DNA of 49,564 bases from Armatimonadota bacterium. Its GTDB lineage: Bacteria > Armatimonadota > Hebobacteria > CAIYQO01. Both the position numbers and the translations under genes were made by a program. The notes below the pieces were generated by a model. The model was not told the origin of the DNA. It was given only the letters and a program-made list of their open reading frames with translations, and ran no database searches. Shown here in pieces: positions 1 through 49,564 of this stretch (positions within the stretch are counted from its first letter, which is position 1; every line of letters starts with the position of its first letter). Location: contig JAKPKV010000017.1 of assembly GCA_029553475.1 (NCBI GenBank), positions 1 through 49,564 on the forward strand. Reading direction: 5' to 3'.

Positions 1-162
1 CCCGCGAGAAAGTCCTCCCGGAGCGCTCGCCGCTGGTGGATAGTGAGCCGAGCATTCGGATGATATTTCATATGAACAGAGTACCCAATCCGCAGACGTG
101 ACTACATCGTGACGACCCGCTACAGCTAGCGGCTTCAGCCCTTCGGGCTTGACCGGCGTTAG

Positions 163-692
163 GGCCGGTTATCGCGATGAAGCCCCGCAGGGGCGACAGC
201 CTTACAGCCAAATAGATCGCGGGTCATACCGAATCTGATGCCGGTGTAAAAATTCCTCCTGAAACGTCACCGTCCGATGGTGGTGTTCCTGATTGGCGAT
301 ATAACGCTTCACCGACGCCAATCCCGTGACGCTGATCGAAAAGGCGCCATACCTTTCCTGCCAGGCGAACGGCTGGTGAGGGAATGTCTCATGCATCCAT
401 TTTGACGAATTCGCTTTGATGGCGCGCAATGCATCGGCTGTGGAGAGATTCTTGCTCAACGCCGCCAGGATATGCACGTGGTCCACGACGCCGCCGATGA
501 GCACAGGGATGCCGTCCTGCGCCTTGATGATGCCGCCGAGATATTCGTGCAGGCGGGGCGCGAAATCGGGGAGGATTTGCGGGCGGCGGTCTTTCGTGCT
601 GAAGACGAGGTGGTAGTAGAGCGCGGCGAATGAACCCGCCATGGTGTCCTCCTTGCTGTCGCCCCTGCGGGACTTCATCGCGATAACCGGCC
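163..692. mobile_element. RAYT element with 37-bp inverted repeats
   Basis: Bases 163-199 and 656-692 are inverted copies of each other with a single mismatch and enclose the transposase. Each arm contains its own hairpin (CCCCGCAGGGG-type). The left arm lies 3 bp beyond the transposase stop and the right arm lies just upstream of its Shine-Dalgarno. The same arm-gene-arm layout recurs in decayed form at 6294-6675, which supports treating it as one mobile unit. Confidence 0.75.
202..642 (-). CDS. REP-associated tyrosine transposase (IS200/Y1 family)
   Basis: This 146-residue protein is a Y1-type HUH transposase of the REP-associated (RAYT) group. Such enzymes nick single-stranded DNA at palindromic hairpins. 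The HUH metal-binding motif is visible as DHVHIL, and the C-terminal helix carries the likely nucleophile in RYIANQEHHHR. The start is fixed by AAGGAGG 7 nt before ATG at 642; a longer frame runs upstream but lies in the repeat. A 37-bp inverted repeat with one mismatch brackets the gene (163-199 and 656-692), and palindromic 78-bp units follow at 697. The gene looks intact, so the element may still act on these repeats. Family call is firm; activity is inferred. Confidence 0.9.
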   Translation of the reverse strand: MAGSFAALYYHLVFSTKDRRPQILPDFAPRLHEYLGGIIKAQDGIPVLIGGVVDHVHILAALSKNLSTADALRAIKANSSKWMHETFPHQPFAWQERYGAFSISVTGLASVKRYIANQEHHHRTVTFQEEFLHRHQIRYDPRSIWL

Positions 693-696
693 TCGG

Positions 697-930
697 CCCA
701 CGGGTTCCGCTACGCTCCACCCGTGGCTAGCGTCACCAGCCCCTTCGGGGCTGCAGAGGCGATACGTTTCCTGGCCCACGGGTTGCGCTGTGCTCCACCC
801 GTGGCTAGCGCCACCGGCCCCCGCGGGGCTGCAGAGGCGATACGTTTCCTGGCCTGCGGGTTGCGCTGCGCTCCACCCGTGGCTAGCGTCACCGGCCCCT
901 GCAGGGCTGTGGAAACGGCACGTTTCCTGG
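697..930. repeat. three tandem 78-bp REP-like palindromic units
   Basis: Three head-to-tail copies start at 697, 775 and 853, each 78 bp long and differing at a few positions. Each contains a hairpin with stem CCACGGGT/ACCCGTGG followed by GGCTAGCG and a second small hairpin (GCCCC-GGGGC). The same CCACGGGTT...CACCCGTGG hairpin is present in both arms of the decayed transposase element near 6.3-6.7 kb. This array fills the roughly 300-bp gap between the transposase and hrcA, which has no gene. Confidence 0.85.
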
Positions 931-948
931 CCAACGGCCGAGTCCCCC

Positions 949-1974
949 CTACCCCTGTCCCATCCGCACGTTGAGGTTGCGCACGACCGCGTTCATGGCG
1001 GTGAGCACTTTGCGGTAGCGCATGCGGCGGGGGCCGATGACGCCGACGTGACCGGTGGCGTTGGCGGAAATCTGGTAGCTGGTGTAGACGATGGCGCAGT
1101 TGTCGAGGCCGGGGTGGGGGTTTTCCGCGCCGATGCTCACCTGGATTTCGCCGGGAGCGGAGCGCGCGAACAGCGACTCGAAGACGGCTTCCTCGTGCAG
1201 CGCGGACAGCAGCATGCGCAGCTTCGGCATCTCGGAGAAGTCCTGCTGCTCGAAGATGAGCGCGGAGCCTTCCAGGTAGAGGCGCGAGACGGAGGGGTCC
1301 TGCTCCAGCCCGCGGCGCACCAGCTCCGGCGCCTGCCGGGTGAAGCGGCGGGTGAGGAACGGCACGTGCAGCACGACCTGATAGATCGCCTCGTAGGTCA
1401 GCTCGGAGAGGCGCGTGCCGGCGAACGCCTCGTTCAGCGCGTCGTTGAGCTGGCGCAGCTGCGGCGCGGCGGGACGGTCCGTCACGGTGGAGAGGCTGTG
1501 CAGCACCTGCCGGTTGTCGGTGACGAGCATCACCAGCAGTTGGTCGCTGCCCACCACCGCCAGCTCGATGTGCTGCAGCCGGTGCTCCTGCAGGCCGGGG
1601 ATGAGCGCCAGCGCGGTGTAGCGGGTGAGGTCGCCGAGCAGGCGGCAGGTGGCCTCCACCCCCGGGTCCAGCTCGTCGGGCAGCGCGGGGGCGTCCTCGG
1701 CCGCCGGCGCGGCCAGCACGTGGTCCACGTAGCAGCGGTAGCCGAGATCGGAGGGCACGCGCCCCGCGGAGGTGTGCGGCTGATAGAGCAGCCCGGCCTC
1801 CTCCAGGTAGGCCATCTCGTTGCGCACGGTGGCGGAGGACGCGGCGATCTCCGGCCGTCCGGCAATGGCGGAGGAGCTCACCGGCTCGGCGGTGGCGATG
1901 TACGTCTCCACCACCGCCTGCAGGATCGCCATCTGGCGCTCGGTTATGCGGAATGCGGGCTCAGAACGCGTCAT
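949..1974 (-). CDS. hrcA: heat-inducible transcription repressor HrcA
   Basis: The 341-residue product is HrcA, the repressor that binds CIRCE operators of chaperone operons and depends on GroEL for folding. The N-terminal winged-helix (about residues 1-80) shows the family segments RQMAILQAVVETYI and SSATVRNEMAYLEEAGLL, and the GAF-like C-terminal part follows. ATG at 1974 is preferred because it starts immediately before RSEPAFRITERQ and is preceded by AGGA. Length matches the family. A TATACT -10 lies at 2020-2025. No CIRCE (TTAGCACTC-N9-GAGTGCTAA) is visible here or upstream of grpE at 13571, so its targets probably lie elsewhere in the genome. Confidence 0.93.
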   Translation of the reverse strand: MTRSEPAFRITERQMAILQAVVETYIATAEPVSSSAIAGRPEIAASSATVRNEMAYLEEAGLLYQPHTSAGRVPSDLGYRCYVDHVLAAPAAEDAPALPDELDPGVEATCRLLGDLTRYTALALIPGLQEHRLQHIELAVVGSDQLLVMLVTDNRQVLHSLSTVTDRPAAPQLRQLNDALNEAFAGTRLSELTYEAIYQVVLHVPFLTRRFTRQAPELVRRGLEQDPSVSRLYLEGSALIFEQQDFSEMPKLRMLLSALHEEAVFESLFARSAPGEIQVSIGAENPHPGLDNCAIVYTSYQISANATGHVGVIGPRRMRYRKVLTAMNAVVRNLNVRMGQG

Positions 1975-2019
1975 AGTTCCTGCGAATCGCCCACGCTGCG
2001 GGAAGCATTCGCTACCGAT

Positions 2020-2025
2020 AGTATA
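2020..2025 (-). promoter_or_regulatory. -10 box for hrcA
   Basis: On the minus strand this reads TATACT about 45 nt before the hrcA start. No convincing -35 is seen (CTGGCA at a long spacing is the best candidate). Confidence 0.4.
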
Positions 2026-2068
2026 CCAAATCACGGCGGAGATATGCCAGACCGCCGGGGGCCGTTCG

Positions 2069-2097
2069 TTGACACGCCCGCCCCCGCCCGCTAGAAT
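2069..2097 (+). promoter_or_regulatory. sigma-70 promoter of the MFS gene
   Basis: TTGACA (2069-2074) and TAGAAT (2092-2097) are separated by exactly 17 bp. The -10 ends 7 nt before the ATG at 2105, so transcription should start at or next to the start codon. No Shine-Dalgarno is present, which suggests a leaderless mRNA. Confidence 0.75.
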
Positions 2098-2104
2098 TTC
2101 GCTG

Positions 2105-3394
2105 ATGACCACGCCCGCCCAGCCTGCCCTCGCCGCGCTGCTCACCCGCAAACGCCTGGAAATCGCGCTGCTCATTTGCGCCAGCGCGATTTACTTCTTC
2201 GCCTACCTGCAGCGCGTGGCCATCCCCGGACAATTCTTCGACGAGCTGCAATCGGCCTTCTCCCTGCGCGCCGACGCCGTCACCTTCCTCGGCGCCATTT
2301 ACCTGTATATCTACGGCGGCATGCAGCCCTTCGCCGGGGTGATGAACGACCGGCTGGGAGCCAACCGGGTGCTGCTCATCGGCGGGCTGCTGCTGGCGGG
2401 TGGGTCCATCTGGTTCGCGCTGGCGCCCGCCTATCCCCTGCTGGTGGCCGCCCGCGCGCTGGTGGGGCTGGGGTCCAGCCTCATCTTCATCAGCCTGGTG
2501 AAGGCGCTGGCCACGCTGTTTTCCCCGCGCTATTTCGCCCCGCTGCTCAGCCTGGTGATGTTCACCGGCGCGCTCGGCGGCGTGGTGGGCACGCTGCCCA
2601 TCAAGTGGCTCGCCGGGCTGTGGGGCTGGCGGGCGGCGCTGCTCTGGGCGGGCCTCCTCTGCGCGCTGGCTTTCCTGGGCGCCGCCCTCATCGCCCGGCG
2701 CGCGGCGGCACCCACCCCGCAGGCGCCGCCGCTGTGGCCGTCGCTGCGCGCCGTGCTGCGCAACCGCGCCGCCTGGCCGCTCATGCTCGCCGCCCCCCTC
2801 ACCTTCACCATCTATTTCCTGCTGCAGACGGTTATCGGCGTGAAATTTTTGCGCGATGTCGCCGGCCTCACCGGCGCGCTGGCCTCCACCATCACCTTCG
2901 TGATGATGGTGGTGAACCTCAGTATCGTGCTCTCCGGCGGCTTTCTGGTGGAGATGTTCGGCCGCCGGCGCAAGCCCTTCATCCTCCTCGGCGTCGGCTT
3001 CCTCCTCCTCAGCCTGCTGCTGCTGCTCGCCGGCCTGTGGCTGCGCCTGGGCGGCGGGTGGTTCCTCGTCTGTTACATCTGCCTGGCCCTCTCCTCCTTC
3101 GTCTCGCCGGTCAGCAACGTCCTCATGCGCGAGATGAATCCGGCGGGCGCCATCGGCACCGCCATCGGCGCCCTCAACGGCCTCTGCTACCTCGGCGTCG
3201 CCCTCCTCGCCAGCGCCGCCGGCACGGTGATGACCGCCTTCCGCGCCGGCGCCGTGCAGACCGCCACCGCCATCGTCTACCCGCGCGAAGCCTACTTCGC
3301 CATCTTCCTCCTCTGCGGCGCCCTCGCCCTCGTCGCCCTCATCAGCGCGCTGTATCTCCGCGATACCCGCGGCGTCGCGGTGGCGGAAGCGTAA
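2105..3394 (+). CDS. major facilitator superfamily transporter
   Basis: This 429-residue inner-membrane protein has about twelve hydrophobic segments. It has the MFS loop 2-3 signature GVMNDRLGANRVLLIGG (about residues 77-93) and a related DxxGRR-like loop, MFGRRRKP, between helices 8 and 9. The substrate cannot be told from sequence. ATG at 2105 is chosen because the hydrophilic N-terminus TTPAQPALAALLTRKR begins there and a 17-bp-spaced promoter ends 7 nt upstream. It is divergent from hrcA over 130 bp and appears monocistronic. Confidence 0.85.
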   Translation: MTTPAQPALAALLTRKRLEIALLICASAIYFFAYLQRVAIPGQFFDELQSAFSLRADAVTFLGAIYLYIYGGMQPFAGVMNDRLGANRVLLIGGLLLAGGSIWFALAPAYPLLVAARALVGLGSSLIFISLVKALATLFSPRYFAPLLSLVMFTGALGGVVGTLPIKWLAGLWGWRAALLWAGLLCALAFLGAALIARRAAAPTPQAPPLWPSLRAVLRNRAAWPLMLAAPLTFTIYFLLQTVIGVKFLRDVAGLTGALASTITFVMMVVNLSIVLSGGFLVEMFGRRRKPFILLGVGFLLLSLLLLLAGLWLRLGGGWFLVCYICLALSSFVSPVSNVLMREMNPAGAIGTAIGALNGLCYLGVALLASAAGTVMTAFRAGAVQTATAIVYPREAYFAIFLLCGALALVALISALYLRDTRGVAVAEA

Positions 3395-3552
3395 CGTTCT
3401 TCACCGCTGTGGAAAAAATCCGCGGAAAACGTGTGAATGACATCGCTTGCCCGGTCCACGAGCGAAACCGATCACGTGCAGCGGTGTCAAATAGTATCGG
3501 CGCACCCATCGTACGCAGGATGCGGGCGCGTAAGAAGGAGCATCAGGAAACC

Positions 3553-4515
3553 ATGATCCGACAGGTGTGGACAGAGGAGACCGTCATTGCCGCCATCCGC
3601 GGGGAGGCGGCCAGGGGGCACGACTTGAGTTACAGCAGCGCCCAGCGGCGCGTGCCGTCGCTGCTGCGCGCCGCCGAGCGCGTCTTCGGCCAGTGGGCCG
3701 CCGCCGTGGAAGCCGCGGGTTTTGACTACGCGGCGTTTCGCAAGTACCGCCGCTGGACGCGCGAGACCGTCATCGCCGCCATCCGGGCGCACGCCGAATC
3801 CGGCGCCGATCTGAGCTGGCGGCACGTGAGCACCGCGCTCGACCCGCCGCTCGCCTACGCCGCGCTGCACGCCGGGCGCTTCCCCTCCTGGGACGCCGCG
3901 CTGGCCGCCGCCGGGCTGGACCCGGACACCATCCGCCGCTATCAGAACTGGAATTGGGACCGCGTGGTCGCCGTGCTCTGGTCGCTGGCGGCGCGCGGCA
4001 TCCTGCTCGATCAGCCCACCCTCAGCCAGAACGCGCCCGACGCGCTGGCCGCCTTCTATCGCCGCGGCGGCAGCCTGCGCGAGCTGCGCGCGCACTACGC
4101 CACCGCGGAAACCTCGCCCACCGATGAGCCCCTCGCGCTGATCACCGCCGCGGTGGAACACGACCCGCACGCGGTGATGGTCACCGACGCGCAGGGGTGC
4201 GTCACCTACGTGAATCGCGCCTACGCCGCCTCGCGCGGCGTCACCGCCGCGGAGATGGTCGGCCGCCACGCCCACGCTGCCCACTGGCGCACGCACGCCG
4301 GCGCCGAGTTCGCGGCGATGTGGCGGGAGGTGCTCGCCCGCGGCGAGTGGTACGGCGAATACGTGAACCAGCGCCTCGACGGCACGACGTTCCGCGAGGC
4401 CGCCTCCATCGCCACCCTCGCCGCCGCCGGCGCCACCCACGTCATCGTCGTCTTCGACGAAGTCGCCGGTCGCGCCCGCCACCACACCCGCCGCGGGGAA
4501 AGCCTGCGGAACTGA
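3553..4515 (+). CDS. HNH-type helical repeats fused to a PAS domain
   Basis: The 320-residue product has two parts. Residues 6-57 and 68-122 are clear copies of the helical repeat first noted beside homing endonucleases (pattern WTxETVIAAIR...SWDAALAAAG), and residues 133-183 are a third, degenerate copy. Residues 197-300 form a PAS fold: VEHDPHAVMVTDAQGCVTYVN, then a hydrophilic middle and a beta-strand end (THVIVVFDEV). No kinase, cyclase or nuclease domain follows. The start is ATG at 3553 with CAGGAA 5 nt upstream; an in-frame ATG at 3520 is possible. The repeats are thought to bind DNA, so a PAS-sensing DNA-binding regulator is a plausible inference. Confidence 0.72.
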   Translation: MIRQVWTEETVIAAIRGEAARGHDLSYSSAQRRVPSLLRAAERVFGQWAAAVEAAGFDYAAFRKYRRWTRETVIAAIRAHAESGADLSWRHVSTALDPPLAYAALHAGRFPSWDAALAAAGLDPDTIRRYQNWNWDRVVAVLWSLAARGILLDQPTLSQNAPDALAAFYRRGGSLRELRAHYATAETSPTDEPLALITAAVEHDPHAVMVTDAQGCVTYVNRAYAASRGVTAAEMVGRHAHAAHWRTHAGAEFAAMWREVLARGEWYGEYVNQRLDGTTFREAASIATLAAAGATHVIVVFDEVAGRARHHTRRGESLRN

Positions 4516-4670
4516 CTGGCGGGCGAGACGCCGTCGCGCCGTGCGCGGGGCCGGTCTGTGCGGCTGCACCACGAAGTCAGGAAGACGGGAAGACACGAAG
4601 GGTGGGGGGACGGGGGGAGAGGAATGTCGGTGACAGATCCATCCCCTGGCGGGCGAGACGCCGTCGCGCC
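4516..4670. repeat. 25-bp direct repeat pair
   Basis: The same 25 bp (beginning CTGGCGGGCGAGACGCCG) occurs at 4516-4540 and 4646-4670. Shorter inverted copies of its core lie near 9917-9933 and 10144-10162. The 257-bp gap between the PAS gene and the nuclease gene holds this repeat pair and no gene that I can see. Confidence 0.7.
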
Positions 4671-4772
4671 CGCCGGCCGGCACAGGCCACGATGCCCATG
4701 CCCGCCGGGGGCGACAACGCTCCGCGTTCATGCTACACTGGTGGCAGATTCGACGCCACGGAGGTTTGCGGC

Positions 4773-6161
4773 ATGAAAGTCACGCCGATCGGCGCGGCCG
4801 GCGAGGTGACCGGCTCCTGTTTCCTGCTGGAGACGCGCGCGGGCACCTTTTTGGTGGATTGCGGCATGTTCCAGGGCGGGGGGCCGCTGGAAGCGCGCAA
4901 CGAACAATTCCCCTTCTCCCCGCGCGACGTGGACGCTGCCTTCCTCACCCACGCCCACCTCGACCATTGCGGGCGGCTGCCAGTGCTGCATGCCGATGGC
5001 TTTCGCGGCGAGGTCTTCGCCACCGACGCCACCTGCGACCTGGCGCAGTTCATCCTCCTCGACAGCGCCAAGCTGCAGGAGGAAGACTACGAACGGCGGC
5101 TGCGCAAAGGCAAGCGCGCCGGCCTGCAGGCCGAGCCGCCGCTGTATCGCCAGCAGGACGTGCTGCACCTGCTGCGCTATTTTCACGCGCATCGCTACGA
5201 TGAGCCGCTGGATCTCGGCAACGGCGTCTCGGTGACCTTCCGCCAATCCGGCCACATCCTCGGCTCCGCCTTTCTCGTCTTTCGCGAGGGGAGCGCCGCC
5301 GTCGTCTTCTCCGGCGACCTGGGCGCGCCGCACCGCAACGTGGTGCCCGACCCCGCGCCCGCGCCGCCCTGCGACCTCATCTGCTGCGAGTCCACCTACG
5401 GCGACCGCCTGCATCGCACCGCGGAGCAATCCGTCGCCGAGTTGGCGGAGGCCATCAACTGGGCGCACGCGGCCGGCGGCAACGTCATCATCCCCTCCTT
5501 CGCGCTGGAGCGCACGCAGGATGTCCTCTTCACGCTCAACGAGCTGCGCCAGGCGGGCACCATCCCGCGCAGCCCCGTCTACCTGGACAGCCCGCTGGCC
5601 ATCAACATCACCCGCGTCTATCAGCACCATCACGCCGACCTGGACGAGGAGACGCGCGCCTTCATCGCGCAGCGCCGCGATCCCTTCGCCTTCCCCGGCC
5701 TCACCCTCAGCACTTCCCCCGAACAATCGCGCGCCATCAATGGGCAGAACGGGGTCATCATCATCGCCGGCAGCGGCATGTGCAACGGCGGCCGCGTGCT
5801 GCACCACCTGAAGCATAACCTGTGGCGCGAGGACAGCGCCGTGGTCTTCGTCGGCTATCAGGCCAACGGCACGCTGGGCCGCCGCATCGTCAACGGCGCG
5901 AAAGAGGTGCAGATTGACCGCGAGCCGGTGGCGGTGAAGGCGAGGACCTTCACCATCAACGGCTTCAGCGCCCACGCCGACCAGGCCGCCCTCCTCGACT
6001 GGCTCGCGACGTCCGACCCCGCCTATATCGTCCTCAACCACGGCGAGCCCGCGGCGTCCGCGACCCTCGCCGCGCTGCTGCGCGACCGGGGCCGCGGGGT
6101 AGACGTCGCCAAGCCGATGCGGGAGCTGGATACCGACCATCTGCCGGTGGTGGCCGCCTGA
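4773..6161 (+). CDS. beta-CASP metallo-beta-lactamase, CPSF73/YSH1-like RNA nuclease
   Basis: The 462-residue protein belongs to the MBL-fold beta-CASP family, cytoplasmic zinc nucleases that cut or trim RNA. The metal-binding HAHLDH motif is at residues 60-65, SGHILGSA and FSGDLG supply further ligands, the beta-CASP insertion follows (IPSFALERTQ), and the C-terminal RMMBL motif is FSAHAD. Length is normal for the bacterial CPSF-type group. The start is ATG at 4773 with GGAGG 9 nt upstream, and a TACACT -10 candidate lies at 4734. RNA substrate and biological role are unknown. It is not RNase J because the long C-terminal domain is absent. Confidence 0.88.
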   Translation: MKVTPIGAAGEVTGSCFLLETRAGTFLVDCGMFQGGGPLEARNEQFPFSPRDVDAAFLTHAHLDHCGRLPVLHADGFRGEVFATDATCDLAQFILLDSAKLQEEDYERRLRKGKRAGLQAEPPLYRQQDVLHLLRYFHAHRYDEPLDLGNGVSVTFRQSGHILGSAFLVFREGSAAVVFSGDLGAPHRNVVPDPAPAPPCDLICCESTYGDRLHRTAEQSVAELAEAINWAHAAGGNVIIPSFALERTQDVLFTLNELRQAGTIPRSPVYLDSPLAINITRVYQHHHADLDEETRAFIAQRRDPFAFPGLTLSTSPEQSRAINGQNGVIIIAGSGMCNGGRVLHHLKHNLWREDSAVVFVGYQANGTLGRRIVNGAKEVQIDREPVAVKARTFTINGFSAHADQAALLDWLATSDPAYIVLNHGEPAASATLAALLRDRGRGVDVAKPMRELDTDHLPVVAA

Positions 6162-6252
6162 TCCTGCCGCCGCTCCGGATAGCTGTAGCGGGCCGTCACG
6201 TTGCGCCTCGCTTCGCCATCTTGACCGAGGGCGCCCCACGGGAATCGGCCGG

Positions 6253-6717
6253 CGCCGACGCGGGCGGCGCGCCAGCGGACCCCGCGGGCAGCACCGGTCG
6301 CCCCCCACCCCCATGTCCCGCAGGGACCGAAGCCGTTAGCCACGGGTGGAGCGATAGCGGAACCCGTGGACCCCGGCCCCGCAAACATTCACAGCCCCGC
6401 AGGGGCGACAGCAGGAGGAGAGCATGGCCGATTCATTCGCCGCCCCGACCGGAGATGGCCCCGCGCATCCTCGATCAACGTGAGCGGATGGGACGCGGTG
6501 AAGCGGTAGCGCGAGCAGAGGATTCCGTATGCTCCGCGGTAGCTATAGGACGGGACGCTGTCGCCCCTGCGGGGCTGTGAATGTTTGCGGGGCCGGGGTC
6601 CACGGGTTCCGCTATCGCTCCACCCGTGGCTAACGGCTTCGGTCCCTGCGGGACATGGGGGTGGGGGGCGACCGGGCGCTGTCCGGGGGGTCCGCTGGCG
6701 CGCCGCCCGCGTCGGCG
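6253..6717. mobile_element. decayed RAYT element with 119-bp perfect inverted repeats
   Basis: Bases 6294-6412 and 6557-6675 are perfect inverted copies over 119 bp, and a further 31 bp match perfectly further out (6253-6283 and 6687-6717). Both arms carry the CCACGGGTT...CACCCGTGG hairpin found at 697-930 and a CCCCTGCGGGG hairpin like that of the intact element. The 144-bp centre holds the two ends of a transposase gene. This element and the palindromic one at 6770 fill the 883-bp gap between the nuclease and PEBP genes. Confidence 0.85.
6424..6549 (+). pseudogene. internally deleted RAYT transposase remnant
   Basis: AGGAGG, then ATG at 6424 and codons reading MADSFAA, align with the start of the intact transposase (MAGSFAA). 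The last about 35 bp, reading RIPYAPR then a stop, align with its C-terminus QIRYDPRSIWL. The nucleotide alignment continues into the flanking inverted repeats on both sides. About 310 bp of the middle, including the HUH motif and catalytic tyrosine, are gone. It cannot encode an active enzyme. Confidence 0.75.
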
Positions 6718-6769
6718 GGGGTGATCCCTTCGGGATGACATCATATCCTCTACCTCTTACGCCTATCTC

Positions 6770-6928
6770 CTATCTGTCGCGGGTTGTCACGCTGTATCGT
6801 GCCCTGCGAACCGACCGCTGGTCGGGAACGCCCGCCGTGGCGTTCCCGACCAGAGCCCCGGAACGCCACGGCGGGCGTTCCCTACGAGGGACGAGGCACG
6901 GTATAGCGTGATGACCCGGTACAGATAG
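6770..6928. repeat. 159-bp palindromic element with 34-bp terminal inverted repeats
   Basis: The ends 6770-6803 and 6895-6928 are inverted copies matching at about 28 of 34 positions. Inside, 6825-6846 and 6860-6881 form a second, perfect 22-bp inverted pair. The terminal motif (consensus CGTGAYGACCCGCNACAG) also occurs singly at 108-130, 6179-6200 (inverted) and 27350-27376, so it is a dispersed repeat. No coding capacity is seen. Confidence 0.7.
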
Positions 6929-7044
6929 CCGATCGCCGCGCGGCCAATCCCGAAGGGGTGCCGGGACCGACACGCGTGACGCCAAAATGCCCACGCCGTC
7001 GCCGCCTTCCGTCCTATACTGACGGAAAGACGGGAGGTGTGCCG

Positions 7045-7524
7045 ATGGCATTGCAGGTGACGAGCATGGCGTTTCGCGAGGGGGAGGCGCTCCCGGCGCG
7101 CTATACGTGCGATGGCGACGGGGTGTCGCCGCCGCTGGCGTGGGCGGGCGCGCCGGAGGCGACGGAGAGTTTCGCGGTGCTCTGCGAAGACCCCGACGCC
7201 CCGCGCGGGCCGTTCATCCACTGGGTGCTGTATAATCTGCCCGCCGGCATCCGGGCGCTGGATGAAGGCGTCCCCCCGCAGGAGTCGTTCTCCGGCGGGG
7301 GCCTGCAGGGGGTGAACACCGCGCTGGGGATCGGCTATACCGCGCCATGCCCGCCGCGGGGGCAGGCGCATCGCTACCAGTTCCGCGTCTTCGCCCTCGA
7401 CCAGCGCCTCGACCTCCCCCCGCGCGCCACCCACGCCCAGCTCATGCGCGCCCTGTACGGTCACGTGCTGGGCGAAGGCCGGCTGACGGGCGTCTACGCG
7501 CGGACGGAGGAGCGGGCGGCGTGA
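7045..7524 (+). CDS. YbhB/YbcL-type PEBP (Raf-kinase-inhibitor-like) protein
   Basis: The 159-residue product is a phosphatidylethanolamine-binding-protein fold of the bacterial YbhB/YbcL group. The ligand-pocket signature is DPDAPRGPFIHWVLYNLP (about residues 50-67), and the C-terminal HRYQFRVFALD strand is typical. No signal peptide is seen, so it is probably cytoplasmic. The start is ATG at 7045 with GGGAGGT upstream, and a TATACT -10 lies about 25 nt before it. Its physiological ligand is unknown. It converges on the aldo/keto reductase over a shared hairpin. Confidence 0.9.
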   Translation: MALQVTSMAFREGEALPARYTCDGDGVSPPLAWAGAPEATESFAVLCEDPDAPRGPFIHWVLYNLPAGIRALDEGVPPQESFSGGGLQGVNTALGIGYTAPCPPRGQAHRYQFRVFALDQRLDLPPRATHAQLMRALYGHVLGEGRLTGVYARTEERAA

Positions 7525-7530
7525 CGGCGC

Positions 7531-7561
7531 AGAAACTGTCCAAAAAGTCTCGGACAGTTTC

Positions 7562-7562
<1 letters not shown>
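7531..7562. terminator. bidirectional hairpin between convergent genes
   Basis: AGAAACTGTCC (7531-7541) and GGACAGTTTCT (7552-7562) form an 11-bp perfect stem with a 10-nt loop between the convergent PEBP and aldo/keto reductase genes. The right edge overlaps the reductase stop codon. Related AGAAACTGT ends occur in the inverted-repeat element near 47.1 kb. Confidence 0.6.
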
Positions 7563-8533
<971 letters not shown>

Positions 8534-8572
8534 GAGACTAAGCCCTTCTAGAGTTGATGCGGTGTGACGCGG

Positions 8573-8701
8573 TCACCTCTCCCCCCGGCCCCCTCCCCTG
8601 AGCGGGGAGGGGGAGAACCGGAGTCGAGAACCGAAACCGGAGTCAGACTTCCACTCCCTCCCCCTCCCCGCTCAGGGGAGGGGGCCGGGGGGGAGAGGTG
8701 A
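8573..8701. repeat. 129-bp inverted-repeat element
   Basis: Bases 8573-8615 and 8658-8701 are inverted copies (one extra G on the right) of a C-rich then G-rich sequence that itself folds (CCCCTGAGCGGGG). One half-copy of the same sequence occurs near 35115-35155. It lies between the reductase and the sialidase-like gene and has no coding potential. Confidence 0.75.
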
Positions 8702-8770
8702 TCCCGCGCAACCGGTCAGTATGATAATGGGAACCGGCGAAAAAGACCAGAGGGCGATGTCGGAAATCGC

Positions 8771-8799
8771 TTGCCTTTCGCCGGGGGCTTTGCTATCGT
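8771..8799 (+). promoter_or_regulatory. promoter of the sialidase-like gene
   Basis: TTGCCT and an extended -10 (TGC-TATCGT, hexamer at 8794-8799) are 17 bp apart. The -10 ends 6 nt before the ATG at 8806 and no Shine-Dalgarno is seen, so the transcript may be leaderless. Confidence 0.55.
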
Positions 8800-8805
8800 T
8801 ATGCC

Positions 8806-9843
8806 ATGATTGAAAAATTCCTCATCAGTCGGCATGACTCCCTCTACCTGGCCTGGCCGGATGTGGCGCTGCTGCCCTCCGGGACGCTGGTGTGCACCTT
8901 CATGCGCTGCATCCATCACGGCAACCGGCAATATACCGCGCTGTGCGTCACGGAGAGCGCGGACCGCGGGCGCACCTGGAGCGCGCCGCGGGCCCTGGTG
9001 GAGGACCAGGGCGATGCATACTGGAACTGCGCGCGCATCAGCCGCCTGCGCGACGGCCGGCTGGTCATCGTCTGCGACCACATCGTCGGCTGGGAGCACC
9101 GGCAGGATGACAAGCTGACGAACCACCTGTGGTTCAGCGGCGACGACGGCGCCACCTGGGACGGCCCGCACGACACCCCGGCCATCGGCATCGTGCCGGA
9201 CAAGCTCCTCGATCTGCCGGACGGCCGCTGGCTGCTCTCCTGCCACCGCCGCAGCCCGGAACACAACTTTTTAGAGCCGCGGCTGTGGATCTCCGCCGAC
9301 GGGGGCGCGACCTGGAGCGACGCCATCACCATCGCCAGCCGGGAGGGGCTGCATCTCTGTGAGGGGAGCATCCTGCCGCTGCCCGACGGGACGCTGGTCT
9401 GCTACCTGCGCGAGAACTCCTCCCAGGGGTGGGACGCCTACAAAGCCATCTCCGACGACGGCGGGCTGACGTGGCACGGCCCCTACCGCGCCCCGCTGCC
9501 CGCCTGCCACCGCCCGGTGGCCGGCCTGCTGCAGAGCGGGAAGGTTCTGATCACCCACCGCTTCATGCAGGGCGGCAAGGGCTGGGTGGGCGCCTGGACG
9601 CAGAATTTTTTCGCCGCCCTCACCGACGTCGAATCCGCGAAGGCGACCGAACGGAAAGACCAGTGGAGCCGCATCCTCCCGGTAGATTTCGACCGCAGCC
9701 CCCACTCCGACCTCGGCTACTCCGGCTGGGTGCAGTTCCCCGACGGCGAGATCTACATCGTCAACTACATCGTGGACGACTGGCCGCGCGGGCAGATCCG
9801 CGGGTATAGCCTGCGGGAGAGCGAGTTTCTTTTGGAGGCGTAG
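8806..9843 (+). CDS. BNR/Asp-box sialidase-like beta-propeller
   Basis: The 345-residue product is a sialidase-superfamily six-bladed beta-propeller. Four Asp-boxes (S/T-x-D-x-G-x-T-W) are visible: SADRGRTWS, SGDDGATWDG, SADGGATWS and SDDGGLTWHG. No signal peptide is seen, so it is probably cytoplasmic and acts on imported oligosaccharides or is not an exo-sialidase at all. Many such proteins in environmental bacteria have no measured activity. It precedes the GH116 gene by 428 bp on the same strand, which suggests a shared role in glycan breakdown. Confidence 0.82.
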   Translation: MIEKFLISRHDSLYLAWPDVALLPSGTLVCTFMRCIHHGNRQYTALCVTESADRGRTWSAPRALVEDQGDAYWNCARISRLRDGRLVIVCDHIVGWEHRQDDKLTNHLWFSGDDGATWDGPHDTPAIGIVPDKLLDLPDGRWLLSCHRRSPEHNFLEPRLWISADGGATWSDAITIASREGLHLCEGSILPLPDGTLVCYLRENSSQGWDAYKAISDDGGLTWHGPYRAPLPACHRPVAGLLQSGKVLITHRFMQGGKGWVGAWTQNFFAALTDVESAKATERKDQWSRILPVDFDRSPHSDLGYSGWVQFPDGEIYIVNYIVDDWPRGQIRGYSLRESEFLLEA

Positions 9844-10214
9844 GCGCGGTTGGCTGGGGGCGGAGGCGCGCGTTTTTCACGAAGGCACGAAGAGTTTTTT
9901 GAAGGGACGCGTGAAGGGCGTCTCGCCCGCCAGATGCACGAACGCCAAACACTCCATGCACCCGCTCGTTGGTAGTGCGCCACGCAACGAAGTGGAGTGG
10001 CGCCGCCCCGGCCGTAGTCATAGCGCCTGTTGATCCGCCGGGGGACAATCAACGCCTAGCCATGTGACGCTGACCGCGCGGCGCGGGTCGGCAGGACGCG
10101 CCAGGTGGCGGCCAGGCGCCAACAGTCCCCCGTACCCACGACTCGACGGCGTCTCGCCCGCCGGAGAAAGTATCAACGGCTGTTGCGGATATCGAAAAAA
10201 CGCCGGCTCTCACC

Positions 10215-10243
10215 TTGTTTTTGCGCTGTTCCTCTGCTATATT
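10215..10243 (+). promoter_or_regulatory. promoter of the GH116 gene
   Basis: TTGTTT (10215-10220) and an extended -10 TGC-TATATT (10238-10243) are 17 bp apart, giving a start near 10250 and a short leader with GGGAGGT before ATG at 10272. The rest of the 428-bp gap after the sialidase-like gene shows only short copies of the 4.5-kb direct repeat. Confidence 0.6.
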
Positions 10244-10271
10244 GGCGCTAACATCCTCCCGGGAGGTCCGC

Positions 10272-12989
10272 ATGATCCCCTTCTCCCATGACGAACTCTA
10301 TCGCGTCGGCGCGCAGCGCGTCTTCACCGGCGCGTCGCTGACCGAGATCGCCTTCCCGCTGGGGGGCATCGGCACGGGCACCATCAGCCTGGGCGGGCGG
10401 GGGAATCTGCGGGACCCGGAGATCTATACCCGGCCGAACAAGGGCGCCGAGTGGCCCTTCACCCTCTTCGCGCTGTGGGCGCGGGCGGAGGGGGAGGCGC
10501 CGGCCGCGAAGATTTTGGAAGGCAGGGTGCCGCCGCCGTATCGCAAGGGGTTCGGGGAGTCGCAGCCGCAACTGCTGGGGGTGAGCCGCTTTCGCGAGGC
10601 GTCCTTCACCGGCGAATATCCGGTCGCCACGCTGGCGCTGTCCGATCCCGAAGTGCCGGTGACCGCCAGCCTGCGCGCGTGGAACCCCTTCATCCCGCTC
10701 AACGTGCACGACAGCGCGCTGCCGGTGGCGATTTTCGAGTGGACCTTCACCAATCCGCGCGACACGCCGGTGGCCATCTCCCTCGCCGCCACGATGTCGA
10801 ATACCCTCACCGCGCGGGGCGACGATGGCAACTTCACCGGCAAAGGCGCGACGAACGCCTACCGGGCGGTGGGGGCGCTGAAGGGCGTCCTCCTCTCCCA
10901 TCCCGGCGCCGACCCGAACGACCCGCGCACCGGCACGCTGGCGCTGGCCACCACCTGGGAGGCCCTCGACGCGCAGACGCGCTGGTATCGCGGCGGCTGG
11001 TGGGACAAGTGCCATCTCTTCTGGGACGATTTCGCCGAGGACGGCCGGGTGACGAACGTGCTGGACACCGACCCCTCCCCCGGCGCCGGCGACGTGGCCG
11101 CGCTGGTCCTGCGCGCCACCGTGCCCGCCGGCGGCGCGGTGACGCTGCCGATCTTCATCACCTGGCATTTTCCGAAGATGGCGAACCCGTGGAGCGCGCA
11201 CCCGGAGAGCCCGTGGGGCGGCGAGGCGGATTACGCACACCCGCTGGACCTCTATGTCGGCGCGCACTTCGCCGACGCCTGGGCGGTGGCGGACTACGTG
11301 ACGGACAACCTCTCTCGCCTGCGCCGGGACACCGAGCTGTTCCGCGAGACGCTGTTCGGCAGCACGCTGCCCGACCACGTCATCGAGGCCATCACCACCC
11401 AGGCGAGCATCATGCGCACGCCCACCTGCTTCTTGCTGGCGGACGGCCGCTTCTTCGGCTGGGAAGGGGCCGGCGACACCCGGGGCTGCTGCTTCGGCAA
11501 CTGCACCCACGTGTGGAACTACGAGCAGGCGGTGGCCTTCCTCTTCCCATCGCTCGAGCGCACCATGCGCGAGACGGAGTTCCTGCACAACACCCGCGAG
11601 ACGGGCAACATGGCCTTCCGCACCTACCTGCCGCCCGGCGCGCGCCTCTTCGACTTCAAGCCCTGCGCCGATGGGCAGATGGGCGCCATCATCCAGCTCT
11701 ACCGCGACTGGCAGCTCTCCGGCGACGACGCCTTCCTGCGCGCCGTCTGGCCGGGCGCGCGGCGCGCGCTGGAGTACGCCTGGACGATGACGCCGGAGCG
11801 GATGGACCGCGACTCCGGCGCGGGCGCCATCGGCTCGAGCGACGAGAAGCGCAGCATTGACTCCCTCTGGGACCCCGACAAAGACGGGGTGATGGAGGGC
11901 GAGCAGCACAACACCTACGATATCGAGTTCTTCGGGCCGAACACCCTCTGCACGGCGCTGTACCTGGGCGCGCTGCGCGCTGGCGAGGCCATCGCCCGCT
12001 ACCTGGGCGAGACCGCGGCGGCGGACGAGTATCGCGCCATCGCCGAGAGCGGCCGCGCGAAGGTGGACGCCGAGCTGTGGAACGGCGAGTATTACATCCA
12101 GCAGGTACGCGTGATCCCCGAGGTGACGGTGCCGCCGGCGCTGCACAGCCCGCCGGCCGTCACCTGCGCCTGCCAGCAGGCCCCCGGCGGCACGGCGGCG
12201 GCGCTGGAGTCCGGCGACGTGATGCCGAAGTACCAGTACGGCGAGGGCTGCCTCTCCGACCAGCTCCTCGGCCAGTGGGCGGCGCACGTGGCGGGATTGG
12301 GATACCTGCTCGACCCGGACAAGGTGCGGACGGCGGTGAAGGCGATCTTCACCAGCAATTTCCGCGCGCCCATCGGCGGCTTCAGCAACGTGCAGCGCGT
12401 GTACGCCCTCAATGACGAGGCCGGCCTGCTGCTCTGCTCCTGGCCGCAGGGGGCACGCCCGGCGCTGCCCTTCGTCTACGCGGACGAGGTGTGGACGGGC
12501 ATCGAGTACCACGTGGCCGCGCACCTCATCTACGAAGGCTGGCTCGATGAAGGTCTGACCATCGTGAAGGCGGTGACGGAGCGCTACGCGGGCTGCAACC
12601 GCAACCCGTGGAACGAGGTGGAGTGCGGCCACCACTACGCCCGCGCCATGGCCTCCTGGTCGGTGAAGCTCGCCCTCGACGGCTTCACCTACAGCCTGCC
12701 GGACGCGCGCCTGGGCTTCGCCCCGAAGCTCAACGCGGGGCAATATCGCACCTTCTGGTCCACCGGCACCGGCTGGGGCCGGTATGCCCAGACAGCCGGC
12801 GCGGCGACCCTCACCGTGCAGTATGGCGCGCAGACCATCACGCGGCTCGATCTGCCCGGACTCGCCGGCGCCGTCACGGTGACCGGCCCGCATGGCGACA
12901 TCGCCGCCACGCGCGAGGGTGATACCGTCGTGCTGGCGGACGCGGTGACGCTGGCGGCGGGTGACGCGCTCACGGTGACGGTGGCGTAA
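10272..12989 (+). CDS. GH116 family glycosidase (beta-glucosidase/xylosidase-like)
   Basis: The 905-residue protein matches glycoside hydrolase family 116 (bile-acid beta-glucosidase GBA2 type). It has an N-terminal beta-sandwich (FPLGGIGTGTISLGGRGNLRD near residue 30) and an (alpha/alpha)6 catalytic domain. E398 in GWEG and D550 in NTYDIEF are 152 residues apart, the same spacing as the nucleophile/acid pair reported for the Thermoanaerobacterium enzyme. This supports an active enzyme, though the exact assignment is inferred. No signal peptide is present. The stop codon abuts that of grpE on the other strand with no gap. The substrate (glucose, xylose or other) cannot be told. Confidence 0.85.
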   Translation: MIPFSHDELYRVGAQRVFTGASLTEIAFPLGGIGTGTISLGGRGNLRDPEIYTRPNKGAEWPFTLFALWARAEGEAPAAKILEGRVPPPYRKGFGESQPQLLGVSRFREASFTGEYPVATLALSDPEVPVTASLRAWNPFIPLNVHDSALPVAIFEWTFTNPRDTPVAISLAATMSNTLTARGDDGNFTGKGATNAYRAVGALKGVLLSHPGADPNDPRTGTLALATTWEALDAQTRWYRGGWWDKCHLFWDDFAEDGRVTNVLDTDPSPGAGDVAALVLRATVPAGGAVTLPIFITWHFPKMANPWSAHPESPWGGEADYAHPLDLYVGAHFADAWAVADYVTDNLSRLRRDTELFRETLFGSTLPDHVIEAITTQASIMRTPTCFLLADGRFFGWEGAGDTRGCCFGNCTHVWNYEQAVAFLFPSLERTMRETEFLHNTRETGNMAFRTYLPPGARLFDFKPCADGQMGAIIQLYRDWQLSGDDAFLRAVWPGARRALEYAWTMTPERMDRDSGAGAIGSSDEKRSIDSLWDPDKDGVMEGEQHNTYDIEFFGPNTLCTALYLGALRAGEAIARYLGETAAADEYRAIAESGRAKVDAELWNGEYYIQQVRVIPEVTVPPALHSPPAVTCACQQAPGGTAAALESGDVMPKYQYGEGCLSDQLLGQWAAHVAGLGYLLDPDKVRTAVKAIFTSNFRAPIGGFSNVQRVYALNDEAGLLLCSWPQGARPALPFVYADEVWTGIEYHVAAHLIYEGWLDEGLTIVKAVTERYAGCNRNPWNEVECGHHYARAMASWSVKLALDGFTYSLPDARLGFAPKLNAGQYRTFWSTGTGWGRYAQTAGAATLTVQYGAQTITRLDLPGLAGAVTVTGPHGDIAATREGDTVVLADAVTLAAGDALTVTVA

Positions 12990-13571
12990 TCACGCCTGTT
13001 CGTCGAACGGCTGCATCGCCACCACCACTTTCGCCGGGCGGAAGGCGTCGCCGTTTTTCAGGTAGCCGCGCTGCACTTCGCTGGTGATGGTGTGGTCGGG
13101 CACGTCGGCGGTGGTGACGCTGGCCACCGCGTCGTGGAACATCGGGTCGAACGGCTGGCCCTCCACCGCCATCGGCGTGATGCCATACCGTTCCAGCAGG
13201 CTCTGCAGTTGCCGGTAGATGAGGGTGACGCCCTGCCGCAGCGACTCCACGGTGCTCGCGTCGTTCACCGCGGCCAGCGCGCGCTCAAAGTCGTCGAGGA
13301 TGGGCAGCAGCTCCGCCAGCACGCGGTCGCCCCCGCGGCTGAACTCCTGGTCGCGCTCGGCGCGCATGCGCTTGCGAAAGTTGTCAAAATCGGCGTGGGC
13401 GCGCAGGTAGTCGTTGCGCGCGGTCGCCAGCGCCTGCTGCGCGTCCGCCAGCGCCGCCCGCAGGTGAATCACCTCGTCGTCCAGCGGCGCCGCCGCCTCC
13501 GCCGCGCCCTCGGCGATATCCGCCTCGGTCTCCGGCGTCAATTCGTCAAAATCGTGATGCTGATCGCTCAT
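12990..13571 (-). CDS. grpE: nucleotide exchange factor GrpE
   Basis: The 193-residue product is GrpE, the dimeric exchange factor that drives ADP release from DnaK. It has an acidic N-terminus, a long coiled coil (about residues 35-95) with DFDNFRKRMRAERD, and a C-terminal beta domain ending in GYLKNGDAFRPAKVVVA. Length is normal. The start is ATG at 13571; no strong Shine-Dalgarno is seen. dnaK and dnaJ are not adjacent, which is less usual. Upstream TTCACG-17-TACAAT (-10 at 13616-13621) is a plausible promoter. No CIRCE is visible. Confidence 0.95.
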   Translation of the reverse strand: MSDQHHDFDELTPETEADIAEGAAEAAAPLDDEVIHLRAALADAQQALATARNDYLRAHADFDNFRKRMRAERDQEFSRGGDRVLAELLPILDDFERALAAVNDASTVESLRQGVTLIYRQLQSLLERYGITPMAVEGQPFDPMFHDAVASVTTADVPDHTITSEVQRGYLKNGDAFRPAKVVVAMQPFDEQA

Positions 13572-13615
13572 CGGTTCTCATGTACCCTCACGAACGGAAA
13601 GCGTTCCAGGCGCCT

Positions 13616-13644
13616 ATTGTACTCAATTTTCGCCGGCGCGTGAA
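13616..13644 (-). promoter_or_regulatory. candidate grpE promoter
   Basis: On the minus strand TTCACG and TACAAT are 17 bp apart, with the -10 at 13616-13621. This places a transcription start about 37 nt before the grpE start codon. Confidence 0.45.
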
Positions 13645-13660
13645 GCGGAATCATACCACG

Positions 13661-14290
13661 CTAGCTTTTTCCCTGCCGGTAAATGAGGCTCAGCATCTCT
13701 TCGGTGGTGGTGGGCACGGGCTCGGAGGCGAGGGCGCGCGTGATCATCTGCAGGGCGTCGGCGCGGTTGTAGCCGAGCTGCAGCAGGATGGTGAGCACCT
13801 CCTCTTCCAATTCCTTCGCCGGGGTGGCGGGGACGGCCTCGGGCGCGGCGTCGCCGGCGTCGAGGAGGAAATACGGCGTCATCTTCCCCTGCAGCTTGGC
13901 GATGATCTCCTTGGCCTTCTGGCGGCCGATGCCGGGGAGGGTGGTGAGGAAATGGGCGTCGCCGCGCTCGATGGCGCCGGCGATCTTCGGGATGGGCTGG
14001 GCGATGGCTTTCACCGCCGTGCGCGGGCCGATGCCCGCCACTCGGGTGAAATTCTCGAAAAACTCGCGCTCCAGCGCGTTGCGAAAGCCGATCATCACCG
14101 GGGTGGCGCGCGCCTGGTCAATCTGCAGGAAGTAGTAAATCACCAGCGACACCTCCTGCCCCACCGTCGCCTCCGGCAGCGCGCCCAGCACCGCCGCCGG
14201 CACCAGCACTTCGTACCCCAGGCCGCCGGCGAGGATCACCAGCGCGGCGGTGTCGCGCTCTTTGATTTTGCCTTCGATGTAGCTGATCAT
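13661..14290 (-). CDS. ruvA: Holliday junction branch migration protein RuvA
   Basis: The 209-residue product is RuvA, which binds four-way junctions and loads the RuvB motor. The OB-fold N-terminus (MISYIEGKIKERD), the two helix-hairpin-helix motifs (NFTRVAGIGPRTAVKAI and LTTLPGIGRQKAKEIIAKL), and the flexible linker plus C-terminal RuvB-binding helices (LLQLGYNRADALQMI) are all present. ATG at 14290 has no clear Shine-Dalgarno. ruvC lies 185 bp upstream on the same strand, and ruvB is not in this window. Confidence 0.95.
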   Translation of the reverse strand: MISYIEGKIKERDTAALVILAGGLGYEVLVPAAVLGALPEATVGQEVSLVIYYFLQIDQARATPVMIGFRNALEREFFENFTRVAGIGPRTAVKAIAQPIPKIAGAIERGDAHFLTTLPGIGRQKAKEIIAKLQGKMTPYFLLDAGDAAPEAVPATPAKELEEEVLTILLQLGYNRADALQMITRALASEPVPTTTEEMLSLIYRQGKS

Positions 14291-14475
14291 ATTTGGTCAC
14301 ACGTTACAGGGTGCACGGTGCGGCGAAGCCGGCGGCACAGACGATTGTGATGATTGCGCACAGCGGCATCGTCTCCGTGAGGACGCGGTCGCGGATGTAC
14401 GCACCCCGCTGCTCGTGTATGACATCCCGTACCGTCATGGGTGTGTCTCGCCGGACATAGTATACACGATACCCA

Positions 14476-14970
14476 TCACCGCCGGAACCTCGCCGCCGGG
14501 CTGCGCTCGCGGGTGGCGTGGCAGACGGCGAGGGCGAGGGCGTCGGAGACGTGGTCGGGGGTGGGCAGCGTCGGCAGGCGCAGCAGGCCCTGCACCATGC
14601 GCTGCACCTGCTCCTTGCTGGCGCGGCCGTGGCCGGTGACGGCGCGCTTCACCTCGGTGGGGGCGATGTTGATCACCGGCACCGCGCGCTGCGCCGCCGC
14701 CAGGCAGATCACCCCGCGCGCGTGGCCCATCAGCACGGCGGTTTTGGGGTGTTTGTAGACGGTGAAGAGGTCCTCCAGCGCCACCGCGTCCGGGAGGCAT
14801 TCGTGCAGCAGCGCGGTGAGCTCCGCGTGCAACTGCAGCAGGCGGCGGTCCAGCGCGGTGCTGTCCGGGCGGATGACCCCCGCCGCCAGGCATTCCATCC
14901 GGTCGCCGCCCGCCGCGATCACCCCATAGCCCGTCGCCACCAGTCCCGGATCAATGCCGAGGATACGCAT
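14476..14970 (-). CDS. ruvC: crossover junction endodeoxyribonuclease RuvC
   Basis: The 164-residue product is the Holliday junction resolvase RuvC. The RNase H-like active site is visible: D7 in ILGIDPG, the Glu of ALEDLF, and the C-terminal HVSDALALAVCH with its acidic residue. ATG at 14970 starts directly at the MRILGIDPG strand, which fixes the N-terminus. A perfect extended -10 (TGC-TATAAT) ends 6 nt before the ATG and no Shine-Dalgarno is present, so the mRNA may be leaderless. It precedes ruvA on the same strand. Confidence 0.95.
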   Translation of the reverse strand: MRILGIDPGLVATGYGVIAAGGDRMECLAAGVIRPDSTALDRRLLQLHAELTALLHECLPDAVALEDLFTVYKHPKTAVLMGHARGVICLAAAQRAVPVINIAPTEVKRAVTGHGRASKEQVQRMVQGLLRLPTLPTPDHVSDALALAVCHATRERSPAARFRR

Positions 14971-14976
14971 GGGTGC

Positions 14977-14982
14977 ATTATA
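14977..14982 (-). promoter_or_regulatory. extended -10 of ruvC
   Basis: On the minus strand this reads TGC-TATAAT, 6 nt before the ruvC ATG, which is the spacing expected for transcription starting at the start codon. No good -35 is seen. Confidence 0.55.
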
Positions 14983-15000
14983 GCAGAGTTCGGCTGCGCC

Positions 15001-15203
15001 GGGACTGACTGCGCCTGGCCAGTTTGGCACACCATGTCACTGATGCGCGTCCGTCCCCTGCCCAGCACCACGTCGCCAGGCGGAGTCTGTCCCTCCCGCG
15101 CCGGTACCAAGGGACAGACTCCGCCTGGCATGACGGACCTGTCAACAGGGCGTCTACGCACCGGCGCCGCCGAGTGCTGATTTGGCCAGGCGCAGTCAGT
15201 CCC
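15001..15203. repeat. nested inverted-repeat element
   Basis: The outer arms 15001-15021 and 15183-15203 are perfect 21-bp inverted copies (GGGACTGACTGCGCCTGG core). Inside, 15075-15093 and 15111-15129 are perfect 19-bp inverted copies of a related sequence (GCCAGGCGGAGTCTGTCCC). The two pairs resemble each other, suggesting one repeat inserted in or duplicated from another. No gene is seen here. Confidence 0.75.
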
Positions 15204-15238
15204 AGTGGAACCGGGGAGGCATGTCACCGCAGTACCCT

Positions 15239-15799
15239 TCACGGCACTTTGTACGTCACCTCGATGCCGTCGCCGACGGGGACGAGGACGCTCTGCAGGC
15301 CGGGGCGCTCGTGGACGTAGGCGAGGTAGTCTACCAGGCCGGTGGCGTGGGCGATGGCGTTGTTGCAGCAGATGACGCCGCCGCTGGTCACCTGTTCGAA
15401 AAGCGTGCGGAAGTGGTGCAGGGTCTGCGGCGCCTCCACGTCAAGGAGGACGAAATCATACGGCCCTTCCAGCAGGGGGACGAGATCGGCCAGCTCGCCG
15501 TGGCGCAGCTCGATGCGCTCGGCGTGCGGGGAGCGGCCCAGCACTTTCTTCGCCACTTCTGCCTGCCACACGTCGCCTTCGAGGGTGGTCACGCGGCCAT
15601 CGGCGGCGACGGCCGCCTCCGCCAGCCAGAGGGTGAGGTAGCCGTCATGCGTGCCCACTTCCAGCAGGCGGGCGGCGCGGGTGAGCTTGGCGAGGATGTT
15701 CAGAAATTGCCCGGCCTCGCGCGCCACCCGGGGCGGCTCCTTGGCCTTGCCCGCCACCATCTCCACCTCTCGCAGCAAATCACCCAGGCGTGGATCCAT
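15239..15799 (-). CDS. class I SAM-dependent O-methyltransferase
   Basis: The 186-residue product resembles caffeoyl-CoA/catechol-type O-methyltransferases (family 3). The SAM-binding motif I is LLEVGTHDGYLTLWLA (about residues 44-59), followed by the acidic VTTLEGD strand and the DFVLLDVEAPQTLHHF segment that in this family includes a metal-binding Asp. Another Asp/Asn motif, GGVICCNNAIAHA, is partly changed from the usual GGxxxxDN. ATG at 15799 with AGGTG upstream is chosen because the alignable region begins there. The substrate is unknown. It is divergent from the fumarase alpha-type gene. Confidence 0.82.
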   Translation of the reverse strand: MDPRLGDLLREVEMVAGKAKEPPRVAREAGQFLNILAKLTRAARLLEVGTHDGYLTLWLAEAAVAADGRVTTLEGDVWQAEVAKKVLGRSPHAERIELRHGELADLVPLLEGPYDFVLLDVEAPQTLHHFRTLFEQVTSGGVICCNNAIAHATGLVDYLAYVHERPGLQSVLVPVGDGIEVTYKVP

Positions 15800-15968
15800 G
15801 GTCTGCACCTCGCGTCTCTCGTACTGCCGTCCTACCCATTCCGGCGCGCGCTTTGTGACCGCGGCGCGACGCGGAAGGGACCGGGACGGGACAAATGGAA
15901 CGTATACAGGGGGTGCAGGTTGCAGGGGGGCGGGTGCGGTGCACACTGGGGACGGTGAGGATAGATAA

Positions 15969-16808
15969 ATGCGCGTGATCACGGCGGAACAGCTTGCCGA
16001 CGCGGTGGCGGCGTTATACATGCGGGCGAACCGGCACATGCCCGCGGCACTGCGCGCGGCGCTGGCGCGGGCGCTGGAGGCGGAGGTGTCGCCGGTGGGG
16101 CGCGAGACGCTGGCGCGGCTGCTGGAGAACGCCGCCGTGGCGGCGGAGACCGGCCTGCCGCTCTGCCAGGATACCGGCCTGGCGGTGGTGATGGCGGAGC
16201 TCGGCACGGAGGTGCGCATTGACGGCGACTTGGCGGCGGCGGTGGACGACGGGGTGCGCCGCGCCCACGCCGAAGGCTACCTGCGCGCCTCGGTGGTGGC
16301 GCATCCGCTGCGGCGGGTGAACACCGGCGACAATACGCCCGCCATCCTCCACCTGCGCCTGGTGCCCGGCGACCGCCTGCGGCTGACGGTGCTGCCGAAA
16401 GGCGGCGGCAGCGAAAACGCCAGCGCGCTGCGCATGCTCAAACCCGCGGACGGCGCGGCGGGCGTGATCGAGTTCGTGGTGGGGCGCGTCTCCGAGCAGG
16501 GGGTGAACGCCTGCCCGCCGCTGCTGATCGGGGTGGGCATCGGCGGCAATTTCGAGGGGTGCGCCCTGCTGGCGAAGCGCGCGCTGCTGCGCCCGCCGGG
16601 GGCGCCCAACCCCGACCCGGACGACGCCGCGCTGGAGGCGGAGCTGCTGCGCCGCATCAACGCGCTGGGCATCGGCCCCGGCGGCACCGGCGGAGCCGTC
16701 ACCGCCCTCGCCGTCCACGTGGAAACCGCCCCCTGCCACATCGCCAGCCTGCCCTGCGCGGTGCATCTCCAGTGCAACGCCCACCGGTGGGCGGAGGTGG
16801 AGCTGTAA
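15969..16808 (+). CDS. class I fumarate hydratase/tartrate dehydratase alpha subunit
   Basis: The 279-residue product is the N-terminal (alpha) unit of iron-sulfur class I fumarase or L-tartrate dehydratase. The three cluster cysteines are visible in LCQDTG, NACPPLLIGVGIGG and LQCNAHR, and the KGGGSENASALRML substrate loop is intact. Two-subunit enzymes need a beta subunit for the C-terminal half, but none lies next to this gene; downstream is tlpA on the other strand. The start ATG at 15969 is preceded by GTGAGGATAG. Function as fumarase or as another hydro-lyase cannot be separated from sequence. Confidence 0.85.
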   Translation: MRVITAEQLADAVAALYMRANRHMPAALRAALARALEAEVSPVGRETLARLLENAAVAAETGLPLCQDTGLAVVMAELGTEVRIDGDLAAAVDDGVRRAHAEGYLRASVVAHPLRRVNTGDNTPAILHLRLVPGDRLRLTVLPKGGGSENASALRMLKPADGAAGVIEFVVGRVSEQGVNACPPLLIGVGIGGNFEGCALLAKRALLRPPGAPNPDPDDAALEAELLRRINALGIGPGGTGGAVTALAVHVETAPCHIASLPCAVHLQCNAHRWAEVEL

Positions 16809-16853
16809 GGCGGGCGCTTTGGGCGTCTTCCCCGCGCCCCCCCGCATCACCCG

Positions 16854-17378
16854 CTATTTCGTCTCGACTTTTTCCTTCAGGTAGACCTGCAGCTTCTTCA
16901 GCAGGCCGTCTTTGGTGGCGCCGCCGACCAGGCTTTCGCGCACCACGCCGGCGCGGTCAATGACGAATTTGGTGGGGATATACTCCACCTTGCCCAGCGC
17001 GTCCAGCGCCTTGCCCTCGTTGACGAGGATCGGGTAGTTGATCTTCTGCGACTTGATGAAGCGCGGCAGGACGGACTTGTCGTGGTCCACGGAGATGCCG
17101 AGAATCACCACGTCCAGCTTCTCCTTCGTCACGGCGTCCTGCAGCTTGATGATCTCCGGAATCTCGCGCCGGCACGGGGGGCACCAGGTGGCCCACACGT
17201 CCACCAGCACCACCTTGCCGCGGTAATCCGCCAGCTTCACCGTCGTGCCGTCCACCGTCTTGAGCGTGAAGTTCGCCGGCTTTTTCTCCGGCTCCTGCGC
17301 GAAGAGCCTGGGCAAGACGCTGATGCCGCCCACCACCAGCGCCGCCGCCGCCAGCGCGACCACGAACCGTAATTTCAT
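16854..17378 (-). CDS. TlpA/ResA-type thiol-disulfide oxidoreductase
   Basis: The 174-residue product is a membrane-anchored or exported thioredoxin-fold protein. An N-terminal hydrophobic signal (residues 4-26) is followed by a TlpA-like domain with WCPPC active-site cysteines C66 and C69 and the cis-proline region EYIPTKFVIDR. It acts outside the cytoplasmic membrane, probably reducing cytochrome c apoproteins or similar substrates. It is 11 bp downstream of ccdA, which should supply its electrons from the cytoplasm, so the two form an operon. Confidence 0.92.
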   Translation of the reverse strand: MKLRFVVALAAAALVVGGISVLPRLFAQEPEKKPANFTLKTVDGTTVKLADYRGKVVLVDVWATWCPPCRREIPEIIKLQDAVTKEKLDVVILGISVDHDKSVLPRFIKSQKINYPILVNEGKALDALGKVEYIPTKFVIDRAGVVRESLVGGATKDGLLKKLQVYLKEKVETK

Positions 17379-17389
17379 GCTGTCCCCCC

Positions 17390-18244
17390 TTATTTTCTGA
17401 ACAGGTTCATCACCCAGTCCTCTAGGTTATACGCGACATCGCCCCATCCGGTGCGCGCCGTCAGGCTGTTGATGAGGTCTACTTTGCCGGAGACCAGCAA
17501 CACGGCCATCGCCAGCAGCAGCACGCCGGAGGCGACCTCGATTTTCCGCAGGTGCCGGGTCACCGCGCGCAGGGAGCCCAGGAAGGCGTTGACGAAAAGC
17601 GCGGCCAGCAGGAAGGGCACCGCCAGCCCCAGCACGTAGGCCAGCGCCAGCCCGATCTTCGCCGTGCCGATGGAGAGCGAGAGGATGCCAAACAGGATCG
17701 GCCCCGTGCACGGCACCCAGCCCAGCGCGAAGGCGGCGCCGATGAGCAGCGCGCCCAGCAGACCCAGTTTGTTCTCCGCGATATGCAGGCGACGTTCCCG
17801 GAAGAGCGCGGCGATGCGGAAGACGCCGAACATCTGCAGCGCGAAGACCACCATCACCGCGGCGGCGACCCACTGAACCGCGGTAATCCACGCCGGGCTG
17901 CCGCCAAAACCCGCCGCGGTGATGAGGCTGCCGAAGACGAGCACGGTGACCAGGCCAAAACCGGTGAGGAAGGCCAGCGCGCCGCGGAAGAGCTGCCAGC
18001 GCGCCGGTTGCATCGGGGCAACGGCGTCCGCGGTCGGGGTGGCGGCCGGATTGGCGATGGGCGCGTCGCCCGGCGCCACCGGCGCGGCGACGGCGGCGGC
18101 GGTCATCTCTTCATAGGACAGGCCGGAGATGAGCGACAGGTAAACCGGGATGACCGGCAGCACGCAGGGCGAGAAGAAGCTGAGCACCCCGCCCAGGAAC
18201 GCGATGACGACCGAGACCAGATCCCCGCCGAGCTGAAACGACAT
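17390..18244 (-). CDS. ccdA: CcdA/DsbD-type thiol-redox membrane protein
   Basis: The 284-residue membrane protein is of the CcdA family and passes reducing power from cytoplasmic thioredoxin across the membrane. The paired cysteines are C27 in FFSPCVLPVIP and C179 in GWVPCTGPILF, and six hydrophobic segments are recognisable. An Ala/Pro-rich insert (about residues 48-80) widens the first loop. ATG at 18244 follows GGAGG by 7 nt. It heads the ccdA-tlpA operon and has a promoter with an embedded palindrome about 95 nt upstream. Confidence 0.93.
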   Translation of the reverse strand: MSFQLGGDLVSVVIAFLGGVLSFFSPCVLPVIPVYLSLISGLSYEEMTAAAVAAPVAPGDAPIANPAATPTADAVAPMQPARWQLFRGALAFLTGFGLVTVLVFGSLITAAGFGGSPAWITAVQWVAAAVMVVFALQMFGVFRIAALFRERRLHIAENKLGLLGALLIGAAFALGWVPCTGPILFGILSLSIGTAKIGLALAYVLGLAVPFLLAALFVNAFLGSLRAVTRHLRKIEVASGVLLLAMAVLLVSGKVDLINSLTARTGWGDVAYNLEDWVMNLFRK

Positions 18245-18339
18245 GCCGACCCTCCGATTCGGGGCGGCCGGCGACGCGCCAGCCGCCGGCACTTGCTCCC
18301 TTCTTCCCGCCGTTCTCCTCCCTCAAACGGTGCGCGGAG

Positions 18340-18368
18340 AGTATATCATTATTTAATGATAAAGTAAA
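18340..18368 (-). promoter_or_regulatory. ccdA promoter with embedded operator-like palindrome
   Basis: On the minus strand TTTACT (18363-18368) and TATACT (18340-18345) are exactly 17 bp apart. The perfect 8-2-8 palindrome TATCATTA-TT-TAATGATA (18344-18361) covers the spacer and the first two bases of the -10. This local AT-rich island stands out in GC-rich DNA and is ideally placed for repression by a dimeric regulator. The 444-bp gap between ccdA and fchA holds this site and otherwise nothing recognisable. Confidence 0.65.
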
Positions 18369-18688
18369 TACCCCGAGCGGCGGCAGGTACACACCCCGCG
18401 ACACTGCCACGGCAGGGCCGGGCGAGAAAAGCCGGCGCCGGGCAGGAGGGGGTTGGCGGGCGGGCGCGAATAAGAAACTATCCCAACATGGATCGCCGTC
18501 GTATCGTGGAGGATGTGTCGTGGCTGGCAAGGTCACCGACCATGAGCCGTGTCGAATGGCGGATGTTCGAGAGTGTATCAGGGAGATACATGCCAGAACA
18601 TCCAACGCGGCCAGGCGCGACACAGACCCGCGAGACGGCGGCGAGACGTGTTGAGAGAGTTTCTGAAGGGGATGCGGAGGTTGGAGCG

Positions 18689-19348
18689 ATGCCAGGATTC
18701 CTCACCGAATCGGTGCAACAGTACCTTGACGCGCTGGCGTCCGGCGAGCCCACGCCGGGCGGCGGCAGCGCGGCGGCGTTGAGCGGGGCGCTGGGGGCGG
18801 CGCTGCTGGGCATGTCGGCCCGCTTTACCGTGGGACGCGAGAAATACGCCGCTTTCGCGCCCGCGGCGCAGGCCGTGCTGGACGAAGCCGACGCCCTGCG
18901 GCCGACGCTGGAAGCGCTGGTGGACGAAGACGCCGTCGCCTACGGCGCCTATCGCGCCGCCGCGGCGATGCCGAAAGGCACCGACGCGGAGAAGGCGACG
19001 CGCCGCGCGGCGGTGCAGGATGCCACCAAAGCGTCCGCGCGGGTGCCGATGGCGACCTGCCGCTCCAGCTACCGCCTGCTGGAGCTGGCCCCCACGCTGG
19101 CGGAGCACTGCAATCCCTACCTGGTGAGCGACGTGGTGGTAGCGACGCATCTGGCGCTGTCCGCCTTCCGCAGCGCGCTCATCAACGTGCGCATGAATCT
19201 GGGCTCGCTGGAGGATCAGGAATTCGTCGCGGCGATGCAGGACGAGCTGGCGCCGATGATCGCCGGCGCCTCCGGCCTCGCGCGGGACGCCCTGCAGAAA
19301 GCCTACGCGGCGATGCATCTGCCGCTGGAAGGAGATATCCCCGCATGA
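18689..19348 (+). CDS. fchA: methenyltetrahydrofolate cyclohydrolase, FTCD_C family
   Basis: The 219-residue product is of the FchA/formiminotransferase-cyclodeaminase C-terminal family (all-alpha cyclodeaminase/cyclohydrolase). It opens with the family motif LASGEPTPGGGSAAALSGAL (residues 16-35). As a stand-alone protein without the formiminotransferase domain, the likely reaction is 5,10-methenyl-THF to 10-formyl-THF. The start ATG at 18689 follows GGAG, and the longer upstream frame has no family similarity. Its last codons overlap folD by 4 nt (ATGA), so translation is coupled. See folD for why a separate cyclohydrolase may be needed. Confidence 0.88.
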   Translation: MPGFLTESVQQYLDALASGEPTPGGGSAAALSGALGAALLGMSARFTVGREKYAAFAPAAQAVLDEADALRPTLEALVDEDAVAYGAYRAAAAMPKGTDAEKATRRAAVQDATKASARVPMATCRSSYRLLELAPTLAEHCNPYLVSDVVVATHLALSAFRSALINVRMNLGSLEDQEFVAAMQDELAPMIAGASGLARDALQKAYAAMHLPLEGDIPA

Positions 19349-20205
19349 GTGCTATCGAGCTGCGCGGCGCGCCCGTCGCGAAAGAGATCACCGAGACGTT
19401 GACCGCCGACATGGCCGCCCTGCGGGCGCGCGGCGTCACCCCCTGCCTGGTCTCGCTGCAGGTGGGCGAGAATGATGCCTCGCGCATCTATCGCAATCAG
19501 CAGGAGAAGAAAGCCGCCGCCATCGGCATGACCTACCGCCGCGTGGACCTGCCCGCGGACGCCGGCGAGGCGGACGTGGCGGACAGCATCCGCGCGCTGA
19601 ACGGCGATCCCGCCGTCCACGGCATCATCCTGATGACGCCGCTGCCGACAGGGATGAACCTCGACGCCATGCAGGCGCGCATTGACCCGCGCAAAGACGT
19701 GGACGGCGTGACGGAGACGAACCTGGGCGCGGTGATGACCGGCCGTCCCGGGCTGTATCCCTCCACCGCGCTCTCCGCCTTCGAGCTCATCCTCTCCACC
19801 GGGGTGGAGGTGAAGGGCAAGGAGACGGTCATCATCGGGCGCAGCGCCATCGTCAGCAAGCCGGTGGCGATGCTGCTGGTGAATCGCCGCGCCACCATCA
19901 CCATGTGCCATACCGGCACCCAGGCCGCCGGCCTGCTGGACTACCACGTGGGCCGCGCGGACATCCTGGTGGTGGCCACCGGCCAGCCGAACCTGGTGCC
20001 CGGCGCGTGGGTGAAAGAGGGCGCCATCGTCATTGACGTGGGCATCAACGAGCTGCCGGACGGCAGCCTGGTGGGCGATGTGGCCTACGCCGCGGCCGCC
20101 GAGCGCGCCGCCTACATCACCCCCGTGCCCGGCGGGGTCGGCCCGCTCACCGTCACCATGCTGCTGCGCAACACCATCGCGGCGGCGAAGATGCAGCTGG
20201 GGTAA
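19345..20205 (+). CDS. folD: FolD-type methylenetetrahydrofolate dehydrogenase lacking cyclohydrolase residues
   Basis: The 286-residue product aligns over its full length with FolD (methylene-THF dehydrogenase/methenyl-THF cyclohydrolase): KDVDGVT near residue 117, the NAD(P)-binding IIGRSAIVSKPVAMLL, and TPVPGGVGPLTVTMLL at the end. The catalytic Tyr is kept (Y49), but the lysine four residues on (K56 in the human enzyme) is Q53, and the human Q100 position is M97; both align at the same offset of 3. In the human enzyme, changing K56 to Gln removes cyclohydrolase but leaves dehydrogenase activity. With fchA overlapping upstream, a dehydrogenase-only role is likely. Biochemistry is inferred. 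Confidence 0.9.
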   Translation: MSAIELRGAPVAKEITETLTADMAALRARGVTPCLVSLQVGENDASRIYRNQQEKKAAAIGMTYRRVDLPADAGEADVADSIRALNGDPAVHGIILMTPLPTGMNLDAMQARIDPRKDVDGVTETNLGAVMTGRPGLYPSTALSAFELILSTGVEVKGKETVIIGRSAIVSKPVAMLLVNRRATITMCHTGTQAAGLLDYHVGRADILVVATGQPNLVPGAWVKEGAIVIDVGINELPDGSLVGDVAYAAAAERAAYITPVPGGVGPLTVTMLLRNTIAAAKMQLG

Positions 20206-20208
20206 TCA

Positions 20209-20342
20209 GGGCGGGCGAGCGTCCTCGCGAGCCGACGCCGGGAGGAAGTCTTATCCGTCGTGTGCGTTAGAACGACTTTCTTTCGAACACGACATACGAT
20301 CACTTCCTCCCGGAGTCGGCTCGCGGGGATGCTCGCCCGCCC
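20209..20342. repeat. 134-bp palindromic element, copy 1
   Basis: The two ends are inverted copies of about 37 bp (GGGCGGGCGAGCG... and its complement), and the inner parts also pair partly. A second copy of exactly 134 bp lies inverted at 28905-29038 and matches along its length except in the central loop. The element begins 4 bp after the folD stop, so it could also act as its terminator. Confidence 0.85.
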
Positions 20343-20415
20343 GGAAGACGATGACGCGGTAGTGCACGACGCGAAAAAAACCGGGGCAGGCCGCGCGGCC
20401 CGCCCTGGTAGGCGT

Positions 20416-21471
20416 TCAGCGGGTGTCTCGTGGCGGGGGCGGGGGCGACACCACCTGCAGCTCGGCGGCGGGATCGTCGAAATCTTTCACCCACTTCACG
20501 GTGATCTGCTGCCGCTGCTGGGCGATCCACTTCGGCAGCGTCTGCTGCAATTTCGTGCCGCGCGCCAGCAGAGCGGCGACATCCCTCACTTCCTCGAGCC
20601 GCGGCGTCTTGCTCTGCTTGAAATCGGCGACGTAGGCGATCCAGTGTTCGCTGATGCGCACGACCTCTTTCTCCGGCTTGCCGTCGGGACGGATGATCGT
20701 GCGGCCGTCCGGCCCCAGCTTGTCGCGCATGAATTCCGTCACGATTTCAATCGGTTCCGTATACTGGCCCGGCTTCAGCCCCTTGCCGTCATTCGCGTCG
20801 AAGATCTGCTCGGCCAGCTTGGAGCTGTTCACGCGGTCGCGCGTCTGGTAGCCGACGTCGCCCTTCACCTCGCGGATCTTTTCGTTCGTTGACAGCATCG
20901 CCGAGAGCTTGCTCGGATCCTCACCGTCGCGCAGGCGCTGCATGGCGCGGCGCGCCTCGGTCAGGTTGGTGGTGGCGATGCAGATCAGCTTCGCCATCGG
21001 CTTGCTGAAAAAAAGGCCCGGATACGTGAGGTAAAAATCTTCCGCTTCCTTCGCCGTGATGGTGATGTGCAGCGCCTTCTCGGAGAGGAGAATGGCGCGC
21101 AGTTTTTCGCGCAGCACGTTCTGCGGATACGCCTCGAGCTGCTGGCGGGCGAGTTCGTTGTCGGCGGCGTAGCGCGTCAGCAGGTCAATGCGCGCCTGCA
21201 CCTCGGCGTCGGTGACGGTGAAGCCGGAGGTGCGCAGCGCCTCCTCCAGCACCGCCTGCTCCTGCAGCTCGGGGGCGACTTTCCAGCCGATACGCGCGAT
21301 GCAGTATTCGGCCAGCTTGCCGCGGGTGATCGTCGTCTCGCCGGCCTGGCCGACGATCTGATCGTAGTTCATGCGGATTTGGTCGCCCACGGCGGCGGTG
21401 AGCGCGGCGCCGACGGACAGGCCGACGGACAGGCCAATGACGAGCGTCATCAGGGGAGACAGGCGTTTCAC
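20416..21471 (-). CDS. SurA-like peptidyl-prolyl isomerase/foldase
   Basis: The 351-residue product has an N-terminal membrane segment (LMTLVIGLSVGLSVGAALTAAV) and a SurA-type helical N-domain. A divergent parvulin-like middle follows (LICIATTNLTEARRAMQRLRDGEDPSKLSAMLS...GDVGYQTRD). It probably chaperones exported proteins. I chose the GTG at 21471: AAGGAG sits 6 nt upstream of it, whereas the ATG at 21477 would abut the Shine-Dalgarno with no spacing. The C-terminus is a proline run (VSPPPPPRDTR). Isomerase activity is uncertain because the parvulin core is poorly conserved. Confidence 0.72.
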   Translation of the reverse strand: MKRLSPLMTLVIGLSVGLSVGAALTAAVGDQIRMNYDQIVGQAGETTITRGKLAEYCIARIGWKVAPELQEQAVLEEALRTSGFTVTDAEVQARIDLLTRYAADNELARQQLEAYPQNVLREKLRAILLSEKALHITITAKEAEDFYLTYPGLFFSKPMAKLICIATTNLTEARRAMQRLRDGEDPSKLSAMLSTNEKIREVKGDVGYQTRDRVNSSKLAEQIFDANDGKGLKPGQYTEPIEIVTEFMRDKLGPDGRTIIRPDGKPEKEVVRISEHWIAYVADFKQSKTPRLEEVRDVAALLARGTKLQQTLPKWIAQQRQQITVKWVKDFDDPAAELQVVSPPPPPRDTR

Positions 21472-21615
21472 GGGCATCTCCTTCACAGCGACCGCGCGGC
21501 CGCATGGGTATCCGAACGTATGGTAGCGGGTCTCTTCCCGCCGGTCAAGGCGTCGGGAAGAGACCGTCATATGCGTCATACCCCGTTTGGCGGCGATGCA
21601 TGCCCGGCGCGCCGC

Positions 21616-22755
21616 TCACGGCAGCACGAGATCCCCTTTGGCGTCCGCCCTGTTTTTCGACCAGTCGAGACGCACGGCGCCGCCGTCGTCGTGCGCGTCG
21701 GGGCCGATGCTGTAGAGCAGGAAGGTGTCGCCGGCCCGCGCGTAGCGCAATACCCCGCGGCTGAAGGGATCGCGCGGGGGCGCGGCGAGGTAGGCGGGGC
21801 AGAGCGCGGCGAGCGTGTCGGGATACACGCCGGTGTCCGTGTGGAACGCTTGCAGCGCCAGCGCGGTCAGCAGCATCTGCTGATCGGTCAGCATCCGTTG
21901 ATAATGTCGCGCAAAACTGACGTGATACGGGAACATCATGCCGGCGATTTTCGTCTTGGGCTCCGGCGGCGTGCCCCAGTCGGGATACGGTTTTTTCACG
22001 GCGCCGGTCCATGCGCGCACCAGGCGCTCGTATTCCGCGATGCCCGCCGAGACTTCCTGGCGAAAGCGCTGCTTGTTCTTCGTGTTCAGCGACGAAAACA
22101 GCTCGCTGAACTCGCTGCCGGCCACGCGTTCGGGATGCTTTGCGATCTCGCGAAGGACGGGCCGTTGTATCGTTAACTCCTGATCAAGGATGGCGGGCAG
22201 CGTGGGCATGGCCGCTTGTATGGCGACGAGGCGGCCGATCGCATCGCGGCAGGCCGTCGGGGAGAGATTTGCGCCGAGCAGCTCCCGCGCCTGCGCCTGC
22301 ATCATGGCATGGCCGGCGAAACTCACCAGCACGGTGAGCATATCGCCGCCGGGATGCAGGCGCGCGGCTTCTTCCATACCGGTGAGGCAGGCCGCCAGCG
22401 CATCATCGGCCTTCCCCTGATCGCGCAGCACGCGCACCTGCAGCAGGCGCAGGCGATAGACCTGGCGGAAGTCACGCAGCCAGGACATCTCTTGCTGGGT
22501 GACGGTAATCGGTCGCGGCGTATATGGCGCCTGACGCGCCTGTTCCATCAGTTCGACCGCCGGCTGCAGGGTGGCGAAAAGCGCCGCACGCTCTTCAGCG
22601 GTCAGTTTATCCCACCAGCCTAATTTCTCTTGCGTGTCGAGCGCGGTGATCTTGGCCGCCGCGGCGCGCAGCAGATCGAACGCGTCCTGTTGGGCGACGG
22701 CGGGCGCCAGCAGCAGGCTGGCCAGCAGGAGCACCAGCAGCTTCGGGATCGTCAT
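21616..22755 (-). CDS. secreted hypothetical protein with pseudopilin-like C-terminal region
   Basis: The 379-residue protein has a clear signal peptide (residues 1-21, cut after PAVA) and a mainly helical body. The C-terminal stretch DTGVYPDTLAALCPAYLAAPPRDPFS...FLLYSIGPDAHDDGG resembles the C-terminal domain of type II secretion G-like pseudopilins and many planctomycete/armatimonad exported proteins. No N-terminal prepilin motif is present. It is transcribed from a strong promoter (22788-22816) divergent from the tRNA operon. Function is unknown. Confidence 0.7.
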   Translation of the reverse strand: MTIPKLLVLLLASLLLAPAVAQQDAFDLLRAAAAKITALDTQEKLGWWDKLTAEERAALFATLQPAVELMEQARQAPYTPRPITVTQQEMSWLRDFRQVYRLRLLQVRVLRDQGKADDALAACLTGMEEAARLHPGGDMLTVLVSFAGHAMMQAQARELLGANLSPTACRDAIGRLVAIQAAMPTLPAILDQELTIQRPVLREIAKHPERVAGSEFSELFSSLNTKNKQRFRQEVSAGIAEYERLVRAWTGAVKKPYPDWGTPPEPKTKIAGMMFPYHVSFARHYQRMLTDQQMLLTALALQAFHTDTGVYPDTLAALCPAYLAAPPRDPFSRGVLRYARAGDTFLLYSIGPDAHDDGGAVRLDWSKNRADAKGDLVLP

Positions 22756-22787
22756 CAGTCGTCCCTCGCTCGCGAAGGATTTTCTGC

Positions 22788-22816
22788 ATCATACGGACCG
22801 GAGGCAGCCCTGTCAA
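22788..22816 (-). promoter_or_regulatory. strong sigma-70 promoter of the secreted protein gene
   Basis: On the minus strand TTGACA (22811-22816) and TATGAT (22788-22793) are 17 bp apart, placing the start about 26 nt before the ATG at 22755. It is back to back with the tRNA operon promoter 130 bp away. Confidence 0.75.
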
Positions 22817-22945
22817 TATCCTCCGCGGGCCGGCGCGGGCACGGGATCAGCAGGCCGTGGCGCGCTGGATCACCCCATTTCCCCTCCGTTTGTCCCCCTG
22901 GGCGGGCATTGTCTCCAGAAATCAGAAAAAACTTCGCGCGCGCTC

Positions 22946-22974
22946 TTGACAAGCGCGGGACGGATGCGTATAGT
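22946..22974 (+). promoter_or_regulatory. promoter of the tRNA-tuf-ribosomal operon
   Basis: Consensus TTGACA (22946-22951) and TATAGT (22969-22974) are 17 bp apart. The predicted start near 22981 is followed by a leader hairpin (TGACCGGA/TCCGGTCA, 22983-23009) before tRNA-Tyr. This is the only strong promoter seen ahead of the genes through rplA. Confidence 0.85.
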
Positions 22975-23025
22975 ATCCCCGTTGACCGGAAGGCATTGCC
23001 CTCCGGTCACTTGTTTGTCGCGCGT

Positions 23026-23112
23026 GCCGGGGTGCCGGAGTGGTCAATCGGAGCAGACTGTAAATCTGCCGGCGCAATGCCTACGGAGGTTCAAATCCTT
23101 CCCCCGGCACCA
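23026..23112 (+). tRNA. tRNA-Tyr (GTA)
   Basis: The 87-nt sequence folds as a class II tRNA with acceptor stem GCCGGGG/CCCCGGC, a long variable arm, anticodon loop CTGTAAA (anticodon GTA), T-loop TTCAAAT and an encoded CCA end. Confidence 0.95.
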
Positions 23113-23163
23113 GACGCAATGAACGCGGTGGAGTGTTCGCAGCCGCAGATGCCGTCACCGTCG

Positions 23164-23239
<76 letters not shown>

Positions 23240-23306
23240 CATCGTTTCGCGGAGAAGGCGCGGCCTTCCCCGGAGTCGCATTGAACATTTCGTAAGGGAG
23301 CCAGCG

Positions 23307-24518
23307 ATGGGTAAAGCGAAATTTGAGCGCACCAAGCCGCACGTGAACATCGGTACGATCGGGCACGTGGATCACGGCAAGACGACGTTGACCGCGGCCA
23401 TCACCATGGTGTTGAGCCTGCGCGGTCAGGCCACGGTGAAGGCGTATGACCAGATTGACGCCGCGCCGGAAGAAAAGGCCCGTGGGATCACGATCAACAC
23501 CGCCCACGTCGAGTACGAGACCGAGAACCGCCACTACGCGCACGTGGACTGCCCGGGGCACGCCGACTACATCAAGAACATGATCACCGGCGCCGCGCAG
23601 ATGGACGGCGCGATCCTGGTGGTGTCCGCCGCCGACGGCCCGATGCCGCAGACCCGCGAGCACATCCTGCTCGCCCGTCAGGTGAACGTGCCGAGCATCG
23701 TGGTCTACATGAACAAGACCGACCAGGTGGACGACCCCGAGCTCATCGAGCTCGTCGAGCTGGAGCTCCGCGAGCTGCTCTCCAAATACGAGTTCCCCGG
23801 CGACGATATCCCCATCATCAAGGGGTCCGCGCTGGTGGCGATGGAAGCTTATCAGAACGGCGAGCGCGAATTGACCGCCGCCCCGTTCGCCTCCATCCTC
23901 GAGCTGATGGAGGCCGTGGACAGCTACATCCCGACGCCGCAGCGCGAAGTGGATAAGCCGTTCCTGATGTCCGTGGAAGACGTCTTCACCATCTCCGGCC
24001 GCGGCACCGTGCCGACCGGGCGCGTGGAGCGCGGCGTCCTCAACCGCGGCATGGAAGTCGAGATCGTCGGCCTCCGCCCCGAGGCGCGCAAGACCGTCGT
24101 GACCGACATCGAGATGTTCCGCAAGTCGCTGGAACGCGCCGAAGCCGGTGACAACGTCGGCCTGCTCCTGCGCGGCGTGGACCGCAAGGACATCGAGCGC
24201 GGCCAGGTCATCGCCGTGCCCGGCAGCATCAAGCCGCACACGAAGTTCGAGTGCAGCGTGTTCGTCCTCTCCAAGGAAGAAGGCGGCCGCCACACCCCGT
24301 TCTTCGCCAACTACCGGCCGCAGTTCTACTTCCGCACCACGGACGTGACCGGCATGGTCCATCTGCCCGCGGGCACCGAGATGGTGATGCCCGGCGACAA
24401 CGTGAACCTGACCGTCGAGCTCATCCAGCCCATCGCCATGGAAGAGGGTCTGCGCTTCGCCATCCGCGAAGGCGGCCACACCGTGGGCGCCGGCGTGGTG
24501 GTGAAGATCATCGAGTAA
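23307..24518 (+). CDS. tuf: translation elongation factor Tu
   Basis: The 403-residue product is EF-Tu, the GTPase that delivers aminoacyl-tRNA to the ribosome. G1 is GHVDHGKT, switch I ends RGITI, G3 is DCPGH, G4 is NKTD (more often NKCD or NKVD) and G5 is GSAL. Domains 2 and 3 are complete ([36 protein letters not shown]). ATG at 23307 follows AAGGGAG. It is the first protein gene of the operon after two tRNAs. Confidence 0.99.
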
Positions 24519-24542
24519 CGCGGCACGCGACGCGACGAAACC

Positions 24543-24581
24543 GACAGGGAAGGCCAGGCGTTCCTGCCTGCCCTCCCTGTC
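24543..24581 (+). terminator. hairpin between tuf and rpmG
   Basis: GACAGGGA (24543-24550) pairs with TCCCTGTC (24574-24581), with additional pairing inside, followed by GTGTGTTT. It may attenuate transcription into rpmG-secE-nusG, but the T-tract is weak. Confidence 0.4.
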
Positions 24582-24605
24582 CGTGTGTTTACCCGGAGGT
24601 GTCCG

Positions 24606-24797
24606 GTGGCAAGATTATCCCGGATTAAGGATCGTGGCTTCTGGCTGGCCTGCACCGAGTGCAAAGGCCGGAACTACACGACCTATAAGAACAAGAAGAA
24701 CACCCCTGACCGGCTGGTGCTGAAAAAATACTGCCCGCACTGCCGCAAGCATACCGACCACCGCGAGACGGGGCTGGAGGCGAAAGCCGGCAAGTAA
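24606..24797 (+). CDS. rpmG: 50S ribosomal protein L33
   Basis: The 63-residue product is L33 of the zinc-binding type, with C16/C19 (CTEC) and C43/C46 (CPHC) and the family core [23 protein letters not shown]. It is slightly longer than usual at both ends. The start is a GTG at 24606, chosen because GGAGGT lies 8 nt upstream; the only upstream in-frame start lies before that Shine-Dalgarno. Confidence 0.95.
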
Positions 24798-24891
24798 CGC
24801 GTGGCCGCCGGGCCGCGCCCGGCGCCTGCGCGCCGCCCCCGGGGTGAAGGTGTCAACGCATGACTGCGAAAAACGTGAAGAGGCAGGGGAA

Positions 24892-25149
24892 ATGGTGATG
24901 ACGACTGACTCGACCGCCGCGGCAAAACCGAATTTCGTTGTGCAGGTCTGGCTGAATCTCGTCCGCTTCCTCAAGGAAGTGCGCGCCGAGCTCAAGAAGA
25001 CGAACTGGCCCACGCGCAACGAGCTCACCAAGTACGTGGTCGTGGTGATGACCACCATCATCGTCGTCGCGATTTTCCTCTTCCTGATGGATAAAGCCGC
25101 CCAGTTCCTCGCTGGGCACGCCTTCAATATCCAGCAGACCGCGCGGTAG
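24892..25149 (+). CDS. secE: preprotein translocase subunit SecE
   Basis: The 85-residue product is the single-spanning SecE type. It has an amphipathic conserved segment RFLKEVRAELKKTNWPTRNEL (about residues 25-45) and one transmembrane helix (about 48-67). It clamps SecY in the membrane. ATG at 24892 and ATG at 24898 are both possible. The second overlaps the stop of a 12-codon reading frame that starts at 24860, giving a TGATG junction. Order rpmG-secE-nusG is typical. Confidence 0.93.
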   Translation: MVMTTDSTAAAKPNFVVQVWLNLVRFLKEVRAELKKTNWPTRNELTKYVVVVMTTIIVVAIFLFLMDKAAQFLAGHAFNIQQTAR

Positions 25150-25175
25150 CGACCGTGGGGGAATAGGGTTCCACT

Positions 25176-25700
25176 ATGGCGTGGTATGTCATCCATACAT
25201 TCACGGGTCACGAGAATAAAGTCAAGGCGAGCATCGAACGGCGTGCGGTCGCGCAGGGCATCGCGTCGAAGGTGCATCGCGTCCTCGTCCTCACCGAAGA
25301 GGAGCTGACCGGCACCCGCGGCGGCAAGAAGCAGATCCGCCGCCACAAGGTCTATCCCGGTTACATCTTCCTCGAAATGGACCTGGATGACGAGACCCGC
25401 TTCCTCATCCGCAATACGCCGGGCGTCACCGGCTTCATCGGCCCGGACAAACAGCCGGTGCCGCTGAAAGCCGACGAGGTGCGCACCATCCTGGAACAGG
25501 TGGAAGGCCCCGAACACCCGGCCAAGCTGCTGTGGAATACCGGCGACGTGGTGCGCGTCACCAACGGCCCCTTCGCCGATTTTCAGGGCACCATCGAGGA
25601 AGTCAACGCCGCCAAAGAACAGGTGCGCGTGCTCATCTCGCTCTTTGGCCGCGACACCCCCGTGACCCTGGGCTTCGGGGATATCGAGAAGATCACCTAG
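25176..25700 (+). CDS. nusG: transcription antitermination factor NusG
   Basis: The 174-residue product has the NGN domain ([20 protein letters not shown] to VTGFIG) and a C-terminal KOW domain ([22 protein letters not shown]...[18 protein letters not shown]). It binds RNA polymerase and couples to Rho or ribosomes. Length and start (ATG 25176) are normal. A degenerate second copy of its KOW domain follows immediately downstream. Confidence 0.97.
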
Positions 25701-25724
25701 CGTGGGGGGAGGCAGGCCAGGCGC

Positions 25725-25924
25725 ATGGATGGCAAGGGGACCGAGAGAGTGCCGCCCCGGCGCATCGGCGAGGGCGTGCGCAGATGCAATGGACCCGACA
25801 CGGATTTTCGGGGCAGCATCACGCGCATCAACGCCGAGACACACCAAAACTGCATGTCGTAATGACCCTGCCCGGTCGCGAGACCCCCGTGATCCTGGGC
25901 TTCGGTGATATTGAAAAGATCACC
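25725..25924 (+). pseudogene. degenerate NusG KOW-domain copy, frameshifted
   Basis: Between nusG and rplK, the frame from ATG 25725 reads [24 protein letters not shown], which lines up with nus[25 protein letters not shown]. The frame then shifts near 25840-25850. A second frame reads [19 protein letters not shown] and then GDIEKIT, matching the nusG C-terminus. From GDVV/GEGV to the final Thr the two spans are 156 and 158 nt, so a single net 2-nt change explains the break. The tail has no stop and runs in frame into rplK. Differences from nusG are often synonymous (GGG/GGT, ATC/ATT, GAG/GAA), which argues for an old or foreign nusG allele rather than a recent local copy. Confidence 0.75.
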
Positions 25925-25987
25925 TGGCACACTGTGGGGGAGGGCGGCGCCGCGCGACGGCGTGCGGCCCGATGGAGGCATACGAAG

Positions 25988-26413
25988 ATGGCGAAAAAAG
26001 TCACCGCCAAAGTGAAACTGCAATTGCCCGCCGGCAAGGCGACCACCGCCCCGCCGGTCGGCCCCGCGCTGGCGCCGCACGGCATTAACATGATGGAGTT
26101 CATCAAGAGCTACAATGCCGCCACCGCCGCCCAGGCCGGCAGCACCATCCCGGTGGAAGTGACGATCTACGAAGACCGCACCTTCACCTACGTCCTGAAG
26201 ACGCCGCCCGCGTCCGAGCTGCTCATCAAGACCGCCGGCCTGCCCAAAGGCGCCTCCGCGCCGGGCCGCGACAAGCCGCTGACCGTGACCCGCGAGCACA
26301 TCCGCAAGGTCGCGGAGATCAAAATGCCGGACCTGAACGCGCACGACCTCGAACACGCCATGCGCATCATCGAGGGCCAGGCGCGCAGCATGGGCTGCAT
26401 CGTCGTTGACTGA
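25988..26413 (+). CDS. rplK: 50S ribosomal protein L11
   Basis: The 141-residue product is L11 of the GTPase-associated centre. It has the N-terminal [30 protein letters not shown] region and the C-terminal RNA-binding domain ending [12 protein letters not shown]. Length is standard. ATG at 25988 has GGAGG 9 nt upstream. The frame is open upstream through the KOW remnant, so a longer fused product is formally possible but the Shine-Dalgarno favours this start. Confidence 0.97.
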
Positions 26414-26479
26414 TTCGCGGGCGCGCCCGCGCGTGGGAGAGGGGCATACCCCTCGCGTCACCACCGGAGGAACATCCAA

Positions 26480-27190
26480 ATGGCAAAACATGGCAAGCGT
26501 TATGACCAGGCCGTGAAGAAAGTGCCGGTCACCGCGGAAGAGGGCATCGCCCCCACCGCCGCGTTCGAAGCGATGAAGGCCGCCGCCAGCGCGAAATTTG
26601 ACGAAACCGTCGAGGTGGCCGTCCGCCTCGGCGTGGACCCCCGCCAGAGCGACCAGATGGTGCGCGGCAGCGTGGTGCTGCCCCACGGCACCGGCAAGTC
26701 GCCGAAGGTCGCCGTCATCACCCGCGGCGACAACGCCGCCGCCGCCCAGGAAGCCGGCGCCGACGACGTGGGCGCGGAAGAGCTGGTGGCGCGCATTGAC
26801 GAAGGCTGGCGCGGCTTCGATATCCTCGTCGCCACCCGCGACATGATGGGCATCGTCGGCAAGCTGGGCCGCAAGCTCGGCCCGCGCATGCCGAACCCGA
26901 AAGCTGGCACCGTCACCGATAACGTCGCGCAGACCGTCCGCGATCTCAAGGGCGGCAAGGCCGCCTTCCGCGTGGACAAGGCCGGCAATATCCACGTGCC
27001 CATCGGCAAGGTATCCTACAGCATCGAGCAGCTCGAGGAGAACCTGGGCACGCTCCTCGGCGCGCTGCTGCGCGCCAAGCCGGCGTCCTCCAAGGGCGCC
27101 TACCTGAAGAAGATCACCATCTCCTCCACCATGGGCCCCTCCGTCCGCCTCGACGTGCCCGCCGCCCAGGCGCTGGCCGGCAAAGGCTAG
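26480..27190 (+). CDS. rplA: 50S ribosomal protein L1
   Basis: The 236-residue product is L1 of the ribosomal stalk. The signature [20 protein letters not shown] (about residues 130-149) and the C-terminal [13 protein letters not shown] are intact. ATG at 26480 follows GGAGG. L1 commonly represses its own operon by binding the leader mRNA; a binding site could not be picked out by eye. It is the last gene of the operon. Confidence 0.97.
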
Positions 27191-27220
27191 AAGAGGGGCG
27201 CTATCGCCTACCAACACCAC

Positions 27221-27247
27221 GGGACGCCCGGGCCGGGCGTCCCGTTT
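27221..27247 (+). terminator. terminator of the ribosomal operon
   Basis: GGGACGCCCG and CGGGCGTCCC form a perfect 10-bp stem with a 3-nt loop, followed by GTTT. It lies 30 bp after rplA, so rplJ, rplL and rpoBC, which often follow, are not part of this operon. Confidence 0.7.
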
Positions 27248-27260
27248 CCGTGCCTCAAGC

Positions 27261-27423
27261 TGCGGAGTACAACTCCGCACCAGTTTGCCCTCTCTTTGTT
27301 AAATGTAGTGGTCGGTCACGATATACCTTGCTCGGCGACGGGACACGGGACAGCGTGACGACCCGCGACAGGTAAACGAAAGGGTGAGGTCACTCGTGCG
27401 GAGCACAACTCCGCGGCCCCGGT
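27261..27423. repeat. dispersed repeat with TGCGGAGTACAACTCCGC palindromes
   Basis: The 18-bp palindrome occurs at 27261-27278 and, with one change, at 27397-27414. Each carries longer flanks shared with 38826-38905, such as CTCCGCAC-AGTTTG...CTCTTTGTT and ACGA-AGGGTGAGG. Further copies lie at 35159-35176 and 38880-38897. Between the two palindromes is one copy of the CGTGACGACCCGC motif (27350-27376). No gene is seen in this stretch. Confidence 0.7.
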
Positions 27424-27451
27424 GTGGGCGCGCGGGGAAGCGCCGCGGGTA

Positions 27452-27592
27452 TTACTTCTTCAGACAGGCGGGCAGGCCGCCGTTCTCGCGGTGGTAGCGG
27501 ATGCACTCGCAGCAGACGGTGTGCCGCGGGCAGCTTGTGTAGGTGCAGGTGCATACCTGGGCGTTCTTCTCTTTGTTCGGGCAGTCGGCCAT
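27452..27592 (-). CDS. small Cys-rich protein, DUF6485-like
   Basis: This 46-residue protein begins MADCPNKEKNAQVCTCTYT and has seven cysteines arranged as C-x9-C-x-C-x4-C-x5-CC-x-C (residues 4-30), then CIRYHRENGGLPACLKK. The pattern matches short bacterial proteins of the DUF6485 type, thought to bind metal, whose function is unknown. ATG at 27592 is preceded by AAGGAGA 8 nt upstream, and neither competing frame shows a similar pattern. It stands alone between repeats. Confidence 0.75.
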   Translation of the reverse strand: MADCPNKEKNAQVCTCTYTSCPRHTVCCECIRYHRENGGLPACLKK

Positions 27593-27741
27593 GGGGCGTC
27601 TCCTTTTCGCGTGGTGGGTATATCATCGCGCCGGCGGCGGCCGCGTGTCAAGGGCGCGGGCGCGGGGTCTCTCCCCGAAAATAGCCAGCGCCGGCATTTG
27701 ACATGTCGGAAAGCGGGAACGCTCATAAGCAAAGGCGGAAA

Positions 27742-28140
27742 CCGTCTCATCAGAGCATACTACGACGTCCGGCGGCGCAGGAAATCTCCCCGGATTTGGC
27801 GATGAGTATAACCGCCTGGTCTCTTCCACGCTGGATCGGCATGGCAATATGCTCTCGGCGGTCGGCGTAGATGAGCGCGGGGCAGTAGAATGTGTGTCCG
27901 GCAAACCGATGCCCACCCGCCCCATCGCCATCGGTGATACCTGGTCAACCACGGAGCGCGGCGCGGGATATTCGCCCCTGGAGTACCGTGTGGATTATCG
28001 CCTTGCCGATATCGCGCGCATCAATGGTATGGAATACGCTGTCATCACAACGGAACCAACCTGGGTCTGGATAACTCACGTTACACCTTCACCTCTGAAT
28101 ACACCCTGCTCGACGGCGCCGGCCGGCCGGTAATCCCATA
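27742..28140 (+). pseudogene. broken fragment of a secreted-type protein gene
   Basis: Translation in one frame reads GDEYNRLVSSTLDRHGNML, then PMPTRPIAIGDTWSTTERG and YRVDYRLADIARINGMEYAV up to about 28055. The reading then continues only in another frame as NLGLDNSRYTFTSEYTLLDG to a stop at 28138. No start or signal peptide lies upstream. The PxxPIxxGDTW pattern recalls exported DUF6263-like proteins, but that assignment is tentative. The 587-bp gap between the Cys-rich gene and the aldolase holds only this remnant. Confidence 0.55.
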
Positions 28141-28179
28141 GGCGACCCGGTCGGCACGCGCGGTGGAGCCGTGTCGCCG

Positions 28180-28809
28180 TCACCCGCCGACTTTTCTCGC
28201 CAGCCACGCCAGCTCTTCGGGGGGCAGCGGGGCGGCGCCGCCGATGAGGGTGGAGACCAGCAGGCTCATGGTGAAGATCTCCAGCGTGTCGAGGATATCG
28301 TAGGCGTCCCAGAGGTCAGCGCCCCAGGTGAGCACGCCGTGCTGCGCCATCAGGTAGGCGCGGCGGTCGGGGCGCATGCTGGCGCCCACCAGCGTGGCCA
28401 GCGCATCGGTGGAGGGGCGGGCGTAGGGGATGAGCGGCACTTCCGGGCCGAGGATGACCGTCGCCTCCGACGAGGAGCGGGTATCAATCGCCCGGTTCGC
28501 CTGCGCGAAGCCGGTGGCGGCCGGCGGGTGGGCGTGGATGATGGCCCCGGCCTCCGGCAGCGCGCGGTACATCGCGAGATGCATCGGCGTCTCGCTGCTT
28601 GCGCTCCGCGCTCCCTCCACCGGCGTCCCGTCCAGCGTCACCCGCACCAGGTCCTCCGCCGTCACCCGCGCCTTGTGCAGGCGGCTGGGCGTCACCCAGG
28701 CGGTGTCGTCCGGCAGGCGGGCGCTCACGTTGCCGCCGGTGGCGGTGGTGAAGGTGCGCGCCGCCAGCAGGTGGCAGACCTCGACGATGAGCGGGCGTGG
28801 GTCAAGCAT
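28180..28809 (-). CDS. class II aldolase/adducin family protein
   Basis: The 209-residue product matches zinc-dependent class II aldolases such as L-fuculose- or L-rhamnulose-phosphate aldolase. The zinc ligands are H92 and H94 in IIHAHPP and H157 in AQHGVLTWG, with the catalytic-position acid E73 in SSETPMHLAMY. The GGNVSARL phosphate-binding motif (26-32) is present. It may cleave sugar phosphates released by the neighbouring catabolic enzymes. ATG at 28809 has an extended -10 (TGC-TATACT) 9 nt upstream and no Shine-Dalgarno. Confidence 0.85.
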   Translation of the reverse strand: MLDPRPLIVEVCHLLAARTFTTATGGNVSARLPDDTAWVTPSRLHKARVTAEDLVRVTLDGTPVEGARSASSETPMHLAMYRALPEAGAIIHAHPPAATGFAQANRAIDTRSSSEATVILGPEVPLIPYARPSTDALATLVGASMRPDRRAYLMAQHGVLTWGADLWDAYDILDTLEIFTMSLLVSTLIGGAAPLPPEELAWLARKVGG

Positions 28810-28818
28810 GGCGCGGGT

Positions 28819-28824
28819 AGTATA
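28819..28824 (-). promoter_or_regulatory. extended -10 of the aldolase gene
   Basis: On the minus strand this reads TGC-TATACT, 9 nt before the ATG, suggesting a leaderless or near-leaderless transcript. No -35 is recognisable. Confidence 0.45.
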
Positions 28825-28904
28825 GCACAGTTTCCGCCTGAATACCCGCGGAGCGCCCGCCTGCCGGAAAAACCCCGTGCTGACCTGCCCCGTATCCGCC
28901 CCCT

Positions 28905-29038
28905 GGGCGGGCGAGCGTCCTCGCGAGCCGACGCCGGGGGGAAATGATCGTATGTCGTGTTCGATAGATTGACTCTCTCGTGAGCACGACGGATAAGACT
29001 TCCCCCCGGCGTCGGCTCGCGAGGACGCTCGCCCGCCC
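28905..29038. repeat. 134-bp palindromic element, copy 2
   Basis: This is the second copy of the element at 20209-20342, in inverted orientation and of identical length. Here the palindrome extends 3 bp further on each side (CCT...AGG). It lies in the 353-bp divergent gap between the aldolase and FAD oxidoreductase genes. That gap also has a possible promoter for the latter (TTGCCG 29099, TACGCT about 18 bp on). Confidence 0.85.
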
Positions 29039-29162
29039 AGGGGGGATGCGGTGCGCCTCCACCCCACCACACCCCTGAAACCGTGCCCCCGGCGGTGGTT
29101 GCCGAATGCCCGGTCCATCTGGTACGCTGTCGCCACCAGTGCTGCAATGAAGGGAGACAATC

Positions 29163-30947
29163 ATGCCCACCGCGCGCCCCTGCCTCTTCCTCGAAGCCGA
29201 GCAGTTCGCCGACCACGGCGGCTGGGTGGTGGACCAGCAGTTCATGGATGTGATGGGGTCGCCGTTTCTGCTCGCGCATGGGCTGGGGCGGCCGGTGGCG
29301 GATGCGATGACGGCGGTTGAGGTGCCCGCGGGTGGCCGGTATCGCGTCTGGGTGCGCACGCGCGACTGGGCGGCGCCCTGGGGGCCGGGCGCGCCGGGGC
29401 GCTTTCAGGTGCTGGTGAACGGCCGTCCGCTGGCGGCCACCTTCGGCACCGTGGGCGCGGAATGGCACTGGCAGGACGGCGGCATGGTGGATCTCCCCGC
29501 CGGCCCGGCGACGGTGGCGCTGCATGATCTGACGGGTTTTGCTGGCCGCTGCGACGCCCTGCTCTTCAGCGCCGTCCCGGACGGCATCCCGCCGCACGAT
29601 CCGGATGCCCTCGCCGCCTTCCGTCGCGCGGCGCTGGGCCTTCCCGAAGCGCCGGACGACGGCGGCCGCTACGACCTGGTGGTGGCCGGAGGCGGCATCG
29701 CCGGCCTCTGCGCCGCGGTGGCCGCCGCGCGTATGGGGCTGTCCGTGGCGCTGCTGCATGACCGCCCGGTGGTCGGCGGCAACAACAGCTACGAAGTCTG
29801 CGTGAATATGGCGGGCGAGACGCACCTGGAGCCTTACCCCCGGCTGGGTGATCTCGTCCGCGCGCTGGAGTCGCCCGCGCGGCTGCTCGCGGGGTCGGAC
29901 ACCGCCGCGCCGACGGATGATCCGCGCCTCGCGCTGCTCGCCGCCGAGCCGCGGCTGACGTTGCTGACGAGCCACCGGCTCATCGGCGCGGAGACGGCGG
30001 GCGGACGGGTGACGGCGGTCACGGCGCAGGAGATCATCTCCGGCCGCCGCCTGCGGATCGAGAGCCGCTGGTTCGCCGACTGCACCGGTGACGGCAACCT
30101 CGGCTATCACGCCGGCGCCGACCACGACATCACCCTCACCGGCCACATGGGGCCGACGAACGTCTGGCGCGTCCGCGACACCGGCGCCCCCGCGCCCTTC
30201 CCGCGCTGCCCGTGGGCGGCCGACCTGCGCGACAGGCCCTTCCCCGGGCGTGACGAGTGGAGCGCCCAGTGGGCGCGCCCCGGCCTGCACTCGCTGGGCC
30301 AGTGGTTCTGGGAGAGCGGTTTCGACTTCGATCCCATTGCCGATGCGGAGCGCAGCCGCGACCGCAACTTCCACGCCATGTATGGCGCCTGGGACGCGCT
30401 GAAGAACGTGGATGGCCGCTACCCGCATCATGCGCTGTCCTGGGCGGCGTACATCGCCGGCACGCGCGAATCCCGCCGCCTCTTCGGCGACGTCATCGTC
30501 ACCCGCGGCGACCTCTTCCGGCAGACCGCCTTCCCCGATGCCTGCGTGCCCTGCACCTGGCACATGGATCTGCACGTGCCGCACCGCGATTATCAGCGCG
30601 GCTTCGAAGGCGACGAGTTCATCTCCTGGTGCGTGCAGGGGCCGTTCCCCGCGCCGTTCTGGCTGCCCTACCGCGCCCTCTACAGCCGCAACCTCGGCAA
30701 CCTCTTCATGGCCGGGCGCGACATCAGCGTCACCCACGAGGCGCTGGGCGCGGTGCGCGTGATGGCCACCACCGGCATGATGGGCGAGGTGGTGGGGCTG
30801 GCCGCCGCCCTCTGCGCGCGCCATGACACCACCCCGCGCGGCGTCTATGCCGACCATCTGGCGGAGCTGCTCGCGCTGGTGCGGGCGGGCGTGCCGGGGG
30901 CGGCGCCGGCCGGCAAGGGTGGACGCCGGGAGGGCGCGGCGCTATAA
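29163..30947 (+). CDS. FAD-dependent oxidoreductase with N-terminal beta domain
   Basis: The 594-residue product belongs to the FAD-dependent oxidoreductase group found in glycan-degrading bacteria. Residues 1-140 look like a beta-sandwich, possibly sugar-binding. A GxGxxG dinucleotide fold follows (VVAGGGIAGLCAAVAAARMG, G176/G178/G181), and the C-terminal FAD closure is NLFMAGRDISVTHEALGAVRV. No signal peptide is present. ATG at 29163 follows GGGAG. The stop overlaps the sulfatase start (TAATG), so the two are translationally coupled. Substrate is unknown. Confidence 0.82.
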   Translation: MPTARPCLFLEAEQFADHGGWVVDQQFMDVMGSPFLLAHGLGRPVADAMTAVEVPAGGRYRVWVRTRDWAAPWGPGAPGRFQVLVNGRPLAATFGTVGAEWHWQDGGMVDLPAGPATVALHDLTGFAGRCDALLFSAVPDGIPPHDPDALAAFRRAALGLPEAPDDGGRYDLVVAGGGIAGLCAAVAAARMGLSVALLHDRPVVGGNNSYEVCVNMAGETHLEPYPRLGDLVRALESPARLLAGSDTAAPTDDPRLALLAAEPRLTLLTSHRLIGAETAGGRVTAVTAQEIISGRRLRIESRWFADCTGDGNLGYHAGADHDITLTGHMGPTNVWRVRDTGAPAPFPRCPWAADLRDRPFPGRDEWSAQWARPGLHSLGQWFWESGFDFDPIADAERSRDRNFHAMYGAWDALKNVDGRYPHHALSWAAYIAGTRESRRLFGDVIVTRGDLFRQTAFPDACVPCTWHMDLHVPHRDYQRGFEGDEFISWCVQGPFPAPFWLPYRALYSRNLGNLFMAGRDISVTHEALGAVRVMATTGMMGEVVGLAAALCARHDTTPRGVYADHLAELLALVRAGVPGAAPAGKGGRREGAAL

Positions 30948-32335
30948 TGGCAGGCATGTCCGCGCCGAACATGCTGCTGATCCATAGCGACCAGCACCGC
31001 TTTGACTGCCTTGGCGTCAACGGGCATCCGCTGCTGCGCACGCCCAATCTGGACCGGCTGGCGGCGGAGGGCGTGAATTGCACCCACGCGTTCACGCCGA
31101 CGCCCATCTGCTCGCCGGAGCGCGCCTGCCTGCTGACCGGGCAATGGCCGACGCAGCACGGGTGCGTGAGCATCCCCAACACCGAGATCTACCATCCGGC
31201 GGACCCGTCACGGCCCACGGTGAGCCGGTGTCTGCGCGAGGCGGGGTATACGCTGGGCATGGTGGGGAAATTCCACGCGGAGGTGGTCGGCACCCCGGTG
31301 GACCACGGGTTTCAGACCTTCATTCCGGATGGCGCGTATGCGCGTTGGCGCCAGGAGCGCGGCCTGCCGCCGGCGCCGTCCAACGGCTATTTCGGCGAAG
31401 TAGACCCACATATCACCCCCGAACAGAGCCGGCTGGCATGGGGCGCCGACCACGCCATCGCGCTGCTGACGGCATTCGCGGCGGGCGACCGTCCCTTCTT
31501 CATCCGCTGGGATCCCTCGGAGCCGCACCTGTCCTGCCGCCCCCCGGAGCCGTACGCGTCGCACTATCCGCCGGAGGCGATCCCCCCGTGGCCGAGCTTC
31601 GCCGATACGCTGGAGGGCAAACCGTACATTCAGGCCCAGCAGCGCCGCACCTGGAAGGTGGACGGGTGGTCGTGGGAGCAGTGGGCGCCGACCGTCAGCA
31701 TGTATCTGGGGGAGATCGCGCTGCTGGACGCGCAGGTCGGCCGTCTGCTGGATGCGCTGGACGCCCTTGGTCTGGCGGACAACACGCTGGTGGTCTACTC
31801 CACCGATCACGGCGACCTCTGCGGCGGGCATGGCATGCTGGACAAGCATTTCGTGCTCTATGACGACGTCATGCGCGTGCCGCTCATCGCCCGCTTTCCC
31901 GGCCGCCTGCCCGCCGGCGCCGTCTGCGAGGCGTTCATCAGCCACGCGCTCGACCTGGCGGCGACGTTCTGCGCCGTGGCGGGGGTCACGCCGCCGGCAA
32001 CCTTCATGGGGCGTGATCTAGTGGGCACCGTGCGCGGCGAGATCGCGGCGCGTCCGGATATCTTCGGCATGTGGCAGGGGGGACAATTCGGCGCGTATTC
32101 CCAGCGCATGGTACGCGACCGCCGCTGGAAATACGTGTGGAACTGCACGGCGGAAGACGAGCTCTACGATCTGCAGTCCGACCCCGGCGAATTGCGCAAT
32201 CGCGCGCGCGACCCCCACTGCCGCGCGGAGCTCGATCGCCTGCGCGCCCGTCTGGTGGCCTGGATGGAATCCATCGGCGACCCGCTCTGCAACCTGTGGA
32301 CGCGCCCGCAATTGCTGGAAGGCCTGACCTATTGA
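30947..32335 (+). CDS. type I sulfatase
   Basis: The 462-residue product is a formylglycine-type arylsulfatase-superfamily enzyme. The signature CSPERACLLTG has C55 as the residue converted to formylglycine. Metal ligands are visible in LLIHSDQHRFD (near residue 15) and STDHGDLCGGHGMLDK. No signal peptide is seen, so it acts in the cytoplasm on imported substrate or the N-terminus is atypical. The start at 30947 overlaps the previous stop; an ATG at 30956 is also possible. A maturase (FGE or anSME) is not in the window. Paired with the oxidoreductase it suggests breakdown of a sulfated sugar. Confidence 0.9.
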   Translation: MAGMSAPNMLLIHSDQHRFDCLGVNGHPLLRTPNLDRLAAEGVNCTHAFTPTPICSPERACLLTGQWPTQHGCVSIPNTEIYHPADPSRPTVSRCLREAGYTLGMVGKFHAEVVGTPVDHGFQTFIPDGAYARWRQERGLPPAPSNGYFGEVDPHITPEQSRLAWGADHAIALLTAFAAGDRPFFIRWDPSEPHLSCRPPEPYASHYPPEAIPPWPSFADTLEGKPYIQAQQRRTWKVDGWSWEQWAPTVSMYLGEIALLDAQVGRLLDALDALGLADNTLVVYSTDHGDLCGGHGMLDKHFVLYDDVMRVPLIARFPGRLPAGAVCEAFISHALDLAATFCAVAGVTPPATFMGRDLVGTVRGEIAARPDIFGMWQGGQFGAYSQRMVRDRRWKYVWNCTAEDELYDLQSDPGELRNRARDPHCRAELDRLRARLVAWMESIGDPLCNLWTRPQLLEGLTY

Positions 32336-32342
32336 GCGCCGG

Positions 32343-32846
32343 TCACGCCGCTTTCCGCCCCTCCTCCTCGCTCATGGCGGTGATGAGGCCGAGGGCGAAG
32401 TCGCGCAGCACGGTGAGGCTCTCGCGCTGGCGGTCGAGATTCTCGTCGAGCAGCCGGGCGACGTCGCCCTCGCCAATCGCGTGGGCCAGCTCGCTGGCGC
32501 CTTCATACGACCCGATGGCGAGATGCGCGGCCTTCATCAAATCGAGGGTGGCGGCGATATCCTGATGGTCGGGAGTCGGGTTGGCGCGCGCGCGAAACCG
32601 CGCCATCGCCTCGTGCAGCGCCGGCGCCAGGGTGCTGTGCTCCATGGTGAAGCGCGCGCCCAGCAGGTTGAGCGCCTGTTCCAGCGTATCCAGCTCGCTC
32701 CGCCAGGCTTCGCGCTGGCGCCCCAGCAGCACGCGCAGATGCTCATTGACCGCGCGCTGATGCATCGCATCCACCTGCGGCAGCATATCCCGCAGGAAGG
32801 CATAGAGCTCCTGCAGCCGATAGACGAGTAACGCGCGCGTATGCAT
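32343..32846 (-). CDS. YciE/YciF-type ferritin-like protein (DUF892)
   Basis: The 167-residue, all-helical product resembles the DUF892 ferritin-like family. It begins LQELYAFLRDMLPQVDAMHQRA and has His/Glu-rich helices later (LAIGSYEGASELAHAIGEGDVARLLDEN). Members form four-helix bundles and are linked to stress and metal handling. ATG at 32846 with GAGGGAG upstream is chosen because the helical domain begins there. It lies downstream of a secreted ferritin-like gene with a hairpin between them. Confidence 0.72.
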   Translation of the reverse strand: MHTRALLVYRLQELYAFLRDMLPQVDAMHQRAVNEHLRVLLGRQREAWRSELDTLEQALNLLGARFTMEHSTLAPALHEAMARFRARANPTPDHQDIAATLDLMKAAHLAIGSYEGASELAHAIGEGDVARLLDENLDRQRESLTVLRDFALGLITAMSEEEGRKAA

Positions 32847-32898
32847 GCTCCCTCTCTTCCCTTGCCGTGAGGCGCTCACGCCGGCCAGAACCCTGCCG

Positions 32899-32933
32899 CC
32901 GGTGTCGGGCGCGGGCCACGTGCCCGACACCGG
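32899..32933 (-). terminator. hairpin between the two ferritin-like genes
   Basis: CCGGTGTCGGGC (32899-32910) and GCCCGACACCGG (32922-32933) form a perfect 12-bp stem. It could end or attenuate the upstream gene; no T-tract follows. Confidence 0.5.
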
Positions 32934-32949
32934 GGACCCCGCCGCCGCA

Positions 32950-33897
32950 TCAGGCCGTCGGCAGCGGACCGCCAAAGAGCACCGCGATGGCGGTCAGGGC
33001 ATTGCGCTGCCCCTGCAGCCCCGCCACGTGCAGCGGGCTGGTGCTGGGGAAGGCCGCGACATGCGTCGCGTAGGTGTTCGCCATCTGCACGTCCATCGCG
33101 CGCCGATGCATCAGGATCGCGTCGCGCGTGGGCAAGGCCGCGACCGTGGAGGCCCCCACCGTGGCCGGATTCCCGCCCAACTGCTGGATGAGGCTGATGA
33201 GCTGCGCCTCCTGCTGCTGGTGCGCCGGGATCAGGCTCACCAGCCGGTCCGCCGTCTGCGGGTCGTTGAGCCGGCGCAGTTGTGCGGCCTGCGCCTGGAG
33301 GTCCGCCATGGCGGTGCGCTCAAGCTGCAGCGCGTAGCGCAGGCTGTTCAGCACCGCCGCCGGGCTGCCGTCGCGCGCGCCCAGCGCCACCTGCAGCGAG
33401 GCGAAGTGCCGTTCCGCGCCGCTCAAGCCGGTCTGCGCCAGGTAGCGCGAGTCCGCCGTGCCGGCGCCCGTCAGCCGCCGATACTGATCGGCGATCCAGG
33501 CTTGCTGCTGGCTGTTATACGCCAGGATTTCCGCAGTGGAGCCCAGGAACGGATTCGGCACGTTCGCCTGCACCGCATCGGGATTGCCGCCGCGATCGCG
33601 GATTTCCTGGGCCAGCAGCGACGCCTGCAGCTGGTGGTCGGGAACGTAACTGCCCACCAGCAGCGCTCCCACGGTATCGCCGCGCTGCAGCAGGTAATGC
33701 TGCTGCGCGGTCAGCACGGCGATTGCGTCGCGCTCCGCCTGCAGATACGGCACCAGATTGCTGCCGCGCACCGAGGGAGCAAAGGGGTTGATATTCGGCC
33801 GCGCCGCGGTCGGCGCGCCGCCGTATTGTGCCAGTGCCCCGGCCGCCAGCAGCATGCCACTCAGTAACAGGAGCACTTTTCCCCACGTCTTGCCCAT
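32950..33897 (-). CDS. secreted protein with two ferritin-like helical repeats
   Basis: The 315-residue product has a signal peptide (residues 1-23, cut after AGALA). Two homologous helical halves follow: AVLTAQQHYLLQRGDTVGAL with DHQLQASLLAQEIRDRGGNP, and ADLQAQAAQLRRLNDPQTAD with AHQQQEAQLISLIQQLGGNP. The conserved His/Glu plus GGNP pattern resembles ferritin-like DUF families such as DUF4142. It is therefore probably a periplasmic double bundle, but metal binding is inferred. ATG at 33897 follows AAGGAGGAGATGCG. It is transcribed towards the DUF892 gene. Confidence 0.68.
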   Translation of the reverse strand: MGKTWGKVLLLLSGMLLAAGALAQYGGAPTAARPNINPFAPSVRGSNLVPYLQAERDAIAVLTAQQHYLLQRGDTVGALLVGSYVPDHQLQASLLAQEIRDRGGNPDAVQANVPNPFLGSTAEILAYNSQQQAWIADQYRRLTGAGTADSRYLAQTGLSGAERHFASLQVALGARDGSPAAVLNSLRYALQLERTAMADLQAQAAQLRRLNDPQTADRLVSLIPAHQQQEAQLISLIQQLGGNPATVGASTVAALPTRDAILMHRRAMDVQMANTYATHVAAFPSTSPLHVAGLQGQRNALTAIAVLFGGPLPTA

Positions 33898-34148
33898 CGC
33901 ATCTCCTCCTTCAGGTGAAAATGGGTGACTGCCATTGGTCGTATGCACCCTGCCTGTATCGTGACAAACTTTCCGCCATCCGTGGATGGGGGGCGCATGA
34001 ACACGGATGGGTATTCCCCGCACAATCCGCGGTCTCCCCGGACAATTCCGCCGCCGGGGACGCCCGCGCCGGCGGGGGCTGTCCCCCGCTACGCGCCCTC
34101 GGAAGGGGAGGGCGCGACGAGGGCGAAACTACACGCCGGAGGATCGCC

Positions 34149-34958
34149 ATGCTCTCCATCACCACCGATTACCGTACCGGCGTCGGCACCGCTGAGCCGT
34201 ATCTGCGCGAGATCGCCAGGGCGGGGTTCACGCATGTCCACTGGTGCCAGGAGTGGAATACGGATTACCTCTACAGCGACCGGGAGATCGCGCGCATTTG
34301 CTCGCAGCTCAACTGGTGCCGGCTGCGGGTGACGGACCTGCACGCCAGCGCGGGGGAGACGAAGCGCTGGGGCGCCTCGGATGACGCGGTGAACGCCGCC
34401 GGGATCGCGCTGGTGGCGAATCGCCTGCGCATGGCGGCGATGCTCGCCTGCGACGTGGTGGTGCTGCACCTGCCGGGCGAAGTGCGCACGGGCGTCCCCG
34501 CGCCGGCCTACGATGCCGTGCGCCGGGCGCTGGATGCCCTCACCGCCCGCGCGCGCGAGCATGGCGTGCGCATCGCGCTGGAAAATATGCCGGACGATAA
34601 TACCGCGGCGCTGGAAGCCCTCTTCACCGAGTACGGGCCGGACGTGCTCGGGCTCTGCTACGACAGCGGCCACGGGCACCTCGCCGGGAACGGATTGGAG
34701 CGGCTGGCGGCGTTGAAGGATCGCCTGCTGGCCATCCATCTCCACGATAATGACGGCAGCGCCGACCAGCACAGGCTGCCGTTTGACGGCGCCATTGACT
34801 GGCCGCCGCTCCTGGCGTGCATTGCCGCCTCGCCCTATCGGAAACCGATCAACCTGGAAGTGAGCGCCGCCGGCTGCGCCGATACCGCCGCTTTCCTGGC
34901 GGAAGCGCGCGTCCGCGGGGCGCGGCTGGAAGGGCTGCTCTACGCCATGCGCGCCTGA
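34149..34958 (+). CDS. sugar phosphate isomerase/epimerase-type TIM barrel
   Basis: The 269-residue product is of the AP-endonuclease-2/xylose-isomerase-like TIM barrel family that includes sugar epimerases. The metal-site residues fit the fold: E145 in IALENMPDD, D172 and H175 in CYDSGHGHL, H199 in IHLHDNDG, and E237 in NLEVSA. ATG at 34149 follows GGAGG. It lies beside polysaccharide-degrading genes and probably isomerises a released sugar. Substrate is unknown. Confidence 0.85.
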   Translation: MLSITTDYRTGVGTAEPYLREIARAGFTHVHWCQEWNTDYLYSDREIARICSQLNWCRLRVTDLHASAGETKRWGASDDAVNAAGIALVANRLRMAAMLACDVVVLHLPGEVRTGVPAPAYDAVRRALDALTARAREHGVRIALENMPDDNTAALEALFTEYGPDVLGLCYDSGHGHLAGNGLERLAALKDRLLAIHLHDNDGSADQHRLPFDGAIDWPPLLACIAASPYRKPINLEVSAAGCADTAAFLAEARVRGARLEGLLYAMRA

Positions 34959-35011
34959 GGGGATTTCTCTGCGGAGTACATGCTCTTTTGACACATGACT
35001 CCCGCGTTGCG

Positions 35012-35200
35012 CGGTATCCGGTTGGTCGGCTCGATCCCGTCAGTCCGCGCCGGCGGATTTTGTTTCTCCCGCCCCGGATGCGCATCCGGGGGACGGAAAC
35101 CTGCCGATGCGCAACTCACCTCTCCCCCAGCCCCCTCCCCTACGTGGGGAGGGGGATATGCGGAGTGCAACTCCGCGGCCCCAGTTTGGGCGTCCCGATT
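35012..35200. repeat. dispersed repeats before the heparinase-like gene
   Basis: Bases 35012-35118 match 38914-39022 in order and content (GGTATCCGG..., then ...CCCCGGAT-ATCCGGGGGACGGAA-CC-CCGATG). They are followed by half of the 8.6-kb C-rich repeat, the TGCGGAGTGCAACTCCGC palindrome (35159-35176) and a GTCCCGAT/ATCGGGAC hairpin near 35193. The 334-bp gap holds these repeats and no gene. Confidence 0.65.
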
Positions 35201-35292
35201 TTATCGGGACGCGGCCCCGGGGCGGGCGGAAGGTATACCCGGCCGGAAAGCGAAAGAGTATTCAAAAAATAGGCCATTTGCGAGGGAACTCC

Positions 35293-38200
35293 ATGTCGTT
35301 CACCCGATACGTCACCACCCTGGGATGGTTACTCGCCATGCTGTGTGCGCTCGGCGGAGCTGCTTTCGCCGCCCAGCAGACCATCACCCTGCGCGAGCAG
35401 GTGCGGCAGCGGTATGGGCCTGAGCTGCTCAGCTACCCCTTCTCCGCGCCGCGCGGCGCCTGCGCGGCGGAGTCGGTGCGGGTGCAGGGGCCGCGCGGCG
35501 CCGTCCCGGCGCAGCTGACCGGGGTGACCTATTGGCCGCGGACAACCTCCGTCCGGTCGGCGCGGCTCTGCTTCCTCGCGGATGGGCTGGAGCCGCTGGC
35601 CACGGATCTCTACACGGTGAGTTATGGCCCGCGGCGCGCCACGCTGCCGGCTCCGCCGGCGGATCTGGCGGTCCGGCAGGATGGCGAGAGCATCGAGATC
35701 ACCACCGCGCACGTCGGGGTACGGCTGCTCAACGGCGGCACGCGCTATCCGGCGCCGGCCGCCGCCGTCGCCGTGCCGGGTGTGCTGCGGGGGATGCGGC
35801 TGGCGCAGGGACCGTGGCAGGGCGGCAGCGCCTTCACCGGTGAGGGACGGGTGACGGCCTGGTCGTCGCGCCTGGTCGAGGGGGGGCCGCTGGTGGCGAA
35901 GGTCGAGTGCCGCTACGACTTCGCCGATGGCGCCGTCATGACGGTGACGGCGCAGGTGACGGCCGGCGACAGCGCGGTCCACTGGGAGACGCACGTTTCC
36001 GCCGCGAACCCCGCGGTAACGCTGGAGATGCGCCTGCCGGCCGTGCCGGGCGTCAAGGAGGCGGAGCTGCCAAAAGGCTACGGCCAGTGGGCGCGCGACC
36101 GCACGCTGCCGGTGACGGCTTCCGCCGACCCGCTCTGTTACCTCTCGCCGGACACCAGCATCGTCAATATCAACCCGGACAGCCCGCCGACGATCCGCTT
36201 GATCGGGGCGGAGGGCGCGGAGCTGCAGCTGCGCTCGCGCGATCCCGGCGCCTGGGTCGAGCCGGGGAAGCCTTTCACCTACGCCGGGCACGCGGCCTTC
36301 AGCCTGGACATGGTGGGCGAGCTGTTCAAAGGGTGGCGGGACAAACGGCTGCCGGTGCGCTATGCCGAGGATGGCACGGTGACGCTCGGCGCGAACCTCG
36401 CCGCGGGATGGCGCAAGTGGAGCGTCAGCGCCGGCGCCCCGCGGGTGGGCATACAGCTCGATTGGGTGAAAGACCTGGTGCTCGACTGGCCGCAGACCAC
36501 GCAGCATCCGCACCTCTTCATGTCGCGCGCCGAGATCGAAGCCGCCTTGCGGGCGAAAGGGGCTGCCGAGCCGGTCCACTGGAGCCAGGTGACGAACCCG
36601 GCGATGCTGAAGGATATGGCGTCCTGGCTGGAACGGCTGGGCGAGTACGACGTGATGCGCAAGGTCACCGACCTGGAGGTGGCCTACGATGTGCTCATTG
36701 ATTCCGACCGCGTCACCCCCGAGGAACGCCGCGTCTATCGCGCGCAGATGGCCTACCTCGGCTACGTGCTGGCCGATCCGCGCTGCTGGTCCATGGAACG
36801 CGGGTATGTCTCCGGCAATCCCAACATGTCGGCCTCGTACACGCTGTCGCTGGGGCTGCTGGCCTGCCTGCTTCCCGATCACCCGATGGCCCGCGCGTGG
36901 GCGGACTACGCCACCGGGTGGATGGACCACTGGCTGGCGGCGGAGGTCGGCGAGAACGGCGAGTGGCTCTCGGAGGGCGTGTCCTACGGCGGCCAGGTGA
37001 GCTACCCCCCGATGCTCGCCTACGCGATAGCGGCCCGGCGCGCCGGCTTCCACGATTTCGCCGGCGATGCCCGCCTGCAAAAGCTGGCGCTGTATTTCGC
37101 CAAACAATACACGCCGCCCGACCCCCGGCACGCCGGGAAGCGCCTCTCCCCGCCGGTGGGACGCGCGCATGGCTGGCAAACCTCCGGCTACCACGGCGCG
37201 GCCGCCACCCTCTTCCGCGAGAGCAATCCCGCGGCGTCCCGCGCGCTCGCCTGGCTGTGGGCGCGGGGCGGATATCCGACGAGCATGGGCGATGGGCGCC
37301 TGGGCGCCTTGAATACGCTGTTTCTGGATACGGCGCTGCCGGCGGAAGCGCCCGCCTGGGGCTCCGAGCTCTTCCCCCGCCTGGGGGCGGTGCTGCGTCA
37401 CGGCTTCAACACCCCATCGGAGCACTATCTCAACCTGCTCTCGCACGTCGAATCCCGGCATAACCTCGATGTGTGGACGCCCGGCGTCGGCGGCATCAAC
37501 ACCTGGTTCGCGCACGGCGCCCCGGTCTCCGTCTCCTTCGATTTCGCCGGCGGCTATCATGAACGGCACGAGCTGCTGCGCGACGGCGTGCTGCTCGCGC
37601 GCTGGTACGACGGCGCCGAGCAGGGGAAAATGCCCTTCGGCTACTACACGACCACACACCCGGAGGCGTTTGCCGCGCTGCCGGCGGCGGATTACGTGCG
37701 CGCGACGTACGACATCACCATCCCGGACGACCGCCCCTGGTTCCCAGAGAAGATGCCCGCCACGCCGAAGGTGACGCCGGCGACGGCGCCGAAACTGCGC
37801 TGGACGCGGCAGACCCTCTTCGTGAAGGACGCCGACCCCGCCGGGCCCACCTGGCTGCTGCTGCGCGACACCGCCGCCGGCGGCCAGCCCACGCTGTGGC
37901 AGTTCTGGTCGCTGTCGGAAAAGATTGGCGCCGCGCGGCAGGCCGGCGAGCCGGCGTTCCTGGCGGAGAAGCCGGGGAAGACCATCCTCCCCGGACGCGA
38001 GCTGCCGCGGAGCGACCAGTATACCGCGCTCGGGCAGTTGGGCGTGGACCTGGAATTCTTCGTCGCCGCCCCGGCGGACACCCCGCGCGCGACGATGCGC
38101 TACGGCGGCAAAACCCTGCACATCGAAGAGTATCAGGATCTGCTGCAGTTGCGCCGGGCGGGCGACGGCGCCTACTATGTGGCGATCTTCCCGCGCGCGG

Positions 38201-38634
38201 CCGGCACGGCCGCGCCGGCCTTCGCCAGCCTGGACGACGGCAAGATCATCAAGGTCTCCGGCGAGGGGTGGACGGATTACGCGCTGCTGGCCCACGAACC
38301 GGTCACCGCCGGCGGCGATGACGTCGCGTTCGCCGGCACGGCCGGCGCCGTGGCGGCCCGCGCCGCCGGCGTGACGCTCACCCTCGCCGCGTCCGGCGAG
38401 GTGCGGCGTGGCGCCTACGCGCTCAGCGCGCCGTCGGCGGCGTCGCTCCAGATCACCCCGCGGTCAGCGGCCCTCCTGCTGCCGGACGGCGGCGCGGGCG
38501 GGGAGTTCACGGTCCAGCTGCCCGACGGCTGGACGCTCCAGGCGCCGCCGGCGGGGGTGACGCTCACCGCGGAGGGCCCGCGTTCTCGTATCCGCGTCCC
38601 CGCCGGCATCCGGCGCGTGGTCCTCGGGCCCTAG
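35293..38634 (+). CDS. heparinase II/III-like secreted polysaccharide lyase
   Basis: The 1113-residue protein has a signal peptide (cut after AAFA) and a long beta-rich N-terminal part. An (alpha/alpha) toroid region follows (YVSGNPNMSASYTLSLGLLA, SEGVSYGGQVSYPPMLAYAI). A heparinase II/III-like beta-sandwich comes next (RHGFNTPSEHYLNLLSHVES, then FAHGAPVSVSFDFAGGYHER), with further C-terminal beta domains. This resembles families PL12/PL21-like rather than a clean match. It probably acts on uronic-acid or sulfated polysaccharide outside the cytoplasm. ATG at 35293 has GAGGGA upstream. Confidence 0.72.
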   Translation: MSFTRYVTTLGWLLAMLCALGGAAFAAQQTITLREQVRQRYGPELLSYPFSAPRGACAAESVRVQGPRGAVPAQLTGVTYWPRTTSVRSARLCFLADGLEPLATDLYTVSYGPRRATLPAPPADLAVRQDGESIEITTAHVGVRLLNGGTRYPAPAAAVAVPGVLRGMRLAQGPWQGGSAFTGEGRVTAWSSRLVEGGPLVAKVECRYDFADGAVMTVTAQVTAGDSAVHWETHVSAANPAVTLEMRLPAVPGVKEAELPKGYGQWARDRTLPVTASADPLCYLSPDTSIVNINPDSPPTIRLIGAEGAELQLRSRDPGAWVEPGKPFTYAGHAAFSLDMVGELFKGWRDKRLPVRYAEDGTVTLGANLAAGWRKWSVSAGAPRVGIQLDWVKDLVLDWPQTTQHPHLFMSRAEIEAALRAKGAAEPVHWSQVTNPAMLKDMASWLERLGEYDVMRKVTDLEVAYDVLIDSDRVTPEERRVYRAQMAYLGYVLADPRCWSMERGYVSGNPNMSASYTLSLGLLACLLPDHPMARAWADYATGWMDHWLAAEVGENGEWLSEGVSYGGQVSYPPMLAYAIAARRAGFHDFAGDARLQKLALYFAKQYTPPDPRHAGKRLSPPVGRAHGWQTSGYHGAAATLFRESNPAASRALAWLWARGGYPTSMGDGRLGALNTLFLDTALPAEAPAWGSELFPRLGAVLRHGFNTPSEHYLNLLSHVESRHNLDVWTPGVGGINTWFAHGAPVSVSFDFAGGYHERHELLRDGVLLARWYDGAEQGKMPFGYYTTTHPEAFAALPAADYVRATYDITIPDDRPWFPEKMPATPKVTPATAPKLRWTRQTLFVKDADPAGPTWLLLRDTAAGGQPTLWQFWSLSEKIGAARQAGEPAFLAEKPGKTILPGRELPRSDQYTALGQLGVDLEFFVAAPADTPRATMRYGGKTLHIEEYQDLLQLRRAGDGAYYVAIFPRAAGTAAPAFASLDDGKIIKVSGEGWTDYALLAHEPVTAGGDDVAFAGTAGAVAARAAGVTLTLAASGEVRRGAYALSAPSAASLQITPRSAALLLPDGGAGGEFTVQLPDGWTLQAPPAGVTLTAEGPRSRIRVPAGIRRVVLGP

Positions 38635-38657
38635 CCCGCGGCGGAAGGGGGTAGGGC

Positions 38658-39015
38658 TGTGCATCGGTAGGCTTCCGCCCCCACCGGGGCGGAAGCCGCG
38701 CATCCTGGAGGGCGAGACTCCAGAGGATACGAGTACGGGTCATGCCCACCGGAGCGCGGACATCCTGTCCGCCCGTATCTAATTTCGAGTACGAGACGAG
38801 CGCTGACGCGCTGATGACGCGTATGCTGCTCCGCACGAGTTTGTACCCTCTTTGTTTAACGACAGGGTGAGGGCACGCGTGCGGAGTACAACTCCGCGGC
38901 CCCGGTAAATGCTCGGTATCCGGTCCGTCGGCCCGCTCCGGCCAGTCCACGCAGGTGGACTTCGTTACTCCAGCCCCGGATTTCAATCCGGGGGACGGAA
39001 GCCTACCGATGCACA
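38658..39015. repeat. repeat-rich element with 24-bp terminal inverted repeats
   Basis: Bases 38658-38681 and 38992-39015 are inverted copies with one mismatch (TGTGCATCGGTAGGCTTCCG core). Inside are the 27.3-kb-type repeat (38826-38905, palindrome at 38880-38897) and the 35.0-kb-type repeat (38914-39022). This fills the 447-bp gap between two convergent genes and shows no coding potential. Confidence 0.7.
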
Positions 39016-39081
39016 ACCCACCAGAGCGGTATTCATTTGGCACAGAGCATCAGCGTCCTTCCCGCCGTGCGTCCCGCGTCC

Positions 39082-40659
39082 TCATGCGGTCCGCAAACCG
39101 CGGTTCTCCGCCAGCACCGGCGTTTCGCAGCCGTCCTCCACGCGGAGGGTGTGGGCGGGGCCGGTGACGAGGTTGCCCTGCACCAGCAAGTCGTGGCCGC
39201 CGCCGTGGAAGACGATCACCTCGGCGCATTCGGGCCCGGTGTGGAAGACGTTCCCCTGGATGATGACGGGGCCGTAGGCGCCGCCGGGCTCGTGGGTGGT
39301 GAAGTAGAGCTCCGGCCAGCGCTCGTAGTCGCCGGTGTAGGCGGATTTTCGCCCGCGCCAGGGATCGCGCTCGCCCTTAGTGGTGTTATTGACGAACACG
39401 TTGTGCGCGAGGACGAGATTTTTCGGCTGGTTGATCCAACTGCCGCGCCCGCCGTTGCGAAAGATGTTGCCGACGATGGTGACGTCTTCGTTCGATTTCT
39501 CCACGCTCATCACCCGCGAGCCGTTCGCCCCGTCAACGGTGTTGCCGGTGACGGTAGAGCGCTGGCAGTATTCCGCCAGGAAGAAGGCGCCCATGCGCGA
39601 GCCGGTGATCTGGTTGTTGCCGAAGACGTTGTTGCGGCAGCACTGGAGGTGCATGGTGTCGCCCAATGCGCTGAGGTTGCAGCCGGTGATGCTCGTCTCG
39701 CGGCAGGCGACGAGGTCCACCGCGCCCTTCCCCGGCCCGGTGCCGGTAGGCCAGAAGAGGTGGTAAAACGCCTGCGACAGGTTGGCGATGAGGCGGGTCT
39801 CCGCGCCGGCGCTCCCGGCGAAGGTGATGGGCGCCCCGCCCGGCGCCTCGGCGATGCGCAGCCAGCCGCGCCCGCGCTCGGCCACCACGTATTTCCGCCC
39901 GCGGGTGAGATTCGCCGGCAGGTCGTCGCCGAAGAAGCAGAGATCGTCGTCCGCGAACGTCTCGTCCACGAACACCCGGTCATCGCCGTCATCCATACGG
40001 ACGGGGCCGTGAATGAGATCGGCACGGAAGTAGCGCCTGGCCATCGCCACGTCGTCGGGGGCGTAGTCCTCCGGCCAGACGAGGATTTGCCAGAGCAGGC
40101 CGTAATCCCACATGAATTTGCCGCAGTCGCGCAGCGCGCAATCGCGCACGGCGATATTGCGGGCGTAGGTTCGCACCTCGGATTCGGTGGCCTTCACCCC
40201 CTGCACGGTGATGACGGCGCCCGCCACCTGCTCGCCCCGCACCTCCGCGAAGGAGAGGGTATCGGTGGCGCCGCCCGGCGAGGTGGCGACGACGAAGATG
40301 CGCGTGGTGGCGTTGGGCTCCCAGGTGTTGGGGGGATGGCGATGGTCGAAGCAATGCCCGATAAACGTGCCCCCGCGCCAATGGAAATCGGTCACGTCCA
40401 CCCCGGTGAACGCATCAATGCGCGCGCGGTCGCCCAGCCGCTCCGGCAGCAGGAAGCGCGCGCCATGCGCCTCCACCCGCGTGTGCGAGGGGATGGGGAT
40501 GGACGCCGTGCCCGCCAGGGAGTACGCCCCCGGCGGGATGACGATGCGGCCTCCTCCCGCCTCCGCGGCGGCGGTACAGCAGCGGATGAGCGCCGGGGTA
40601 TCGTCGGTGCGGCCATCAGCGGCGGGGGCGAAATCGGTGAGGGTGAAGGTTGTCGGCAT
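39082..40659 (-). CDS. right-handed parallel beta-helix protein, pectate lyase-3-like
   Basis: The 525-residue product starts with the pectate-lyase-3/GH28-like motif FTLTDFAPAADGRTDDTPAL, followed by GGRIVIPPGAYSLAG. Many beta-helix coils then follow, with asparagine-ladder strings such as CRNNVFGNNQITGS, STVTGNTVDGANGS and ITGCNLSALGDTMHLQ. No signal peptide is present. ATG at 40659 with AAGGA upstream is chosen. It probably binds or cleaves a polysaccharide, but no catalytic residues can be named. Confidence 0.8.
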   Translation of the reverse strand: MPTTFTLTDFAPAADGRTDDTPALIRCCTAAAEAGGGRIVIPPGAYSLAGTASIPIPSHTRVEAHGARFLLPERLGDRARIDAFTGVDVTDFHWRGGTFIGHCFDHRHPPNTWEPNATTRIFVVATSPGGATDTLSFAEVRGEQVAGAVITVQGVKATESEVRTYARNIAVRDCALRDCGKFMWDYGLLWQILVWPEDYAPDDVAMARRYFRADLIHGPVRMDDGDDRVFVDETFADDDLCFFGDDLPANLTRGRKYVVAERGRGWLRIAEAPGGAPITFAGSAGAETRLIANLSQAFYHLFWPTGTGPGKGAVDLVACRETSITGCNLSALGDTMHLQCCRNNVFGNNQITGSRMGAFFLAEYCQRSTVTGNTVDGANGSRVMSVEKSNEDVTIVGNIFRNGGRGSWINQPKNLVLAHNVFVNNTTKGERDPWRGRKSAYTGDYERWPELYFTTHEPGGAYGPVIIQGNVFHTGPECAEVIVFHGGGHDLLVQGNLVTGPAHTLRVEDGCETPVLAENRGLRTA

Positions 40660-40825
40660 GGTCAATATCCTTCTCTTGTCCGGGCGGGCGCGCGTCCACG
40701 CGGGAGGATTCACCACGGCGCTGGGCTGTCGTTCACCCTCACCTGATTTCCACGCGCGGGAGGATTCCCCTTGTCACGCGCAGAACGTTCCTGCACCAGG
40801 TTTTAAACGATTGAAGGAGGGCCTT

Positions 40826-42472
40826 ATGCCGGTGCTGTGTGTGCGAAACGACGCGGGCGACAACCCGCTGGCGGCGAACGTGGTGGCGATCATCGCCCGC
40901 ACGCTGATGGAGCGCTGCGGCATCGGCCTCGAGCGCGGCGCCGACGAGGCGGCGGTGACGCTGGCGCTGCGGCCGGGCATCGGCGCGGAGGGCTATGTCA
41001 TCGAAGACGCGCCGGGCGGGGTGCTGGTGGCGGGCAATGACTTGACCGGCCTGCGCGCGGGGGTGGGACGGCTGCTGCACGACGCGCGGTACGCGCCGGG
41101 GGAGTTCACGCCTGGCCGATGGCGGGGTGTCAGCGTGCCGCAATGCGCGGTGCGCGGCATCTATTGCGCGTTCAACTTCAACAACTGGTACGCCGCCTGC
41201 CCGCGCGACGAACTGCGCCGCTACCTGGAGGAGCTGTCGCTGTGGGGCTTCAACGCCATATTTTTCAGCGTGCATTTCCCCGATCCCGACGATGCGGCGG
41301 CGTTGCGGCGGCACATCGCCGCCACGCGCGAGGTGATCGCGCTGACGCACGAGGCGGGGCTGGGCGTGGGGTTTCTCAACTCGCCGAACATCGGCATGTC
41401 CGGCATCCCGGAGGCGTGGCGCGCGGTGGACGTGCCGGATACCGTTCCCGCGCGGCGCGGCAACATCGGCACGCGCATCTGCCCCAGCCAGCCGGGGGCG
41501 ATGGCCTGGCTGGAGGAGCGCTTTGAGACCTATTTCACCGGCTATGATGATCTCGGACTGGAGTACGTCGCCACCTTCCCCTACGACGCTGGCGGGTGCG
41601 GCTGTCCCGATTGCTGGCCGTGGGGGGTGAAGGGGTTCGTGGAGCTCTCCAAACTCTTCTTCGCCGTGGCGCGGCGGCACTATCCGGCGTGCACGCGCGT
41701 GCTGGCGACGTGGTGCTATGACGTGCGCGAGGAGAGCGACGGCGAATTCGCCGGGCTGGACCGCCTGCTGCGCGACGACGCAAGCTGGGTGGACTACCTG
41801 ATGATTGACGCCCACGAGGATTTCCCGCGCTGGCCGCTGGAGCACGGCACGCCGGGCGGCCTGCCGGCGGTGAATTTCGCCGAGATCACCATGTGGGGGC
41901 GCTATCCCTGGGGCGGTTTTGGCGCCAACCCGCTGCCCGCGCGCTTTGAGCGCCTCTGGCGCGGGGCGAAGGGGATGCTGGATGGCGGCTTCCCCTATTC
42001 GGAAGGCATTTTCGAGGACATCAACAAGGTGGTGGTGAGCCATTTCTACCGGGATACGGAGGCGAATGCCGAGGACGCGGTGCGCGCTTACGTCGCCTAC
42101 GAGTTCTCCCCCGAAGTGGCAGACGCGGTGACGGAGGCGATCTACCTGCTGGAGGAGACGTATCCGCGGGAGGGGCGCGACCCGGAGAAGGTGCGGCGCG
42201 CCTGGGCGCTGCTGGCGGCGGCGGACGCGAAGCTGCCCGACTACGCGCGCACGGGCTGGCGCTGGCGCATCCTCTACCTCCGCGCCCTCATTGATGCCGA
42301 AGAGCTGGAACACGGCGGCGGCCTCACCGACCGCGCCGACGCCGCGCTGGACGAGCTCATCGCCATCTACCACGCCGACGGCGCCGACGGGCCGGTGCTG
42401 CCGCGCTCGCGGCGCGTGCGCGCGCGGCAGGCGGCGGAGGGGCAGATGCCGCCGCCGCCGGGAGCGATGTAA
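40826..42472 (+). CDS. glycoside hydrolase-like protein with GH20/GH67-type N-terminal domain
   Basis: The 548-residue product opens with an alpha/beta domain like that before GH20 and GH67 enzymes (LERGADEAAVTLALRPG; GGVLVAGNDLTGLRAGVGRLL). A TIM barrel follows (RGIYCAFNFNNWYAACPRDE; LEELSLWGFNAIFFSVHFPD; GLEYVATFPYDAGGCGCPDC). A Cys-rich loop (GCGCPDCW) could bind metal. The C-terminal helices are unusual. ATG at 40826 follows GGAGG. It may remove uronic acid or amino-sugar residues; the exact family is uncertain. Confidence 0.68.
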   Translation: MPVLCVRNDAGDNPLAANVVAIIARTLMERCGIGLERGADEAAVTLALRPGIGAEGYVIEDAPGGVLVAGNDLTGLRAGVGRLLHDARYAPGEFTPGRWRGVSVPQCAVRGIYCAFNFNNWYAACPRDELRRYLEELSLWGFNAIFFSVHFPDPDDAAALRRHIAATREVIALTHEAGLGVGFLNSPNIGMSGIPEAWRAVDVPDTVPARRGNIGTRICPSQPGAMAWLEERFETYFTGYDDLGLEYVATFPYDAGGCGCPDCWPWGVKGFVELSKLFFAVARRHYPACTRVLATWCYDVREESDGEFAGLDRLLRDDASWVDYLMIDAHEDFPRWPLEHGTPGGLPAVNFAEITMWGRYPWGGFGANPLPARFERLWRGAKGMLDGGFPYSEGIFEDINKVVVSHFYRDTEANAEDAVRAYVAYEFSPEVADAVTEAIYLLEETYPREGRDPEKVRRAWALLAAADAKLPDYARTGWRWRILYLRALIDAEELEHGGGLTDRADAALDELIAIYHADGADGPVLPRSRRVRARQAAEGQMPPPPGAM

Positions 42473-42512
42473 CAGCGTGAGCCGACGTGTGAATCCCTCA
42501 CCAGTTACCGGG

Positions 42513-42518
42513 TATAAT
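42513..42518 (+). promoter_or_regulatory. -10 box of the 42.5-kb membrane protein gene
   Basis: A perfect TATAAT lies 30 nt before the GTG at 42549. No clear -35 is seen. Confidence 0.4.
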
Positions 42519-42548
42519 CGCTGAAACGGTCTTCAGGAGGAATTCGCC

Positions 42549-43922
42549 GTGCCGGAGATGCTGGTTGAGGACGCGGCCGTTCCACGGCAGGGCTTTTGGC
42601 GGGCATACGCTGCCGCGGTGCTCGCGCTGCTGTATGTCAGGGGGGCGGAGGCGCTGGCGGCGCCGGATGGATTTATCGCCGGCGTCTGGCTGCGTCCGCT
42701 GACGCTGGGCTGGCTCGTGCTGCTGCCGTCACTGGTGCTGGCGCTGGCGGCGCGGCTCACGACGGCGGTCTATATCCGGCCATGGGCGGCGATGCGCGCC
42801 GCGGGCTGGCGCGACCGACCGACGCTGCTGCGCTGGGTCGGATACGGCATCCCGCTCCTCATCGCCACGTATCTGGTGACGGCATCCTTCGGGCTGCGCG
42901 GATTCCTCTTTGGGGTGCTGGGGCTGGTGGGGCTGACCGCGTTGAACAGCCGCCTGCAGGAGGCTGCCCATCCGTGGCGGCTATTTCTGCGCTGTGCCGT
43001 GCCGATGGCCGCGGTGCCGATGACCGTCTTCCTGTGGCCGGTTCCTGCTATCCGCGCGGACACGCCCATCATATGGGTCGCCCGCGATGACCACCTCGCG
43101 CCATCACAGACGCCGGTTTACTGGCAGCCGGGGCAGGTCGTGATGCTGCAATGGCGGGGAAAGACCTACCGCCTGGACGGGCTCAGCCCGGCCTTCGCCA
43201 TCCGCCGGCGGGAAGTCCTCTCGCTGGACGGGCGCGACCTCGTCGTCAGCCCGCTCCGCGGCGCCCCGCGGCGCATCGCGTTGCAGGCAGCCCTCCCGAA
43301 CTACCAGTTCATCCTCAACATGCAGCCCGGACCTGATGGCGTCATGTGCAATGTCTACGGGCCGGCACGTGCCGGCGTCTACCCCGCTGACCACTCCGTG
43401 CTGCGGGTGAATTTGCGTACAGGCGACGTGCGCCAGGTTCCGCGCGCGTATCGGGTGCGCGGCGCGGCGAATACGAGCCGGTATTTCGTAAACTGGAGCA
43501 TGGAGCGCCCGCTCCAAACCCGCGACGGGCATGACCGCGTGCTCCGCCAGCACGGCCGGTACCCCTTTCACTTCCGCGAGTGGGAGGCCGACCCGGTGGA
43601 CGACCTCCTCGCCCTCGCCGGCTGGGATGCGGTCACGCTCATCGGCCCGGACAGCATCACCATGTTCACCATCGCGGTGGGGATGCCGGTTGCCTCGCTG
43701 ACCATGCAGCCCGGCCATCGGCAACTCTGGGTGGCGGATAGGAACGATCCGCGCGAGTATGCTGACCGGCGCGCCGCCAGCCGCCTGCGCATGTACACGT
43801 ACAGCGGCCGCCTCGTGGGGGAGCGGACGCTGGCGGGCCGGGAGATCGTGCGGGCGATGCCGGTCGAGGAGGACGTGGCGCGGTATTTGCTGGCGCGGTA
43901 CGCTCCCTCACGAGGCGAATAG
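42549..43922 (+). CDS. hypothetical membrane protein with C-terminal soluble domain
   Basis: I do not recognise this 457-residue protein. Residues 1-180 hold about five hydrophobic segments. Residues 185-450 are a soluble, mixed alpha/beta or propeller-like region with many Trp/Arg and short strands (VLSLDGRDLVVSPLRGAP, DAVTLIGPDSITMFTIAV). The start is GTG at 42549 with AGGAGG 8 nt upstream. It sits between the GH-like and URO-D-like genes on the same strand. Confidence 0.7.
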   Translation: MPEMLVEDAAVPRQGFWRAYAAAVLALLYVRGAEALAAPDGFIAGVWLRPLTLGWLVLLPSLVLALAARLTTAVYIRPWAAMRAAGWRDRPTLLRWVGYGIPLLIATYLVTASFGLRGFLFGVLGLVGLTALNSRLQEAAHPWRLFLRCAVPMAAVPMTVFLWPVPAIRADTPIIWVARDDHLAPSQTPVYWQPGQVVMLQWRGKTYRLDGLSPAFAIRRREVLSLDGRDLVVSPLRGAPRRIALQAALPNYQFILNMQPGPDGVMCNVYGPARAGVYPADHSVLRVNLRTGDVRQVPRAYRVRGAANTSRYFVNWSMERPLQTRDGHDRVLRQHGRYPFHFREWEADPVDDLLALAGWDAVTLIGPDSITMFTIAVGMPVASLTMQPGHRQLWVADRNDPREYADRRAASRLRMYTYSGRLVGERTLAGREIVRAMPVEEDVARYLLARYAPSRGE

Positions 43923-44067
43923 ACTTCAGGCGAACGCAGGAAATGCGGGTCGCAGCGGGAATAACGGGGATGGGGATCTTGCGCTGACAGGGCGCGGGTC
44001 TCCTCGCGGAATCCGTTCCCAGCGCTGCCCTGGGCGATAGCATTGACAAGCAGAAGGAAGCATTTTC

Positions 44068-45300
44068 ATGTCTCAGACCGACCGTGACATCCTCCGTTCC
44101 CTCGCCGCCCGCTGGCGGGAATGGGCCGAGCAGCCGGTGATGGCCGAGCGCGCGCGGGCGTGGACGGCGCTGCATGATTTGTGCGGGGAGCGCGTGATGG
44201 TGCTCTTCGAGACGGGGCTGCTGGAGCACTACGTGACCGAGGATGAGCTGCGGTGCACGGACCCGGCGAACCGCGGGCTGGAGATGCATCTGCGCCGCAC
44301 GCTGCGCCATGTGGAGGAGGTGGGGGACGACACCGTGCTGGAGCCGTACTGGACGGTGGGCTGGCAGACGCGCGGAGAGGGGTACGGGATTGACTACACG
44401 ATGACGCGGTCCACGGACGCCGAAGGCGGCGGACAGGGGTATACCTACGACCACCCCATCCGCACGCCGGAGGACCTGGAGCGGCTGCGTCCCCGCGCGT
44501 GGACGGTGGACCGTGAGGCGACCGAGCGGGCGCGGGAGCGGATGGACGCGCTCTTCGGCGACCTGCTGCCGGTACAGGTGAAGGGGCCCGGCTGCTTCGT
44601 GCCCGCCCTCACCGCCGAGGTGTTCCGGCTGGCGGGCAACGACAACCTGCTGATGTGGCCCTATGACGAGCCGGAGGCGATCCACCGGCTGATGCGCTAC
44701 CTGTGCGACGACCGGCTGGCGATGTACGACTGGATGGAGCGCGAGGGGCTGCTGAGCCTGAATACCGACAGCCGCTACGTCGGCTCCGGCAGCCCGGGCT
44801 TCACCAGCGCCCTGCCCGCCCCCGGCAGCAAGGAGCCGGCGCGGCTGAACGACCTGTGGGTGTGGATGGAATCGCAGGAGACGACGATGGTCTCCCCCGA
44901 CATGTTCGCCGAGTTCTTCCTGCCCTACATGGCGGAGATTTGCCGGCGTTTCGGGCTGGTTTACTACGGCTGCTGCGAGCCGATTGACGACCGCTGGGCG
45001 CAGATTCTCGCGCAGGTGGACAATATCCGCGCCGTCTCCGTCTCCCCGTGGAACGATTTCCGCAAGGCGGGCGAGCTGCTCGGCCCCGATTACGTCTATT
45101 CGCGCAAGCCCAAACCCGCGCCGATGAGCGGCGCGACCCCCGATTGGGACGCCCTCCGCGAGGACATTGACGATACCCTCGCCGGCGCCCGGGGCTGCAA
45201 CCTGGAGATCGTCTTCCGCGACGTCTACCGCATCAGCGACCGCGAGCGGCTGGCCACATGGGTGCAGATGGTGCGGGAGCGGAGCGCGGCGGTGGCGTAG
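44068..45300 (+). CDS. uroporphyrinogen decarboxylase-family protein
   Basis: The 410-residue product belongs to the URO-D superfamily that also contains corrinoid methyltransferases (MtaA/MtbA type). The barrel elements GPGCFVPAL, LVYYGCCEPIDDRW and ISDRERLATWVQM are recognisable. The GCCE motif resembles the zinc-site region of the methyltransferase branch more than classical HemE. No haem genes are adjacent. In environmental bacteria these often sit with carbohydrate genes and their substrate is unknown. ATG at 44068 has AGAAGGAA upstream. Confidence 0.78.
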   Translation: MSQTDRDILRSLAARWREWAEQPVMAERARAWTALHDLCGERVMVLFETGLLEHYVTEDELRCTDPANRGLEMHLRRTLRHVEEVGDDTVLEPYWTVGWQTRGEGYGIDYTMTRSTDAEGGGQGYTYDHPIRTPEDLERLRPRAWTVDREATERARERMDALFGDLLPVQVKGPGCFVPALTAEVFRLAGNDNLLMWPYDEPEAIHRLMRYLCDDRLAMYDWMEREGLLSLNTDSRYVGSGSPGFTSALPAPGSKEPARLNDLWVWMESQETTMVSPDMFAEFFLPYMAEICRRFGLVYYGCCEPIDDRWAQILAQVDNIRAVSVSPWNDFRKAGELLGPDYVYSRKPKPAPMSGATPDWDALREDIDDTLAGARGCNLEIVFRDVYRISDRERLATWVQMVRERSAAVA

Positions 45301-45346
45301 ATCAGGTAGTCCGCGCCCGGAAAAATCGTGATGCAGGAGGTGCGCC

Positions 45347-45790
45347 GTGCGGACGCTTGATGCGAAAGCGATCCGGATACTCAATGCCATCATCATCTCG
45401 GTGGTGGTGGTGACCATCGCTGTTCATCTCTTCACGCTGTCATGGTCAGGCATCACGCTCAGGAGCCTGTTATTCGAAGTCGGGTATATCGGGTACAGCT
45501 TCGCGTTGGTCAGCAGTATCACAAGCATCATGCTGGCCAGAAACTTCACAACGGTAACTTCGCGGATTATCATCGTCTCGCATATCCTCATCGTCATTGT
45601 GATGATGATCCCATGTATCTACGCGATGGATTTCTTTGCGGCGTTTATCAGGGTGGAGCCGCTGAACGGGCTCTTTCTGGTTACCTCCCTGTTGCTCTTC
45701 TTACCGCAAATATTGATCGCTGTCCTGTCAGTGGCAGTCATGCTCGTCGCGGCGCCCATGGCCGCGCAACGCCGCACCGGCATGCCATGA
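45347..45790 (+). CDS. small four-helix membrane protein
   Basis: The 147-residue product has about four hydrophobic segments (AIIISVVVVTIAVHLFTLS; GYIGYSFALVSSITSIML; IIIVSHILIVIVMMIPCIY; LFLPQILIAVLSVAVMLVAA). The start is GTG at 45347 with AGGAGG upstream. No family is recognised. It precedes the zinc-ribbon cassette genes. Confidence 0.65.
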   Translation: MRTLDAKAIRILNAIIISVVVVTIAVHLFTLSWSGITLRSLLFEVGYIGYSFALVSSITSIMLARNFTTVTSRIIIVSHILIVIVMMIPCIYAMDFFAAFIRVEPLNGLFLVTSLLLFLPQILIAVLSVAVMLVAAPMAAQRRTGMP

Positions 45791-45823
45791 GTGAGCCGGG
45801 ATAGGGGAGTGTGAGCATCAACC

Positions 45824-45898
45824 ATGCGTTGCCCGACCTGCGATACCGCACTCGCCCCCGCCGGCGCCTGCCCGCGCTGCGCGCGCCCGCAGGCTTGA
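45824..45898 (+). pseudogene. orphan zinc-ribbon 5' cassette
   Basis: Codons read MRCPTCDTALAPAGACPRCA then RPQA and a stop: the same zinc ribbon as the genes at 47426 and 48426, differing from the first at two bases over 67. Similarity ends abruptly at GCGCGCCCGC, after which a stop comes in frame. The -10 seen before the two full genes is degraded here (GAGTGT at the equivalent place). It looks like a truncated paralogue or a moved 5' end. Confidence 0.7.
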
Positions 45899-45976
45899 AC
45901 CATTCATGGCCGCTTCATCACGCCGTGATCTCCCTGTCATGGGCACCTGGTAGCATACATGGGTGAGGAATGCTGG

Positions 45977-47065
45977 ATGAGACGATGGCCTCGAGCGATT
46001 GTCATTCTGGTAGCGCTGGGCATCGTGGCCCTCGGATGGGGTGGCTGGCGCATGTGGGAACGCCTCCGCCCGCCATCCGCGGCGCGCTGGACGGCGGCCG
46101 TGCGGCAGGCCCGGGGGGCGCTGGCAGCCGAGCAGTATCGCCGGGCGCAGCACCACGTTGCCGCCGCGCTGGCGGAAGCGCAGAAGATGGGGGCCGCAGA
46201 GGCGCAGCGGGCGGAAACGCTCACGGTGCAGGGCGATCTCTGGCTGGCCGCGCGTCTCTTCAGTAAAACGCAGCCACCTCCACCGCGCAAACGGTCGTTT
46301 CCTGCCGTGCTGGCCTATGCCAGAGTAAAAGGCGAGTACAATTTTGGCAAGCGGATCGCCGTCGCGCAAATCGATGCCGCCTATCAGCAGGCCGTCTCAA
46401 CGTATGAGCAGGCGCATGCCGCGCGAGACACGCAACTCGCCCTGGTCTACCGGCAGTTCATCCGCAAGTTTCAGCAGGTCGGCAATCACCGGGTGATGCT
46501 GCGGATGGCGGCGAAGTGGCAGGCAGCAGAGGCGCGCATGCACGGCGAGTTGTCGCCGGCGCTGCTGCCGATCATCGAGGAGGTCATTGCGGCGCACAAT
46601 ACGGCGGGTGATCCTGGCGGCACTCTGCCCTACCGTGCGCAGGCATACCGGATCGTACGGCAATCCTACGGGCTGCTCGATCCGCGCACCAGCGACGCGT
46701 ACCGGCAATACGCGCATGCGGCGCTGTATCTACAGCACTACGCGCTGGCGACCGACATCATCCGCCTGCGTATCGAGGAGCTCTCCGCGGCACAGTCCCC
46801 CGAAAAGTCTCTGATAGTCCCGTACGCCGACCTTGGGCGCGCCCTCGGCCTTCACGGCCAGCAGCGCGAGGCTGAACAGGCCTTCCGCCGGGCGATCCGG
46901 GCGTGCGACCGCGTTCACACAAAGCGTTTCTTCGCGTATCCGATGGCCAGCATGGGGAGATTGCCGGAGGATATGGAGTATCTATATGATCAGTACTGCC
47001 ATTTCCTGCAGAGAATGGGCCGGCACGACGAAGCGCAGCGCATTGCCGAAATACTGACGGACTGA
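45977..47065 (+). CDS. membrane-anchored TPR-like protein
   Basis: The 362-residue product has an N-terminal signal-anchor (RRWPRAIVILVALGIVALGW) and a helical body. Tetratricopeptide-like repeats are clearest near the end (LIVPYADLGRALGLHGQQRE, AEQAFRRAIRACD). Probably it is a scaffold outside the cytoplasm. ATG at 45977 with GAGGA 9 nt upstream is preferred over ATG at 45959. It lies between copies of the zinc-ribbon cassette, which may mean it was caught between duplications. Confidence 0.62.
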   Translation: MRRWPRAIVILVALGIVALGWGGWRMWERLRPPSAARWTAAVRQARGALAAEQYRRAQHHVAAALAEAQKMGAAEAQRAETLTVQGDLWLAARLFSKTQPPPPRKRSFPAVLAYARVKGEYNFGKRIAVAQIDAAYQQAVSTYEQAHAARDTQLALVYRQFIRKFQQVGNHRVMLRMAAKWQAAEARMHGELSPALLPIIEEVIAAHNTAGDPGGTLPYRAQAYRIVRQSYGLLDPRTSDAYRQYAHAALYLQHYALATDIIRLRIEELSAAQSPEKSLIVPYADLGRALGLHGQQREAEQAFRRAIRACDRVHTKRFFAYPMASMGRLPEDMEYLYDQYCHFLQRMGRHDEAQRIAEILTD

Positions 47066-47229
47066 GAAACTGTTTTCACCATCTGCGCCGCCGTTTCGCG
47101 GGTGCTGCTCGCGCCGGGCCGCGGTGGCTGGCCTGGCATCCCGATGCTATCGGGACGCGCGGCCCTCCGCCGTGCCAGCCCCGAGCAGCCCGCCGCGAGC
47201 CGGCAACGCAGACGTCTGAAACAGTTTCT
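47065..47229. repeat. 165-bp inverted-repeat element
   Basis: The ends 47065-47087 and 47207-47229 are inverted copies over 23 bp (AGAAACTGT...), matching at about 19 positions; the left end overlaps the TPR stop codon. An inner hairpin TCCCGAT/ATCGGGA lies near 47140, and a similar one occurs at about 47325. The 360-bp gap before the zinc-ribbon gene contains these repeats and the gene's promoter. Confidence 0.65.
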
Positions 47230-47385
47230 GAGCGAATGGACTCTATATCGGGCAGGCGTGGGATTGCCCTGTGTTGAACAGTGTCGTGCAACCGAGCCTC
47301 ACTGCTATGCGAACACACGCGCCGTCCCGACTGCATCGGGATAGACTCCGAGCGCGGACGACCCGAGCAGCGAAAAGCTCCCCGA

Positions 47386-47414
47386 TTGCCGAGATCTACG
47401 CCGCATGGTATGGT
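47386..47414 (+). promoter_or_regulatory. promoter of zinc-ribbon gene 1
   Basis: TTGCCG (47386-47391) and TATGGT (47409-47414) are 17 bp apart, 11 nt before ATG 47426. The layout is the same as that of the next paralogue. Confidence 0.6.
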
Positions 47415-47425
47415 GAGCACCGATC

Positions 47426-48403
47426 ATGCGTTGCCCGACCTGCGATACCGAACTCGCCCCCGCCGGCGCGTGCCCGCGCTGCGCGCGCCCGCCGCTCGTG
47501 CCGCCGACGCCGGTGCTGGCGGCGGGGGCGGTAGCAACTGCCGGTACAGATGAGTATCCCCTTGGGTTGCCGTATTCGCTGGCGGAGATTCGGCAGGCGT
47601 GCGCGCACCATATCTTGTTGCGCATGCTTTGGTCGTACAGCCTGCCCATCTTTCTCATCGCTGTCAAGCTGCTTTTCTTCGGTTACTTCATGATACGTTT
47701 TTTCAACCGGTTCCCGGGTGAGGCTGCGGTATTCTGGTTTTACGCCGGTCTCCTTGCGATTGGCATTGGGGTGATGCTCATTGGCGGTAATATCGTTCCC
47801 CTGATCGTGCCGATCCGCATCACCGCAACCTTTGCCGCCGTGGTGAATATTCTCGTTGGCACGCTCCTCTTCGCGGCAGTGCTGACAGCACTGCTGCTTC
47901 AGCATTCCGTCCTGACCCACGGGGGTTTCGCCGTCTATGCCGCCATTCCCGCCGTTCTGGGTGTCCTCCAGCTACGGGAATGCCGGAACCCGTCCATTCC
48001 ACGGGAGCGACCGGCGCGCGCATTGCGCCGCGTGCTGCATGAGTGGCTCCGATCGTTGCATCGGACGAGGAGTGGGGCGGATGAGGATACGATGGAAATT
48101 TTTATCGCCAGTGCCTTCACCGCCCAGCTCCCGATCGTGCACTTGCGGATGCGACGGATGGGTGAATATCTGTTATTGGTCATGTCGCAGGACGTCACTT
48201 TTCTGCATATACGCGATGTTCAGATCACGACAGGTACAGCAGTGTTTGGCACCTACCTGCGGGCGACGGTTGCCTGTGGTGCGCTGAATCCAATGAAAGC
48301 TCTCATCACCCCGGAGCACTTTGCCCGCTATCAACGCTGGTGCGAAACCAGTGCGCCGTCGGCATCCCGTGAATCCTATCCGACATTGCCAAACACCGGG
48401 TGA
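47426..48403 (+). CDS. zinc-ribbon membrane protein, paralogue 1
   Basis: The 325-residue product starts with a zinc ribbon (MRCPTCDTELAPAGACPRCA, four Cys). A Pro/Ala linker, about four transmembrane helices (residues 70-190) and a soluble C-terminal domain follow. It is a full-length paralogue of the gene at 48426: the last regions share patterns such as HEWLRSLHR/RGWLKTLHR and EHFARYQRWC/ECFARYRRWR. Function is unknown. The first about 112 bp are far more similar to the sister gene than the rest. Confidence 0.75.
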   Translation: MRCPTCDTELAPAGACPRCARPPLVPPTPVLAAGAVATAGTDEYPLGLPYSLAEIRQACAHHILLRMLWSYSLPIFLIAVKLLFFGYFMIRFFNRFPGEAAVFWFYAGLLAIGIGVMLIGGNIVPLIVPIRITATFAAVVNILVGTLLFAAVLTALLLQHSVLTHGGFAVYAAIPAVLGVLQLRECRNPSIPRERPARALRRVLHEWLRSLHRTRSGADEDTMEIFIASAFTAQLPIVHLRMRRMGEYLLLVMSQDVTFLHIRDVQITTGTAVFGTYLRATVACGALNPMKALITPEHFARYQRWCETSAPSASRESYPTLPNTG

Positions 48404-48414
48404 CCGGTTATAGT
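48386..48414 (+). promoter_or_regulatory. promoter of zinc-ribbon gene 2
   Basis: TTGCCA (48386-48391) and TATAGT (48409-48414) are 17 bp apart and 11 nt before ATG 48426. The site overlaps the end of paralogue 1. Confidence 0.6.
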
Positions 48415-48425
48415 GAATCCCGATC

Positions 48426-49409
48426 ATGCACTGCCCGACCTGCGCAACCGAACTGTCCCCCGACGGCGCCTGCCCGCGCTGCGCGCGCCCGCCGCTGGTG
48501 CCGCCGACGCCGGTGCTGGCGGCGGGGGCGGTGGTGACGGGTGGAAACGAGTATCCGCCGGGCCTGCCCTACAGCATGGCGGAGATTCGGCAGGCGTGCG
48601 ACTATCTGTCGCTGATCGGGCAGTTGATGCCCTACAGTCTCATCGGCATCGTGACCGGGGCCTACATCCTGCTTTTCACGATCCCGTTCACGCTGCTCGC
48701 CTTCTCCGGCGCGGAATGGCGGCTTGTGCCGGTCTTCCTGCTGCTGGGGATGATGCTCATCGGGCGCGGCGTCTTCATCATGCTGGTGCCCAATCCCGCC
48801 AACCTGCTCATTGAAGGCATTATCGCCATGATCATCGGCGCGCTGCTCGTGCCGACGGCGGCGATCTTTTTCTTCGTGTTGAACCCCGCGGGATTGATTG
48901 GGCTGTTCCCCGTCTATCTCGCCGGGCTGCCGATGTTGTTTGGCTACCTGCAGTACCGGCACTACCGGCGGTTCGCCCACCTGATCGGCATACGACCGGC
49001 GAAAGCAGTCACGACACTGCTACGTGGCTGGCTCAAAACGCTGCATCGCGCGAAAGTGAAGACGGAGGAGACGGTCATCCATTTCCGGGCCGACGGCACC
49101 ATTGACGGGCAGACGCGGACGAATCGCTGGCGCGCGCGGGTGCAGGGCGATTACCTGCTGCTGGCGGCGATGAACAGCTCATTTTCGACCTTCACCACGG
49201 AAGTCCACTTCCTCCACCGCCGCGACTTCGCCATCCGCGATGGCGGCCCGGCCTATTTCGGCGTCTTTGGCCGGTGGCGCAAGGCGGTCTTCGAAATCGG
49301 CGCGACGTGGACGGTGAAGGGCACCATTACCGAAGAGTGTTTTGCGCGTTACCGGCGCTGGCGCGCGGCGGACGCGGGCATCGGCGAGCCGCCGGCGTCG
49401 GTGGGGTAG
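48426..49409 (+). CDS. zinc-ribbon membrane protein, paralogue 2
   Basis: The 327-residue product has the same plan as the previous gene: zinc ribbon MHCPTCATELSPDGACPRCA, linker, four hydrophobic segments (including LIGQLMPYSLIGIVTGAYI and PVFLLLGMMLIGRGVFIML), and a soluble C-terminal domain. The start at 48426 lies 11 nt after its own -10, so the leader is very short. Family and function are unknown. Confidence 0.75.
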   Translation: MHCPTCATELSPDGACPRCARPPLVPPTPVLAAGAVVTGGNEYPPGLPYSMAEIRQACDYLSLIGQLMPYSLIGIVTGAYILLFTIPFTLLAFSGAEWRLVPVFLLLGMMLIGRGVFIMLVPNPANLLIEGIIAMIIGALLVPTAAIFFFVLNPAGLIGLFPVYLAGLPMLFGYLQYRHYRRFAHLIGIRPAKAVTTLLRGWLKTLHRAKVKTEETVIHFRADGTIDGQTRTNRWRARVQGDYLLLAAMNSSFSTFTTEVHFLHRRDFAIRDGGPAYFGVFGRWRKAVFEIGATWTVKGTITEECFARYRRWRAADAGIGEPPASVG

Positions 49410-49431
49410 CGCCGCGTGCCGCTCCGCTCGC

Positions 49432-49564
49432 TCACTCCACGACGATCATCTCCTGCGGGCAGATCGTCAGCCGTTCCACCCCCGTCGCGCGGATGACCAC
49501 GGTATCCTCGATGCCGACGATGCCGATGCCGGGGAGGGCGACTTTCGGCTCGATGGCCAGCGTC
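49432..49564 (-). CDS. C-terminal end of an M24-family (Xaa-Pro) peptidase, partial
   Basis: The minus-strand translation reads TLAIEPKVALPGIGIVGIED then TVVIRATGVERLTICPQEM and IVVE, ending with a stop at 49432. This is typical of the C-terminus of aminopeptidase P/prolidase proteins, where the Glu of IEP and the Glu of GIED are metal ligands. The gene is cut by the window end. Confidence 0.8.
   Translation of the reverse strand, partial: TLAIEPKVALPGIGIVGIEDTVVIRATGVERLTICPQEMIVVE

Follow-up and report, generated by a model that had tools for sequence, protein, structure and literature searches.

A decayed second copy of the nusG 3' end between nusG and rplK in an Armatimonadota genome, probably a relic of partial tandem duplication

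Gene layout between nusG and rplK

The window analysed here is the whole 49,564-nt stretch of contig JAKPKV010000017.1 (assembly GCA_029553475.1) from an Armatimonadota bacterium, and it carries a secE-nusG-rplK-rplA cluster. The NusG protein encoded in the window shares 98% amino acid identity with that of the sister genome of the same genus (G001), and the nusG stop codon is retained at 25698-25700. Between this stop and rplK lies a second stretch related to the nusG end, referred to below as copy 2 and divided into a front and a tail. At the position of the TAG stop of nusG, the tail reads TGG. The features of the locus are listed in Table 1.

Table 1. Features at the nusG-rplK locus of the window
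Feature	Coordinates	Strand	Evidence or remark
nusG, intact, 174 aa, NusG N-terminal domain and KOW	25176..25700	+	Pfam NusG 1.1e-25, KOW 5.3e-9
Copy 1, KOW-encoding 3' end of nusG and source of the copy	25542..25697	+	aligns with 25767-25924
Spacer 1, between both nusG ends, probably a decayed duplicate of the nusG-rplK spacer; end coordinate approximate	25701..25757	+	weak resemblance to the spacer of the sister
Front of copy 2, KOW-encoding in origin but heavily decayed, frameshifted by a net 2 nt near 25838-25852	25767..25873	+	z 7.7 against shuffles
Tail of copy 2, repeats 25647-25701 in direct orientation (55 nt)	25874..25928	+	87% identity; position orthologous to the nusG end of the sister
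Native nusG-rplK spacer, containing the ribosome-binding site of rplK	25925..25987	+	93% identical to the 60-nt spacer of the sister
Intact rplK, encoding ribosomal protein L11, with a start of its own and GGAGG upstream	25988..26413	+	Pfam L11_N 9.9e-27, L11 4.6e-26

Homology between copy 2 and the KOW-encoding end of nusG

Local alignment of 25520-25725 with 25726-25985 showed that the 158 nt at 25767-25924 are homologous to the 156 nt at 25542-25697 of nusG. The alignment scored 81, compared with a maximum of 31 in 2000 dinucleotide-preserving shuffles and of 28 for other stretches of the window. This result confirmed the first-pass annotation, which had described a second, decayed KOW-encoding nusG end between nusG and rplK. 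The lengths it had counted for the two spans also agreed with ours, and so did the net 2-nt difference in length, which falls near CACCAAAACTG (25838-25852). Its placement of the start of the copy at 25725 had to be revised, since the first 42 nt (25725-25766) matched nusG no better than chance, 439 of 2000 shuffles being as good. When the front alone (25767-25867) was compared with nusG, none of 2000 shuffles scored as well (z 7.7). The tail aligned with nusG over 55 nt with ~87% identity and a start-to-start distance of 227 nt, and the longest exact word common to both copies was 12 nt. Copy 2 thus lies next to its source, in the same orientation and with homology above chance, which is the arrangement left by a tandem duplication.

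Copy 2 is related to the NusG and KOW domains (Pfam PF02357, PF00467) through its descent from the end of nusG that encodes KOW. It differs in being frameshifted, in having no evident start of its own and in the loss of core residues, and the KOW profile of Pfam matched neither 25725-25859 nor the frame running into rplK. No second nusG was found in the genome, where the insert otherwise matched only short, GC-rich words no longer than ~40 nt, with a best E of 2e-4, and a search of the 12 nearest genomes gave no good DNA match to the insert.

The front and the tail of copy 2 differ in substitution pattern

Substitutions were counted at invariant sites, that is, positions where the nusG of the window, the sister and a genome of the same family (G002) agree. 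In the front of copy 2, changes were found at 9/28, 11/32 and 3/11 of these sites at codon positions 1, 2 and 3, respectively, an even distribution (chi-square p 0.91) suggesting that the front decayed as noncoding DNA. Judged by this pattern, the front is evolving like untranslated DNA free of coding constraint. The proportion of changed invariant sites was significantly higher in the front (23/71, 32%) than in the tail (4/42, 9.5%; Fisher p 0.006), and identity to nusG was 61% in the front against ~87-88% in the tail. Differences between the tail and nusG amounted to 1/19, 2/19 and 7/19 at the three codon positions. The earlier remark that many of the differences are synonymous therefore applies to the tail, but not to the front.

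The sister genome has a single nusG end

Only one genome of the same genus, the sister, was available in the comparison. It has a single nusG end and no copy, and the 60 nt that separate this end from rplK are orthologous to window 25925-25987. Alignment with the sister runs through nusG to window position 25727 and resumes at 25866 with an overlap of ~90 nt on the side of the sister, which puts the excess in the window at one unit of ~227-229 nt. With the ends of the stretches chosen by hand, the two units of the window came to 226 and 228 nt and the single unit of the sister to 225 nt. The extra length equals the repeat period (227 nt from start to start) and the sister has no copy, as found after a duplication. 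Both flanks are 92-93% identical to the sister, so the same species lies on each side.

The nusG-rplK spacer of the same-family genome is 153 nt long and unrelated. In 28 relatives the locus contains nusG as well as rplK; their spacers measure 4-178 nt and none resembles the nusG end of its own genome (all z <= 2, compared with 29 in the window); one locus (L007) was left out because it contains no rplK. Among the nusG genes of 29 relatives, that of its own genus was the closest to copy 2 in both parts: the front scored 19 against the own-genus nusG and at most 8 outside the genus, and the tail matched at 45-47 of 51 positions within the genus and at most 38 outside it. Such proximity makes a foreign donor unnecessary, and this source of copy 2 was rejected.

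Spacer 1 showed weak homology to the spacer of the sister, with 3 of 2000 shuffles as good, and to the window's own spacer (18 of 2000). This resemblance, together with the match in unit length (226-228 nt against 225 nt in the sister), is as expected from tandem duplication, and the duplicated unit appears, on these alignments, to consist of the nusG 3' end plus spacer.

A probable partial tandem duplication followed by uneven decay

We consider it likely that copy 2 is a pseudogene relic, left after the nusG 3' end and its spacer underwent partial tandem duplication. A unit of ~227 nt, containing the KOW-encoding end and most of the nusG-rplK spacer, would have been duplicated in tandem within the genus, and the upstream copy would have remained the working end of nusG. 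The inner part, comprising spacer 1 and the front of copy 2 (~25701-25873), would then have decayed as untranslated spacer, while the outer tail (25874-25928) was most likely kept nusG-like by recombination between both tails. The same exchange between tails may also delete one unit, which would give the single copy of the sister. The relic would have no function of its own apart from lengthening the nusG-rplK spacer.

Partial tandem duplications leaving a truncated pseudogene are known to arise by short-repeat recombination or slippage. The present case shares with them an adjacent unit in the same orientation, apparently made up of a 3' end plus spacer, with a decayed frame and absent from a close relative. 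It is unlike them in that the inner part is far more decayed than the outer tail, pointing to later recombination of the tails, and in that it sits in the usually conserved secE-nusG-rplK-rplA cluster. In the part of the literature covered, no description of a second nusG KOW between nusG and rplK was found. The relic is an ordinary one from which no new protein or mechanism arises; it offers a small, clean example of spacer growth inside a conserved cluster of ribosomal genes, through partial tandem duplication and subsequent decay.

As for the date, divergence between the window and the sister at fourfold sites is 0.11-0.27 by gene, and neutral change on the window branch since the split is ~0.06-0.14. 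The front, with 32% of its invariant sites changed, exceeds the neutral rate since the split (P 4e-5 or less), and the tail with 9.5% fits it. Such an excess suggests either that the duplication came before the split, in which case the sister lost it and the tails were homogenised, or that the front had some other history. The simplest account would be that the duplication is older than the split between window and sister, the front and spacer 1 having decayed since and the tail having been renewed by recombination. A variant that alters only the date, with the duplication arising after the split in the window lineage alone and the inner part decaying unusually fast, is rather doubtful in our judgement. 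It would agree with the absence of the copy in the sister, it would need no loss there, and three quartet sites join both window copies against the sister and the family relative; but 23 of the 71 invariant sites in the front have changed where ~4-10 would be expected. The quartet sites as a whole (3 : 2 : 1) show no clear preference for one order of duplication and split.

Alternative explanations

Relics of this kind could also be left by gene replacement, as the first-pass annotation had proposed; it had also suggested that the copy was once under selection or came from another strain. Copy 2 would then be the leftover 3' end of a native nusG displaced when homologous recombination brought in the nusG of a foreign strain or species upstream. 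At several silent sites (positions 140, 143, 179, 188) the tail does follow the sister and the family relative and not the window nusG, and the spacer behind copy 2 is the native one. The upstream nusG, however, is about as near to the sister as its neighbours are (98% at the amino acid level; fourfold differences 18/92, against 32/213 for tuf and 20/141 for rplA), and a divergence similar to that of tuf, rplK and rplA speaks against its replacement. Moreover, spacer 1 has the look of a duplicate of the native spacer, so that the unit seems to include part of it, and displacement of a gene would hardly leave a front decayed to 61% identity beside a tail of 88%. With its own genus nearest in both parts, copy 2 gives no support to an origin in a foreign species or another strain, and we regard replacement as improbable. 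An assembly artefact, in which reads of two strains were joined at the repeated nusG end, seems still less probable. The assemblies of window and sister are both fragmented, that of the sister being a low-coverage metagenome assembly, and the extra unit ends in the 55-nt direct repeat. Against this, the longest exact common word, 12 nt, falls short of what assembly joins usually need, the decayed front is not obtainable from the intact copy of another strain, and the flanks belong to the same species (92-93% identity to the sister).

A further reading takes the 2-nt shift as a sequencing error that masks either a fusion of KOW with L11 or an rplK leader that contains a KOW and is translated. 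The tail is indeed open in frame into rplK (ORF 25532-26413), as had been noted before, and it retains a protein sequence of 10 letters. As read directly from its sequence, the sister already has nusG and rplK in one frame with only two stops between them, a TAG and one TGA, whose positions read TGG and CGA in the window and so leave its frame open; given that the frame is common to the sister, its being open in the window means little. Long open frames also arise by chance in this GC-rich DNA, as seen from spurious frames of 410 and 527 aa on the other strand, and in DNA of such composition little can be concluded from a frame that stays open into the following gene. The even changes in the front strike core KOW residues (GPF to GPD, VRV to VRR), the nusG stop is kept, rplK has its own GGAGG and start, and the region has no counterpart in the 28 relatives, the sister included. 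In view of the decayed front, the missing KOW profile match and a sister without such a region, a fusion is scarcely credible. Nearly as remote is the idea that the second nusG end is retained for use as a substrate of recombination, or as an unusually long rplK leader that alters expression of the L11 operon; if so, species of the genus would switch between one- and two-unit forms. Neither a promoter nor a terminator was found inside the insert. Partial tandem duplication followed by decay is the reading we prefer.

Other features of the window

An RNA element or leader in the nusG-rplK spacer was searched for and rejected: no Rfam family reached its gathering score, and folding was no better than that of shuffles (z +0.95).

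A dispersed repeat of ~134 nt, which folds as DNA into a long and almost perfect hairpin (-65 kcal/mol, z -13.7), occurs at 20206-20345 and 28905-29038. It is present at ~40 places of the genome with 80-94% similarity and many times in the same-genus genome, and was absent from the same-family genome and four others examined. It looks like a genus-specific miniature inverted-repeat element, for which it is a candidate. On the minus strand, a 379-aa open frame at 21616-22755 is absent at the corresponding place in the same-genus genome, whose alignment skips from 21612 to 22890 across 64 nt.

Downstream of rplA, the spacer at 27245-27440 exceeds that of the same-genus genome by ~185 nt. The hairpin at 27196-27247, just after rplA, matches the Rfam family ftsZ-DE with E 0.008, far below the family cut-off, and is most likely simply the rplA terminator hairpin.
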